From assembly GCA_001776195.1 (NCBI GenBank), contig MEZY01000038.1, positions 51,618-89,501 on the forward strand: a stretch of DNA of 37,884 nt, read 5' to 3'. Below the pieces are notes generated by a model that saw nothing but the letters and a program-made list of their open reading frames with translations, searched no databases and was not told the DNA's origin. Numbering within the stretch: the stretch's first letter is position 1; each line of letters begins with the position of its first letter. Positions 1 through 37,884 of this stretch are shown here, piece after piece. The DNA is from Candidatus Berkelbacteria bacterium RIFOXYA2_FULL_43_10 (GTDB taxonomy: Bacteria; Patescibacteriota; UBA1384; XYA2-FULL-43-10). Both the position numbers and the translations under genes were made by a program.

Positions 1-702
1 GGCGATACGCTGGATATTCACACCGGAGGAGTCGACAATATTTTCCCGCATCACGAAAACGAGATCGCTCAGAGTGAAGCCAGAACGGGGAAAGAGTTTG
101 TGAAACTCTGGGTCCATGGTGAGCATTTGCTTGTCGATGGGCACAAGATGGCAAAAAGCGCAGGGAACTTTTATAAATTAATAGATTTAGAAGAAAAGGG
201 TTTTTCTCCTCTGGATTTTCGATACTTATGCTTGCAGTCGCACTACAGATCAAAACTCAACTTCACTTGGGAAGCACTTCAGGCGGCGAAGAATGCACGC
301 GCTCGGCTATCTAGGATAGTCGAGGAAACTCGAAGCTCGAAACTCGAAGCTCGAAACAAATTAGAAATACAAAATTCAAAATATTATAAAACATTCAAAG
401 AAAAAATGTCGGTCGATTTGAATACTCCGGAAGCGTTGGCGGTGGTTTGGGAGATGATGAGGGATGGGAAAGTATCAAATGAAGAAAAATTGTCTGTCTA
501 CAACGAGATGGATGAAGTGCTTGGATTGTATGAGGACGTAATACAAAATGATATCCCGGAAGAGATAAAAAAACTCGCCAAGGAGCGAGAAGAAGCAAGA
601 GAGAAGAAAGATTATAAAAGGGCAGATGAGTTGAGAGAACAGATATTGATAGGGGGATACAAGGTAGAAGATAGAGACGATAAATATCAAATAAGCAGAT
701 AA
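1..702 (+). CDS. cysS: Cysteinyl-tRNA synthetase, 3' part (5' end outside window)
   Basis: Class I aminoacyl-tRNA synthetase that charges tRNA-Cys with cysteine. The frame is open from base 1, so the true start lies upstream and the Met at 100 is internal. Seen directly: the family signature DNIFPHHENEIAQSEA near the start and the KMSKS-loop variant KMAKSAGN around residue 50, followed by the helical anticodon-binding and DALR-like region. The C-terminal stretch EEAREKKDYKRADELREQI is typical of CysRS ends. Residues about 109-128 of the visible part are encoded by a tandem repeat (CTCGAAGCTCGAAA twice) that looks like the intergenic repeats of this genome rather than CysRS sequence. Stop TAA at 700-702. 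Identity is very secure. Confidence 0.97.
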   Translation, partial: GDTLDIHTGGVDNIFPHHENEIAQSEARTGKEFVKLWVHGEHLLVDGHKMAKSAGNFYKLIDLEEKGFSPLDFRYLCLQSHYRSKLNFTWEALQAAKNARARLSRIVEETRSSKLEARNKLEIQNSKYYKTFKEKMSVDLNTPEALAVVWEMMRDGKVSNEEKLSVYNEMDEVLGLYEDVIQNDIPEEIKKLAKEREEAREKKDYKRADELREQILIGGYKVEDRDDKYQISR

Positions 703-829
703 AACGAAAGGCCCTCGGTGCGTGGCACCGAGGGCACTGGTCTAGCCCAAAGGTAGCGCCGACCTGGTCGGGTCGGCTCCCTCCCTTTCTTCATCGGTAC
801 CGCTGTATGTTCACGGCATCGATGTTGAT
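701..829 (-). ncRNA. Candidate small RNA antisense-oriented after cysS
   Basis: On the minus strand a consensus promoter (TTGACA at 864-859, 17-bp spacer, TACACT at 841-836) is followed about 100 bases later by a perfect 11-bp GC hairpin (arms 711-721 and 725-735) and then CTTTCGTTTT, which is a good intrinsic terminator in that direction only. The predicted RNA is about 125-130 nt, GC-rich, and has a second hairpin (GCCGACC/GGTCGGC) inside. No convincing ORF with a ribosome-binding site is visible. It does not match the SRP RNA, 6S RNA or tmRNA signatures I know. The hairpin may also limit read-through from cysS. Confidence 0.5.
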
Positions 830-835
830 GATGCA

Positions 836-864
836 AGTGTAACACATAAGAAATATATTGTCAA
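836..864 (-). promoter_or_regulatory. Consensus minus-strand promoter
   Basis: TTGACA (864-859), exactly 17 bp, then TACACT (841-836) on the minus strand. There is no annotated minus-strand gene downstream, so its product is the candidate small RNA ending near 701. Confidence 0.6.
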
Positions 865-981
865 TACTTTTGATAAAAAAGTCCTAAAAATAGCTTCAGA
901 AAATCAAAATTAGTCGCTGCGGAATTACCAATTTAACGAAATTACGGGTGATTTCTAGAGACTAGAAACTAGTAACTAATT
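865..981. other. Spacer before dus with short repeats
   Basis: No gene is seen. The last 30 bases (AGAGACTAGAAACTAGTAAC and neighbours) are a degenerate tandem/palindromic repeat typical of this window's intergenic DNA, running right up to the dus start codon, so dus has no recognisable Shine-Dalgarno sequence. Confidence 0.6.
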
Positions 982-1995
982 ATGAATATTTGGGCTCGAG
1001 AGGATAAACCATTATTAGTACTTGCTCCTATGGCCGGGTATACCGACTCCGCTTTTCGCGAAATCTGCAGAGGTTTTGGCGCAGACATTGTGATGACGGA
1101 GCTGATATCGGCGGACGCGATTTATCATAACAACAAGCTAAAAGCTATAAGCTCAAAGTTGAAAATAGAGGAGTTGATTAATTTGGATAAAACGTTGCAG
1201 ATGATGAAGTTTTCTAAGAAGGAGAGGCCGATTGTGGTTCAGTTGTTTGGCAAATATCCGGAAAAGTTTGCCTTCGCGGCCAAATGGGTGGCGGAGAATA
1301 TCAAACCAGACGGAATTGATATAAATATGGGTTGTCCAGCGAGAAAAGTCGTCGGTTCCGATCACGGCGCGGCGCTTCTCAAAAATCATGCGCTTGCCTG
1401 CGAAATCGTAAAAGTGGTGCGCGAAAGCATCAAAATCCCATTATCAGTTAAAAGCAGACTGGGCTGGGAAAGCGATGACGAAATATTAGATTTCGCACCA
1501 AAATTGGTTGAGGCGGGAGCGGACGCATTGATAATACATGGGAGGACTTACAGAGACGGATTTAGGAATGGAGCAAGGTGGGAGAATATTTACAAGGTAA
1601 GACGGTACACGGTAAACAGTAAACGGTATACGGCGATCGTCGGCAATGGTGATGTCGGATCATACCAAGAAGCGATGGAGAGGGCAGAAGCTGGAAACAT
1701 CAAATTAGACGGAGTAGCAATCGGTCGAAAATCATTTGGGAATCCGATGATTTTCTCTGAGAAGCTAAAAGCCCTGCCTCGCCGGCAGGCGGGTAACAGC
1801 CAACAGCTAAAAGCTGTAGTTTTGCGTCACGCAAAACTCGTGTATGAACGAAAAAGCGATCATGGTATAATTGAGTTTAGAAAACACCTGCTAGCTTATT
1901 TGAAAGAATTCGCTGGGGCAAAGGAGTTGAGAGGCAAAGCAGTGTTGATAGAGTCGTTCAGCGATGTTGAATCAATCGTAAAACAAATAAAATAA
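982..1995 (+). CDS. dus: tRNA-dihydrouridine synthase (DusB-like)
   Basis: FMN-dependent enzyme that reduces uridine to dihydrouridine in tRNA D-loops. Seen: N-terminal LAPMAGYTDSAFR (FMN-binding start of the TIM barrel), IDINMGCPARKV with the catalytic Cys around residue 118, the SVKSRLGW strand, LIIHGRT, and IVGNGDV then GVAIGRKSFGNP near the phosphate-binding end. The length, 337 aa, is close to DusB. Three short segments (about residues 52-63, 205-218 and 261-280) are encoded by intergenic-type repeats (AAGCTAAAAGCT, CGGTAAACAGTAAACGGT, GCCGGCAGGCGGGTAAC) and have no counterpart in ordinary Dus motif order, so they look like in-frame intrusions at surface loops. Start ATG at 982 is the first in frame with the family N-terminus. 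Which tRNA position it modifies cannot be read from the sequence. Confidence 0.93.
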   Translation: MNIWAREDKPLLVLAPMAGYTDSAFREICRGFGADIVMTELISADAIYHNNKLKAISSKLKIEELINLDKTLQMMKFSKKERPIVVQLFGKYPEKFAFAAKWVAENIKPDGIDINMGCPARKVVGSDHGAALLKNHALACEIVKVVRESIKIPLSVKSRLGWESDDEILDFAPKLVEAGADALIIHGRTYRDGFRNGARWENIYKVRRYTVNSKRYTAIVGNGDVGSYQEAMERAEAGNIKLDGVAIGRKSFGNPMIFSEKLKALPRRQAGNSQQLKAVVLRHAKLVYERKSDHGIIEFRKHLLAYLKEFAGAKELRGKAVLIESFSDVESIVKQIK

Positions 1996-1999
1996 GTTA

Positions 2000-2072
2000 T
2001 TACCACATTGATCCGTGCATAGATTATCATAGATAGAATCTATGGTATCTGTGAATAAATCTATGTGAGAAT
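2000..2072. repeat. CACAGAT/CATAGAT-type imperfect inverted repeat
   Basis: An imperfect palindrome built from CATAGAT/ATCTATG words between dus and the isomerase gene. It belongs to the same family as the elements at 6529-6588, 29072-29190, 29790-29943 and 34570-34650. Confidence 0.55.
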
Positions 2073-2077
2073 ATCAA

Positions 2078-2875
2078 ATGTTGAACTTGGAGCCCACAAT
2101 CGGTCTGCCGGTGATGCTACACGACAATTTCCATCTGGAATTTGGCGAGGGCGTTGATGTCAAGAAAACATCCGAGAGGACATTCGGTGATCTTGTCCCA
2201 GTGCTCAAGGATGGTGCAAAACTATCTGATGAGGAGAAACAAAAGACAGCTTACTTAATGTATCGCGGAGTTTGCAGAGCGTCTGATCGCGAAAAAATTG
2301 AATTAAAAAATCTGCGGTTCGATCTGACCGTGATAATGCCAGGTATGATCGGTGAGGAATATATGAAAACTTTCGGGCATTACCACCCGAAAAAACAGGG
2401 AACGGCAGTTGAATACTCCGAATATTATTTTGTGGCGAATGGGAAGGCAAAATATTTGATGCAGAAAGACGAAGAAGCGCCATCTGACATTATAGTATCG
2501 GATGTTTCCGCCGGCGAAGGGATTATTATGCCACCTGGCTACGGGCATATTACTATAAATGATACGGATAAACCAATCGTGATGGCGAATTGGATTGCTA
2601 ATGATTTTGCTTCGGACTACAGTCAATATGAACAGAATCATGGCGGAGCGTTTTACCGGATTGAATCAGCAGGAAGACCGAACTGGATGGCGAATGGTGA
2701 AAATAGTGGCCAAGAAGAACCGCGAGAAGTGAGGGCATTGGCCGTGATAGTAAATCCGATGGACGATCAGCCGGTATATACTGCCATAGATAAAATCGAT
2801 CTTGATTTTCTTGTTAATCCGGAAAACCACTTGGAAGAGCTTGCGAAAGAAAAATTGTTCACCAGCTTCCCCTAA
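2078..2875 (+). CDS. Glucose-6-phosphate isomerase, cupin (archaeal) type
   Basis: Interconverts glucose-6-phosphate and fructose-6-phosphate. The protein (265 aa) is not the classical PGI but the metal-dependent cupin type known from Archaea and some bacteria. Seen: cupin motif 1 around residues 100-125 (GHYHP, then EYSEYYFVANGKAKYLMQ), giving the metal-binding His-His-Glu set, and cupin motif 2 PPGYGHITINDTDKP with its His. The N-terminal 70 residues resemble the segment that precedes the cupin in this family. The C-terminal 60 residues (acidic, ending TSFP) extend beyond the cupin barrel. The start at 2078 has no clear Shine-Dalgarno sequence; a repeat hairpin lies directly upstream. Replacement of the standard enzyme by the cupin form fits a reduced CPR glycolysis. 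Confidence 0.88.
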   Translation: MLNLEPTIGLPVMLHDNFHLEFGEGVDVKKTSERTFGDLVPVLKDGAKLSDEEKQKTAYLMYRGVCRASDREKIELKNLRFDLTVIMPGMIGEEYMKTFGHYHPKKQGTAVEYSEYYFVANGKAKYLMQKDEEAPSDIIVSDVSAGEGIIMPPGYGHITINDTDKPIVMANWIANDFASDYSQYEQNHGGAFYRIESAGRPNWMANGENSGQEEPREVRALAVIVNPMDDQPVYTAIDKIDLDFLVNPENHLEELAKEKLFTSFP

Positions 2876-3097
2876 CGAAAATACCCATGCTTCGCACAAG
2901 GCTACGCAGGGCTCGGCAAATCTTACAAAAGTACGAATATCAAACTCGGTAGTCGTCCCAAGGTAACGAAGCCCGGGTCGTAAAACGTTTAACGTCTAAC
3001 CTGTCTGTCGACAGGCAGGCGTAACGGGCATCGTAACCGATTAACGATTGACGAATAGTTAACAGTGGTTTTCAGCGGAACTTTCAGTGGTGGTTAT

Positions 3098-3126
3098 TTG
3101 ACAAACTTTAATTTATGTGCTACATT
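3098..3126 (+). promoter_or_regulatory. Consensus promoter
   Basis: TTGACA (3098-3103), 17-bp spacer, TACATT (3121-3126). A terminator follows only about 60 bases after the expected start, so it drives either a short RNA or an attenuated leader for the GC-rich genes 0.7 kb downstream. Confidence 0.55.
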
Positions 3127-3180
3127 GTCATTAGTTGATAGTTAATCGGTGATCGGTAAACGGTAAACAGTAAACGAATA

Positions 3181-3204
3181 AAACGGAGGCGGCTCCGTTT
3201 TTTT
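3181..3204 (+). terminator. Intrinsic terminator or attenuator
   Basis: AAACGGAG, loop GCGG, CTCCGTTT followed by TTTT: an 8-bp stem with an immediate U-tract on the plus strand. No gene ends just upstream, so it terminates the transcript begun at about 3133. Confidence 0.65.
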
Positions 3205-3278
3205 GATGAAAAAATGGCGAATTAATCGCGGTCGCGACAATATCGCTAAATATTACGAGCAATAAGTTGAAATTATGT

Positions 3279-3341
3279 CATTACGAGGAGTGTAGCCACG
3301 ACGTGGTAATCTAGATTGCTTCGGATTACCTCGCAATGACA
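3279..3341. repeat. BIME-like palindromic repeat
   Basis: GTCATTACGAGGAG ... CTCGCAATGAC inverted arms with GATTGCTTCGG in between, a widespread bacterial intergenic repeat type. A half copy (GATTGCTTCACTAATCGCTC, then GCAATGAC) is at 6311-6342. Confidence 0.5.
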
Positions 3342-3896
3342 CATCATACATTTGTTTCCAACAGTCTGGCTGGGATTTAGGGACTTTATGGGTGGCGATG
3401 CTCTTGTCTGACATTGACGGTCCGAAAAAACTAGAGGGCCAGGTCTCATCAATCATCGACTGCTTCTCTCCTCCTTCCTGGCTGGACTGATGGAAACAAA
3501 GCGCGGACTTACGCGGACTGGACGCGGACAATGCAGAAAGGATCGTCAGTCGTTAATCGGTAACGAAACCCGTACCGATAATTGTCTGATGTCTGGCGTA
3601 ACGGGCATCGCCCGCCTGCATCCGCCAACAATCAAGTAGTTTGGGCGGAAGCAACTTCGGGCAGGTAACCGCAAAACGACAGACGAGATTTGCGAAGGAC
3701 ATGAAGAACATTGGTTGGGATTGTTGGCTTCCTAATAAGCTAAGAAGCTACGACCTAATACCTAATGATTTTCTGCCTTTCGCAACATCGTTTGCGACTG
3801 GGGATCGTGTGGTCATTGACTGCACGATGGCACATCGACAATCTGCGGGCCACACGGCCCGGCGCAAGGGCCGCAAGCCCGAGGAGGAACACGCGC

Positions 3897-5129
3897 ATGC
3901 GTAAGATCACCGTCGTACTGATGGTGCTGGCGTTCGCTGTTGCCGTTCCGGCCATGGCGTTCGTGCCGGCATTTGGCACGGGCGTCGACCTCTACTCCAC
4001 GAAGACGAACGAGGTCCACGCTGGCGTGACCCAGCTTGCCTGGGTGACGACCGAGAGTGGGAAGCCGATGGCGTTTTGGACCGGAGGATTCCTCCGTGTC
4101 CCGGCGCCGGATGATGTTGGTGTCTTTGAGGGCTTCGATTATCTGTGGGTGAACCCCACGGTGATCGGAGTCAAGGACAGGCACATAGTCGCGGTGACCT
4201 CGGAGCTAGAGGGCGCCGGGGAGTCGGCTGAGCTGAAGGAGGATGGCTGGATTCGCATCAAGATCGCCAGCCTACCCATCGGACAGCCAATGGCTATTGT
4301 GACCTCTGTCGTCAACGACCAGGGACAGCGGAAAGCCGGAGGACTGATTCCGCTTCTGGTCAAAGTCGTCTCGCTTGGCTTCGCGGACCTGAACAAGAGG
4401 ATTCGCGAGACCGATGAGGTGGCGCTCGTTTTCACCACCGTCGGCACAGGCAAGTTCATTCATCAGTTTGGCTTCTGCAGTCTTGGGAAGCCACCCGAGG
4501 AGTGGGATGGGGCAGATAGGGATCTGGCGCGTTCGGCGTGGCTCGCGGAGAAGGCGCCGACCCTCCAAGAAGCTGACGGAGGGATCGGTTACCAGCTACT
4601 CTCAACGTGGATGGCGCGGCGAGCGCAGGGTTACGGCCCGGAGTTTGCTGATGTCGAACAGGGACCGGATCCCCAAGTGGTCGTCCTGCAACAGCAGCTC
4701 GAGGAGGCACAGAAGCTCCTCGAGACCACAAAGGGCGAGAACAACGGGCTTCGCGAGCTCGTCGATCAACTTCGAAAGGCGATCGACGAGCTGACAGCGG
4801 AGCAGACCGCGGCACCTGGGGCTACATACGAGCAAGAAGTGCCACAGGGTGCGGTGGCTGGAGAAGCGCCGGAAGTGCAACCGTTCGTTGTCGAATGGCG
4901 GGATGTCAGCGGACAGCCCATTGAGGGCAAGATCTGGTTCCGCTACAGCGTCAACGGTGGCGAGTTGCACGAGAATTACGCCACGCAGTGCTCCAGTATC
5001 AACTGGCCCGGAGAGTGCGTGGGTCACGTTGTGCTGGAGTGGAAGACACGGCCTGGTCCTTGGCAGAAGGTCGAGTTTGACCGGGAGCCGGGCACGCGGG
5101 TCGTGATCACCATCCAGGAGGGCAGGTAA
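3897..5129 (+). CDS. Secreted coiled-coil protein of unknown family, GC-rich gene
   Basis: I do not recognise the family. The start is ATG 3897, chosen because GAGGAGGAAC lies just upstream and the protein then opens with a classical Sec signal peptide (MRKITVVLMVLAFAVAVPAM, cleavage likely after AMA). Product 410 aa. Residues about 22-220 look like a folded globular domain; residues about 255-300 are a predicted coiled coil (QQQLEEAQKLLETTKGEN and on); the last 80 residues look beta-rich with two Cys (ATQCSS, GECVG) that may form a disulfide outside the cell. The gene is far richer in GC than its neighbours, with G/C-ending codons, which suggests acquisition or a distinct compositional class. 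It is followed after one base by a second secreted protein gene, so the two form an operon. Confidence 0.75.
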   Translation: MRKITVVLMVLAFAVAVPAMAFVPAFGTGVDLYSTKTNEVHAGVTQLAWVTTESGKPMAFWTGGFLRVPAPDDVGVFEGFDYLWVNPTVIGVKDRHIVAVTSELEGAGESAELKEDGWIRIKIASLPIGQPMAIVTSVVNDQGQRKAGGLIPLLVKVVSLGFADLNKRIRETDEVALVFTTVGTGKFIHQFGFCSLGKPPEEWDGADRDLARSAWLAEKAPTLQEADGGIGYQLLSTWMARRAQGYGPEFADVEQGPDPQVVVLQQQLEEAQKLLETTKGENNGLRELVDQLRKAIDELTAEQTAAPGATYEQEVPQGAVAGEAPEVQPFVVEWRDVSGQPIEGKIWFRYSVNGGELHENYATQCSSINWPGECVGHVVLEWKTRPGPWQKVEFDREPGTRVVITIQEGR

Positions 5130-5130
5130 C

Positions 5131-6081
5131 ATGCGGGTAACCGCGTGCGCTGTTCTGATGTTGGCGTTCGTTGTCACGGGTGCGTGGGCTTCGGTTCACG
5201 TACCTACGACCCCGTGCCCCGCGGACATGAACGAGATGCGGGTCATGGACTCGGCCTCGGCGACGGTTGACCGAGGGCAGGTGGGGATGTTGCTCGGTAG
5301 GCTCTTCGCGGGCCAGAGCATCCTCGACCGCCCCATGAGTTGGGGCACTCTCCCTTACCCCTCCGAGTTGACGATGACGTACGGCGAGGGGAAGGGTGCC
5401 GGTGGAGCCTGGCCGGTGAAAATCGACCAGGCGCACAGCGACTGGCGGCCGGGTTGGACGATCTGGAAAACCGAGACGGCCTTTGTCCATATCGAGAAGG
5501 GTGTCAGGGGCAACTGGATCGTCTCAACCGGCACGGTCGCCAAGACAGTCGAGACAACGGTCACGGTAGAGAAAGAGACCGAGAGGGTCATCTACCGCGA
5601 TCGCGATCGGCCGGTAATCGTCCCACAGCTACGGGATGTACCGACGCCGGTGATCCAGACGCAGTACGTTGGAATGCCGGCGCGTCAGGGCTACATCCCC
5701 CCCGGTGGGATTGGTCAAGGGCAGGCCGGCGGCATCACGATGGCTACCGGCTGGAAGGTTCCCGGCGAATGGCACACATGGGCAACGGCTGGAGTAGTGC
5801 TCTACCACCAGCCGAGTGTTCAGAGGCCATGCCCGCCGGAGCCGCCCCCGCCCGGGCCGTGTCCACCGGGTGAGCCGCCCGACACACCCGGGCCGGGCCA
5901 GGCTGGGGATACGCCCGGCCCAGGCGGGTCCGGTGGAGATCCGGGAGGCGGTGGAACGCCGCCACCCGAACCGGGCGGGACGCCCGGCAACAATGCCTGG
6001 CCCCCGCCTACACCGGGGGTCAACGACGGGGGTCCTGTCCCGCCTGGAGGCGGGACAGGAGGCGCCTACCCGGCGCCATGA
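5131..6081 (+). CDS. Secreted protein with Pro/Gly-rich tail, GC-rich gene
   Basis: No known family recognised. ATG 5131 follows the previous stop by one base, with AGGAGGG inside the end of the upstream gene serving as ribosome-binding site: translational coupling. Product 316 aa: signal peptide (MRVTACAVLMLAFVVTGAWA), a globular part to about residue 135, a Val/Thr/Glu and Arg/Asp-rich linker (VEKETERVIYRDRDRP), then from about residue 228 a roughly 90-residue low-complexity tail of Pro, Gly and acidic residues. Such a tail is expected to be extended, as in wall-spanning or adhesive proteins. GC content and codon choice match the upstream partner and not the housekeeping genes. The end of the coding region contains a perfect 12-bp inverted repeat (6033-6044/6049-6060). 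Stop TGA. Confidence 0.72.
   Translation: MRVTACAVLMLAFVVTGAWASVHVPTTPCPADMNEMRVMDSASATVDRGQVGMLLGRLFAGQSILDRPMSWGTLPYPSELTMTYGEGKGAGGAWPVKIDQAHSDWRPGWTIWKTETAFVHIEKGVRGNWIVSTGTVAKTVETTVTVEKETERVIYRDRDRPVIVPQLRDVPTPVIQTQYVGMPARQGYIPPGGIGQGQAGGITMATGWKVPGEWHTWATAGVVLYHQPSVQRPCPPEPPPPGPCPPGEPPDTPGPGQAGDTPGPGGSGGDPGGGGTPPPEPGGTPGNNAWPPPTPGVNDGGPVPPGGGTGGAYPAP
6033..6060 (+). repeat. Perfect 12-bp inverted repeat in 3' end of coding region
   Basis: TCCTGTCCCGCC, loop TGGA, GGCGGGACAGGA. It lies 19 bases before the stop codon of the Pro/Gly-rich gene. No U-tract follows, so it is more likely an mRNA 3'-end stabiliser or part of a termination region together with the hairpins at 6091-6112 and 6121-6144. 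Confidence 0.6.
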
Positions 6082-6419
6082 TGTAAAAGTCCTTGCTCGA
6101 CACGAGCAAGGCGAGCTGTGCCTCGAAGTGATCATGCTTCGGGGCCGCCCTTAGGAATCAATATAGCTATTAGCTTCTAGCTACCAGCTGTTAGGAGATT
6201 GATTTCTGAGGAGCGTTAGACAGTTGCTAGTTTCTAGTTGCTAGTTACTAGAAAAAAGCTTCGTAAGCTTAAAATCTCAGGCGCTTCTAAAGCTTCGCTA
6301 GCTTCAGTAATTAGATTGCTTCACTAATCGCTCGCAATGACATATCAGATATATTGGATAAAAAGAGTACAGAGCATTCAGTGAATTTCAGTGAGAAAAA
6401 TTCAGTGGTGGTGGGGGTA
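6082..6419. other. Spacer: 3' hairpins, then degenerate repeats
   Basis: The first 75 bases stay GC-rich and contain two hairpins (CCTTGCTC/GAGCAAGG and CCTCGAAG/CTTCGGGG). The remainder is AT-rich with AGCTATTAGCTTCTAGCTAC-type repeats, a BIME half copy near 6311-6342 and TTCAGTG repeats. No gene is seen. Confidence 0.55.
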
Positions 6420-6448
6420 TTGACAAAAGTAAAATGGTATGATAGTGT
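6420..6448 (+). promoter_or_regulatory. Promoter of the DUF11 surface-protein genes
   Basis: TTGACA (6420-6425), 17-bp spacer, TAGTGT (6443-6448). The same -35, spacing and -10 (TAGTGT) occur at 29210-29238. The predicted leader to the start codon at 6641 is about 185 nt and includes the inverted repeat at 6529-6588. Confidence 0.65.
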
Positions 6449-6528
6449 TCGGATAGTATATATCAAAATAAGTTAAAAGTTTATAAAGTTCGTAAAGTTT
6501 ATAAAGTCGGACAAGAAGGTATATGCTC

Positions 6529-6588
6529 CCACAGATTAGATCCACAGATTTTCGCAGATTAGTGTGTGTCAGTGGATAGAATCTGTGG
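6529..6588 (+). repeat. CCACAGAT-family inverted repeat in the 5' leader
   Basis: Arms CCACAGATTAGATCCAC (6529-6545) and GTGGATAGAATCTGTGG (6572-6588) pair except for two central bases. It lies between the promoter and the start codon, so it would form a strong hairpin in the mRNA leader. Confidence 0.65.
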
Positions 6589-6640
6589 TAGTGTATTCAA
6601 TATTAGTAACTTATTAAGTAACGCGGGAGAAAAGGAAAAA

Positions 6641-8176
6641 ATGAATATTTTTTCAAAAATGAAGGGGATGTTTGCGAGAGCGAAAGAGTGTGTAGGCAAA
6701 AGTAAAATCAAGAAAGTAGCCGTAGCGGCTGCTGCTTTGGTGATGCTTTCGACTGCAGTTATCACTCCTACTATCGCTGATGAAGCTAATTCCGGCACTC
6801 CGAGGTTTAACTTTTTACAAAACGACCTCGAGATGCTGACTGCGGCAAACTACACAAAGGGACAGCCAAACTGGGCGGATCCTGTGACAGGACAGTACAA
6901 AGCGGATGCCGGAGATGAAGTCGTATTTCGATTTTATTTCCACAACGGTATGGAAAACACGACTGCTCACAACGTAATACTAAAAGCTGCTCTTCCTACA
7001 GGGTTTTCAACACAAGCTAGAGTCGCCTCGACTCTTGATTCTGACGAGACAAGTCCTATCACTGATACGGTTGTAGATGGACGGATAGTCGGCTATGCTA
7101 ATGGTTATTCAGAAATTGATTTGGCTTCTGCCGGCAGACTGGAATATGTTCCAGGTTCGACAAAAATTTGGAGAGAAAACCCGGATCAATGGGGTATCTC
7201 GCTCCCGGATGGAATTACTTCCGGTGCAGGTTTAAATATCGGTAGCGTGCAGGGTTGTTGGCAATATTCCGGTTATGTAACATTTAAAGCTGTGGTTAAA
7301 TCTCCTGCCGAGATTTCTATTGATAAATATGTTGCATATCCCGGTACCACGACTTGGAGCAAATCTTTAGACAATGTTAAAGAGAACGAGACAATTGCCT
7401 ATAGAATTAGAGTTGAGAATGATGGACAAAGCGCTGCTCCGAATGTGCTTGTGAAAGACATGCTTCCGAGTAATGTAACTTATATTCCCGGTACTACTAC
7501 ATTTTTCGGACCGGACACGCCTCCAAACGGCTATATTATGCAGGACGGAATCACAGGTAACGGCATGATAGTCGAGGTCATCAGACCAGGTCACGACAAC
7601 GCGATTTCGTTCGTATTCCAAGCCAAAATTGGCAGAAACTTGCCTTATAATTCACAAGGCACATGGGAAGGCGTGAACGCTGGTACAGCCACATACAATA
7701 GTCGAACGGTGAGATCGCAAGCTACGGTCACGGTTACCGGTGCCGCTTCTATTAGAGTTGAGAAAACTGTATGGGAAACAAGCTCAAGCCAATGGGTTGA
7801 GACTAACCATGTAAAACTTGGTGATACCATTACCTACAGAATCATAGTTACAAATACTGGAGATCGCGATCATAATAACTTGGTTGTAAATGACGTTATC
7901 CCAGTATATACCAGATACATTGATGGTTCGACAAAAGTAAATGGTGTTACGGTAGCTGACGGAATTACCGGAAGCGGTATCAACGTTGGGAGTCTTGCTA
8001 GGGGTAGAAGTGTAACCATAGTATTTAGAGTTAGAACTGTTGGTTGCCCTCCTCTTGGAGACTATACTATCACCAATACTGCTTATGCTACGACAAACCT
8101 GGTTACAGGCATATCCGATATCGCCAGAACCATTTTAAGAATGGATCCGGTAGTCGGACCGGGTGTGGGTCAATAA
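6641..8176 (+). CDS. DUF11-repeat surface protein, paralogue 1
   Basis: Secreted cell-surface protein, possibly a layer or coat component. The start is ATG 6641, preceded by GGGAGAAAAGGA; an in-frame ATG at 6566 falls in the leader hairpin and is not credible. Product 511 aa. A Lys-rich start then a hydrophobic segment at about residues 25-45 (VAVAAAALVMLSTAVITPTI) forms the signal peptide or anchor. An N-terminal domain of about 190 residues contains RFNFLQND, FHNGMENT and GSVQGCWQYSGYVTFK, all shared with the next gene. Two DUF11-type beta-sandwich repeats follow (about 230-345 and 372-485; hallmarks YRIRVENDG, VKDMLPSN, YRIIVTNTGD). Unlike its neighbour it has no LPXTG signal and ends in a Gly/Pro-rich tail. 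DUF11 repeats are known in large surface proteins; the layer role is inference. Confidence 0.85.
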   Translation: MNIFSKMKGMFARAKECVGKSKIKKVAVAAAALVMLSTAVITPTIADEANSGTPRFNFLQNDLEMLTAANYTKGQPNWADPVTGQYKADAGDEVVFRFYFHNGMENTTAHNVILKAALPTGFSTQARVASTLDSDETSPITDTVVDGRIVGYANGYSEIDLASAGRLEYVPGSTKIWRENPDQWGISLPDGITSGAGLNIGSVQGCWQYSGYVTFKAVVKSPAEISIDKYVAYPGTTTWSKSLDNVKENETIAYRIRVENDGQSAAPNVLVKDMLPSNVTYIPGTTTFFGPDTPPNGYIMQDGITGNGMIVEVIRPGHDNAISFVFQAKIGRNLPYNSQGTWEGVNAGTATYNSRTVRSQATVTVTGAASIRVEKTVWETSSSQWVETNHVKLGDTITYRIIVTNTGDRDHNNLVVNDVIPVYTRYIDGSTKVNGVTVADGITGSGINVGSLARGRSVTIVFRVRTVGCPPLGDYTITNTAYATTNLVTGISDIARTILRMDPVVGPGVGQ

Positions 8177-8186
8177 AGTATTATTA

Positions 8187-8227
8187 TTACCACCCCGCTT
8201 CGCCCCTTGGGCTACGTGGGGTGGTAA
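8187..8227. repeat. Inverted repeat between the two DUF11 genes
   Basis: Perfect 10-base arms TTACCACCCC (8187-8196) and GGGGTGGTAA (8218-8227) flank a GC-rich 21-base loop. No U-tract follows, so it is a weak terminator at best; it may tune expression between the two surface-protein genes or be one of the palindromic repeats common here. Confidence 0.55.
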
Positions 8228-8260
8228 TGTGAACATTAAGCAATTTAATCGCGGGGAAAA

Positions 8261-10330
8261 ATGAAATCATTGTTTGAAAAATTAGGAGGCGGGATTAGAA
8301 AGTATGGGAAGTACTTGCTTGGTATTGCTGCTTCTGCGGCCATTATCTCTCAAGTAATTGTTCCAGCTGCTTCAATGCGCGCCGACCAGCCTAGGTTCAA
8401 TTTTCTTCAAGGAGACTATGAACTTCTTCGCGGTGCCAATTTGACTAAGAGCGAATCTGTCTGGAAGGATCCAGTTTCAGCCGAAGTCGGCGATGTTGTC
8501 GAAGGTGTAATCTACTACCACAACGGTATGGAGAACACTATTGCCACGAACACTACAATCAAGGTCAACATTCCCTCTGAAACAACTTCCAACAAGGCGG
8601 TAATTTCGGCTTCAATATCTGCAGACAATGCTGATACTGTTACCGATACCGTTATCGATGGTGATATAGTAGGGCTTTCTGGGCTTACCATCAACTACGA
8701 CGGTTCTGCGGAGTTATCTTTAGTCCCGGGATCAGTAAAGTGGTATCCAAACCAGTACAGCGATCCAAATACAGAAGTCGGCCTTCCGGGCGGACAGAGT
8801 GGTGACGAGATTATTTCACCTTCAGGCATTAACATAGGTAGTATCCAAGGATGTTGGCAGTATGCAGGTTACGTCACTTTTCAGGTAAAGTCAAACTCGC
8901 AAGTCGTGCCTGGTAACTTGGATATCGAAAAAGAAGTAAGAAATGTAACCGATGGTAATACGAACTTTGTTGAGCTTGCAGACGCTGACCAGAGAGAAGT
9001 TGTTGAGTTCAAGATGACAGTTTCCAACCCTGGTGGTTCTGCGATCAACAATGTAAAAATCAAAGACGCCCTACCTTCGCCTCTAACCGAAGTAGACGGT
9101 TCGGCGAAAATGGTTCAGGGCGGTGTGAGTACCTCGATATCCGATGCTGATCTTTTAGCGGGTGGTGCCACTATCGGTACTATTCAGCCGGGAGATGCGA
9201 ATAAGGTTTTGGTATATTTCAGAGCCAAAGCTCCGAATGCCATTTCTGCTCTGCAAACCGCTACAAACGTCGCGACTGCATTCAATTCTAGAAAATCTGT
9301 AGATGACGATGCCAGAGTAAGACTAAATCCCGGATCAGCAAATATCGAGAGATCAAAATCCGCTATCAACATTACTCGTGGTAGAGTTGATGCTACGACC
9401 GTAAATGCTAGAAGCAACGACGAAATAGAATATACTCTTGTAACCAGAAATGTCGGAAATTTGGCCGCAGATGTAACAATCTCTGACGGAATAGCCGATA
9501 TTCTGGAATACGCTAATGTAATTACTATTTCGGACAGCGGTACGGTAGTTAACGGTGATCCTGACACGAATGAGGCAAAAACTATTACTTGGCCAGAAGT
9601 TAATATCGGTGCAGGTGAAAGTGTTGCAAGAACATTCAAGGTCAAAGTAATGGATCCGCTTCCAACTCAATTCCAAAACGGTTATCACTTCGATGATAAA
9701 ATGTACAATTTCTACGGAAATGATGTTTTGATCGTAATCGAAAGACCGGTTTTACGGCCCGCACTTTCAATCAGCAAACTGGTTAGAAATGTAACCAGAA
9801 ACGAAGTTGACTATGTCGAGGCCAATACTGCTTATGCCGGCGAGACGCTTGAGTACAAAATACTCTTCACTAATAGCGGTTCAGGACCGGCCGATATGGT
9901 TAGAATCTATGATATACTTCCTGCAAATGTTTCACTCGATCCGAACGCAACTGCCATAATCTATCTTGGTGGCGAAGAGCGATCGATTACAGAAAATATT
10001 ACAGATGGGTATGTTATCGCTACAATCCCGGCTGGTGAGAGCGGATACATAAGATTCCGCACCATAGTAGCTTCCGGCGTAGCTGCAGGAGAGAGACTCG
10101 TAAACAACGGATATATCACCGATGATGGTTCAACTATCTCCGATCCCGTAGAGACAATAATCGAGGCGAAAGTGGTTCCTGCTAACACGCCGTTATCTCC
10201 GCTTCCCAAGACCGGCCCTGCTTCAATAGCTGGCATAGTTCTTGCGGCGGTTGTAGCGGTTGTGAATATCGCTTACATGAAGTCGAAGAAATCGCTTGCT
10301 TTGGTTGCAAGAACAATATCTGTAAATTGA
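8261..10330 (+). CDS. DUF11-repeat surface protein with LPXTG sorting signal, paralogue 2
   Basis: Product 689 aa. N-terminal signal segment (about residues 15-38), then the same domain as paralogue 1 (RFNFLQGDYELL, YYHNGMENT, GSIQGCWQYAGYVTF). Three DUF11-like repeats follow at about 222-335, 350-470 and 500-615 (FKMTVSNPGG, YTLVTRNVGN, YKILFTNSGS). The C-terminus carries LPKTG at residues 648-652 (bases 10202-10216), a hydrophobic helix (IAGIVLAAVVAVVNIAY) and KSKK: a textbook sortase sorting signal, although the tail after KSKK is about 13 residues longer than usual. This predicts covalent attachment by a sortase, or membrane anchoring if no sortase exists; no sortase gene is in the window. 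It is 84 bp after paralogue 1 and probably shares its promoter; the start follows CGGGGAAAA. Stop TGA. Confidence 0.87.
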   Translation: MKSLFEKLGGGIRKYGKYLLGIAASAAIISQVIVPAASMRADQPRFNFLQGDYELLRGANLTKSESVWKDPVSAEVGDVVEGVIYYHNGMENTIATNTTIKVNIPSETTSNKAVISASISADNADTVTDTVIDGDIVGLSGLTINYDGSAELSLVPGSVKWYPNQYSDPNTEVGLPGGQSGDEIISPSGINIGSIQGCWQYAGYVTFQVKSNSQVVPGNLDIEKEVRNVTDGNTNFVELADADQREVVEFKMTVSNPGGSAINNVKIKDALPSPLTEVDGSAKMVQGGVSTSISDADLLAGGATIGTIQPGDANKVLVYFRAKAPNAISALQTATNVATAFNSRKSVDDDARVRLNPGSANIERSKSAINITRGRVDATTVNARSNDEIEYTLVTRNVGNLAADVTISDGIADILEYANVITISDSGTVVNGDPDTNEAKTITWPEVNIGAGESVARTFKVKVMDPLPTQFQNGYHFDDKMYNFYGNDVLIVIERPVLRPALSISKLVRNVTRNEVDYVEANTAYAGETLEYKILFTNSGSGPADMVRIYDILPANVSLDPNATAIIYLGGEERSITENITDGYVIATIPAGESGYIRFRTIVASGVAAGERLVNNGYITDDGSTISDPVETIIEAKVVPANTPLSPLPKTGPASIAGIVLAAVVAVVNIAYMKSKKSLALVARTISVN

Positions 10331-10344
10331 AGATAGATAAATAA

Positions 10345-10377
10345 GTAAAAAGCTTGCTGAATCAGTGAGCTTTTTAC
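10345..10377 (+). terminator. Terminator after the DUF11 genes
   Basis: GTAAAAAGCT (10345-10354) pairs with AGCTTTTTAC (10368-10377), a 10-bp stem whose 3' arm contains five T. It lies 15 bases after the stop codon. Confidence 0.65.
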
Positions 10378-10393
10378 GTTATAAAATCAAATT

Positions 10394-10407
10394 GGTCCAA
10401 TTGGACC
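10394..10407. promoter_or_regulatory. Perfect 14-bp palindrome
   Basis: GGTCCAATTGGACC is a perfect palindrome; related AATTGGTC and AATTGGC words recur at 10573-10588 over the prfB promoter. It could be an operator, but no cognate regulator is identifiable. Confidence 0.35.
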
Positions 10408-10440
10408 TATGACAACTTATCTCATATATCATCATAAGCT

Positions 10441-10501
10441 GTGTCATTCTGAACTTGTTTCAGAATCCCATAGAGATGCTGAAATAAATTCAGCATGACA
10501 G
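10441..10501. repeat. REP/BIME-like repeat, short copy
   Basis: TGTCATTCTGAACTTGTTTC and GAGATGCTGAAATAAATTCA words form the same inverted pair as in the longer copies at 34875-35000 and 37644-37773; the middle section of those copies is missing here. Confidence 0.7.
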
Positions 10502-10599
10502 ATCAACGATTGATATGTCCCAAAAACAATAACCCGATACAATTCGACTCATTTATTAGACAGCCTAGAGCCAATTGGTCAAATTGGCGAATCTCCTGC

Positions 10600-10605
10600 T
10601 ATAAT
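10600..10605 (+). promoter_or_regulatory. prfB -10 element immediately before the start codon
   Basis: A perfect TATAAT preceded by TGC sits only nine bases upstream of the prfB ATG (10615). With the usual 6-8 base distance to the transcript start, the mRNA would begin two to four bases before the ATG. The -35 is weak (TTGGTC or TGGTCA region, 10575-10581). Confidence 0.5.
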
Positions 10606-10614
10606 CAAGTTAAT

Positions 10615-11637
10615 ATGAATATTCAAACCAGGATCGAGGATTTGCGATCCGCTCTGAAAATTGATGAAAAGAAAGGAAGAGTAAAGCGGATCGAAGAAGA
10701 GATGGGCTCTCCCGATTTTTGGCTTGGAGATGGCGCAAATGTGGTGGCATCGGAGCTAAAAAACCTAAAAGATGAAATTAAACAATTCGATGATATATAC
10801 GAACTTTCAGAGATCGCGAGCGAGGAGGAGATGGAGGGGCTTGAGCCGGAAGTTGTAGTGCTTGAGAAATTAACAAGATTTGGCGGGAAATACGATCAGA
10901 ACTCGGCAATTGTCAATTTCTATGCCGGTGCCGGCGGAGACGACGCCCAGGATTGGACGGAGATGTTGCTTGCCATGTATATCAAATGGGCGGAGAGATC
11001 CGGCTTGGTGGCCAAAGTCGTCGATAGCTCAAAGGGTAGCATTGCCGGTATTAAAAACGCGATACTAATCGTCGATGGTCAATATGCTTACGGGAAGCTT
11101 AAAGGTGAAAATGGAGTGCACAGATTGGTCCGTCAGTCACCGTTTAACGCCAAAAGTTTGCGCCAAACTTCATTTGCGCTAGTAGAAGTCCTGCCGAAAA
11201 TCGAGGATCGAAGTAAAGATATTGTGCTTGAAGAGAAGGATTTGAAGATCGATACTTACCGTTCATCCGGTCACGGCGGTCAGTCGGTCAATACTACCGA
11301 CTCCGCAGTCCGCATTACCCACATTCCAACCGGGATAGTCGTCACCTGCCAAAATGAAAAATCTCAACTTCAGAACAAACAGTTCGCGATGAGTGTATTG
11401 AAATCACGTCTCGCGGCTTTACTGCTCTTGCAGCACAAGGAAAAAATATCAGAACTCCGCGGAGAGTCGCCGGAACCGGAGTGGGGGAGCCAAATCCGCT
11501 CATATGTATTACACCCCTATAAACTTGTGAAAGATCACAGGACGAATTTTGAATCAAAAAACCCCGACGACGTATTAACGGGGAATTTAGATGGATTTAT
11601 CGAGGCAGAACTTAAGTGGATGGTAGAATCAAATTGA
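10615..11637 (+). CDS. prfB: Peptide chain release factor 2
   Basis: Terminates translation at UAA and UGA. Seen: the GGQ hydrolysis motif in SSGHGGQSVNTTDSAVRI (residues about 220-238) and the tripeptide SPF (in VRQSPFNAKSLRQ) that marks RF2 rather than RF1. 340 aa, slightly shorter at the N-terminus than E. coli RF2. The start is ATG 10615; the open frame runs further upstream to 10495 but that part is REP-derived sequence. There is no in-frame UGA near codon 25, so the classical autoregulatory +1 frameshift of prfB is absent. No Shine-Dalgarno sequence is visible, in line with a leaderless mRNA. Its presence and the TGA stops used here argue against UGA recoding as in Gracilibacteria or Absconditabacteria. 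Confidence 0.96.
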   Translation: MNIQTRIEDLRSALKIDEKKGRVKRIEEEMGSPDFWLGDGANVVASELKNLKDEIKQFDDIYELSEIASEEEMEGLEPEVVVLEKLTRFGGKYDQNSAIVNFYAGAGGDDAQDWTEMLLAMYIKWAERSGLVAKVVDSSKGSIAGIKNAILIVDGQYAYGKLKGENGVHRLVRQSPFNAKSLRQTSFALVEVLPKIEDRSKDIVLEEKDLKIDTYRSSGHGGQSVNTTDSAVRITHIPTGIVVTCQNEKSQLQNKQFAMSVLKSRLAALLLLQHKEKISELRGESPEPEWGSQIRSYVLHPYKLVKDHRTNFESKNPDDVLTGNLDGFIEAELKWMVESN

Positions 11638-11750
11638 TAAAAAAGAGCCGCTGATTCCACGAGCAGGAATCAGCGGCAATGGCTCCCCCACAGCACCACG
11701 ACGCAACGGTACGGCGACGGTACAACAGGCACTTCTACAAAGATATTATT
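11638..11750 (-). ncRNA. Candidate minus-strand small RNA converging on prfB
   Basis: Read on the minus strand, the GC-rich segment ends in a perfect 12-bp hairpin (arms 11647-11658 and 11666-11677) followed directly by TCTTTTTT: a textbook intrinsic terminator facing away from any minus-strand gene. Upstream on that strand lie TTGCAA and AATAAT 17 bp apart (about 11773-11745), a modest promoter. A 20-codon GTG ORF ending at the terminator stem is possible but has no ribosome-binding site. The arrangement mirrors the candidate at 701-829. Confidence 0.42.
11647..11677 (-). terminator. Strong minus-strand intrinsic terminator
   Basis: Twelve perfect base pairs (GCCGCTGATTCC with GGAATCAGCGGC), a 7-base loop, and TCTTTTTT after the stem on the minus strand. 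No U-tract exists on the plus side, so it does not serve prfB. Confidence 0.72.
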
Positions 11751-11779
11751 TCATATAAGATTATCATTTGCAATAGCAT

Positions 11780-12499
11780 ATGTTCGAATCTGCAAGAGGG
11801 TTATCCACAACCTACAGCCACGACTATCTAATGCTAATAGTAGTATTTCTTTTGATAGTTGCCCTTTCTTTTGCCATAAATCACCTTCTGGCCGGCTCCA
11901 CCGGGCGCGGATACCGCTTATTTGTAGCCCCTGGAGTAGTTGTTCATGAACTTTCACACGCTATCACTTGTTTAATAACCGGTGCCAAAGTCACAAGCAT
12001 TTCAATGTTCAAGAAAGAGGGGGGAGAGGTGAAGCATGGATACCCGAAAATTCCAGTATTGGGACAGATTCTGATCTCTCTCTCGCCGTTTATTGTCGGT
12101 TCAATATTAATATTTATTTTGGCACGAGCATTGGGGATTGCGAACTCGGAGCTACCGCAAGTTTCACTTAATCCGGCAAGCATCATACTTTGGGCGAAGG
12201 AGACGTTTTCGGCACTAAATTTGCGGGAATTTAAAACTTGGCTGATACTTTATCTTTCAATATCGATTGCGGTCACTATGACCCCGAGCATAAAAGATAT
12301 CCGCAACATTCTATTCTCTCTGGCAGTCTTGCTTCTAACCATATTTTTAATATATAAATATACATCAATTCGAATCAGTCTCGCCTTTTTGCTCCAACCA
12401 TCACTTTTTGTGATTCTTAACACAATCCTAATCCTCTTGATCTTTGGCTTAATCTTGAGTATAATTGTGAGTGTGGTAGTGTCGCTATTTAAATCATAA
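11780..12499 (+). CDS. Multi-pass membrane protein with HELSH metalloprotease-like motif
   Basis: About 239 aa with roughly six hydrophobic segments. A VVVHELSHAITCLITGAKV stretch at about residues 53-71 has the HExxH zinc motif inside a membrane helix, followed by a Gly-Ala loop, as in M50-like intramembrane metalloproteases and their relatives. The usual distal NPDG/LDG motif of site-2 proteases is not evident, so either the family is divergent or the protein is inactive. The start is uncertain: ATG 11780, or ATG 11831 directly before the first hydrophobic segment; neither has a good ribosome-binding site. It stands alone between prfB and ybaB, and its substrate is unknown. Confidence 0.7.
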   Translation: MFESARGLSTTYSHDYLMLIVVFLLIVALSFAINHLLAGSTGRGYRLFVAPGVVVHELSHAITCLITGAKVTSISMFKKEGGEVKHGYPKIPVLGQILISLSPFIVGSILIFILARALGIANSELPQVSLNPASIILWAKETFSALNLREFKTWLILYLSISIAVTMTPSIKDIRNILFSLAVLLLTIFLIYKYTSIRISLAFLLQPSLFVILNTILILLIFGLILSIIVSVVVSLFKS

Positions 12500-12612
12500 T
12501 CGACCCCTTAACGAAAGTACAAATCTAACGAAAAATACAAATAAATTCATTAGGGATTCGTATTTTCGGGATATTATTCGTAATTTAGTAGGGGGAGTGA
12601 ACGGAGTGAACG

Positions 12613-12918
12613 ATGGTTGATTTTTCAAAAGCAAAGGAGCTCTACGAGCTTCAGAAACAAGCGAGGAAGATCCAAAAAGAGCTAAAGGATACGGAGATAG
12701 AGGCCAAAAGCAACAACGGCTGGGTGACTGTTGTTCTAAATGGCGAGCAACACGTGACCGATATCCAAATTGCCGAAGAGGCATTGAATCCGGAAAATAA
12801 GCGGGAGCTTGAGAAGGATCTCAAGAACACCTTTTCACAAGCAATCTCGCGTGCGCAGATGTACGCGGCGGAGAAGATGAAATCAATCGCCGGAGGATTG
12901 GGATTACCAGGAATGTAA
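12613..12918 (+). CDS. YbaB/EbfC-family nucleoid-associated protein
   Basis: Small dimeric DNA-binding protein (101 aa) thought to bind the nucleoid. Seen: N-terminal helix with KAKELYELQKQARKIQKEL, the central beta hairpin VTVVLNGEQHVTDIQI, a C-terminal helix and the Gly-rich end GGLGLPGM, all family hallmarks. The start at 12613 follows GGGGGAGTGAACGGAGTGAA. The usual partners dnaX and recR are not next to it. Confidence 0.92.
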   Translation: MVDFSKAKELYELQKQARKIQKELKDTEIEAKSNNGWVTVVLNGEQHVTDIQIAEEALNPENKRELEKDLKNTFSQAISRAQMYAAEKMKSIAGGLGLPGM

Positions 12919-13000
12919 AATAGCTGCCAGCTATTAGCTACTAGCTGTTAGGAAAGCCCGGGAAGCTAGAAGCTGAAAGCTAGAAGCTGAAAGCTGATTT
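12919..13000. repeat. AGCTAGAAGCTGAAAGCT-type degenerate repeat
   Basis: Tandem and palindromic words (AGCTATTAGCTACTAGCTG, AAGCTAGAAGCTGAAAGCT) fill the gap to pth and leave no room for a Shine-Dalgarno sequence. The same words occur inside dus and tgt coding regions. Confidence 0.65.
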
Positions 13001-13594
13001 ATGAAATTATTTGTTGGTCTTGGAAATCCGGGAAAGAAATACGAGAAGACTCGCCACAACGCGGGCTATCTTCTTTTGGAGCGGATAGCCGGCGAGAGAG
13101 ATTTCAAAAGCGATGAAAAATTTAAAGCACAGATTCTTCTGAAAAAGTCGAAAGGAGAAAGTCTGATCTTCGCTAAACCGGAAACATTTATGAATATGTC
13201 CGGAGAAGCAGTAGTAAAAATAGTAGAGTATTATAAAGTCGATGTTTCAGAAATCTTTGTGCTTTTAGACGATGTGGATATCCCCTTGGGGCAGGTAAGG
13301 ATTCGTTTGTCCGGAAGCAGTGCAGGGCACAAAGGGCTTCAAAACATTATAGAGGCTTTGGGAAGTGAAAGTTTCTGCCGAATAAGAGTTGGGATTGGCG
13401 ATGAGCCGATAAGATCAAACGAACACGATAAATTCGAGAACAAAATAGAGACAAAAAATTACGTTTTGGGGAAATTTACCAAAAGAGAGCTGGGTATTTT
13501 GGATGACGCGATATCTTTGGCGGCGGATAAGATCAAGGCACATATCGGATCGAAAGAGCCGATTCAGGCGACAACGCTTGAGACAAAGCTTTAG
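13001..13594 (+). CDS. pth: Peptidyl-tRNA hydrolase
   Basis: Recycles peptidyl-tRNA released from stalled ribosomes. 197 aa, close to the family length. Seen: FVGLGNPGKKYEKTRHNAGY at the N-terminus (catalytic His in RHNAG, conserved Asn in GNPG), KPETFMNMSG (Asn that binds tRNA) and LDDVDIPLGQVRIR with the catalytic Asp, then GSSAGHKGLQNI. There is no obvious ribosome-binding site because a repeat runs up to the start. The gene is 127 bp ahead of rplA but a separate promoter lies between. Confidence 0.96.
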   Translation: MKLFVGLGNPGKKYEKTRHNAGYLLLERIAGERDFKSDEKFKAQILLKKSKGESLIFAKPETFMNMSGEAVVKIVEYYKVDVSEIFVLLDDVDIPLGQVRIRLSGSSAGHKGLQNIIEALGSESFCRIRVGIGDEPIRSNEHDKFENKIETKNYVLGKFTKRELGILDDAISLAADKIKAHIGSKEPIQATTLETKL

Positions 13595-13599
13595 GGGTA

Positions 13600-13628
13600 T
13601 TGATAGTTTGAGAGCGAAGTGGTAATAT
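13600..13628 (+). promoter_or_regulatory. rplA promoter
   Basis: TTGATA (13600-13605), 17 bp, TAATAT (13623-13628). The leader to 13722 holds two hairpins (CGTCC/GGACG and TCGGCC/GGCCGA, 13668-13698) that could serve as an autoregulatory L1-binding site; that role is inference. Confidence 0.6.
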
Positions 13629-13721
13629 CTATTTGCTAGATTTAACTTTAAACTTTATAAACTTTTTCGTCCAGAGGACGATCGGCCTTTGGCCGAAACT
13701 TTTAACTGGTGGAGTGTTGCG

Positions 13722-14492
13722 ATGGCCCAAAGAGTACAAGAAGTTGCTTCGGAAGAGATTATCGATGAGAAGAAAATCTTGAAAGAAGCAAAGGAGAGAG
13801 AAAAAGAGATCAAAAAAGAAATTGCCGATGCGAAGAAGGAGGAGAAGGCTGAAAAAGAGCAAGTTGTGACAAAGGCCACAAAAGCTAGGGTCAAAAAGCA
13901 CGGCAAAAAATACAGAGATTCTCTCTCGAAAATTGAAAAAGATAAAGACTTCGAAATCGAGGACGCCATAAAGATGGCCAAAGAGAGCTCAAAAACTACT
14001 TTTGACGCTACTTTGGAGCTTCATATCAAGATCGATAAAAAGATGGAGAATATTCGTGGTACGGTAAACTTAAGCGGCGGCGTAGCAAAGATAAAGAAAG
14101 TTCTTGTCGTAGACGAAAAGAATGCAGATCAAGTTGTGGAAAATGTTAAAAAAGGCAACGTCGACTTTGATATAATGATAACTTCGCCCGCAGTAATGCC
14201 GAAGCTTGGACAGTTAGCGAAGATTCTCGGCCCCAAGGGGATGATGCCGAATCCGAAGACGGGGACGATAGTGGAAGATACGGCAAAGGCGAAAGAGGAG
14301 TTCGAAGGAGGAAAAGTCGAATACAGGGCGGACAAAGGCAATGTTGTCCATATGTCAATCGGAAAAGTTTCTTTCGAAGACCAGAAGATCAAAGAAAATT
14401 ACGACATCATACTTTCTGCTTTGCCAAAAGGAAAAATTCTTTCAATATATTTAGCTACGACAATGGGCCCGAGCATCCGAGTTGCGCTTTAA
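13722..14492 (+). CDS. rplA: Ribosomal protein uL1 with Lys/Glu-rich N-terminal extension
   Basis: Large-subunit stalk protein and, in many bacteria, translational autoregulator. ATG 13722 is chosen because GGTGGAG precedes it by seven bases; 13689 is an upstream in-frame ATG without a ribosome-binding site. Product 256 aa. The canonical protein starts around residue 55 (KHGKKYRDSL); before it lies a highly charged, probably helical stretch (KEAKEREKEIKKEIADAKKE). Core motifs are intact: LGPKGMMPNPKTGTI at about residues 180-195 and the C-terminal TTMGPSIRV. The usual upstream rplK is not in this window, so the L11-L1-L10-L12 cluster is broken or rplK lies elsewhere. Confidence 0.95.
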   Translation: MAQRVQEVASEEIIDEKKILKEAKEREKEIKKEIADAKKEEKAEKEQVVTKATKARVKKHGKKYRDSLSKIEKDKDFEIEDAIKMAKESSKTTFDATLELHIKIDKKMENIRGTVNLSGGVAKIKKVLVVDEKNADQVVENVKKGNVDFDIMITSPAVMPKLGQLAKILGPKGMMPNPKTGTIVEDTAKAKEEFEGGKVEYRADKGNVVHMSIGKVSFEDQKIKENYDIILSALPKGKILSIYLATTMGPSIRVAL

Positions 14493-14589
14493 ACCGAAAC
14501 CCCCCTCACGAAAGTTACGAATCTTACAAAAGTACAAATAGATTGTTTCAGATCGGTGTTACTTCTGTGAAAAAAATCTGTGTGTGTTA

Positions 14590-14618
14590 TTGACAATGTG
14601 ATTTGGCTTTGATATATT
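14590..14618 (+). promoter_or_regulatory. Promoter of rplJ-rplL
   Basis: TTGACA (14590-14595), 17-bp spacer, TATATT (14613-14618): near consensus. The transcript would begin at about 14625, giving a leader of roughly 250 nt before the rplJ start. Confidence 0.75.
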
Positions 14619-14624
14619 AGAAAT

Positions 14625-14803
14625 GTAATCCGCAGACCACGAGTCTTCCCTTGGGAGATAAATCTCGTGTAGGAGATGGCAATAGTAAAACGATAGAAAC
14701 TCAATGGTAACGCAATTGTAAGACAATTGTTTATCTACGGAATAACTATTGAGTCACCATTGTATCTACTATGTTATCTGCGGAAACGCAGATCTTTTGT
14801 TTA
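14625..14803 (+). promoter_or_regulatory. L10-type ribosomal protein leader with attenuator
   Basis: The leader ends in a terminator hairpin: ATCTGCG (14776-14782), loop GAAA, CGCAGAT (14787-14793), then CTTTTGTTT. The first bases of the transcript, TCCGCAGA (14629-14636), are exactly complementary to TCTGCGGA (14777-14784) within that hairpin, giving a mutually exclusive antiterminator. This matches the known logic of bacterial L10 leaders, in which L10/L12 binding shifts the balance; the match to the Rfam L10_leader family is inferred from position and architecture. Confidence 0.65.
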
Positions 14804-14876
14804 TATAATACGAATTACGAATATCTGCGAGAAGTCAGCGGGAAAAATCAGCGTGGTAGCTACAAAAGGAGAAACT

Positions 14877-15398
14877 GTGCCAAAAACAAGAGAGCAAAAG
14901 GAAAATTTAGTTAAAAGCTTAGAAGAGAAGTTTGCCAAAGCAAAATCGGCGGTGCTTATCAATTACAAAGGGCTAAAAGTTAAAGAGACCGAGGAGTTGC
15001 GAGAGAAAGTTCGTACGGCTCAAGCCGAGATGAACGTGACAAAAAATACTCTGGTGAAAATTGCTATCAAGAAAAGTGGCATCGAAATTAGTGATGAGAT
15101 TTTGGATCAACCGTTAGCGATAGCATTTTCATATATCGATGAAGTCGCACCGGTTAAAGAGATTCACCTATTCGGGAAGGAGCACGAAGCGCTGGAGATA
15201 CTGGGCGGAATATTGGAGCATGAATTTATTTCCGCAGAAGATGTGAAAAAACTCGCGCAGTTACCTTCGAGAGAGGAGTTGTACGCAAAGATTGTCGGCA
15301 GTGTTGCATCTCCGCTTTCGGGGATGGTCAATGTATTGCAAGGGAATATACGAGGGTTGGTAAGTGTTTTATCACAATATGCACACACACAGAAATAA
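14877..15398 (+). CDS. rplJ: Ribosomal protein uL10
   Basis: Base of the L12 stalk; binds 23S rRNA with its N-terminal domain and L12 dimers with its C-terminal helix. The start is GTG 14877, with AAAGGAG five bases upstream; the longer open frame from 14727 runs through the leader and is not translated. 173 aa. Seen: AVLINYKGLKVKETEELR, MNVTKNTLVKIA, and a C-terminal half ending in the L12-binding helix (SPLSGMVNVLQGNIRGLVSVLSQYA). It is followed by rplL after 89 bases. Confidence 0.95.
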   Translation: MPKTREQKENLVKSLEEKFAKAKSAVLINYKGLKVKETEELREKVRTAQAEMNVTKNTLVKIAIKKSGIEISDEILDQPLAIAFSYIDEVAPVKEIHLFGKEHEALEILGGILEHEFISAEDVKKLAQLPSREELYAKIVGSVASPLSGMVNVLQGNIRGLVSVLSQYAHTQK

Positions 15399-15487
15399 TT
15401 CACCGAAAGGGCACAGAAATATTTGTGATAATTTGTGAAAATAATTTGTGTTAGAATGACTTAATTTATATTCAGAAAGGAATTGCT

Positions 15488-16129
15488 ATGACAGAAGAAG
15501 AAAAAAAAGAGGAAAAAGTAGAAGAAACTGCTGAAGTAGCTGAGGAGAAATCCGAGGAAACTCAGACGCCTGAAGTTAAAGAGGATGTGAAAGAAGAGAA
15601 GTCCGAAGAAACCCCAAGTGCAGAAGTTGCAGAAGAGCCAAAAGAGGAAGATGCTAAAGTTGAGGAGAAAGTTGAAGAAGAAAAGGCACCGGAAGCTAGC
15701 GAAGCTCCTGAAGCTACAAAACCTGTTGAGAAAAAGCCTGCTCCAAGCGGTAAGTTTAAGGAATTGATTAAAGAGATCGAAAATCTATCGGTTTTAGAGC
15801 TCTCTGAGCTTGTAAAAACGCTTGAAGAGAGATTCGGCGTATCAGCCGCCGCACCTATGGCTGTGGCCGCCGCATCAGGCGGAGTGGTAGCGGGAGCGCC
15901 CGTCGAAGAGGAGAAAACTTCATACGACGTAATACTTGCATCGTCCGGAGATAAAAAGATCCAAGTTATCAAAGCTGTCCGAGAAATCAAACAGGATCTC
16001 GGTCTGAAAGAGGCCAAGGACTTGGTAGACGCTGCTCCGAAAGAGCTTTTGAAGGGTGCTAAGAAGGAAGATGCGGAAGCCGCAAAAGCGAAACTGGAAG
16101 CAGCTGGCGCAACAGTCGAACTCAAGTAA
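15488..16129 (+). CDS. rplL: Ribosomal protein bL12 with about 80-residue acidic N-terminal extension
   Basis: Stalk protein that recruits translation factors. 213 aa instead of the usual 120-130. ATG 15488 has a good ribosome-binding site (AGAAAGGA) and no ATG or plausible alternative start occurs before the canonical domain. Residues 1 to about 82 are almost entirely Glu, Lys, Ala, Val, Pro and Thr (for example [20 protein letters not shown]) with degenerate EEKxEE repeats. The canonical N-terminal dimerisation domain follows ([20 protein letters not shown], about 87-115), then an Ala/Val/Gly hinge and the C-terminal domain ([20 protein letters not shown]). The extension sits on the L10-binding, dimerising end rather than the factor-binding end, which is unexpected. 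Confidence 0.95.
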
Positions 16130-16167
16130 GACGCGGAACAACGCGGACTGATCGCGGATCTACGCGG

Positions 16168-16205
16168 AAATTGCCCTTGGCCTAGACACCGGGGGCAATT
16201 TTTGG
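16168..16205 (+). terminator. Terminator of rplJ-rplL
   Basis: AAATTGCCC (16168-16176) pairs with GGGCAATTT (16193-16201), further pairing is possible inside the loop, and T bases follow. It lies 39 bases after the rplL stop. Confidence 0.75.
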
Positions 16206-16240
16206 TATAGTGCAATTATCCGACTTGCGGAGGCAGCGCC

Positions 16241-16411
16241 ATGGAAACAGAAGCGAATGATGTTGTGCAAGTGTTTCTGTGCTTCATCGCGGCGGGAGTG
16301 GCCGGCTTCTGCGCCATCATAACCGGCGACTTTTTCGTGACGGAGTTCAAAGACAGAATGCCGCGCGCTTCGAGCTTCATAAGGTCGTTGTTCCGCCGGA
16401 GGCCCCTGTGA
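16241..16411 (+). CDS. 56-aa predicted single-pass membrane protein, GC-rich
   Basis: A small gene of unknown family. ATG 16241 is preceded by GCGGAGGCAGCGCC, and the frame runs 56 codons to TGA at 16409-16411. The product has an acidic N-terminus (METEAND), one hydrophobic helix at about residues 8-28 (VVQVFLCFIAAGVAGFCAII) and a basic C-terminus (FIRSLFRRRPL), giving a clear inside-positive charge pattern. GC content and codon use match the other GC-rich genes here rather than the flanking rplL and tgt. It ends 16 bases before tgt, so the two may be cotranscribed. Confidence 0.55.
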   Translation: METEANDVVQVFLCFIAAGVAGFCAIITGDFFVTEFKDRMPRASSFIRSLFRRRPL

Positions 16412-16427
16412 CCTCCGGACCCATAAA

Positions 16428-17729
16428 ATGCAATTTAAATTATACAAAAACAAATCAAATCTAAGGAAAGGAGAAGTTAGAACATCACACGGTGTCATAC
16501 ATTCTCCTTTTTTTATGCCTGTAGGAACGGTCGGAAGTGTAAAAGGTGTTGCGCCATGGGAGCTTGATGATCTCGGCGCAGAGATAATTCTTTCCAATAC
16601 TTATCACCTTCATCTTCGTCCTGGGGAAAAGTTGATCAAAAAACTCGGTGGTCTGCGTCAGTTTATGGGATGGGACAGACCGATTCTAACGGATTCGGGA
16701 GGATATCAAGTTTTTTCCCTCGGGAAAAAACTTGATAATAATCAAGATACAAAAAACAATAACCAAACAAATTCAAATAATCAAATATTAAATTCTAAAA
16801 AGCTAAAAAGCTACGACCTAAAACCTAAAAATTCGCTGGTGCGAATTTCATCGGACGGTGTCGAATTCCAGTCCCATCTCGATGGATCGAAGCATTTCTT
16901 CACTCCCGAAAAAGTTATTGATATACAACTTGATCTAGGGGTAGATATTCTTATGCCGCTTGATGTGTGTCCGGCGGGAGATGCAAGCTCGAAGGAGATC
17001 GAGAGGGCGGTGAAATTGACGATAGAATGGGCAAGACGATCAAAAAAAGCTTTCGAAGCTTCTGAAGCTTGCTGTCCGGGTCTGTTTGCCATTGTCCAGG
17101 GCGGACTTGATCCGAAATTAAGGGAAGAGTGCGCGCAAGAACTTATTAAGCTCGACATGGACGGATATGCTGTTGGGGGGCTAGCGGTTGATCATGAGAC
17201 AAGGGATATGTGGGGAATTGTGAAGCTCTTGGGGGAGATTCTTCCTAAAGATAAACCGAGGTACTTGATGGGCGTGGGAACGCCAGATGATATCGTCAAA
17301 GCCGTAAACTTGGGCATGGATATGTTCGACTGCGTCCTGCCGACAAGACTGGGGAGACATGGGGCCGTTTTTGTTCATAAAAACGGCAACAACCAAGAAA
17401 CAAGATACAAGATACAAACAAATTCGAATATCCAAGCTTCAAATCCTAAAAAGCCTCGCCCTACGGGCGAGGTCTCGCCTGGAAGGCGGATAAAAGCTAG
17501 TAGCTGGAAGCTAAAAGCTGATGAATATGAATTAATCAATCTTCTGAAGTCTCGATATCGTACTGATCCGGAAGTTATCGAACCCGGTTGCGGCTGTCCA
17601 GCCTGCAAGGGAGGGTTTTCCAAAGCGTATATCTCACATCTAATCCGCGAGAACGAAATTCTCGGTCTCCGCCTAGCCACAATGCATAATTTGTATTTAT
17701 ATCTAACGTTGCTAAAGGATATCGAATAA
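16428..17729 (+). CDS. tgt: Queuine tRNA-ribosyltransferase (tRNA-guanine transglycosylase)
   Basis: Exchanges guanine-34 of GUN anticodons for a 7-deazaguanine precursor of queuosine. Seen: MPVGTVGSVKGV, LSNTYHLHLRPG, catalytic LTDSGGYQVFSL (Asp around residue 89), FAIVQGGLDP, YAVGGLAV, YLMGVGTPDDI, the nucleophile region MFDCVLPTRLGRHG, and the zinc site CGCPACKGGFSKAYISHL near the C-terminus. 433 aa, about 55 more than usual. The excess is two insertions: residues about 103-134, an Asn/Gln/Lys-rich run after the GGYQVFSL motif, and about 319-365, after RLGRHGAVF, encoding repeat-derived residues. Both are encoded by AT-rich or palindromic words found between genes in this window. The catalytic and zinc residues are intact. 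Confidence 0.95.
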   Translation: MQFKLYKNKSNLRKGEVRTSHGVIHSPFFMPVGTVGSVKGVAPWELDDLGAEIILSNTYHLHLRPGEKLIKKLGGLRQFMGWDRPILTDSGGYQVFSLGKKLDNNQDTKNNNQTNSNNQILNSKKLKSYDLKPKNSLVRISSDGVEFQSHLDGSKHFFTPEKVIDIQLDLGVDILMPLDVCPAGDASSKEIERAVKLTIEWARRSKKAFEASEACCPGLFAIVQGGLDPKLREECAQELIKLDMDGYAVGGLAVDHETRDMWGIVKLLGEILPKDKPRYLMGVGTPDDIVKAVNLGMDMFDCVLPTRLGRHGAVFVHKNGNNQETRYKIQTNSNIQASNPKKPRPTGEVSPGRRIKASSWKLKADEYELINLLKSRYRTDPEVIEPGCGCPACKGGFSKAYISHLIRENEILGLRLATMHNLYLYLTLLKDIE

Positions 17730-17842
17730 TCGCTCACTTCACGATCACGTTCTTTAATCGAAAATCATACCGAAATTAAATTTCAACCATTTTTGAACTA
17801 TAACCGATAGGCGTGGAATAAAAAAATTAATTATTATGATAT

Positions 17843-17882
17843 ACTATTCGATATAAGTACGTACGTACTCAAAACAAATAGT
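17843..17882. promoter_or_regulatory. 40-bp palindromic site upstream of the HTH/Cas2-fold gene
   Basis: ACTATT (17843-17848) and AATAGT (17877-17882) flank a central GTACGTACGTAC (17857-17868), all symmetric about the same point. It overlaps the probable -10 (TATACT, 17840-17845) of the gene at 17983. A second 40-bp palindrome with the same centre and arms lies at 18728-18767. The simplest reading is an autoregulatory operator. Confidence 0.65.
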
Positions 17883-17950
17883 AGTGCATCGAGTTTATAT
17901 TGATTGATTTAAACACGAAAACAGAGATGAGAATATAGAGAGGCGCAAGG

Positions 17951-17980
17951 ATGATTAATAAGAGGCGTAAGGAGGTGTAA
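17951..17980 (+). CDS. Possible 9-codon upstream ORF
   Basis: ATG 17951 to TAA 17978-17980 encodes MINKRRKEV and contains the Shine-Dalgarno sequence of the next gene, whose ATG follows two bases after the stop. The segments AGGCGCAAGGATGATTAATA and AGGCGTAAGGAGGTGTAAGA look like a tandem duplication of the ribosome-binding region. Translation is unproven. Confidence 0.3.
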   Translation: MINKRRKEV

Positions 17981-17982
17981 GA

Positions 17983-18612
17983 ATGATTAAAAAATCGAAG
18001 GTCGCTAAAAACTTGTGGAAAAAGACGAAAAGGGATCCGGCGAATATCAGAGGTAAGACGCTGAAAGGAAAGATAAGGAATATTTCACTTTATCTGCTTG
18101 AATCAATAATCTATGCGGTTGATGATTTAAGTAATGTGGGTAGCATTTTAGTTGATAGAAAGTCGGTATATAAAGTAGCGTACCAAGGGTGGCATGAAAA
18201 TAGTAATTTGGCTAAAAGCATTTGTAACTACTTGCAAGATTTACGATACAGAGGATTGATCGAAATAAAGAAGTCGGAATCGAGCGGGAACGATATAATT
18301 ATTATGACAAACAAAGCTAAGTTGAGAGTGGTCGATAAAATATCAGCGAAAATAAAAAGTGATAGAAAATACAGGTTTCTTTCGTTTGACGTCCCCGAGC
18401 TAATGAGGGTGAATAGAAATAGATTCCGCAGGGCGATAAAATCGATCGGTTTTAGGCAGGTTCATAAAAGTTTATGGGTGATTGATAAAAATGTTTCTGA
18501 TCTTGTTGAAATGGTAGCATATGAGTGTAAAGTCGAGAAATATGTGGCTTATATAGTATCGGAAAAATCCGATGTTGATGGAATTGTTGAGAAAATAATT
18601 GCCCGAAGGTAG
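17983..18612 (+). CDS. HTH plus Cas2-fold (PaaX-C-like) protein, probable regulator
   Basis: 209 aa. Start ATG 17983 after a perfect AAGGAGGTGT. Residues 1-30 are strongly basic. Residues about 60-115 look like a winged helix (LAKSICNYLQDLRYRGLIEI plus a beta wing). Residues about 125-209 match the ferredoxin-like fold shared by PaaX C-terminal domains and Cas2: KYRFLSFDVPE with the conserved Asp (residue 136), RFRRAIKSIGFRQVHKSLWV and a final beta strand. No cas1, other cas gene or repeat array is present, so a role in CRISPR adaptation is unlikely. PaaX-type proteins are repressors that bind palindromes, and two matching 40-bp palindromes bracket this gene. A nuclease or toxin role, as with some Cas2/VapD relatives, cannot be excluded. 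Confidence 0.75.
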   Translation: MIKKSKVAKNLWKKTKRDPANIRGKTLKGKIRNISLYLLESIIYAVDDLSNVGSILVDRKSVYKVAYQGWHENSNLAKSICNYLQDLRYRGLIEIKKSESSGNDIIIMTNKAKLRVVDKISAKIKSDRKYRFLSFDVPELMRVNRNRFRRAIKSIGFRQVHKSLWVIDKNVSDLVEMVAYECKVEKYVAYIVSEKSDVDGIVEKIIARR

Positions 18613-18984
18613 TCTCGCATCGATCGAATGATAGTGTCCTTTGTCGTCGGAGAAGCTGTAAGAGATATTATAAAAGAGAAAATAAAAATATAAAATGAAA
18701 TACAAAAAGGATTTTAACGTCAATACTACTATTCGTTTATAATACGTACGTACTATAAACGAATAGTTACAGATTCATATTTGATATGAAATAGAAATAG
18801 GTAAGTGAAGCATTCGGGGGCACTAGTGATTCGGGGGGTAATGTGGCGGAGAATACGAAAGATCGTCCCGGGATATTCGGTCATGCGGTCGCGTAAGGAA
18901 ATATCAGATTTGTGAACAAATATATTCAATTAACAGAATACTAACAAGTATTGATATAAACACAATAATATACGACATCGGGTA
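18613..18984. other. Spacer holding the second palindrome
   Basis: No convincing gene; an open stretch ATG 18628 to TAA 18691-18693 would encode only 21 residues and lacks a ribosome-binding site. Apart from the palindrome at 18728-18767 the DNA is AT-rich with a GC-rich patch around 18814-18897 of unknown nature. Confidence 0.5.
18728..18767. promoter_or_regulatory. 40-bp near-perfect palindrome downstream of the HTH/Cas2-fold gene
   Basis: ACTATTCGTTTATA (18728-18741) and TATAAACGAATAGT (18754-18767) are perfect 14-base inverted arms around TACGTACGTA; 19 of 20 positions pair. Length and centre equal those of the site at 17843-17882. It could be a second operator, a terminator-like element or an element end. 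Confidence 0.68.
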
Positions 18985-19013
18985 TTGACAAACATCGCAC
19001 AGTATGCTACAAT
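18985..19013 (+). promoter_or_regulatory. Near-consensus promoter without an adjacent gene
   Basis: TTGACA (18985-18990), 17-bp spacer, TACAAT (19008-19013). The next protein start is 600 bases downstream (19622), so it makes either a noncoding transcript ending near 19287 or a long leader. Confidence 0.7.
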
Positions 19014-19019
19014 GGGGTT

Positions 19020-19310
19020 GTTTCAGAGGATAACTACACGGGTCTTTGACACGGATAGAGCACGGTTAAATGCAGGAGGGAATCTATTCGGAAATTATCC
19101 TCGAAAGGAGTGGAATAACCGATTATTGAAGACCGTAGACCGATAAACGATTGCGGTACACGGTAAACGGTAAACGGAAAATTAAGTGCGGTAGTGTGCT
19201 GTATAGCAATCTTGATCTCCTTCGGGAGGCCAAGCGTAGGTTCCCCCTCCGCCTGCGTCGCTATACAGCACTGTGCCGCACTTTTTATTAAGCGCAAGCT
19301 TAATAAAAGG
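19020..19310 (+). ncRNA. Candidate structured RNA
   Basis: After the promoter come two structured parts. (1) GAGGATAA (19026-19033) can pair with TTATCCTC (19095-19102), enclosing about 60 nt, with AAAGGAG just after. (2) A 23-base arm (19185-19207) pairs with 19260-19282 with only two or three mismatches; inside are a CTCC-TTCG-GGAG hairpin and a CGTAGG/CCTGCG hairpin, making a three-way junction, followed by CTTTTTATT. A further 9-bp stem with a GCAA tetraloop (TTATTAAGC/GCTTAATAA) follows. UUCG and GNRA loops are typical of functional RNA. No known family was recognised. Part of the interval (19130-19180) is ordinary CGGTAAACGG repeat, so nested palindromic repeats are the main alternative. 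Confidence 0.38.
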
Positions 19311-19327
19311 GGGAGTATAAAGAAAAA

Positions 19328-19396
19328 TGTCATTCTGAACGAAGTGAAGAATCTCGCAAAAGTCGGTGGGATCCTTCATTACATTCAGGATGACAC
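19328..19396. repeat. Diverged REP/BIME-like repeat
   Basis: GTCATTCTGAACGAAGTGAA ... CATTCAGGATGAC inverted arms, a relative of the copies at 10441, 34875 and 37644. Confidence 0.55.
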
Positions 19397-19621
19397 AGGA
19401 AAGCAAGTACTTTAACAACAGAATAGTCCTTTGGAGCAATTTGATAGTAATCACATACTCGATGGTGATAATGGCGTCTAGAGTGGCGTGAATAGCGCTC
19501 GCGCCAGAATTCGCTCGAGTGCGACAGATTACTGTCGGCTTGCTCCGAGGGACAACGTAAACATTCCACGAGGGGCCGTCTCGCCGATCAGGCGGACAAA
19601 TCCTCGTAAGGAGGTGCGCTC

Positions 19622-20650
19622 ATGAAGCGCATCGAAGTGCTGGTCGTTGTCGCGATCATCGTCATCCTGGCTTCGAACCTCACGGTTCGTGCCCAGGAGA
19701 CGACGAATCCGGCAGTGGCTTCGGCCATGCCGGATCTCGAGACGCCGCAGGGTGCCGTGCGGGGGGTTTTGCCCCCGGGCAACGCGCCGATCATACCGAG
19801 CGTAAGCTCGGCGACAGCGGAAGCGTACCGGAACAAAGCCACGGCGCAAGCCGCGGCCGAGACTCCGGCATCGTCATCAACCGCGACGGCGACTGCGGTA
19901 GCCAATCCGCAGATCGTCGTTCGACCGATCGTGCAGGGCGGGGGAGCCCGTACGATCGTTAAATCTACTCCTCCGATGGCGGCTCCCAAGCCGCCGGTCG
20001 TGAATATCACGAACGTCATTCCACCGGCGCCACAGGCGCCACAACCGGCCGTAGCGCCGGTGAAGAAAGGAGGGTCGGCTATGCCGACCTGGGCAACGAC
20101 GTTGCTAGTCGTTTTCGGGGTGCTGGGAGCAGCTGGCGTGACGCTGGGGATAATCGCCCTGGCAACCGGCGGCGGTAACCGGCTCGAGGATCTGGCGGAT
20201 GCACTGGCGGAGGGCTGCAATCGAGCCCAAGGTCACGAGCGAATGCGTATCTCTGGCACCAGCCGGCGCTTTACGGCGTTGGTGGAGCCGGCGAACGCCA
20301 CGCCGCTCTTGCCCCTCGCGCAAGCGGCCACGCCTGCGCTGCCGATCGGCCAGGCGTTGGTGCCGGTCCAGCTTCCACCGGTGACGGTGCAGCTTGGGCC
20401 GGTCCAACCATGGACACCGCCGCCTGCGCCGCAGGCGGTAGCGGTGGCCGCTCAACAGCCGGCTACTCCGCCGGCCCAGGCTGCTGGCAACCAGCAGCAA
20501 GCTGCCGCTCCACCGGTGCAGGGTGGAGGGGGTCAACAGCAGCAGGCGCCCCAAGCGGGAGCCGCCCAGGGGCAGAGGCCCCAGCAGCGTGGCCCCGCAC
20601 AGGTCGGAGGACAGGGTGGCCAGCAGGCCGCCGGGGGTGCGAACCCGTAA
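19622..20650 (+). CDS. Membrane protein with Gln/Pro/Ala-rich low-complexity tail, GC-rich gene
   Basis: No known family. ATG 19622 follows a perfect TAAGGAGGTG. 342 aa. Residues about 5-22 (VLVVVAIIVILASNLTVRA) form a signal peptide or anchor ending in RAQ. An Ala/Thr/Pro-rich stretch follows to about residue 155, then a clear transmembrane helix at about 160-188 (TTLLVVFGVLGAAGVTLGII), a short charged segment, and a long tail of Pro, Gln, Ala and Gly (for example QQQAAAPPVQGGGGQQQQAP). Composition and codon choice match the GC-rich genes at 3897-6081. The low-complexity tail suggests an extended, possibly wall- or surface-associated structure. It is followed by its own terminator. Confidence 0.7.
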   Translation: MKRIEVLVVVAIIVILASNLTVRAQETTNPAVASAMPDLETPQGAVRGVLPPGNAPIIPSVSSATAEAYRNKATAQAAAETPASSSTATATAVANPQIVVRPIVQGGGARTIVKSTPPMAAPKPPVVNITNVIPPAPQAPQPAVAPVKKGGSAMPTWATTLLVVFGVLGAAGVTLGIIALATGGGNRLEDLADALAEGCNRAQGHERMRISGTSRRFTALVEPANATPLLPLAQAATPALPIGQALVPVQLPPVTVQLGPVQPWTPPPAPQAVAVAAQQPATPPAQAAGNQQQAAAPPVQGGGGQQQQAPQAGAAQGQRPQQRGPAQVGGQGGQQAAGGANP

Positions 20651-20669
20651 CCATCGTACAGAACAGCGC

Positions 20670-20698
20670 AACCCCGTCTCGACGTATGAGACGGGGTT
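20670..20698 (+). terminator. Terminator after the Gln/Pro-rich gene
   Basis: AACCCCGTCTC (20670-20680), 7-base loop, GAGACGGGGTT (20688-20698): 11 perfect pairs, followed by GTTGCGTTTT. Its tail overlaps the -35 of the next promoter. Confidence 0.75.
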
Positions 20699-20699
20699 G

Positions 20700-20728
20700 T
20701 TGCGTTTTAAAATGCTATGTTTTATAAT
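20700..20728 (+). promoter_or_regulatory. Promoter of the 118/1342/409-aa operon
   Basis: TTGCGT (20700-20705), 17-bp spacer, TATAAT (20723-20728), with the first gene starting at 20773. Confidence 0.6.
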
Positions 20729-20772
20729 GTAAAGGATTATTTATATCGCTATTGATACTAAGGAGGGAGAAG

Positions 20773-21129
20773 ATGGCGCAAGCGTTAGCAACACAAAAAG
20801 AAGTAAACGATCTCTTGGAGAAGGACGTTTTCGATCTGATCGGACTGGGAAGAATCTCTGATAAAAAGAAGGAGGATCTTAGGGCTAAGATTGTTGACAC
20901 AATACAAGCAAGAATATTTCGGCGTATAGTAAAAATGATTGAAGAGAAAGGGAAACTCGGTGAATATGATAAGCTTGAGAAAGAGGAGGCGGTCGAGGAC
21001 TTTTTAAAGAAAAATGGGATAGATACGAATCAGATTTATGTTGAAGAGGCGATGATCTATAAAGCACAATTAGCCACAGCCGGCAATATGATTGACGCCG
21101 GTTTTGATGTTAAGGTCGCTAAAAAGTAG
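20773..21129 (+). CDS. Small helical protein of unknown function
   Basis: 118 aa. ATG 20773 is preferred over 20752 because AAGGAGGGAG lies directly upstream. The protein is predicted all-helical and charged (ISDKKKEDLRAKIVDTIQAR, RIVKMIEEKGKLGEYDKLEK). It resembles small CPR proteins I know as DUF5663-like, but this is only a recollection of pattern. There is no signal peptide or membrane segment. It is first in an operon with the 1342-aa and 409-aa genes (9-bp gap to the next start), which suggests a role in the same process. Confidence 0.75.
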   Translation: MAQALATQKEVNDLLEKDVFDLIGLGRISDKKKEDLRAKIVDTIQARIFRRIVKMIEEKGKLGEYDKLEKEEAVEDFLKKNGIDTNQIYVEEAMIYKAQLATAGNMIDAGFDVKVAKK

Positions 21130-21138
21130 AGGGGAAAG

Positions 21139-24100
21139 ATGAGAATTCCATTTAGGGGAGAGGCGTCACCCGAGCTCACAGAAGAAGAAAAACTCGAAAA
21201 CCGCAGGGAACAACTGGAGTCCCTGATTGATTATTATGCCGAATCCGAAGAGGTGTATCGGGGTGCTGACACCGATCGGGAAAGGCATGAGATAGAGAAT
21301 GAACACAATCCCTTCAGAATGCTCTCTAGAAAGGAGAAATTTTTGCGTGCCGCGAAGAGAATGGGCATCGCTGCCGGTATAAGTGCGGTTATCGGAACAG
21401 GTGTAGTATTGGTTGCAGGCGTTCCGATCCTTGCGGCCGGTGCGGCCATTGGTGGTGGGTTTGTTGCGTCACAACTCGGCCGTGGCGGGATGGAAGCGGC
21501 ACGTTTAGTATCGAAAGACTCGAAGCGGGAGGAGGAGCTACGACAGAAACTCTCGGAGGTGTATCTAGAGAGAGATAAAAGGTTGAGGGAACTTTCATAT
21601 AATGCGCGAGAAGCAAGGTCGGGAAATTCATTCGACGAAAATGGCATACCTGTCGCGCCTGAATCGGCTACGATCGAATTGATTGAATATATAAATGAAA
21701 TAAGCAACCCGGAGAATGAGGCGAATAAAAATCTTTCAGAGAGCGAAGCGAAGTTTGGAAAGGTTCAAAGAAAATGGAAGTTATTAAAAGCCGGTGCTTC
21801 AATAGTCTCCGGAGTTTTAGCTGGCGGTAGTATTGCAGAAGCACTTAAGGGCGTAGCTGTGAAAGTGGCCGAGAGTGCGGGTTATTTGATGCAGGGTCAC
21901 GGACTTATTAAAGACAGCGCAGAAGCAGCCTATAACATTCAAGATGTTGTAGGCGGTCACAATGTTTATGCGTTTGGCGATAAAGTAGTTTTTGAATACA
22001 ATCCAGGTGAGTTACAAGGAATGGCCGATGTGTTAAATGCGCATCCAGCTCTTGGTCCACTTAACGAGATTATTAATAATAGCGGCCAAACCGTCGGGCT
22101 AGGTCAAGCCGTAGCTGAAGGTGGCCAACATTTTCATGAAGCCGGAGCAGAACTCGCAACTGCATTTCACCAGACTGCGGCAGAAGCGGCGAGTAATCAG
22201 GTGGCGTGGTTAGCGGGTGGCGCCATGTCTGCCGCTGTAATGTCTGGGATAGCGGCAGAGTCGGTTGTAAAAGATCGTTTAGACAGCAGTAATTATAATG
22301 TGAATGCTGCCTACATGGAGGAAGTTAGTGAAAGCGGAGAGACGCTAAATGCGGAACAGTCGGGGTCTCTTGCAAGTAGACAGCATATGGAACTAGTACA
22401 GCTGTGGGGACGGGAAACACCGCCGGCTTATGGAACGATAATCGAATCGATAGGGGGAATACAATTTCCCATCCCAAACGGAGGCGAGTCAGTTGTTCTC
22501 CCTGCGGGTACAAGGTTTGCTTACTACCAAGGAGACGGAGGATATATCATCGCTCCGGTTGATGGCGAGGGAAGAGTTCGTAGCGATATAGCAAGGTTGC
22601 CCACGATTTCTGAAGAGGATTTTACACGCTATTTTGTGGGGATGCCCAAAGTAGAATTGTTAGGCGATACTGAGATAACCCATGAGCCAACTACAGCTCC
22701 AAAGAAGACCGAAGAAAGCGAACAGCCGCCCCCGAGAGAGTACGAGGCGGGGCAGAAGATTGTAGCCAAAGATGTGGTCCAATATCTTCAGCCAGGTCTG
22801 TACAAAGCAGATCTCGAAGGCGGAGAACAAATATTTCTTGCGAATGTTGAGGAAGGCGAGCCATTTAAAAAAACATCCGATATCAGCCTTGTAGTCGTAA
22901 GGGTACGGCGGTGGCATACTGGCGAAATATTTCACTTTGTAAGAGAAGAAGATGCAACTTCGAACCAAGCCGAAATTGTGAATAACGAAAATGAGAATCT
23001 TAAAGTCGGAGACAAAATCGAAGCAGAATTTAGGTCGTACAGCGGAGACAATTGTGTTGTGGTTTGGGTAGATAATTGTGGATACAAGTTAGAGTTTGAA
23101 GACGGTGTTCCGATTGAATTACAGGAGGGGAAGAAGTACCGATTTGAAATTCAATCAACAGATGGATTGAGTAAGTATATCGTCCGAGCGAAATTTCTCG
23201 GCGAAGTCGAGACGGCCGGTAGGAAAAGCGCGGAATTAACCGACGAAGATCGTCGCATGGTTGAGAGGCAATTTGAGCCGGGAGCGGTATGGGTGTTTAA
23301 CGACAAAACGATAAAAAATGCTGGTGGACAGGGGGGTATGGTCATTAATGATGTTCGGTTGCTTGACGAGAGCGGTCGTGGAATTTCTGGACAAAACGAA
23401 ATTATCTGTAATCCTAGCTGGCATTTTAAAGTTGTAGATTTTTCGCTAGAGAAGGGGAGCCCAGTATTTGAAATCGTTGAGACCAAACAGCGAGTTGAAT
23501 TTATTTTATATGATGATGATATTTATACAGATGAAGGGAGACAGAGAGTTATCTCGGGAGTAAAAGCGATCTTGGATAATATAGAACCACAAATAGTAAG
23601 TCAAATCGAGAGTGACGAAAATAGAGTAATGATGGGCGCATTAGTGGAGGAGATAATTACGGGAAAAATATCGAATGCGTACAGACGGGCAATGTCTGAA
23701 TACGAAGAGAGCAGTCGATATGCGAAAGGATTTGGCGACAGAAAAGAACTGCTTGAAAAAAATCCGCGACCATCCGATGAACAACCCGTTGGGGGCTTGG
23801 AGGGCGAGGAAGAGAAAAATTTATCAATTCCCGAGAGGTTTTTTGAAAGGCGTGCGGTTTGGGTGATGAGACCGATTGAAAGTGGCAAAGAAACACCATC
23901 AGTACAATATTCCGTTGTTGACGGCGAGAGAAAACTGCCACAAGAAATTAATTGGCGACCAAACGGATCGTGGCATTATTATATTGAACGCGCAGACTTT
24001 AAAAATAAATTCATTGATTTCCACGCGAAAGAGACGAATTCCGCAATAATGCGTGTATCTGTGGGCGATTTTGTTAGTATTTTGCGTCCGTCAGAGATAG

Positions 24101-25167
24101 CTCAAATTCGAGATGAGTCAGAAAAGAACAAAGCAGAAGAAGCATTAAAAACATATGTTTTTGAGCAAGAAAAAAATTCTATGGGCATTATTCCAGATGG
24201 AGACAAGGTGGTTGTCGGTCCCGACAGATCAAGAGGCGTGAAGGATGCGGATGAGTTGGAACAAAAATCATTGAATGACCCGGCAGTTGATGCAAGCAGA
24301 GGTCTGCCAGCCCATAAAGAAAGAGGCGACGAGAAAACTGATAAAGCTGTAGTGCCGGAAAGACCAGCAGTAAATGGTGAGATATTTGAGAGAAGAGGGA
24401 AAATACGGGCGGAGAGTCTGAAACCGGGTGACCAGCTGTTGATCTCACCGGACAGAAACGGAAGCTATGACGATGGGCGCGGCCATTTAAAACCGACAAG
24501 AGATCTTGCCAAGGAAAATCATACATACAAATTTGCATCCTTTGAAGACGGGATAGTAGAGGTCGAAGTTGATGACGAGACGCTGATATCTATGCCACAG
24601 GCCGTGTTTGAAAATAATTTCAAGGCATCGAGAGAGCTAGTAGAAGATATCGCACAAAGCTCAGCTCGGGAAGGCGTGGAGCACGACCGCGTTGTATCGG
24701 ATGAAGACAAAAAAATTGCCAAAGAACTTGATGATAATATCTGGGAGACAAAGCAAACCCGAAATAAAGATGAAAATGGCGCAAGTCTAACTGACGAGAA
24801 AGCGTATACTCAAAAACCAGATAATGCAACAGCGTCGAATGAATTGAGAAGCACAGAAACATCATTTGATAGAAGGGAAGATGACAACAGTAGCGTGGTG
24901 AACCGTTCTGAAACCATGGGCAGTTCGTTGAAAATTGAAAAAAACGGAGAAATAGTCGATATAAAACCAGGTCAGACATGGATGTGGATGTGGACGCCAT
25001 CGGACGAGAACCCGGAAAAGCGCATGCCTATTAAATTAAACATTGCTGATGTAAATCAATTCTCAAACGATACAGCTTCGATTCAATTTAAAGGCAAGGA
25101 GTCGATAAACAGGCCGATAAGCGAATGGGAAGCGATATTCGAATCAGCTGCATTGACTAAGGAATAA
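21139..25167 (+). CDS. Large modular protein (1342 aa) with hydrophobic segments and repeated beta-rich modules
   Basis: Family not recognised. Start ATG 21139 with GAGGGGAAAG upstream. Residues 1-72 are charged and helical; 75-112 form a Gly/Ala-rich hydrophobic pair of segments (GISAVIGTGVVLVAGVPILA); more hydrophobic stretches are near 222-245 and 352-375. From about residue 530 the protein is built of beta-rich modules separated by charged, probably disordered linkers. Module starts recur near residues 536, 711, 902, 1094 and 1274, each opening with a Pro-Gly/Trp-type turn (FEPGAVWVF, FERRAVWVM, LKPGDQLLI, IKPGQTWMW) and often containing a later Trp-His (PSWHFKV, GSWHYYI). The roughly 180-190-residue spacing indicates tandem duplication. 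It is next to the 409-aa partner (overlapping operon) and upstream of two TraG/VirB4-like ATPases, so a role in an envelope complex is plausible but inferred. Confidence 0.8.
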   Translation: MRIPFRGEASPELTEEEKLENRREQLESLIDYYAESEEVYRGADTDRERHEIENEHNPFRMLSRKEKFLRAAKRMGIAAGISAVIGTGVVLVAGVPILAAGAAIGGGFVASQLGRGGMEAARLVSKDSKREEELRQKLSEVYLERDKRLRELSYNAREARSGNSFDENGIPVAPESATIELIEYINEISNPENEANKNLSESEAKFGKVQRKWKLLKAGASIVSGVLAGGSIAEALKGVAVKVAESAGYLMQGHGLIKDSAEAAYNIQDVVGGHNVYAFGDKVVFEYNPGELQGMADVLNAHPALGPLNEIINNSGQTVGLGQAVAEGGQHFHEAGAELATAFHQTAAEAASNQVAWLAGGAMSAAVMSGIAAESVVKDRLDSSNYNVNAAYMEEVSESGETLNAEQSGSLASRQHMELVQLWGRETPPAYGTIIESIGGIQFPIPNGGESVVLPAGTRFAYYQGDGGYIIAPVDGEGRVRSDIARLPTISEEDFTRYFVGMPKVELLGDTEITHEPTTAPKKTEESEQPPPREYEAGQKIVAKDVVQYLQPGLYKADLEGGEQIFLANVEEGEPFKKTSDISLVVVRVRRWHTGEIFHFVREEDATSNQAEIVNNENENLKVGDKIEAEFRSYSGDNCVVVWVDNCGYKLEFEDGVPIELQEGKKYRFEIQSTDGLSKYIVRAKFLGEVETAGRKSAELTDEDRRMVERQFEPGAVWVFNDKTIKNAGGQGGMVINDVRLLDESGRGISGQNEIICNPSWHFKVVDFSLEKGSPVFEIVETKQRVEFILYDDDIYTDEGRQRVISGVKAILDNIEPQIVSQIESDENRVMMGALVEEIITGKISNAYRRAMSEYEESSRYAKGFGDRKELLEKNPRPSDEQPVGGLEGEEEKNLSIPERFFERRAVWVMRPIESGKETPSVQYSVVDGERKLPQEINWRPNGSWHYYIERADFKNKFIDFHAKETNSAIMRVSVGDFVSILRPSEIAQIRDESEKNKAEEALKTYVFEQEKNSMGIIPDGDKVVVGPDRSRGVKDADELEQKSLNDPAVDASRGLPAHKERGDEKTDKAVVPERPAVNGEIFERRGKIRAESLKPGDQLLISPDRNGSYDDGRGHLKPTRDLAKENHTYKFASFEDGIVEVEVDDETLISMPQAVFENNFKASRELVEDIAQSSAREGVEHDRVVSDEDKKIAKELDDNIWETKQTRNKDENGASLTDEKAYTQKPDNATASNELRSTETSFDRREDDNSSVVNRSETMGSSLKIEKNGEIVDIKPGQTWMWMWTPSDENPEKRMPIKLNIADVNQFSNDTASIQFKGKESINRPISEWEAIFESAALTKE

Positions 25168-25168
25168 T

Positions 25169-26398
25169 ATGTCGGATGATTTATTGAAAAAATCAGAAGA
25201 GCGGGCTGGAGGACAACCCGATATCGATCAGTTTTTTGATTCGCTGGTTGAAACGAAGCGCGTTACTGCACAAGATTATTCCGGTGTTCCGCCCGCGGTA
25301 AGGCGAAGGTTAGAGGCGCGCGGGGTGGTAGGTGCGCCAGAGTTATCCACAGAACCAAAACCTGCCGTTGAAGCGGTGGCCGATCGGACTGCACCCACAT
25401 TTGATTATCGTCCAGAAGCTACAAGTGGAAAAGGGGATAGAAGGGGAAAAAGTGTAATTGGGGACATGGGGGGTAGAGGTGATACGAGCGGTACAAGTGA
25501 GAAAGGTGCGGCGGCAGAGCAGATAGGGGCATCAAATCCGCTGGTTAGCCCTCTTGAGTCCGAAGGAAAAGATATCGAGCCGATTCCTACTGCACAGGAG
25601 GAAAAACCGGAAGTGAAACCGGAAACAAAGCTGGACGATGGCGGGAAATTAGTTGAGATGGAAACCTTTGACCCGACTAATAAAGTGACCGCTGAAGTAG
25701 ACTCGATAAAATCGCTGGTAAAGTTTGAGACAGCTGAAGACGCTAAGGATGTGCTCGATAGGGCTCAAGCCGGAGAAAATGATCAGAGTGGGCACTTTTG
25801 GAATAAACTTCACGAGCCGCACCTTCCTAAAGAGCCGACACCGGTAGCGGATAAAGCGAAAGAATTGGGGCAAGCGCCTGCGTCCAATCAAGTTCCAAAG
25901 ATTGAAATATCAGGTGTGAGTGCGACAGATTCTGAATCGTCTCACCAGGCACCGCCAACGGGCGAAGAAACACCGGTTGATCGTTTTATGGCGAAGACGG
26001 AACAGCCAGAGAGCCAGACAGCTGAACAGCCAGAAAGCTTATCAGTCGGACAGAAAACAGCTGAACAGGATACGGCTGAAAAGCCAGAAGTGATCGGGAA
26101 AATAGAACCAGATCAGAGGATAACGATAGATGACAAGGGAGCTGAAGAACCAAGAAACTTTAGCACCGAAGAACCAGCGACAAGTATTACAGCCGAACGG
26201 CAAGATAGCAAAACAGCTGAACAAGCAACAGCCGAAGAGCAAGAGTCGAAAAAGACGGGATTTTGGGCGGGGTTATTTGGCGGCGGTAAACACGGTGCTC
26301 ACGATATCAATCACATGAAAGAGCCAACTGCGGCGGATGTGGCGAGAGTTATCGAACCGAAGACAACAAATGACGAAAGGCTAGATAGAGTCGCTTAA
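25169..26398 (+). CDS. Acidic, probably disordered protein of unknown function
   Basis: 409 aa, starting one base after the stop of the 1342-aa gene, hence translationally coupled. The N-terminus (about 1-50) is ordered-looking (DIDQFFDSLVETKRVTAQDY, AVRRRLEARGVVG); most of the rest is rich in Glu, Pro, Thr, Ala and Gln, with degenerate repeats such as TAEQPES, KTAEQDTAEK and TAEQATAEEQ at about 285-365. A short block FWAGLFGGGKHGAHDINHM near the C-terminus is the only other conserved-looking part. There is no signal peptide or membrane helix, so it is probably a cytoplasmic scaffold or adaptor for the neighbouring proteins. Confidence 0.75.
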   Translation: MSDDLLKKSEERAGGQPDIDQFFDSLVETKRVTAQDYSGVPPAVRRRLEARGVVGAPELSTEPKPAVEAVADRTAPTFDYRPEATSGKGDRRGKSVIGDMGGRGDTSGTSEKGAAAEQIGASNPLVSPLESEGKDIEPIPTAQEEKPEVKPETKLDDGGKLVEMETFDPTNKVTAEVDSIKSLVKFETAEDAKDVLDRAQAGENDQSGHFWNKLHEPHLPKEPTPVADKAKELGQAPASNQVPKIEISGVSATDSESSHQAPPTGEETPVDRFMAKTEQPESQTAEQPESLSVGQKTAEQDTAEKPEVIGKIEPDQRITIDDKGAEEPRNFSTEEPATSITAERQDSKTAEQATAEEQESKKTGFWAGLFGGGKHGAHDINHMKEPTAADVARVIEPKTTNDERLDRVA

Positions 26399-26401
26399 CG
26401 G

Positions 26402-26525
26402 CAATTATTCTAATTGACCTAATTACACTAATTATTCTAATCAAATCCCAATGACTCAATGCTGAAATTTGCATCTGAAATCTGTTAGGTCAATTAGAGC
26501 AATTAGAATAATTAGGTCAATTGAT
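26402..26525. repeat. AT-rich long inverted repeat before ATPase 1
   Basis: Words CAATTATTCTAATTG, CTAATTGACCTAATTA on the left recur inverted on the right (TTAGGTCAATTAGAGC, CAATTAGAATAATTAGG), so the 130-bp gap could fold into one long hairpin. No promoter stands out inside. Confidence 0.55.
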
Positions 26526-26529
26526 ATAG

Positions 26530-29055
26530 ATGTATTCATCTTCATACAATGGAGGGGAGAGCGGGAGTTTGATCTGGCTCTGGCTAATAATACTGGCAAT
26601 ACTGATCGTTGTTGCCATTTTTGTCTACCGCCGAATCCGCAAATATCTACTTCGCAAATCACAGATAGAGCTGACGCGCGACTGGGTGATGCTCAAGGTT
26701 TCGGTACCAAAAGAAGCTCATGCCTCCGAGGATGATCAGAGAAAAAATTTCCAGGAGATGTTAGCGGTTATCGAGCCATTTTTTGCAAGTTTATCGGCCT
26801 TGTTTAATTATAAATTCGATTCCCAAAGGGTTTTGGGCCAAGATCACATATCGGCAGAGATTATCGCAAAAGAGGGCAAGATTTATTTTTACATCGGCTG
26901 TCCTATTAAAATCAAGGAGATGGTTGAGAGAAATATTCTTGCGCAGTATGCAGATGCGACGGTAGAGGTTGCAGATGATTATTCGATATTCCCCAATAAA
27001 CCGCTTCAGATCGATATAATAAATGTCGCGCTTAACAAAAAGTATATATTCCCGATTAAAACTTACAAAGGGCTTGAAGAAGATCCCCTCAATGCACTTA
27101 CAAACTCAATATCGAAGTTAGGACCGGATGAATATGCCGGAATCCAGATATTAATTCGTCCGAACAATGGGGTATGGAGACTTTCGGCCGAAAAGACTGC
27201 GAAAAATATCCAACAGGGCAAACCAAATCTCTCGAGCTCCTCGAATCCGGTTCTAAAAGCGACAGATACCTTTTTTAGTCATGTGAGCAACAGCGCTAAA
27301 GATCCTAAGGAACAGGATGGCCAAAGCACGAACAATATGTATCGCCAGACGCCGATGCAGGAGGGTCAGGTAAAGCTTCTGGGCGAAAAGGTGGCTAAGC
27401 TCGGATTTGATGTCCAGATGCGTCTTATCACTGTAGCGGAAACGAAAGAGCAGGCAGGGCAAGACCTTAGGGGATTGTTGTCTTCGCTTTCGCAGTTCAA
27501 CCAGCCGGAAGGGAACGGGTTAAGGCCTAAAAAGATAAAAAAACGCCATAAATCGGAGGAGATCGCCAATTACGTTTATCGGCTCTTTGGCAGGGGCCCG
27601 CGGTTGGTATTGAACACAGAGGAGCTGGCATCAGTTTTCCACTTCCCGAATCGTTTTACCGATACTCCGAATATCGCCTGGCTTTTGGCGAAGCGGGCGG
27701 CACCGCCGCCGAATTTGCCGAATGAAGGAACGATCATCGGCAACAGTATATACCGCGGAGAGGAGAAACCGGTCAGGATCAAAGATGAAGATAGATTGCG
27801 CCACATATACATGATTGGTAAAACCGGTGTTGGTAAGACGGTACTTTTTGAGAATATGATAATGCAGGATATTCGCGAGGGTAGGGGAGTCTGCTATCTG
27901 GATCCAAACGGTGATGCGGCGGAATATATTGTGAACAGGATTCCGAAGGAGCGGGCGGAGGATGTGGTATATTTCAATCCCGCCGATATAGAGCGACCGA
28001 TGGGACTCAATATGCTGGAGTGGAAGACAAACGACCAAAAAGATTTTTTGGTCCAGGAAGCGATTCAGATGTTTTACAAGCTCTTCGATCCGGGGCAAAC
28101 CGGAATTGTCGGGCCGCAGTTCGAACACTGGATGAGAAATGCCGCATTGACTTTAATGTCGCAACCGGAGGGTGGGACGATAATTGATATTCCGCGCCTA
28201 TTTACCGATCCGGAGTTCGAGAAGGAGTGCGTAAAAAATGTCACTGATCCGGTCGTGAAAGCTTTCTGGGAGAAGCAGATGGCAAAGACATCTGACTTTC
28301 ACAAGTCGGAGATGTTAAATTATTTCACCTCGAAATTCGGTCGCTTTATGACGAACGATATGATGAGAAATATCTTGGGGCAAAACAAATCAGCTTTCGA
28401 TTTCAGAACGATAATGGATGAGAAAAAGATATTAATTTGCAATCTCTCGAAGGGAATGATAGGAGAGATAAACGCCTTTTTGCTCGGAATGATTATCGTC
28501 TCAAAAATCGCTATGGGAGCATTTTCCAGACAGAATCAACTTGAGGGAGAAAGAACTCCTTTTTATCTCTATGTTGATGAGTTTCAAAATTTTATTACTG
28601 ATGTTTTCGCGACCATACTCTCAGAGTCTAGAAAATATAAACTTTCGTTAAATATTACAAATCAGTATATCGCTCAGCTCGATGAAAAAATCCGCGACGC
28701 GGTGATCGGCAACGCCGGCACATTGGTTGCTTTTAGAATCGGAGCCGCCGATGCGGAGTTTCTGACCAAAGAATTTGATCCGTTGAAAGTCGATGATATG
28801 ACAACGATTGATAAATACAATTTTTATATTAAGATGCTTATCGATGGGGCGCCGACCAGACCGTTTAACGCGCAGAGTATTGCGCCGGATACGAATGAAA
28901 ATCCTAAATTGGGCGAAGCAGTAAAACAGCTCTCGAGACTTAAGTTCGGTCGTGCCAGGGAAGTTGTAGACGAAGAGATAAGAGAGAGATCCAAAGTTGA
29001 TGTTATAGATTTGCCGGGAATCGGCGAGGGGAATACCAAGGGGACATTCTCGTAA
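26530..29055 (+). CDS. Membrane-anchored TraG/VirB4-like (type IV secretion-type) ATPase 1
   Basis: 841 aa. A short polar start, then one transmembrane helix (residues about 14-34, LIWLWLIILAILIVVAIFVY), an N-terminal accessory domain of about 330 residues, and a RecA-like motor domain of the HerA/VirB4/TraG class. Walker A is GKTGVGKT at about 432-439; Walker B is YLYVDEFQNF at about 679-688; the sensor-like ITNQYIAQL follows. These ATPases pump DNA or protein across membranes. ATG 26530 lacks a ribosome-binding site; the in-frame TTG at 26569, with GGAGGGGAG upstream, would start just before the helix and is an equally good start. A paralogue of similar order lies at 31167. No relaxase, pilin or VirB6/8/10 homologue is visible, so a conventional conjugation system is not supported. 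Confidence 0.9.
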   Translation: MYSSSYNGGESGSLIWLWLIILAILIVVAIFVYRRIRKYLLRKSQIELTRDWVMLKVSVPKEAHASEDDQRKNFQEMLAVIEPFFASLSALFNYKFDSQRVLGQDHISAEIIAKEGKIYFYIGCPIKIKEMVERNILAQYADATVEVADDYSIFPNKPLQIDIINVALNKKYIFPIKTYKGLEEDPLNALTNSISKLGPDEYAGIQILIRPNNGVWRLSAEKTAKNIQQGKPNLSSSSNPVLKATDTFFSHVSNSAKDPKEQDGQSTNNMYRQTPMQEGQVKLLGEKVAKLGFDVQMRLITVAETKEQAGQDLRGLLSSLSQFNQPEGNGLRPKKIKKRHKSEEIANYVYRLFGRGPRLVLNTEELASVFHFPNRFTDTPNIAWLLAKRAAPPPNLPNEGTIIGNSIYRGEEKPVRIKDEDRLRHIYMIGKTGVGKTVLFENMIMQDIREGRGVCYLDPNGDAAEYIVNRIPKERAEDVVYFNPADIERPMGLNMLEWKTNDQKDFLVQEAIQMFYKLFDPGQTGIVGPQFEHWMRNAALTLMSQPEGGTIIDIPRLFTDPEFEKECVKNVTDPVVKAFWEKQMAKTSDFHKSEMLNYFTSKFGRFMTNDMMRNILGQNKSAFDFRTIMDEKKILICNLSKGMIGEINAFLLGMIIVSKIAMGAFSRQNQLEGERTPFYLYVDEFQNFITDVFATILSESRKYKLSLNITNQYIAQLDEKIRDAVIGNAGTLVAFRIGAADAEFLTKEFDPLKVDDMTTIDKYNFYIKMLIDGAPTRPFNAQSIAPDTNENPKLGEAVKQLSRLKFGRAREVVDEEIRERSKVDVIDLPGIGEGNTKGTFS

Positions 29056-29071
29056 TGAGAGATTGTATCAT

Positions 29072-29190
29072 TACCACCACAGATCGGTGCCACAGATAGT
29101 CACAGAACAATGCAAGTAAGGATAACTAATTAAACTAATGACCAATAACGAATATCTGTGCAAATCAGTGGTGTGAATCTATGGTGGTAA
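29072..29190. repeat. CCACAGAT-family palindromic element, copy A
   Basis: Begins ACCACCACAGATCGGTGCCA and ends with the inverse (GTGAATCTATGGTGGTAA). The internal segment GCAAGTAAGGATAAC is shared with copy B at 29790-29943. It ends 20 bases before the promoter at 29210. Confidence 0.75.
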
Positions 29191-29209
29191 TAATTCGATA
29201 TTGAATCTA

Positions 29210-29238
29210 TTGACACAAATCATCGGCTGTGGTAGTGT
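29210..29238 (+). promoter_or_regulatory. Promoter of the 165-aa protein gene
   Basis: TTGACA (29210-29215), 17-bp spacer, TAGTGT (29233-29238). Because it lies inside the longer open frame that begins at 29201, it also shows that the true start is further down, at 29279. Confidence 0.68.
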
Positions 29239-29278
29239 GGTGTTGAGCAAAGGGAAATACAAATATCAAAAGGCGAAT

Positions 29279-29776
29279 ATGGTAACAGATCAAGATTTAG
29301 AGGAAGTAAGAAAGCTCCTGGACGTCGCTGAGGGCAAAATCAGGCAGGTTAGGATGAAGCTTTTTTCTACTCAAATAAGTTCACAAGCGGCAATGCTTGA
29401 AGAAGACGAAGCCGGTAACGCAATCCAGGGAGTATTCGATGGCGAGAATATGGTTGGAACAGATAAAAAAATGTATTCTGTGCCGGCAAATTACGCGTCT
29501 AAGTCGAAACTGATACCCGGAGATGTATTGAAGCTTAATATCGTCTCGGATGGTAAGTTTTTATTCAAACAGATCGGCCCGGTATCGAGAAAAAATCTGA
29601 TCGGAGTTTTGGAAGAGATAGATTCGGAGCATTTTCAAGTCGATGTGGGTGGTAAGAAATTTAGAGTTCTTTTGGCCTCAATAACATATTTTAAAGCAAA
29701 GCCGGGAGATAAATTGAGTGTAGTCGTGCCTACCGAACAAGAGTCGGCATGGGCGGCAGTTGATAACATTATTTAA
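29279..29776 (+). CDS. Conserved-looking CPR protein, helical N-terminus plus beta-rich domain
   Basis: 165 aa from ATG 29279 (AAAAGGCG upstream; an earlier in-frame start at 29201 lies before the promoter). Residues about 1-40 form a helix (DLEEVRKLLDVAEGKIRQVR); the rest is beta-rich with motifs GVFDGENMVGTDKKMYSVPA, NYASKSKLIPGDVLKL, FKQIGP, then ITYFKAKPGDKLSVVVP and ESAWAAVDNII. I recall very similar motifs in CPR hypothetical proteins but cannot verify this. The GD-L-L turns resemble small beta-barrel domains. It lies between two palindromic elements and between the two ATPase genes. Function unknown. Confidence 0.8.
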   Translation: MVTDQDLEEVRKLLDVAEGKIRQVRMKLFSTQISSQAAMLEEDEAGNAIQGVFDGENMVGTDKKMYSVPANYASKSKLIPGDVLKLNIVSDGKFLFKQIGPVSRKNLIGVLEEIDSEHFQVDVGGKKFRVLLASITYFKAKPGDKLSVVVPTEQESAWAAVDNII

Positions 29777-29789
29777 TATAACTAATTGA

Positions 29790-29943
29790 AACATAACCAC
29801 CACAGATCTGTGCCACAGATAGTCACGGATAATGCAAGTAAGGATAACGAATTAGGCTAATGGTTAATACCCCCCAAGGGGGATCTCCCTCTGGGAGACA
29901 AATATCTGTGCAAATCCGTGACGTAAATCTGTGGTGGTAATAA
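29790..29943. repeat. CCACAGAT-family palindromic element, copy B with nested hairpins
   Basis: Starts ACCACCACAGATCTGTGCCA and ends AATCTGTGGTGGTAATAA. Compared with copy A it carries an extra insert of about 30 bases made of two hairpins (CCCCC/GGGGG and TCTCCC/GGGAGA), a repeat nested within a repeat. Confidence 0.75.
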
Positions 29944-29962
29944 TACAATTAAGGCTGAAACT

Positions 29963-30994
29963 ATGTCAAAATTAAATGATTTTTCACCACTTAAGGTGAT
30001 GGAGCGAGAGATCGCCACCTTAAAGCCAAATGAACAAAAGGTTATAAGGAAACGTTTTGGATTTCATGATAAAGTGTATTCTTTGGCCGCTATCGGCCGC
30101 GAGCTTAGGCTGTCCCGAGAACGGGTGCGCCAGATTCAACGCGATGCCTTAATAAAGTTGACTCGAGGAGTTATTAAATCCAATCAAGAGCTGATCAAGA
30201 GGGTTATTAAGGCCATGGAAGCTCACGGTGGCATTGTCAATAAAGGCGAGGTTGCCGATAAACTTCTTACGAGCAAAGCGGCATCAAACAAATTGGAGAG
30301 AGCGTCGCTCGATCTTTTTATCACTATTCTTCCGGAAATTGAAAATATTGAAAAGCACAAAGATCTGCACGATAGCTGGATGCTTGTCACCCTCTCGAAA
30401 AACAATGCGGTAAAAGTCTTAAAAGAGTGGGCAAGCGAACTTAGCAACATCAAGAAGCCGGAAAAAGTCGAGGTTTTGTTAGAAAAGTTTCCCAACCACA
30501 AAAAACACAGTATTACTTTTTTGTCCGCCCTACCGAGAGTGAGCCGTGAGATTATCGAAACCTACAATGATAGAGTGGGTCTTGTTTCTTGGCCGGAGGT
30601 TAATCCGAAGACGATTCGAGATAAAATATATTATGTTTTGAGAAAAAGTCAAAAACCTCTACACTTTACGGAGATTGGCAGAGCGATAAAACAGGAGAAT
30701 TTTGATGACAAGAAAGTTGTTGTTGCCACAATCCATAACGAGCTTATAGCAGACAAAAGATATGTGCTTGTCGGTAGAGGAATCTACGCACTTTCGGAGT
30801 GGGGATACAAAAAGGGGACTGTACGTGAAATCATCAAAAAAGTTCTGGAAGAGAGTGACGGAGCGATGGAGCTTGATGATATATACGATAAAGTCACTAA
30901 ACAGCGAATAGTTAGAAAAAACACAATACTTATCAACTTGCAGTCGAAGTCGATGTTTAAAAAAATTGGAACGAATAAGTTTATTTTAGCGTAG
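29963..30994 (+). CDS. Sigma-region-4-like HTH plus HARE-HTH/RpoE-delta-like domain protein
   Basis: 343 aa. Residues about 8-68 match sigma-70 region 4: LKPNEQKVIRKRFGF, then YSLAAIGRELRLSRERVRQI and QRDALIKL, the helix-turn-helix that contacts -35 elements. No region 2 or 3 is present, so it cannot be a complete sigma factor. The central part (about 75-200) is helical. Two winged-helix repeats of the HARE-HTH type follow at about 213-275 (PLHFTEIGRAIKQENFD, RGIYALSEWGY) and 277-343 (AMELDDIYDKVTKQRIV, FKKIGTNKFILA); such domains occur in RNA polymerase delta and in restriction-linked proteins. This points to a transcription regulator acting with RNA polymerase. The start has no strong ribosome-binding site. 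Confidence 0.82.
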   Translation: MSKLNDFSPLKVMEREIATLKPNEQKVIRKRFGFHDKVYSLAAIGRELRLSRERVRQIQRDALIKLTRGVIKSNQELIKRVIKAMEAHGGIVNKGEVADKLLTSKAASNKLERASLDLFITILPEIENIEKHKDLHDSWMLVTLSKNNAVKVLKEWASELSNIKKPEKVEVLLEKFPNHKKHSITFLSALPRVSREIIETYNDRVGLVSWPEVNPKTIRDKIYYVLRKSQKPLHFTEIGRAIKQENFDDKKVVVATIHNELIADKRYVLVGRGIYALSEWGYKKGTVREIIKKVLEESDGAMELDDIYDKVTKQRIVRKNTILINLQSKSMFKKIGTNKFILA

Positions 30995-31006
30995 TAGAGC
31001 AAGAGG

Positions 31007-31096
31007 CTACCAATCTTAACAAAATTTCTAGGCACTTTGATCCGCCGAATCGGCGGACGCGCTTTAAAACCGTCGAAATTTTATAAAGATTGGTAG
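31007..31096. repeat. 90-bp inverted repeat between the sigma-like gene and ATPase 2
   Basis: Arms CTACCAATCTT (31007-31017) plus AAAATTTC (31021-31028) pair with GAAATTTT (31075-31082) plus AAGATTGGTAG (31086-31096); an inner palindrome TCCGCCG-AAT-CGGCGGA caps the structure. MITE-like in size and shape, but no target duplication is evident. Confidence 0.65.
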
Positions 31097-31166
31097 TTGC
31101 AATAGTAAGTGAAGTACGCATTAAAAGCTGAGGGCAAACATTATTTGGTTTTAATCGGACGGGGTA

Positions 31167-34100
31167 ATGGAAATTGTATTTGTACTAGTTCTTGCAGTCT
31201 TGGTCTTGGGTGGGATATATTCGATATCCCAAAGTTTTAAGATCTGGCAAAATAAGAGAGCGGAGGAGTGGCTTTCCGGACAAAGCTATACGGTGATCCG
31301 AGTTGATGTTCCAAGGAACAATGAGAAGGCACCCTTAGCTGCCGAACAGATGTTCGCCTCTATACACGGGATATACGCCGAAAGCGCATTATTTCAAAAC
31401 CATATCTCTTTCGAGATTATTGCAAGAGACAGGTACATTCAGTTCTATGTTTTTATGCCAAAGCACTTGAAAGATTTCATAGAGGGCCAGATCTATGCCC
31501 AGTACCCTACGGTGGAGATAAACGAAGTAGACGACTATGCCCAAGGAGAGCTGGCCCTAAGTCAAAACTATGCATGCGGAGATTTGACGACAACTAAACC
31601 GGATGTCTATCCGATAAAATTGTTCTCTGATTTCGAAGTTGACCCGATATCCGGCATTACCTCTGTGATGTCAAAGCTTGCCCCGGGAGAGCAAGTATGG
31701 CTTCAGGTGGTTATCCGGCCGGTAGGCGATGAGTGGCAAGAGCGGGGGAATCAGATGATCTCGAATATTCGATCAGGTAAAAGCGGAGGTGTTTCTGCGA
31801 TCTCGAAGTCAGTTATGAAAACGATATCAAATGGGGCGAAAATGTTTGTTGCACAAGCGATAAACCCGGGGGCGGAAATCGCGACATCTGAAGAAAAAGT
31901 TCAGCTTTCCGGTACGGTAGAGGAAGCTCTAAAAGGGATTGAATTTAAGATTATGAAGCTTGGGTATCAGACAAAGATCAGAATGGTAGCGGTAGCTTCC
32001 GATCCGATGTCGGCAAAAATCAAACTTGAAAATGTTGCCGCCACATTTAAGCAATTCAATACAACTAACGCTAACGGTTTTAAAATTGCAAATCTATCGA
32101 TAAATGACAAAAACGCCTTGGAGAGTTACACGGCGCGACTTTTTGAGGACGATGGCAATGTTTTAAATATCTCTGAACTGGCGTCGATATACCACTTTCC
32201 GCATCAAACGGTAGAGACGCCGAACATTGTATGGTCGGGGGCGAAGAAGGCAGAGCCACCGGCGCACTTGCCTCTTTCGGAGAGTACGCCATCGGACGAA
32301 CTAACCATTTTGGGAGAGACGACATTTAGAAATACATATAAGCTTTTTGGAATTAAGCTTGACGACAGGAGAAGGCACATCTATGTAGTCGGTAAGTCGG
32401 GTGTTGGAAAATCGGTACTGCTTGAAAATATGGCGATTAATGATCTCCTCAAAGGCAGGGGAGTAATTGTGGTTGATCCTCACGGAGAATTCGCGGATAA
32501 AGTGCTCTCGTGTATTCCAGAGGAGAGGGTCGATGATGTAGTCGTATTCGATCCGGCCGATAGGGGATTCCCGATAGCTTTTAACCTGCTTGAGCACGTT
32601 GAAGATGATTTCAAGGGTATGGTCGCTTCCGGCTTCGTTGGGATATTCAAAAAAATATTCGGCCACTCTTGGGGTCCGCGCCTTGAGCATATACTACGAA
32701 ATACCGTTTTAGCGCTACTGGATTATCCGAACTCAACAATGCTCGATATTCCGAGGATGCTTACGGAAAATCACTTTCGAGACAAGGTAGTTGGCTATGT
32801 AAAAGACCCGGTGATTAAAGATTTCTGGCAGTTAGAGTTCGCACAATACGATAGTAAATTCAGAACAGAAGCGGTGTCTCCGATTTTGAATAAAATCGGG
32901 CAGTTTTTGGCTACTGCTACCATAAGAAATATTGTTGGCCAACCGCACTCGACTTTGGATTTGAGAGAGCTTATGGACAACAAAAAAATTATGGTAGTGA
33001 ACCTTTCTCGCGGAAAAATCGGCGAAGACAACTCGGCGCTTTTGGGCGCGATGATGATCACAAAGATTCAGCTAGCTGCTATGAGCAGAGCAGATGTGAC
33101 TGTGGATAAGCGACCGGATTGCTTTCTCTATGTTGATGAGTTCCAAAATTTTGCCACCGAATCTTTCGCGGTTATTCTTTCGGAAGCAAGAAAGTATTGC
33201 TTGGATTTGACTATAGCAAACCAGTATATTGCCCAGATGCCGGAGGAGGTGAGGGACGCGGTTTTTGGCAACGCAGGTACCATAGTTTCCTTTAGGGTTG
33301 GTGGCAACGACGCGGATTTTTTGGTAAAGGAATTTGAGCCGGTCTTTGAGGGCAACGATCTGGTTAATCTGGACAAATATAATATCTATGTAAAACTGCT
33401 CATAGACGGAATATCATCGCCGGCTTTTTCGGCGAGAACGTTGCCGCCGGTAGGGGAGCTGACCGGAAATGTTCAGAAGATAATAGATCAATCGAGAAAG
33501 AAATATGCCAAGCCCAGGGCGGAGATTGAACAGAGGATTGCGGAAAGATCTGAAATGGAGCAGAGAGAAGCGACGGAAGAGGCGGAGGCATTTAAATCGG
33601 GTGGTCTTGGGGCTGTGCTGACTATGAAAAAAGACAAGGGGTTTGAGGTCAACGAGAGGTTGGTTGATTTTGCAAATAAATCCAACGAGCAAAAGAGGGG
33701 AGTGGGGGAGTCAAAAGTTAAAAGCGAAAAGTTAAAAGTGGAAAGCAAAGTGGATAAAAAAGAGGACGAGGGACAACAATCAAAGAAGACCGAAGAGCCC
33801 CAGAAAAAGGAAGAGGAGAATATCACAGAACTGGATACGGTGGTAGAGGCGAAAGCCGAGCCGAAATTGAAAGAGTGGGTGGAGAAACCGGAAGAGAAAA
33901 ATAATGATGAAAGCGGGGGAGTAGTAGCTTCTCCGGCTGACAAGGCTGTTGTCTCTGACGAATCCAGTGAAACGAAAGAGAGAAAGCCTCGGATTTTTCG
34001 ATACCAAAATATTATCGGGGATAAAATTTATAAAGAGCAGACAGCGCGCGGTAATGTCAAGTGGTATGTTGGAGATGGAATCGATCAAGATGAACTTATT

Positions 34101-34382
34101 GAAAGCGGAGTTGAGATTGATGAAAATGGAAAAAAAATGATCGAACTCGCTCGCAAGGCGGGGGACACGACGAGAATAAGTCAAAATGTAAAAATCAAAG
34201 TTCAAAATAACAGTGGAAACCATCAAGAAGTTAAAAAAGACAATGATGACCCCAGGGCAGCTGGCAAAGCAGCGGGCGATAAAGGTAGTGATGATACCGA
34301 TGAAGACGGCGATACCTCTCGTGGCAATGATAATGCAAGTTCCTTAAACGAGGGCGAAGCAGTCAAGATCGATGATGTCTAA
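31167..34382 (+). CDS. Membrane-anchored TraG/VirB4-like ATPase 2 with long charged C-terminal tail
   Basis: 1071 aa, paralogous to the product of 26530-29055. N-terminal transmembrane helix at residues about 2-20 (IVFVLVLAVLVLGGIYSI), accessory domain to about residue 380, then the motor: Walker A GKSGVGKS at about 408-415, VVDPHGEFADKV, Walker B YLYVDEFQNF at about 653-662, and IANQYIAQMPEEVRDAVFGN. From about residue 790 comes a 280-residue tail, Glu/Lys-rich and low complexity, which ATPase 1 lacks; within it IFRYQNIIGDKIYKEQTARG at about 945-965 looks like a short folded element. Two tail segments (bases 33712-33770 and 34178-34215) are encoded by repeat words found between genes. Start ATG 31167 follows GACGGGGTA. 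Confidence 0.9.
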   Translation: MEIVFVLVLAVLVLGGIYSISQSFKIWQNKRAEEWLSGQSYTVIRVDVPRNNEKAPLAAEQMFASIHGIYAESALFQNHISFEIIARDRYIQFYVFMPKHLKDFIEGQIYAQYPTVEINEVDDYAQGELALSQNYACGDLTTTKPDVYPIKLFSDFEVDPISGITSVMSKLAPGEQVWLQVVIRPVGDEWQERGNQMISNIRSGKSGGVSAISKSVMKTISNGAKMFVAQAINPGAEIATSEEKVQLSGTVEEALKGIEFKIMKLGYQTKIRMVAVASDPMSAKIKLENVAATFKQFNTTNANGFKIANLSINDKNALESYTARLFEDDGNVLNISELASIYHFPHQTVETPNIVWSGAKKAEPPAHLPLSESTPSDELTILGETTFRNTYKLFGIKLDDRRRHIYVVGKSGVGKSVLLENMAINDLLKGRGVIVVDPHGEFADKVLSCIPEERVDDVVVFDPADRGFPIAFNLLEHVEDDFKGMVASGFVGIFKKIFGHSWGPRLEHILRNTVLALLDYPNSTMLDIPRMLTENHFRDKVVGYVKDPVIKDFWQLEFAQYDSKFRTEAVSPILNKIGQFLATATIRNIVGQPHSTLDLRELMDNKKIMVVNLSRGKIGEDNSALLGAMMITKIQLAAMSRADVTVDKRPDCFLYVDEFQNFATESFAVILSEARKYCLDLTIANQYIAQMPEEVRDAVFGNAGTIVSFRVGGNDADFLVKEFEPVFEGNDLVNLDKYNIYVKLLIDGISSPAFSARTLPPVGELTGNVQKIIDQSRKKYAKPRAEIEQRIAERSEMEQREATEEAEAFKSGGLGAVLTMKKDKGFEVNERLVDFANKSNEQKRGVGESKVKSEKLKVESKVDKKEDEGQQSKKTEEPQKKEEENITELDTVVEAKAEPKLKEWVEKPEEKNNDESGGVVASPADKAVVSDESSETKERKPRIFRYQNIIGDKIYKEQTARGNVKWYVGDGIDQDELIESGVEIDENGKKMIELARKAGDTTRISQNVKIKVQNNSGNHQEVKKDNDDPRAAGKAAGDKGSDDTDEDGDTSRGNDNASSLNEGEAVKIDDV

Positions 34383-34417
34383 CAGCTGAAAGCTAGATGC
34401 TGAGCATATGTGCGCCT

Positions 34418-34440
34418 AAAAAACGGCGTTTTTTCTTTTT
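34418..34440 (+). terminator. Terminator after ATPase 2
   Basis: AAAAAAC, loop GGC, GTTTTTT, then CTTTTT: a 7-bp stem whose 3' side is T-rich, 35 bases after the stop. Confidence 0.7.
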
Positions 34441-34569
34441 TCGGGGTAGTGCGGGGGAGTAGGGATAATTTTATTTTTATTTTGCATTTTATTTTTTGAA
34501 AAATCTCCCATCAGCTGGCCGGAGGAATCCCATAGAATAAATAGGCGATATAGTTCACGAAAATTAAAA

Positions 34570-34650
34570 GGTAATTACCACATAGATAATTACATAGATA
34601 CCATAGATAATATCTGTGATAATCTATGTAAAGATCTGTGAGAGAATATC
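34570..34650. repeat. CACAGAT/CATAGAT-family palindromic element
   Basis: TTACCACATAGATAATTACA with ATCTATGTAAAGATCTGTGA downstream; the same family as 2000-2072 and the CCACAGAT elements. Confidence 0.5.
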
Positions 34651-34874
34651 AACTTAATGAATGTGACGCATAAGATACATAGTGCGACATGCTATTATAT
34701 TGTAGCTCCTGTATTAGATAATGAGAGTCGTGGTAGTGCGTAAACAGGCACAAAAAGCCCCAGAATGCCCTAGATCGAACTTTTGTCATCGAGATGAGTA
34801 TTTATACCTTGTAACATGACAATACGAGGCTGGGTATATCACAAACAGCTAGAAGAGTCAATGTTAGCGTCTGC

Positions 34875-35000
34875 GAATGTAAACCTCTTTCAGTGTCATT
34901 CTGAACTTGTTTCAGAATCCCAAAACATTCGTGTCTAGGATCGAGATGCTGAAATAAATTCAGCATGACAGAAATCGGGCATAGGTTTTCGGATCCACGG
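34875..35000. repeat. REP/BIME-like element, full copy
   Basis: Nearly identical to 37644-37773 over about 115 bases: TGTCATTCTGAACTTGTTTC, then GTGTCTAGGATCGAGATGCT, then AATAAATTCAGCATGACAGA. The inner inverted arms CATTCTGAA/TTCAGCATG form a hairpin. Confidence 0.8.
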
Positions 35001-35372
35001 TAGCGTGACATCTCTATCGCTATTGAGTATAATCTCGTACGTTTCTGCGATCTCATACGCAGAAATGGTTAATCTCAAATAGAATGAATATATGCGCAAA
35101 GAAGTAAATGATCTGATTATTCGTACGCAAGAGTAAGACCGGATGAGTGAATCAATGCGTCCAGTAACAGCGATAAAATTTACACAGTTTATCTTGCAAA
35201 ATATATTTCATTTTATTTTACACTCCCCCGGGCAGAAAAGTAGAAAACAAAAATCCGGAATATAAAATCCCAGATTTCTCTCACTACTCCCCTACTCCAG
35301 CGCTATACAGAATACAGAATATTGAATATAGAATTATGAACAATACAATCGAAAATCGATTACGATAGACGG

Positions 35373-36260
35373 TTAACGTTTATCTTGCTCGTGCCAGCTA
35401 ACTATAAGAGGAGCGGCGATAAATATTGAGGAGTAGGTTCCGAAAAATATTCCGACAATAAGAATTAAAATAAAATGTTTGATTGATGTCCCTCCGAAAA
35501 GAAGGAGTGCAGTAAGGACGATTATGGTTGTGATCGAGGTGTTTATAGATCTGGCGAGCGTTTGAGTAGTGCTCTCCTCTGCCGAGACCTCAATCCCTTG
35601 GTTGGGGTTTTTGATAAAGTTCTCTCGTAGGCGATCGTAAATAACAATAGTATCATGGACGGAGAAGCCCAATATGGTGAGGAGTGCAGTGATAAAGAGC
35701 GCGTCGACCTCCATCCAAATAAAAAAGTGGCCGAGTACGGCTACGAAGCCGGTAGTGATTACAAGATCATGGATCAGGGCAGCGACCGCCAAGAGGCCGA
35801 ATTTCCAAGAACTTAAAGGTTTGGGTACTTTTCTGAAAGAGTAAGCAATGTAAGTGATAATTGCCAGGGATGCGATAATAACAGCCAGGATAGATTTGTT
35901 AGTTAAGTCTTTGCCTACAGTCGGACCGACATTATCGTAACTATTTTCAGTTATATCTGGGGCTTTGTCAGAAATTACCTGATTGATTTTATTGTGAGTT
36001 TCATTGCTTAAATCGACAGTTCTCAATGTAACACCGTTTTCGTCACCCTTTATCTGATATTGGGTTATCCCCTGATCCCTAACTGCTCCCTCGATTATTG
36101 ATGATGCTTCGGGATTTGTACTTCTGTAATCGATGATCGCTCCGCCCATATAATCAATGCCGATTCTCAAACCAAAAACGGCAATAGCGACAATCGAGGC
36201 AGCTAATAAGATGCCGGAAAGCAGATACCAATATTTTCTTTTTCGAATAATTCTATACAT
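35373..36260 (-). CDS. secF: Protein translocase subunit SecF
   Basis: Partner of SecD; uses the proton-motive force to help pull secreted proteins through SecYEG. Six transmembrane segments are expected and visible as hydrophobic stretches. Seen: FGLRIGIDYMGGAIIDY (the conserved GxDxxGG-type first-loop motif) and ILGFSVHDTIVIYDRLREN (the VHDTIVIYDR motif). The start is ATG 36260 (MYRIIRKRKYWYLLSG), just before the first helix, giving 295 aa; a TTG-initiated extension to 36290 would run into a TTGGTTATTAG repeat and is not credible. No clear ribosome-binding site. It follows secD by 44 bases, presumably in one transcript. Confidence 0.93.
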   Translation of the reverse strand: MYRIIRKRKYWYLLSGILLAASIVAIAVFGLRIGIDYMGGAIIDYRSTNPEASSIIEGAVRDQGITQYQIKGDENGVTLRTVDLSNETHNKINQVISDKAPDITENSYDNVGPTVGKDLTNKSILAVIIASLAIITYIAYSFRKVPKPLSSWKFGLLAVAALIHDLVITTGFVAVLGHFFIWMEVDALFITALLTILGFSVHDTIVIYDRLRENFIKNPNQGIEVSAEESTTQTLARSINTSITTIIVLTALLLFGGTSIKHFILILIVGIFFGTYSSIFIAAPLIVSWHEQDKR

Positions 36261-36304
36261 GTAAGGATGACGAATTAATCTAATAACCAATGACTAATAA
36301 CCAA

Positions 36305-37597
36305 TCAGACGCGTAGCCATTTGGCTTTGTCGGTATGCCCAATTAACATCATAAATGTTCTCGTGGCTGTTACTGCCGTGAACAGGCTGACAATAACGCC
36401 GATTCCTAAAGTTAATGCGAACCCCCTAACGGCCCCGGAGCCGAAAATATAAAGAATTACGCAGGTTATTATCGATGATATATTCGAGTCTCTGATAGAT
36501 GGCCATGCACGAGTAAATCCATCGCCGATTGAGGCTAAAATCTCCTTGCCTCCGCGAAGCTCTTCCTTAATTCTCTCGAATATCAGAACATTGGCATCGA
36601 CTGCCATACCGACCGAGAGTATAAATCCTGCGATGCCGGCCAAACTCATTGTAACTGGCACGATTTTAAATATGGCGAGGGAGATCAGGGCATATATCGA
36701 GAGTGCGACAGTAGCCAGAACTCCGGAGAAACGGTAATAAAATATTATAAAAATCGAAAGAGCAATTAGTCCGACGACACCTGCCACCATGCTGTTTTTT
36801 AGGCTGTCTTGGCCGAGTGAGGCTCCTATATTCTTTTGAGCGACTAAATTCGCGGAGACCGGCAGTGCCCCCTCTTTGAGGCGGCTCGAGAGGTTCTGCG
36901 CTTCTTTCAGATCTTTCATGCCGGTGATTATCGCCTTACCGTCAGTTATCTCCGATTGAACTGTAGGCGCCGATACAATTTTATTGTCTAAAACTATAGC
37001 GATGCGTTTGTTTAAATTATCTTTCGTAAGATTGGCAAATTTTTCTCTTCCCGCATTATCAAAGGTAATAGATACCACAGGTTCCGACTGAACGTTTTGT
37101 TGAGAATTGTTGAAGGAAACATCGGTTTTGCTGGGGACCAAATTTCTCCCTGTAAGACCGCTTGCTTTCCAAAAACCGGGATAAGTGTACTCTTCGTAGA
37201 AGTCGTTAAGCTGTGCTCCATTTGTTTCGTCGCCCTCAACCATAAAAACCAGTTCATAGGTTTGCCCAATCCGGCTTATGGCTGTCCCAATGTCCTTAAT
37301 TCCGGGAAGTTCGATCAATATTCTGTCGGTGCCTATGGTCTGGACTGTCGGTTCGGCAACGCCAAGCTCGTCTATTCTATTTCTTAAGACACTTTTGAGA
37401 TTGTCGAGATCATTAACCCTGTTGTCGGATTGAGAAAGATCTGCTTGATATACAAGTTCGGTCCCACCTTGGAGATCAAGGCCGAGCACAGCCTTAATAT
37501 TCTCACCCCAGAGAGGGCTTTTTGGAACATCAATAAAAACCGCCAAAGTGGCGATCAGGAGTATGAATGCAAATAAAAACCATAAATGCTTTCTCAT
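36305..37597 (-). CDS. secD: Protein translocase subunit SecD
   Basis: Seen: first helix (HLWFLFAFILLIATLAVFI), VLGLDLQGGTELVYQ, the periplasmic domain with SDNRVNDLDNLKSVLRNRID and ELPGIKDI, GKAIITGM, then five further helices with FILSVGMAVDANVLIFERIK, the DANVLIFERI motif of SecD. 430 aa from ATG 37597. An in-frame TTG at 37633 lies in the -35 of the promoter and is rejected. The -10 element sits seven bases before the ATG, so the mRNA is probably leaderless. Stop TGA at 36307-36305. SecDF here is two genes, as in E. coli. It would serve export of the many signal-peptide proteins in this window. Confidence 0.95.
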   Translation of the reverse strand: MRKHLWFLFAFILLIATLAVFIDVPKSPLWGENIKAVLGLDLQGGTELVYQADLSQSDNRVNDLDNLKSVLRNRIDELGVAEPTVQTIGTDRILIELPGIKDIGTAISRIGQTYELVFMVEGDETNGAQLNDFYEEYTYPGFWKASGLTGRNLVPSKTDVSFNNSQQNVQSEPVVSITFDNAGREKFANLTKDNLNKRIAIVLDNKIVSAPTVQSEITDGKAIITGMKDLKEAQNLSSRLKEGALPVSANLVAQKNIGASLGQDSLKNSMVAGVVGLIALSIFIIFYYRFSGVLATVALSIYALISLAIFKIVPVTMSLAGIAGFILSVGMAVDANVLIFERIKEELRGGKEILASIGDGFTRAWPSIRDSNISSIITCVILYIFGSGAVRGFALTLGIGVIVSLFTAVTATRTFMMLIGHTDKAKWLRV

Positions 37598-37604
37598 TGT
37601 TTTA

Positions 37605-37633
37605 AGTTTACAGAAAAATATCAGCCCAGTCAA
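37605..37633 (-). promoter_or_regulatory. secD promoter, placing the transcript start at or near the ATG
   Basis: Minus strand: TTGACT (37633-37628), 17-bp spacer, TAAACT (37610-37605), then TAAAACA and ATG at 37597. The usual 6-8-base discriminator would put the first transcribed base at about 37599-37597. Confidence 0.6.
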
Positions 37634-37643
37634 CAGAACTGGT

Positions 37644-37773
37644 CGTGAATGTAAAAGCCTCTTTCAGTGTCATTCTGAACTTGTTTCAGAATCCCAAAAC
37701 AATTGTGTCTAGGATCGAGATGCTGAAATAAATTCAGCATGACAGAAATCAGGCATAGGTTTTTACATTCACG
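37644..37773. repeat. REP/BIME-like element, full copy with outer inverted arms
   Basis: The core equals 34875-35000. Here the outer ends also pair: CGTGAATGTAAAAGCCT at the left and, inverted, AGGTTTTTACATTCACG at the right, giving a complete nested palindrome of about 130 bp directly upstream of the secD promoter. Confidence 0.8.
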
Positions 37774-37884
37774 GAACTGGCTAACGATTTTTACACTATT
37801 ACCTTGAATTACGAAATATAAATTACAAACTGGTTTAAGCAACCATCAAAAATAGGTTTTGTTTAAATCTGTTTGTACTTTAAC
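37774..37884. other. Window end, no supported gene
   Basis: AT-rich. The last 39 bases are open on the minus strand (13 codons including a TGA stop at 37848-37846), which might be the 3' end of a gene beyond the window, but this is too short to support. Confidence 0.3.

Follow-up and report, generated by a model that had tools for sequence, protein, structure and literature searches.

The tgt gene in the DNA analyzed here contains two in-frame insertions, which, judging from the sequence and a structure model, are probably translated, disordered loops of short genomic repeats that were copied into the gene after the lineage split from its sister genus. All coordinates given for the window refer to the whole stretch analyzed, 37,884 nt of contig MEZY01000038.1, and ORFs were called with a greedy rule. 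The genes for ribosomal proteins L10 and L7/L12 lie upstream of the tgt ORF, and the closest named relatives by Tgt were Candidatus Berkelbacteria MAGs. The L7/L12 gene itself (15488-16129) encodes an acidic and repetitive N-terminal extension of approximately 85 residues. The features of tgt are as follows.

16428 to 17729, forward strand: tgt, tRNA-guanine(34) transglycosylase with both insertions, 433 aa (NCBIfam TIGR00430, E=1.5e-122).
16725 to 16829, forward strand: insertion 1, residues 100-134 (KKLDNNQ...SYDLKPK); counterpart residues are absent in Z. mobilis Tgt, and pLDDT is <50 at 111-133.
16737 to 16793, forward strand: A-rich arm of insertion 1, 76% identical to 17388-17454; similar intergenic copies are imperfect palindromes of ~130 nt.
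16794 to 16832, forward strand: junction and heptamer tail of insertion 1, TCTAAAAAGCTAAAAAGCTACGACCTAAAACCTAAAAAT = SKKLKSYDLKPKN, recognized by the copy counts of junction and tail.
17376 to 17534, forward strand: insertion 2, residues 317-369; it stands for 4 residues of Z. mobilis Tgt, and pLDDT is <50 at 325-342 and 347-360.
17388 to 17447, forward strand: A-rich arm of insertion 2, recognized by its likeness to insertion 1 and by genome blastn matches of the 67-nt module.
17451 to 17489, forward strand: GC-rich palindromic middle module of insertion 2, KPRPTGEVSPGRR, in the same frame in recG and xerC; the insert folds with hairpins (z=-4.4).
17490 to 17521, forward strand: AGCTRNN heptamer array closing insertion 2 (family D2, exact pattern match).

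The original prediction placed two repeat-derived insertions in tgt between intact catalytic and zinc motifs. Both parts were borne out, and the extents were refined to residues ~100-134 and 317-369. The Tgt model was compared with Z. mobilis Tgt (1ozm; Foldseek TM-score 0.90, target-normalised). Residues 99 and 135 both align with Z. mobilis residue 114, with nothing between them, and residues 317-369 stand in place of Z. mobilis residues 298-301; sites 1 and 2 thus have 0 and 4 counterpart residues, respectively, in the solved Tgts of the PDB comparison. The motifs around the inserts (TDSGG with D89; FDCVLPTR with D298 and D301; CxCxxC with C388, C390 and C393; H420) showed little or no variation among 41 relatives. 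In the AlphaFold2 model, the core mostly exceeded a pLDDT of 90 and values below 50 were confined to the three insert segments listed above, in agreement with predicted disordered loops. The two insertions resemble each other, with 76% identity over 67 nt (family D10; the 16737-16793 region versus 17388-17454). Insertion 2 additionally contains the GC-rich palindromic module CCTCGCCCTACGGGCGAGG, which is also found in frame in recG and xerC, whereas insertion 1 consists of an arm with a heptamer tail, folds weakly (z -1.8) and is not itself a palindrome. Examples of peptides inside the insertions are LKSYDLKP and GILNQVQDDDPK.

The insertions are built from modules in a fixed order, which starts with an A-rich arm (CAAGATACAAGATACAAACAAATTC...), may continue with a palindromic module, and closes with CCTAAAAAGCTA and AGCTRNN/ACCTAAA heptamers. 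The claim that these words resemble intergenic repeats held, with genome matches far above chance. The 67-nt module was found at 25 places in the genome at E<=0.1 (blastn), the heptamer array pattern gave 108 matches versus 20 for the backward pattern, and the tail AAGCTACGACCTAAAACCT ("SYDLKP") had 21 copies at <=1 mismatch versus 0 in the backward control. The tail reads "KLKSYDLKP" in protein, and the junction motif occurred in 16 sense copies within ORFs, all in one phase. Intergenic copies of the A-rich arm sit within palindromes that are imperfect and span 130-150 nt, with z values from about -3.4 to -4.6. The optional palindromes are REP-like; the GILNQVQDD module, which reads HPELDSGS on the opposite strand, fits the CGTC type, and the remaining ones are unclassified. 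Modules are also nested: a GC-rich palindrome interrupts the tail between SY and DLKP in recG, valS and tsaD, as KKLKSY[LPEDATRQQSSSLGGLQAG]DLKP, and a second palindrome interrupts the A-rich arm in recG (KIQDT[PLRQGYAGRA]RYKQIQN). The same words had been expected in nearby gaps, where they were indeed seen at 3731-3763, 6165-6194, 12917-13000 and 34379-34403. Intergenic repeats in the window include the following.

3731 to 3763, forward strand: tail copy just upstream of the ORF at 3765-5129.
10441 to 10502, no strand assigned: REP pair of CGTC type, TGTC-ATTCTGAA-CTTGT-TTCAGAAT-CCCA, related to the in-gene module GILNQVQDD.
12917 to 13000, forward strand: heptamer arrays upstream of pth.
34881 to 35000, no strand assigned: second REP pair, 93% identical to 37655-37774.

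Repeats overall covered 24% of intergenic versus 1.35% of coding bases (blastn self-comparison); therefore, repeats have no general preference for genes, and among them only the composite and the tail are common in genes. Other repetitive features were seen in the window. A Cas2-like PaaX_M ORF (17983-18612) just after tgt is flanked by inverted 43-nt arms (17842-17885 and 18725-18767) that are 81% complementary and each palindromic around TACGTACGTA; these arms may be autoregulator operators, or the whole may be a small mobile unit. Two large ORFs (26530-29055 and 31167-34382), probably paralogues, have a 73-nt stretch in common at 75% identity.

The view centered on tgt stood but had to be extended. 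A protein search with Tgt reached other ORFs by way of the inserts, and insertions of the same kind were found in frame in approximately 20 other conserved genes; the inserts were read in ORFs, which were named where a domain model matched. There were five inserts in recG, at least five in tsaD, three in valS, and two each in xerC/D and uppP. Further invaded genes were ppsA, ksgA, miaA, queA, rnpA, ychF, pcrA, polA, murD and priA, as well as an nrdG-type activase, a radical-SAM-like gene, a glycosyltransferase, a methyltransferase-like gene and dusB, the last of which lies in the window.

982 to 1995, forward strand: dusB-like ORF (TIGR00737, E=6e-67) with in-frame heptamer stretches at ~1131-1155 and 1777-1816, peptides NNKLKAISSKLKI and PRRQAGNSQQLKAVV.

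The alignment of TsaD to the PDB breaks into pieces at the inserts, as that of Tgt does. In AlphaFold2 models, most TsaD inserts had a pLDDT below 50, and low pLDDT was confined to inserts and loops in both proteins. Loci L111-L128 had been selected by their match to repeats and the signature motifs were picked after inspecting sequences. In 328 kb chosen irrespective of repeats, the insert library matched 16 of 264 CDS of >=100 aa, versus 0 with the reversed library; we estimate that about 6% of the genes of the lineage carry inserts. In addition, a KLKSYYLKP module copy was seen in the leader of a pilin-like ORF (L144:2858-4207, reverse strand; ...KKG followed by MYLPVIMLASVIF), and the repeat may therefore form part of a prepilin leader.

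Sequence is shared from gene to gene. A 117-nt composite including GC-rich palindromes is common to recG and valS at 95.7% identity and in the same frame, 86 columns are common to tgt and ppsA at 84%, and the A-rich arm with the REP is common to polA, rnpA and recG. These matches bear on the possibility that the loops grew in place through replication slippage and that their likeness to intergenic DNA reflects a shared mutational bias. The A-rich and heptamer stretches have simple, degenerate sequences, and CPR Tgt loops are somewhat long even without recognizable repeats, as slippage would allow. However, the long recG/valS match, the module order fixed across many genes, the nesting, and the tail copies against an empty backward control largely refute slippage, which we regard as unlikely.

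We also examined how the inserts are oriented. The polA-type composite matched 40 places across the genome; 30 matches could be placed, 21 of them in ORFs, where 20 were sense and 19 in one frame. Twenty-four of the 28 inserts examined were open in just one of six frames, and the inserts were polar (N+Q 18% versus 7%; hydrophobic residues 17% versus 31%), so that survival accounts for the constant orientation and frame; an antisense A-rich arm would read T-rich and hydrophobic. A frame-specific insertion mechanism was dropped, since survival alone suffices. Composite matches covering two modules were every one within an ORF (multi- versus single-module, Fisher p=0.03). It is conceivable, although we hold this only tentatively, that the A-rich/REP/heptamer composite represents a separate element that resides in genes, spreads between them as one unit and is adapted to one open frame, with multi-module forms almost only in genes. 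If this reading is true, conserved genes rather than intergenic DNA would be the habitat of the composite, because its multi-module units lie almost only inside genes.

Next, we compared relatives. The original prediction held the insertions to be specific to the lineage rather than ancestral, and the alignments agreed: insert residues varied among related Tgts and were missing from solved ones. The tail "KLKSYDLKP" is largely private to the lineage, since 57 of 60 related genomes were without it at <=1 mismatch; the other three had 18 matches (G022, in a similar ACCTACA array), 3 (G001) and 1 (G025). The site-1 loop measured 11-16 residues in 58 non-CPR Tgts versus 10-74 in 55 CPR Tgts. Loops of >=20 residues at site 1 occurred in 36 of 55 CPR versus 0 of 58 non-CPR Tgts (p=7e-16), and the site-2 loop differed likewise (p=5e-7); in these tests, sequences that are related count as independent data, and a few of the genomes could be present in both relative sets. 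At least 10 of 51 relatives had different but recognizable repeat peptides at the Tgt sites, by a peptide list made after inspection. In Tgt of sister genus G001, site 2 and a third site hold G001's own repeats, which recur in its genome; 70 kb of the G022 genome gave no further copies of the repeats in the G022 tgt. TsaD of G001-G010 and others has different repeats in the same four or five loops. Similarly, a methyltransferase-like gene (L132:16200-17741 and L150:9057-10625) is invaded at the same sites in sister genera G000 and G001 by different repeats, and the G000 copy is interrupted by a masked stretch. Recurrent use of loops by unrelated repeat families spans a class.

The repeated use of the same loops, together with the uniformly polar composition, would also be expected if the inserts had been recruited for a function, such as interaction tails or solubility linkers, and kept by positive selection. 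We consider this quite improbable: the sequence at a given site varies from genome to genome, the host proteins are functionally unrelated, and the inserts are predicted to be disordered. Recurrence requires no function, because tolerance alone explains it.

Another alternative is removal of the segments, either ahead of protein synthesis, by RNA splicing or translational bypass, or afterwards. Insertion 1 comes immediately after a stretch of the Tgt active site, and additional residues might seem costly there. However, across the 1226 codons of the 28 inserts not one stop was seen, whereas dinucleotide-preserving shuffles predict 72, which argues against removal, because a removed segment would have no reason to stay open. 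Insert lengths vary while the frame is always kept, and an Rfam search of the window gave no intron or other RNA family at gathering thresholds. Removal is therefore highly improbable. The source genome is a 58-contig draft of 0.96 Mb, 92.5% complete and with masked stretches, yet assembly error or pseudogenes are hardly credible with approximately 20 housekeeping genes, all open and with motifs intact, and with the pattern also present in independently assembled relatives. Ancestral Tgt loops, although the baseline loops of CPR Tgts exceed those of other bacteria, are just as implausible and are refuted for the repeat-derived part, since the sequences differ in every relative, the tail module is absent from nearly all of them, and solved Tgts have no residues at the site.

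Given insertion of short genomic repeats, copying would take place at the DNA level and in any orientation, probably from single-stranded hairpins by a REP/RAYT-like or replication-based route. Selection would then purge copies unless the gene stays open, the added sequence is polar and the loop is tolerant. A filled loop would be a safe harbour, and later elements would land beside or inside earlier ones, which may be why composites are nested and sites recur. The unrelated repeats in the same loops of relatives suggest that genes maintain sites where DNA that would otherwise be harmful can land safely. The recurrent sites would show, as a natural map, which loops of essential enzymes tolerate insertions and would give intergenic DNA a route to become protein, and they call for caution in the annotation and structure modelling of Patescibacteria. 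The genome also holds a REP-associated tyrosine transposase (L111:389-961, reverse strand; NF047646) with GTAG-like hairpins on both sides, upstream of the invaded recG. This RAYT was the sole REP-associated transposase found, and a link between it and the in-gene modules was rejected, as its flanks carry GTAG-like repeats and not the modules; in this respect the modules differ from RAYT-mobilised GTAG REPs.

To our knowledge, in-frame repeats in conserved bacterial genes are familiar mainly from Rickettsia and from scattered REP cases. Searches of the open-licence literature on insertions in Patescibacteria or Berkelbacteria and on intragenic REPs turned up no account of a case such as this one. 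Rickettsia palindromic elements (RPEs) lie between genes and in frame in conserved genes, in 19 ORFs, and the product of an RPE-bearing gmk is active after translation (PMC2229807, a review; Ogata et al. 2000). The predicted likeness to RPEs stood for behaviour, as repeats here are likewise both intergenic and in frame within conserved genes; membership in an RPE family is not supported. RPEs are 105-146-nt palindromes with terminal inverted repeats, whereas the site-1 insertion is one arm with a heptamer tail and is not palindromic as a whole; here, composites are nested, come from several families and reside in a Patescibacterium. The insert peptides had no match among the NCBIfam and Pfam domain models up to E=10.

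CGTC REPs, described alongside GTAG-tagged ones, are defined by a tag, stem, loop and CCA-type tail and include intragenic in-frame copies, and RPE-4 and RPE-6 are CGTC repeats (PMC3733652). By the definition in that survey (TGTC/CGTC tag, 8-9-bp stem starting with AT, 4-5-nt loop, CCA-type tail, head-to-head dimers), the GILNQVQDD/HPELDSGS module fits this type, with a TGTC tag, an AT-starting 8-bp stem, a 5-nt loop, a CCA-type tail and paired copies (window 10442-10470). The survey lists CGTC REPs in five phyla, Patescibacteria not among them, and in the present case the REP makes up just the central module of a larger composite with conserved order. The TAACTGA heptamer repeats of Beggiatoaceae form intergenic arrays (PMC4679880) of a 7-nt unit, as here, but of another word, and here the AGCTRNN/ACCTAAA heptamers also occur in coding sequence. 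In Nematomorpha mitochondria, palindromes embedded in coding genes (PMC6649704) likewise leave protein genes unbroken but are perfect long inverted repeats, unrelated in sequence and setting. Taken together, the sequence comparisons suggest that the system behaves like RPEs but is probably not one of them, and that it is a variant of intragenic REP/RPE insertion. This uncultured candidate-phyla lineage adds a dense case of in-frame repeats, with several per gene in recG and tsaD. Compared with RPEs and intragenic REPs, it differs in having composites that draw on several families and are nested, in how densely these occupy genes, and in sites that recur across a class.

Follow-up and report, generated by a model that had tools for sequence, protein, structure and literature searches.

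Cognate palindromes bracket PaaX_M genes in Candidatus Berkelbacteria and relatives: a possible REP/RAYT-like unit built on a Cas2-fold protein

Introduction

The question raised by this locus is what two matched palindromes of 40 bp are doing on either side of a gene whose product combines an N-terminal winged helix-turn-helix (HTH) with a PaaX_M (Cas2-like) domain. The locus lies in a window of 37,884 nucleotides (the whole stretch of DNA analysed here), which comes from a 0.96-Mb genome, in 58 contigs, of a Candidatus Berkelbacteria bacterium. A preliminary description of the same DNA had offered an autoregulatory pair of sites, a small mobile unit or cut sites of a Cas2-like nuclease as possible explanations. 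The analysis reported below argues for the second. With a probability of roughly 0.57, the region would be one copy of a selfish unit of the REP/RAYT-like kind that is based on a PaaX/Cas2-fold protein.

Results

Two palindromes and a gene

The upstream palindrome (positions 17843–17882) has the form ACTATTCG-n7-TACGTACGTA-n7-CAAATAGT and is symmetric at 16 of 20 positions, the mismatches lying 8, 10, 12 and 14 bp out from its centre. Its downstream counterpart (18728–18767; ACTATTCG-n7-TACGTACGTA-n7-CGAATAGT) is symmetric at 19 of 20 positions and begins 116 bp past the stop codon of the intervening gene, which occupies positions 17983–18612 of the plus strand and encodes 209 residues; neither palindrome is assigned to a strand. 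Both are 40 bp long and have the TACGTACGTA centre and ACTATT/AATAGT ends in common. The twin palindromes of the preliminary description, together with their positions, symmetry and spacing, were therefore borne out, but calling them identical was too strong, as 32 of 40 positions (80%) agree between the two. The further suggestion that the upstream site overlaps the promoter found no support in a consensus scan and is plausible by position only. Ten copies of the window were simulated with a first-order Markov model; one contained a single 16/20 palindrome and none contained a palindrome of 17/20 or better, which places a 19/20 palindrome with a matched partner far beyond chance. Four further copies of this palindrome family, all without a gene, are present in the same genome. 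Elsewhere in the window, the minus-strand ORF at 19182–19454 ('VILNVMKDP...EILHFVQNDI') is probably not a gene, and we take it to be what a widespread dispersed bacterial repeat usually looks like when translated.

Matched pairs across the gene family

The window genome carries eight PaaX_M genes, and most of these paralogues have palindromes of their own, with a sequence that differs from one paralogue to the next; the C30 gene, for example, has a perfect 40-bp palindrome with the same sequence on both sides. PaaX_M is present in 39 of the 61 related genomes examined, in up to 11 copies, and a protein profile search of relatives based on an 8-sequence alignment returned 13 loci, eight of them named Candidatus Berkelbacteria. 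In total 93 PaaX_M genes were collected, 85 of which could be tested for a pair. At a joint score threshold of at least 54 (lowest accepted score 56; best score among 85 simulated flank pairs 48), a matched 5'/3' palindrome pair was found at 61 of the 85. The window unit exemplifies a rule that applies to its genome and to CPR relatives, of which the named ones are mostly Berkelbacteria MAGs.

The proteins of this palindrome class are 165–230 residues long. The genes lacking a pair mainly encode proteins of 233–311 residues, which fall to one side of a tree branch (support 83), and otherwise comprise a few short genes, some of them cut off by contig ends. The preliminary description had made its reading depend on the motif accompanying the gene family in related genomes. 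It does so, as each gene's own matched pair, at 61 of 85 homologues, and homologues without palindromes do exist, but they are confined to the separate longer class and the few short genes. Moreover, protein distance correlates with palindrome distance (Mantel test, r = 0.12–0.18; at most 10 of 999 permutations), and the palindrome arms change fast between family members.

The encoded protein

PaaX_M (PF20803; E = 7e-13) was the only Pfam domain found in the window protein. It marks the Cas2-like ferredoxin-fold domain, residues 126–196 (18358–18570, plus strand), which is also seen in the AlphaFold2 model (pLDDT 82), in the structure match and in profile matches. Residues 30–125 (18070–18357, plus strand) make up the winged-HTH region, as judged from the secondary structure of the AlphaFold2 model and from profile matches to AspA, TubR and MarR-type winged-HTH proteins. 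Comparison of the model with the PDB placed E. coli PaaX (8a39) first, with further PaaX-like regulators and Cas2 proteins behind it. Because even the best of these Foldseek matches has a weak E-value (2e-3), the assignment rests on the Pfam match. The Cas2 profile matches are weak as well and cover the first half of the domain only.

The position of the conserved Asp in the metal-dependent nuclease site of Cas2 proteins is occupied by Asp136 (FDVPE; codon 18388–18390, plus strand). In an alignment of the family at this FDIPE motif, the residue is Asp in 60/60 proteins of the palindrome class, 13/13 other short proteins and 7/18 proteins of the long class, whereas E. coli PaaX aligns without an Asp. 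This conservation suggests, rather than proves, that the protein is a catalytically active nuclease, and the palindromes may be cut sites of such an enzyme, as the preliminary description had also proposed. An alignment-based profile search of viral contigs found no relative of the protein, and among three proteins searched against PHROGs a single one gave a weak match, to a family of unknown function.

Palindrome anatomy and mirrored symmetry

Despite their gene-specific sequences, the palindromes have a common layout: a centre that is most often CGATCG (59 of 122), conserved arms 12–18 bp out and a freer gap between them. Over 122 palindromes, symmetry is 84–97% at 1–4 bp from the centre, 68–80% at 5–11 bp and 82–95% at 12–18 bp, and fades beyond 19 bp. 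A shared tag beside the palindromes is absent, both sequence and symmetry being lost outside ±19. Judged from the sequence, such two-block symmetry would be the trace expected of a symmetric protein dimer that reads blocks about one turn apart, and the outer arms are likely to be read by the winged-HTH region. One palindrome-bracketed unit (L201, G003:C27) has the unusual centre CATG (CGTCATGACG), which shows that a CGATCG-type centre is not universal.

Within a unit, the two palindromes frequently have different sequences, although each remains symmetric with itself. Indeed, 54 mirrored double differences were counted, compared with about 12 expected under independent changes. The possibility that this reflects a model that itself seeks palindromes was rejected, since the symmetry persists when the gap is left as N in the search: the gap is mirrored in 6/7 copies in genome G002 and 11/12 copies in G045, and several different gap sequences are represented among these. 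Members of the window family vary little in arms and centre, whereas their gap has decayed. Mirrored symmetry of this kind would be produced either by a fold-back step in the formation of new copies or by template switching that re-symmetrises them, the latter being described as a homogenising process (PMC8604942, PMC8794818).

Solo palindromes

A covariance model of the palindrome (R1) was used to search for solo copies across the 61 genomes. R1 palindromes were present in 16/39 genomes with PaaX_M and in 0/22 without (Fisher p = 2e-4). The 77 solo sites examined are about 36–40 bp long and nearly all intergenic, and copy numbers run from a few to dozens, with several systems within one genome. 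The mean match of solos to the gene-flanking palindromes of their own genome is 28.1/38, compared with 20.5 for equal-size sets from other genomes, and 47/77 reach at least 28/38 with a palindrome of the same genome, compared with 0 on average in the other-genome sets; these values understate the cognate match, because the centres are one base off for the four solos of the window family and for one other (L043). The alternative named in the preliminary description, palindromes dispersed independently of the gene, is thus not what is seen, as the solos mostly match gene palindromes of the same genome.

Setting aside overlapping sites and a few exceptions, the flanks of solos show no homology past the palindrome, and hence the repeated unit is the palindrome itself. 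The solos of G002 had been predicted to match the intact gene of that genome. This prediction failed: the counterpart of the solo family is a decayed PaaX-like ORF that still has the solo palindrome on both sides. A further exception is G048 (a MAG that is 88% complete), in which solos are present and only a long-class gene was found. Two other arrangements are of interest. A near-perfect palindrome of the C30 family lies inside a 280-residue ORF, near its 3' end (L134:726, G000:C50), and in G045 two different palindromes form doublets about 90 bp apart (L120:1579/1669 and L125:1608/1699) that are reminiscent of BIME-like composite repeats.

Position relative to genes

The upstream palindrome usually lies 30–120 bp before the start codon, and the gene beyond the 3' palindrome is on the same strand in 30 cases, on the opposite strand in another 30. 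Solos are found nearer to 3' than to 5' gene ends (47 vs 24; 39 expected), with neither enrichment nor depletion in divergent intergenic regions. When longer ORFs are counted, convergent regions show a modest excess of solos (16/60 vs 6/59, p = 0.03; other background 21/96). An initial count of 24 convergent versus 4 divergent was set aside because it hinged on very short ORFs. As the outcome depends on ORF length, and the ORF-based gene calls make the analysis coarse, the claim made for solos is confined to a position that is not promoter-biased and shows a mild 3' bias.

These positions bear on the reading in which the protein is a PaaX-type autorepressor with two operators, the solos are its regulon and the paralogues are transcription factors specific to a lineage. 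In favour of this reading, the repressor PaaX is the closest solved structure, the spacing of the upstream copy fits, and the symmetry profile is what a dimer operator would show. Nevertheless, this reading is unlikely. A downstream copy is present at 61 genes regardless of the orientation of the neighbour, the mostly intergenic, 3'-biased solos (on ORF-based gene calls) are not operators at the promoters of a regulon, and three solos of G005 are missing at the matching places in the same-genus genome G007. Moreover, operator binding does not require mirrored gaps and leaves them unexplained. What survives of the autoregulatory pair is at best its upstream copy, through which the protein probably represses its own gene.

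Signs of movement

Two units of genome G004 have no counterpart at the corresponding loci of G006, which belongs to the same genus, or of G010, from the same family, and G008 carries different units there; at one of these loci G006 also lacks the neighbouring genes. Six G004 units form a single, intragenomic clade in the tree. Between paralogues of the same genome, identity is 0.58 inside the palindromes and 0.41 and 0.35 outside (control 0.36). In one paralogue pair the outer identity is as high as the inner, because a neighbouring repeat is common to both. The small mobile unit of the preliminary description emerges as the best supported of its options, given the dozens of units with their own matched pairs, the paralogue homology that mostly ends at the palindromes, and the units and solos that come and go between related genomes. 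A nucleotide-clean empty site was not found among the compared relatives, which are about 65–82% identical and have unalignable intergenic DNA. Near-identical full units in different contexts were not found either, so that no very recent jump is seen, and no target-site duplication was established.

The left and right copies of a unit are in direct orientation in 26 cases, inverted in 12 and equal in 23. Two of the G004 units look inverted, and a reading of the palindromes as terminal inverted repeats was rejected because direct pairs outnumber inverted ones overall. The orientations also bear on homing or site-specific recombination, in which the palindrome would be the site, palindrome-gene-palindrome the occupied form, the solo an empty site and the protein a recombinase or nuclease. 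Intact left and right copies, with direct exceeding inverted pairs where the two can be distinguished, are expected for recombination between sites, and the solos share the family sequence. This explanation is nonetheless improbable, more so than autorepression: given the unrelated flanks of the solos, it is the sites that must move; at orthologous loci elsewhere the palindrome is lacking altogether rather than just the gene; and a few units are clearly inverted.

An RNA-hairpin reading was also rejected. An Rfam search for an RNA-hairpin family gave zero matches, a terminator scan gave no terminator-like match, and G-T mismatches on the gene strand (131) are not above A-C mismatches (156), which gives no sign of an RNA-hairpin constraint. 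Least probable of all are structural or physiological elements (cruciforms, bidirectional terminators or chromosome-organising sites) with dedicated binding proteins, as the mostly intergenic position, the mild 3'-end bias and the strong hairpin potential of the downstream window palindrome (z -4.5) are outweighed by the lack of terminator matches and of a G-T excess, by a separate sequence set for each paralogue, by the absence of palindromes from the 22 genomes without PaaX_M and by rapid turnover.

Two intergenic places carry units in both G004 and G008 (L060 vs L113), with differing palindromes; at the first of these the proteins are clearly different too. The two places may be insertion hot spots or have undergone replacement. 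A repeat of about 110 bp (L171:3594-3716, G005), unrelated to the palindromes, occurs in both orientations at many places in the same-genus genome G007.

Discussion

The REP/RAYT systems are the closest parallel in organisation. In these, the gene lies between two cognate palindromes, cognate copies are dispersed between genes, and gene and palindromes co-vary while palindromicity is kept despite changes (PMC2817692). The present system resembles such REPtrons (TnpA-REP) in each respect: cognate palindromes flank 61/85 genes, extragenic copies matching the gene's repeat are dispersed, the two co-vary and symmetry is kept. However, the RAYT protein is an HUH/Y1 transposase (Transposase_17; chemistry in PMC8266576), which is unrelated to a winged HTH joined to a Cas2-like PaaX_M domain. 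A REP is a GTAG-tagged imperfect hairpin, whereas here near-full palindromes of 36–40 bp with a CGATCG-type centre lack a shared tag; the flanking repeats of RAYT genes are inverted, those described here more often direct than inverted, and classical REPs reach far higher copy numbers.

PaaX repressors share the winged-HTH and PaaX_M architecture, the best structural match and a dimer-type palindromic site. E. coli PaaX, however, has 316 residues and a C-terminal PaaX domain, whereas the proteins described here have PaaX_M only and, in the palindrome class, always the Asp that E. coli PaaX lacks; the sites of this class are paired and dispersed, without promoter bias. Cas2 proteins share the ferredoxin-like fold and the YDIP/FDIP Asp, as seen in weak profile matches that cover the domain's first half, but here the domain is fused to an HTH, and no CRISPR array was seen adjoining the gene in the sequence examined. 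Insertion sequences and MITEs likewise form units with end repeats and solo derivatives. The ends of the present units are self-palindromic rather than simple terminal inverted repeats, the protein has no known transposase domain, target-site duplications are not established and the solo consists of the palindrome alone. As no known family accommodates it, the system is regarded as categorically new, though it works like a REP system, and no description of it was found in the open-access literature searched.

In the REP/RAYT-like selfish unit favoured here, the encoded dimer of winged HTH and Cas2-like domain would recognise its own palindrome of about 38 bp, with the arms, 12–18 bp out, probably read by the HTH and the CGATCG/TACGTA-type centre occupied by the Cas2-like dimer. 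A cognate palindrome stands on each side of the gene and recurs as scattered solos; unit and palindromes would spread within genomes, probably by palindrome-specific cleavage via the conserved Asp and subsequent repair or copying. New copies would be symmetric, owing to a fold-back step in their formation or to ordinary template switching; decay would then affect the gap but spare arms and centre, as in the window family, and the upstream copy would probably double as the self-repression site. Against this reading, template switching at quasipalindromes could generate mirrored gaps without any enzyme. A more specific version, which we put forward tentatively and at somewhat less than even odds, makes the Cas2-fold, PaaX-like protein the catalytic mover of its own palindrome in a mobile or REP-like class in CPR bacteria, with a dimeric Cas2-type site acting at the CGATCG-type centre and new, perfectly symmetric palindromes arising via a fold-back intermediate.

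If the favoured reading is correct, the Cas2/PaaX fold gains a third role, the running of a selfish palindrome system, beside CRISPR adaptation and transcription control, and some of the smallest bacterial genomes hold a convergent counterpart of RAYT/REP. It would also have a bearing on how Cas2 joined CRISPR, and CPR genes that match PaaX or Cas2 models could be neither. The family moreover offers many natural protein/DNA-site pairs for the study of how binding specificity diverges.

Finally, a leader that recurs in G004 (L060:3171-3238 and 13130-13215), with short matches in G008, reads GCAGCACTTGACTACTACTAC...TATGTAAGAT and contains a (TAC)n run of variable length. It precedes unrelated-looking ORFs beside palindrome units and resembles a promoter with a length-variable spacer, which is suggestive of possible phase variation.
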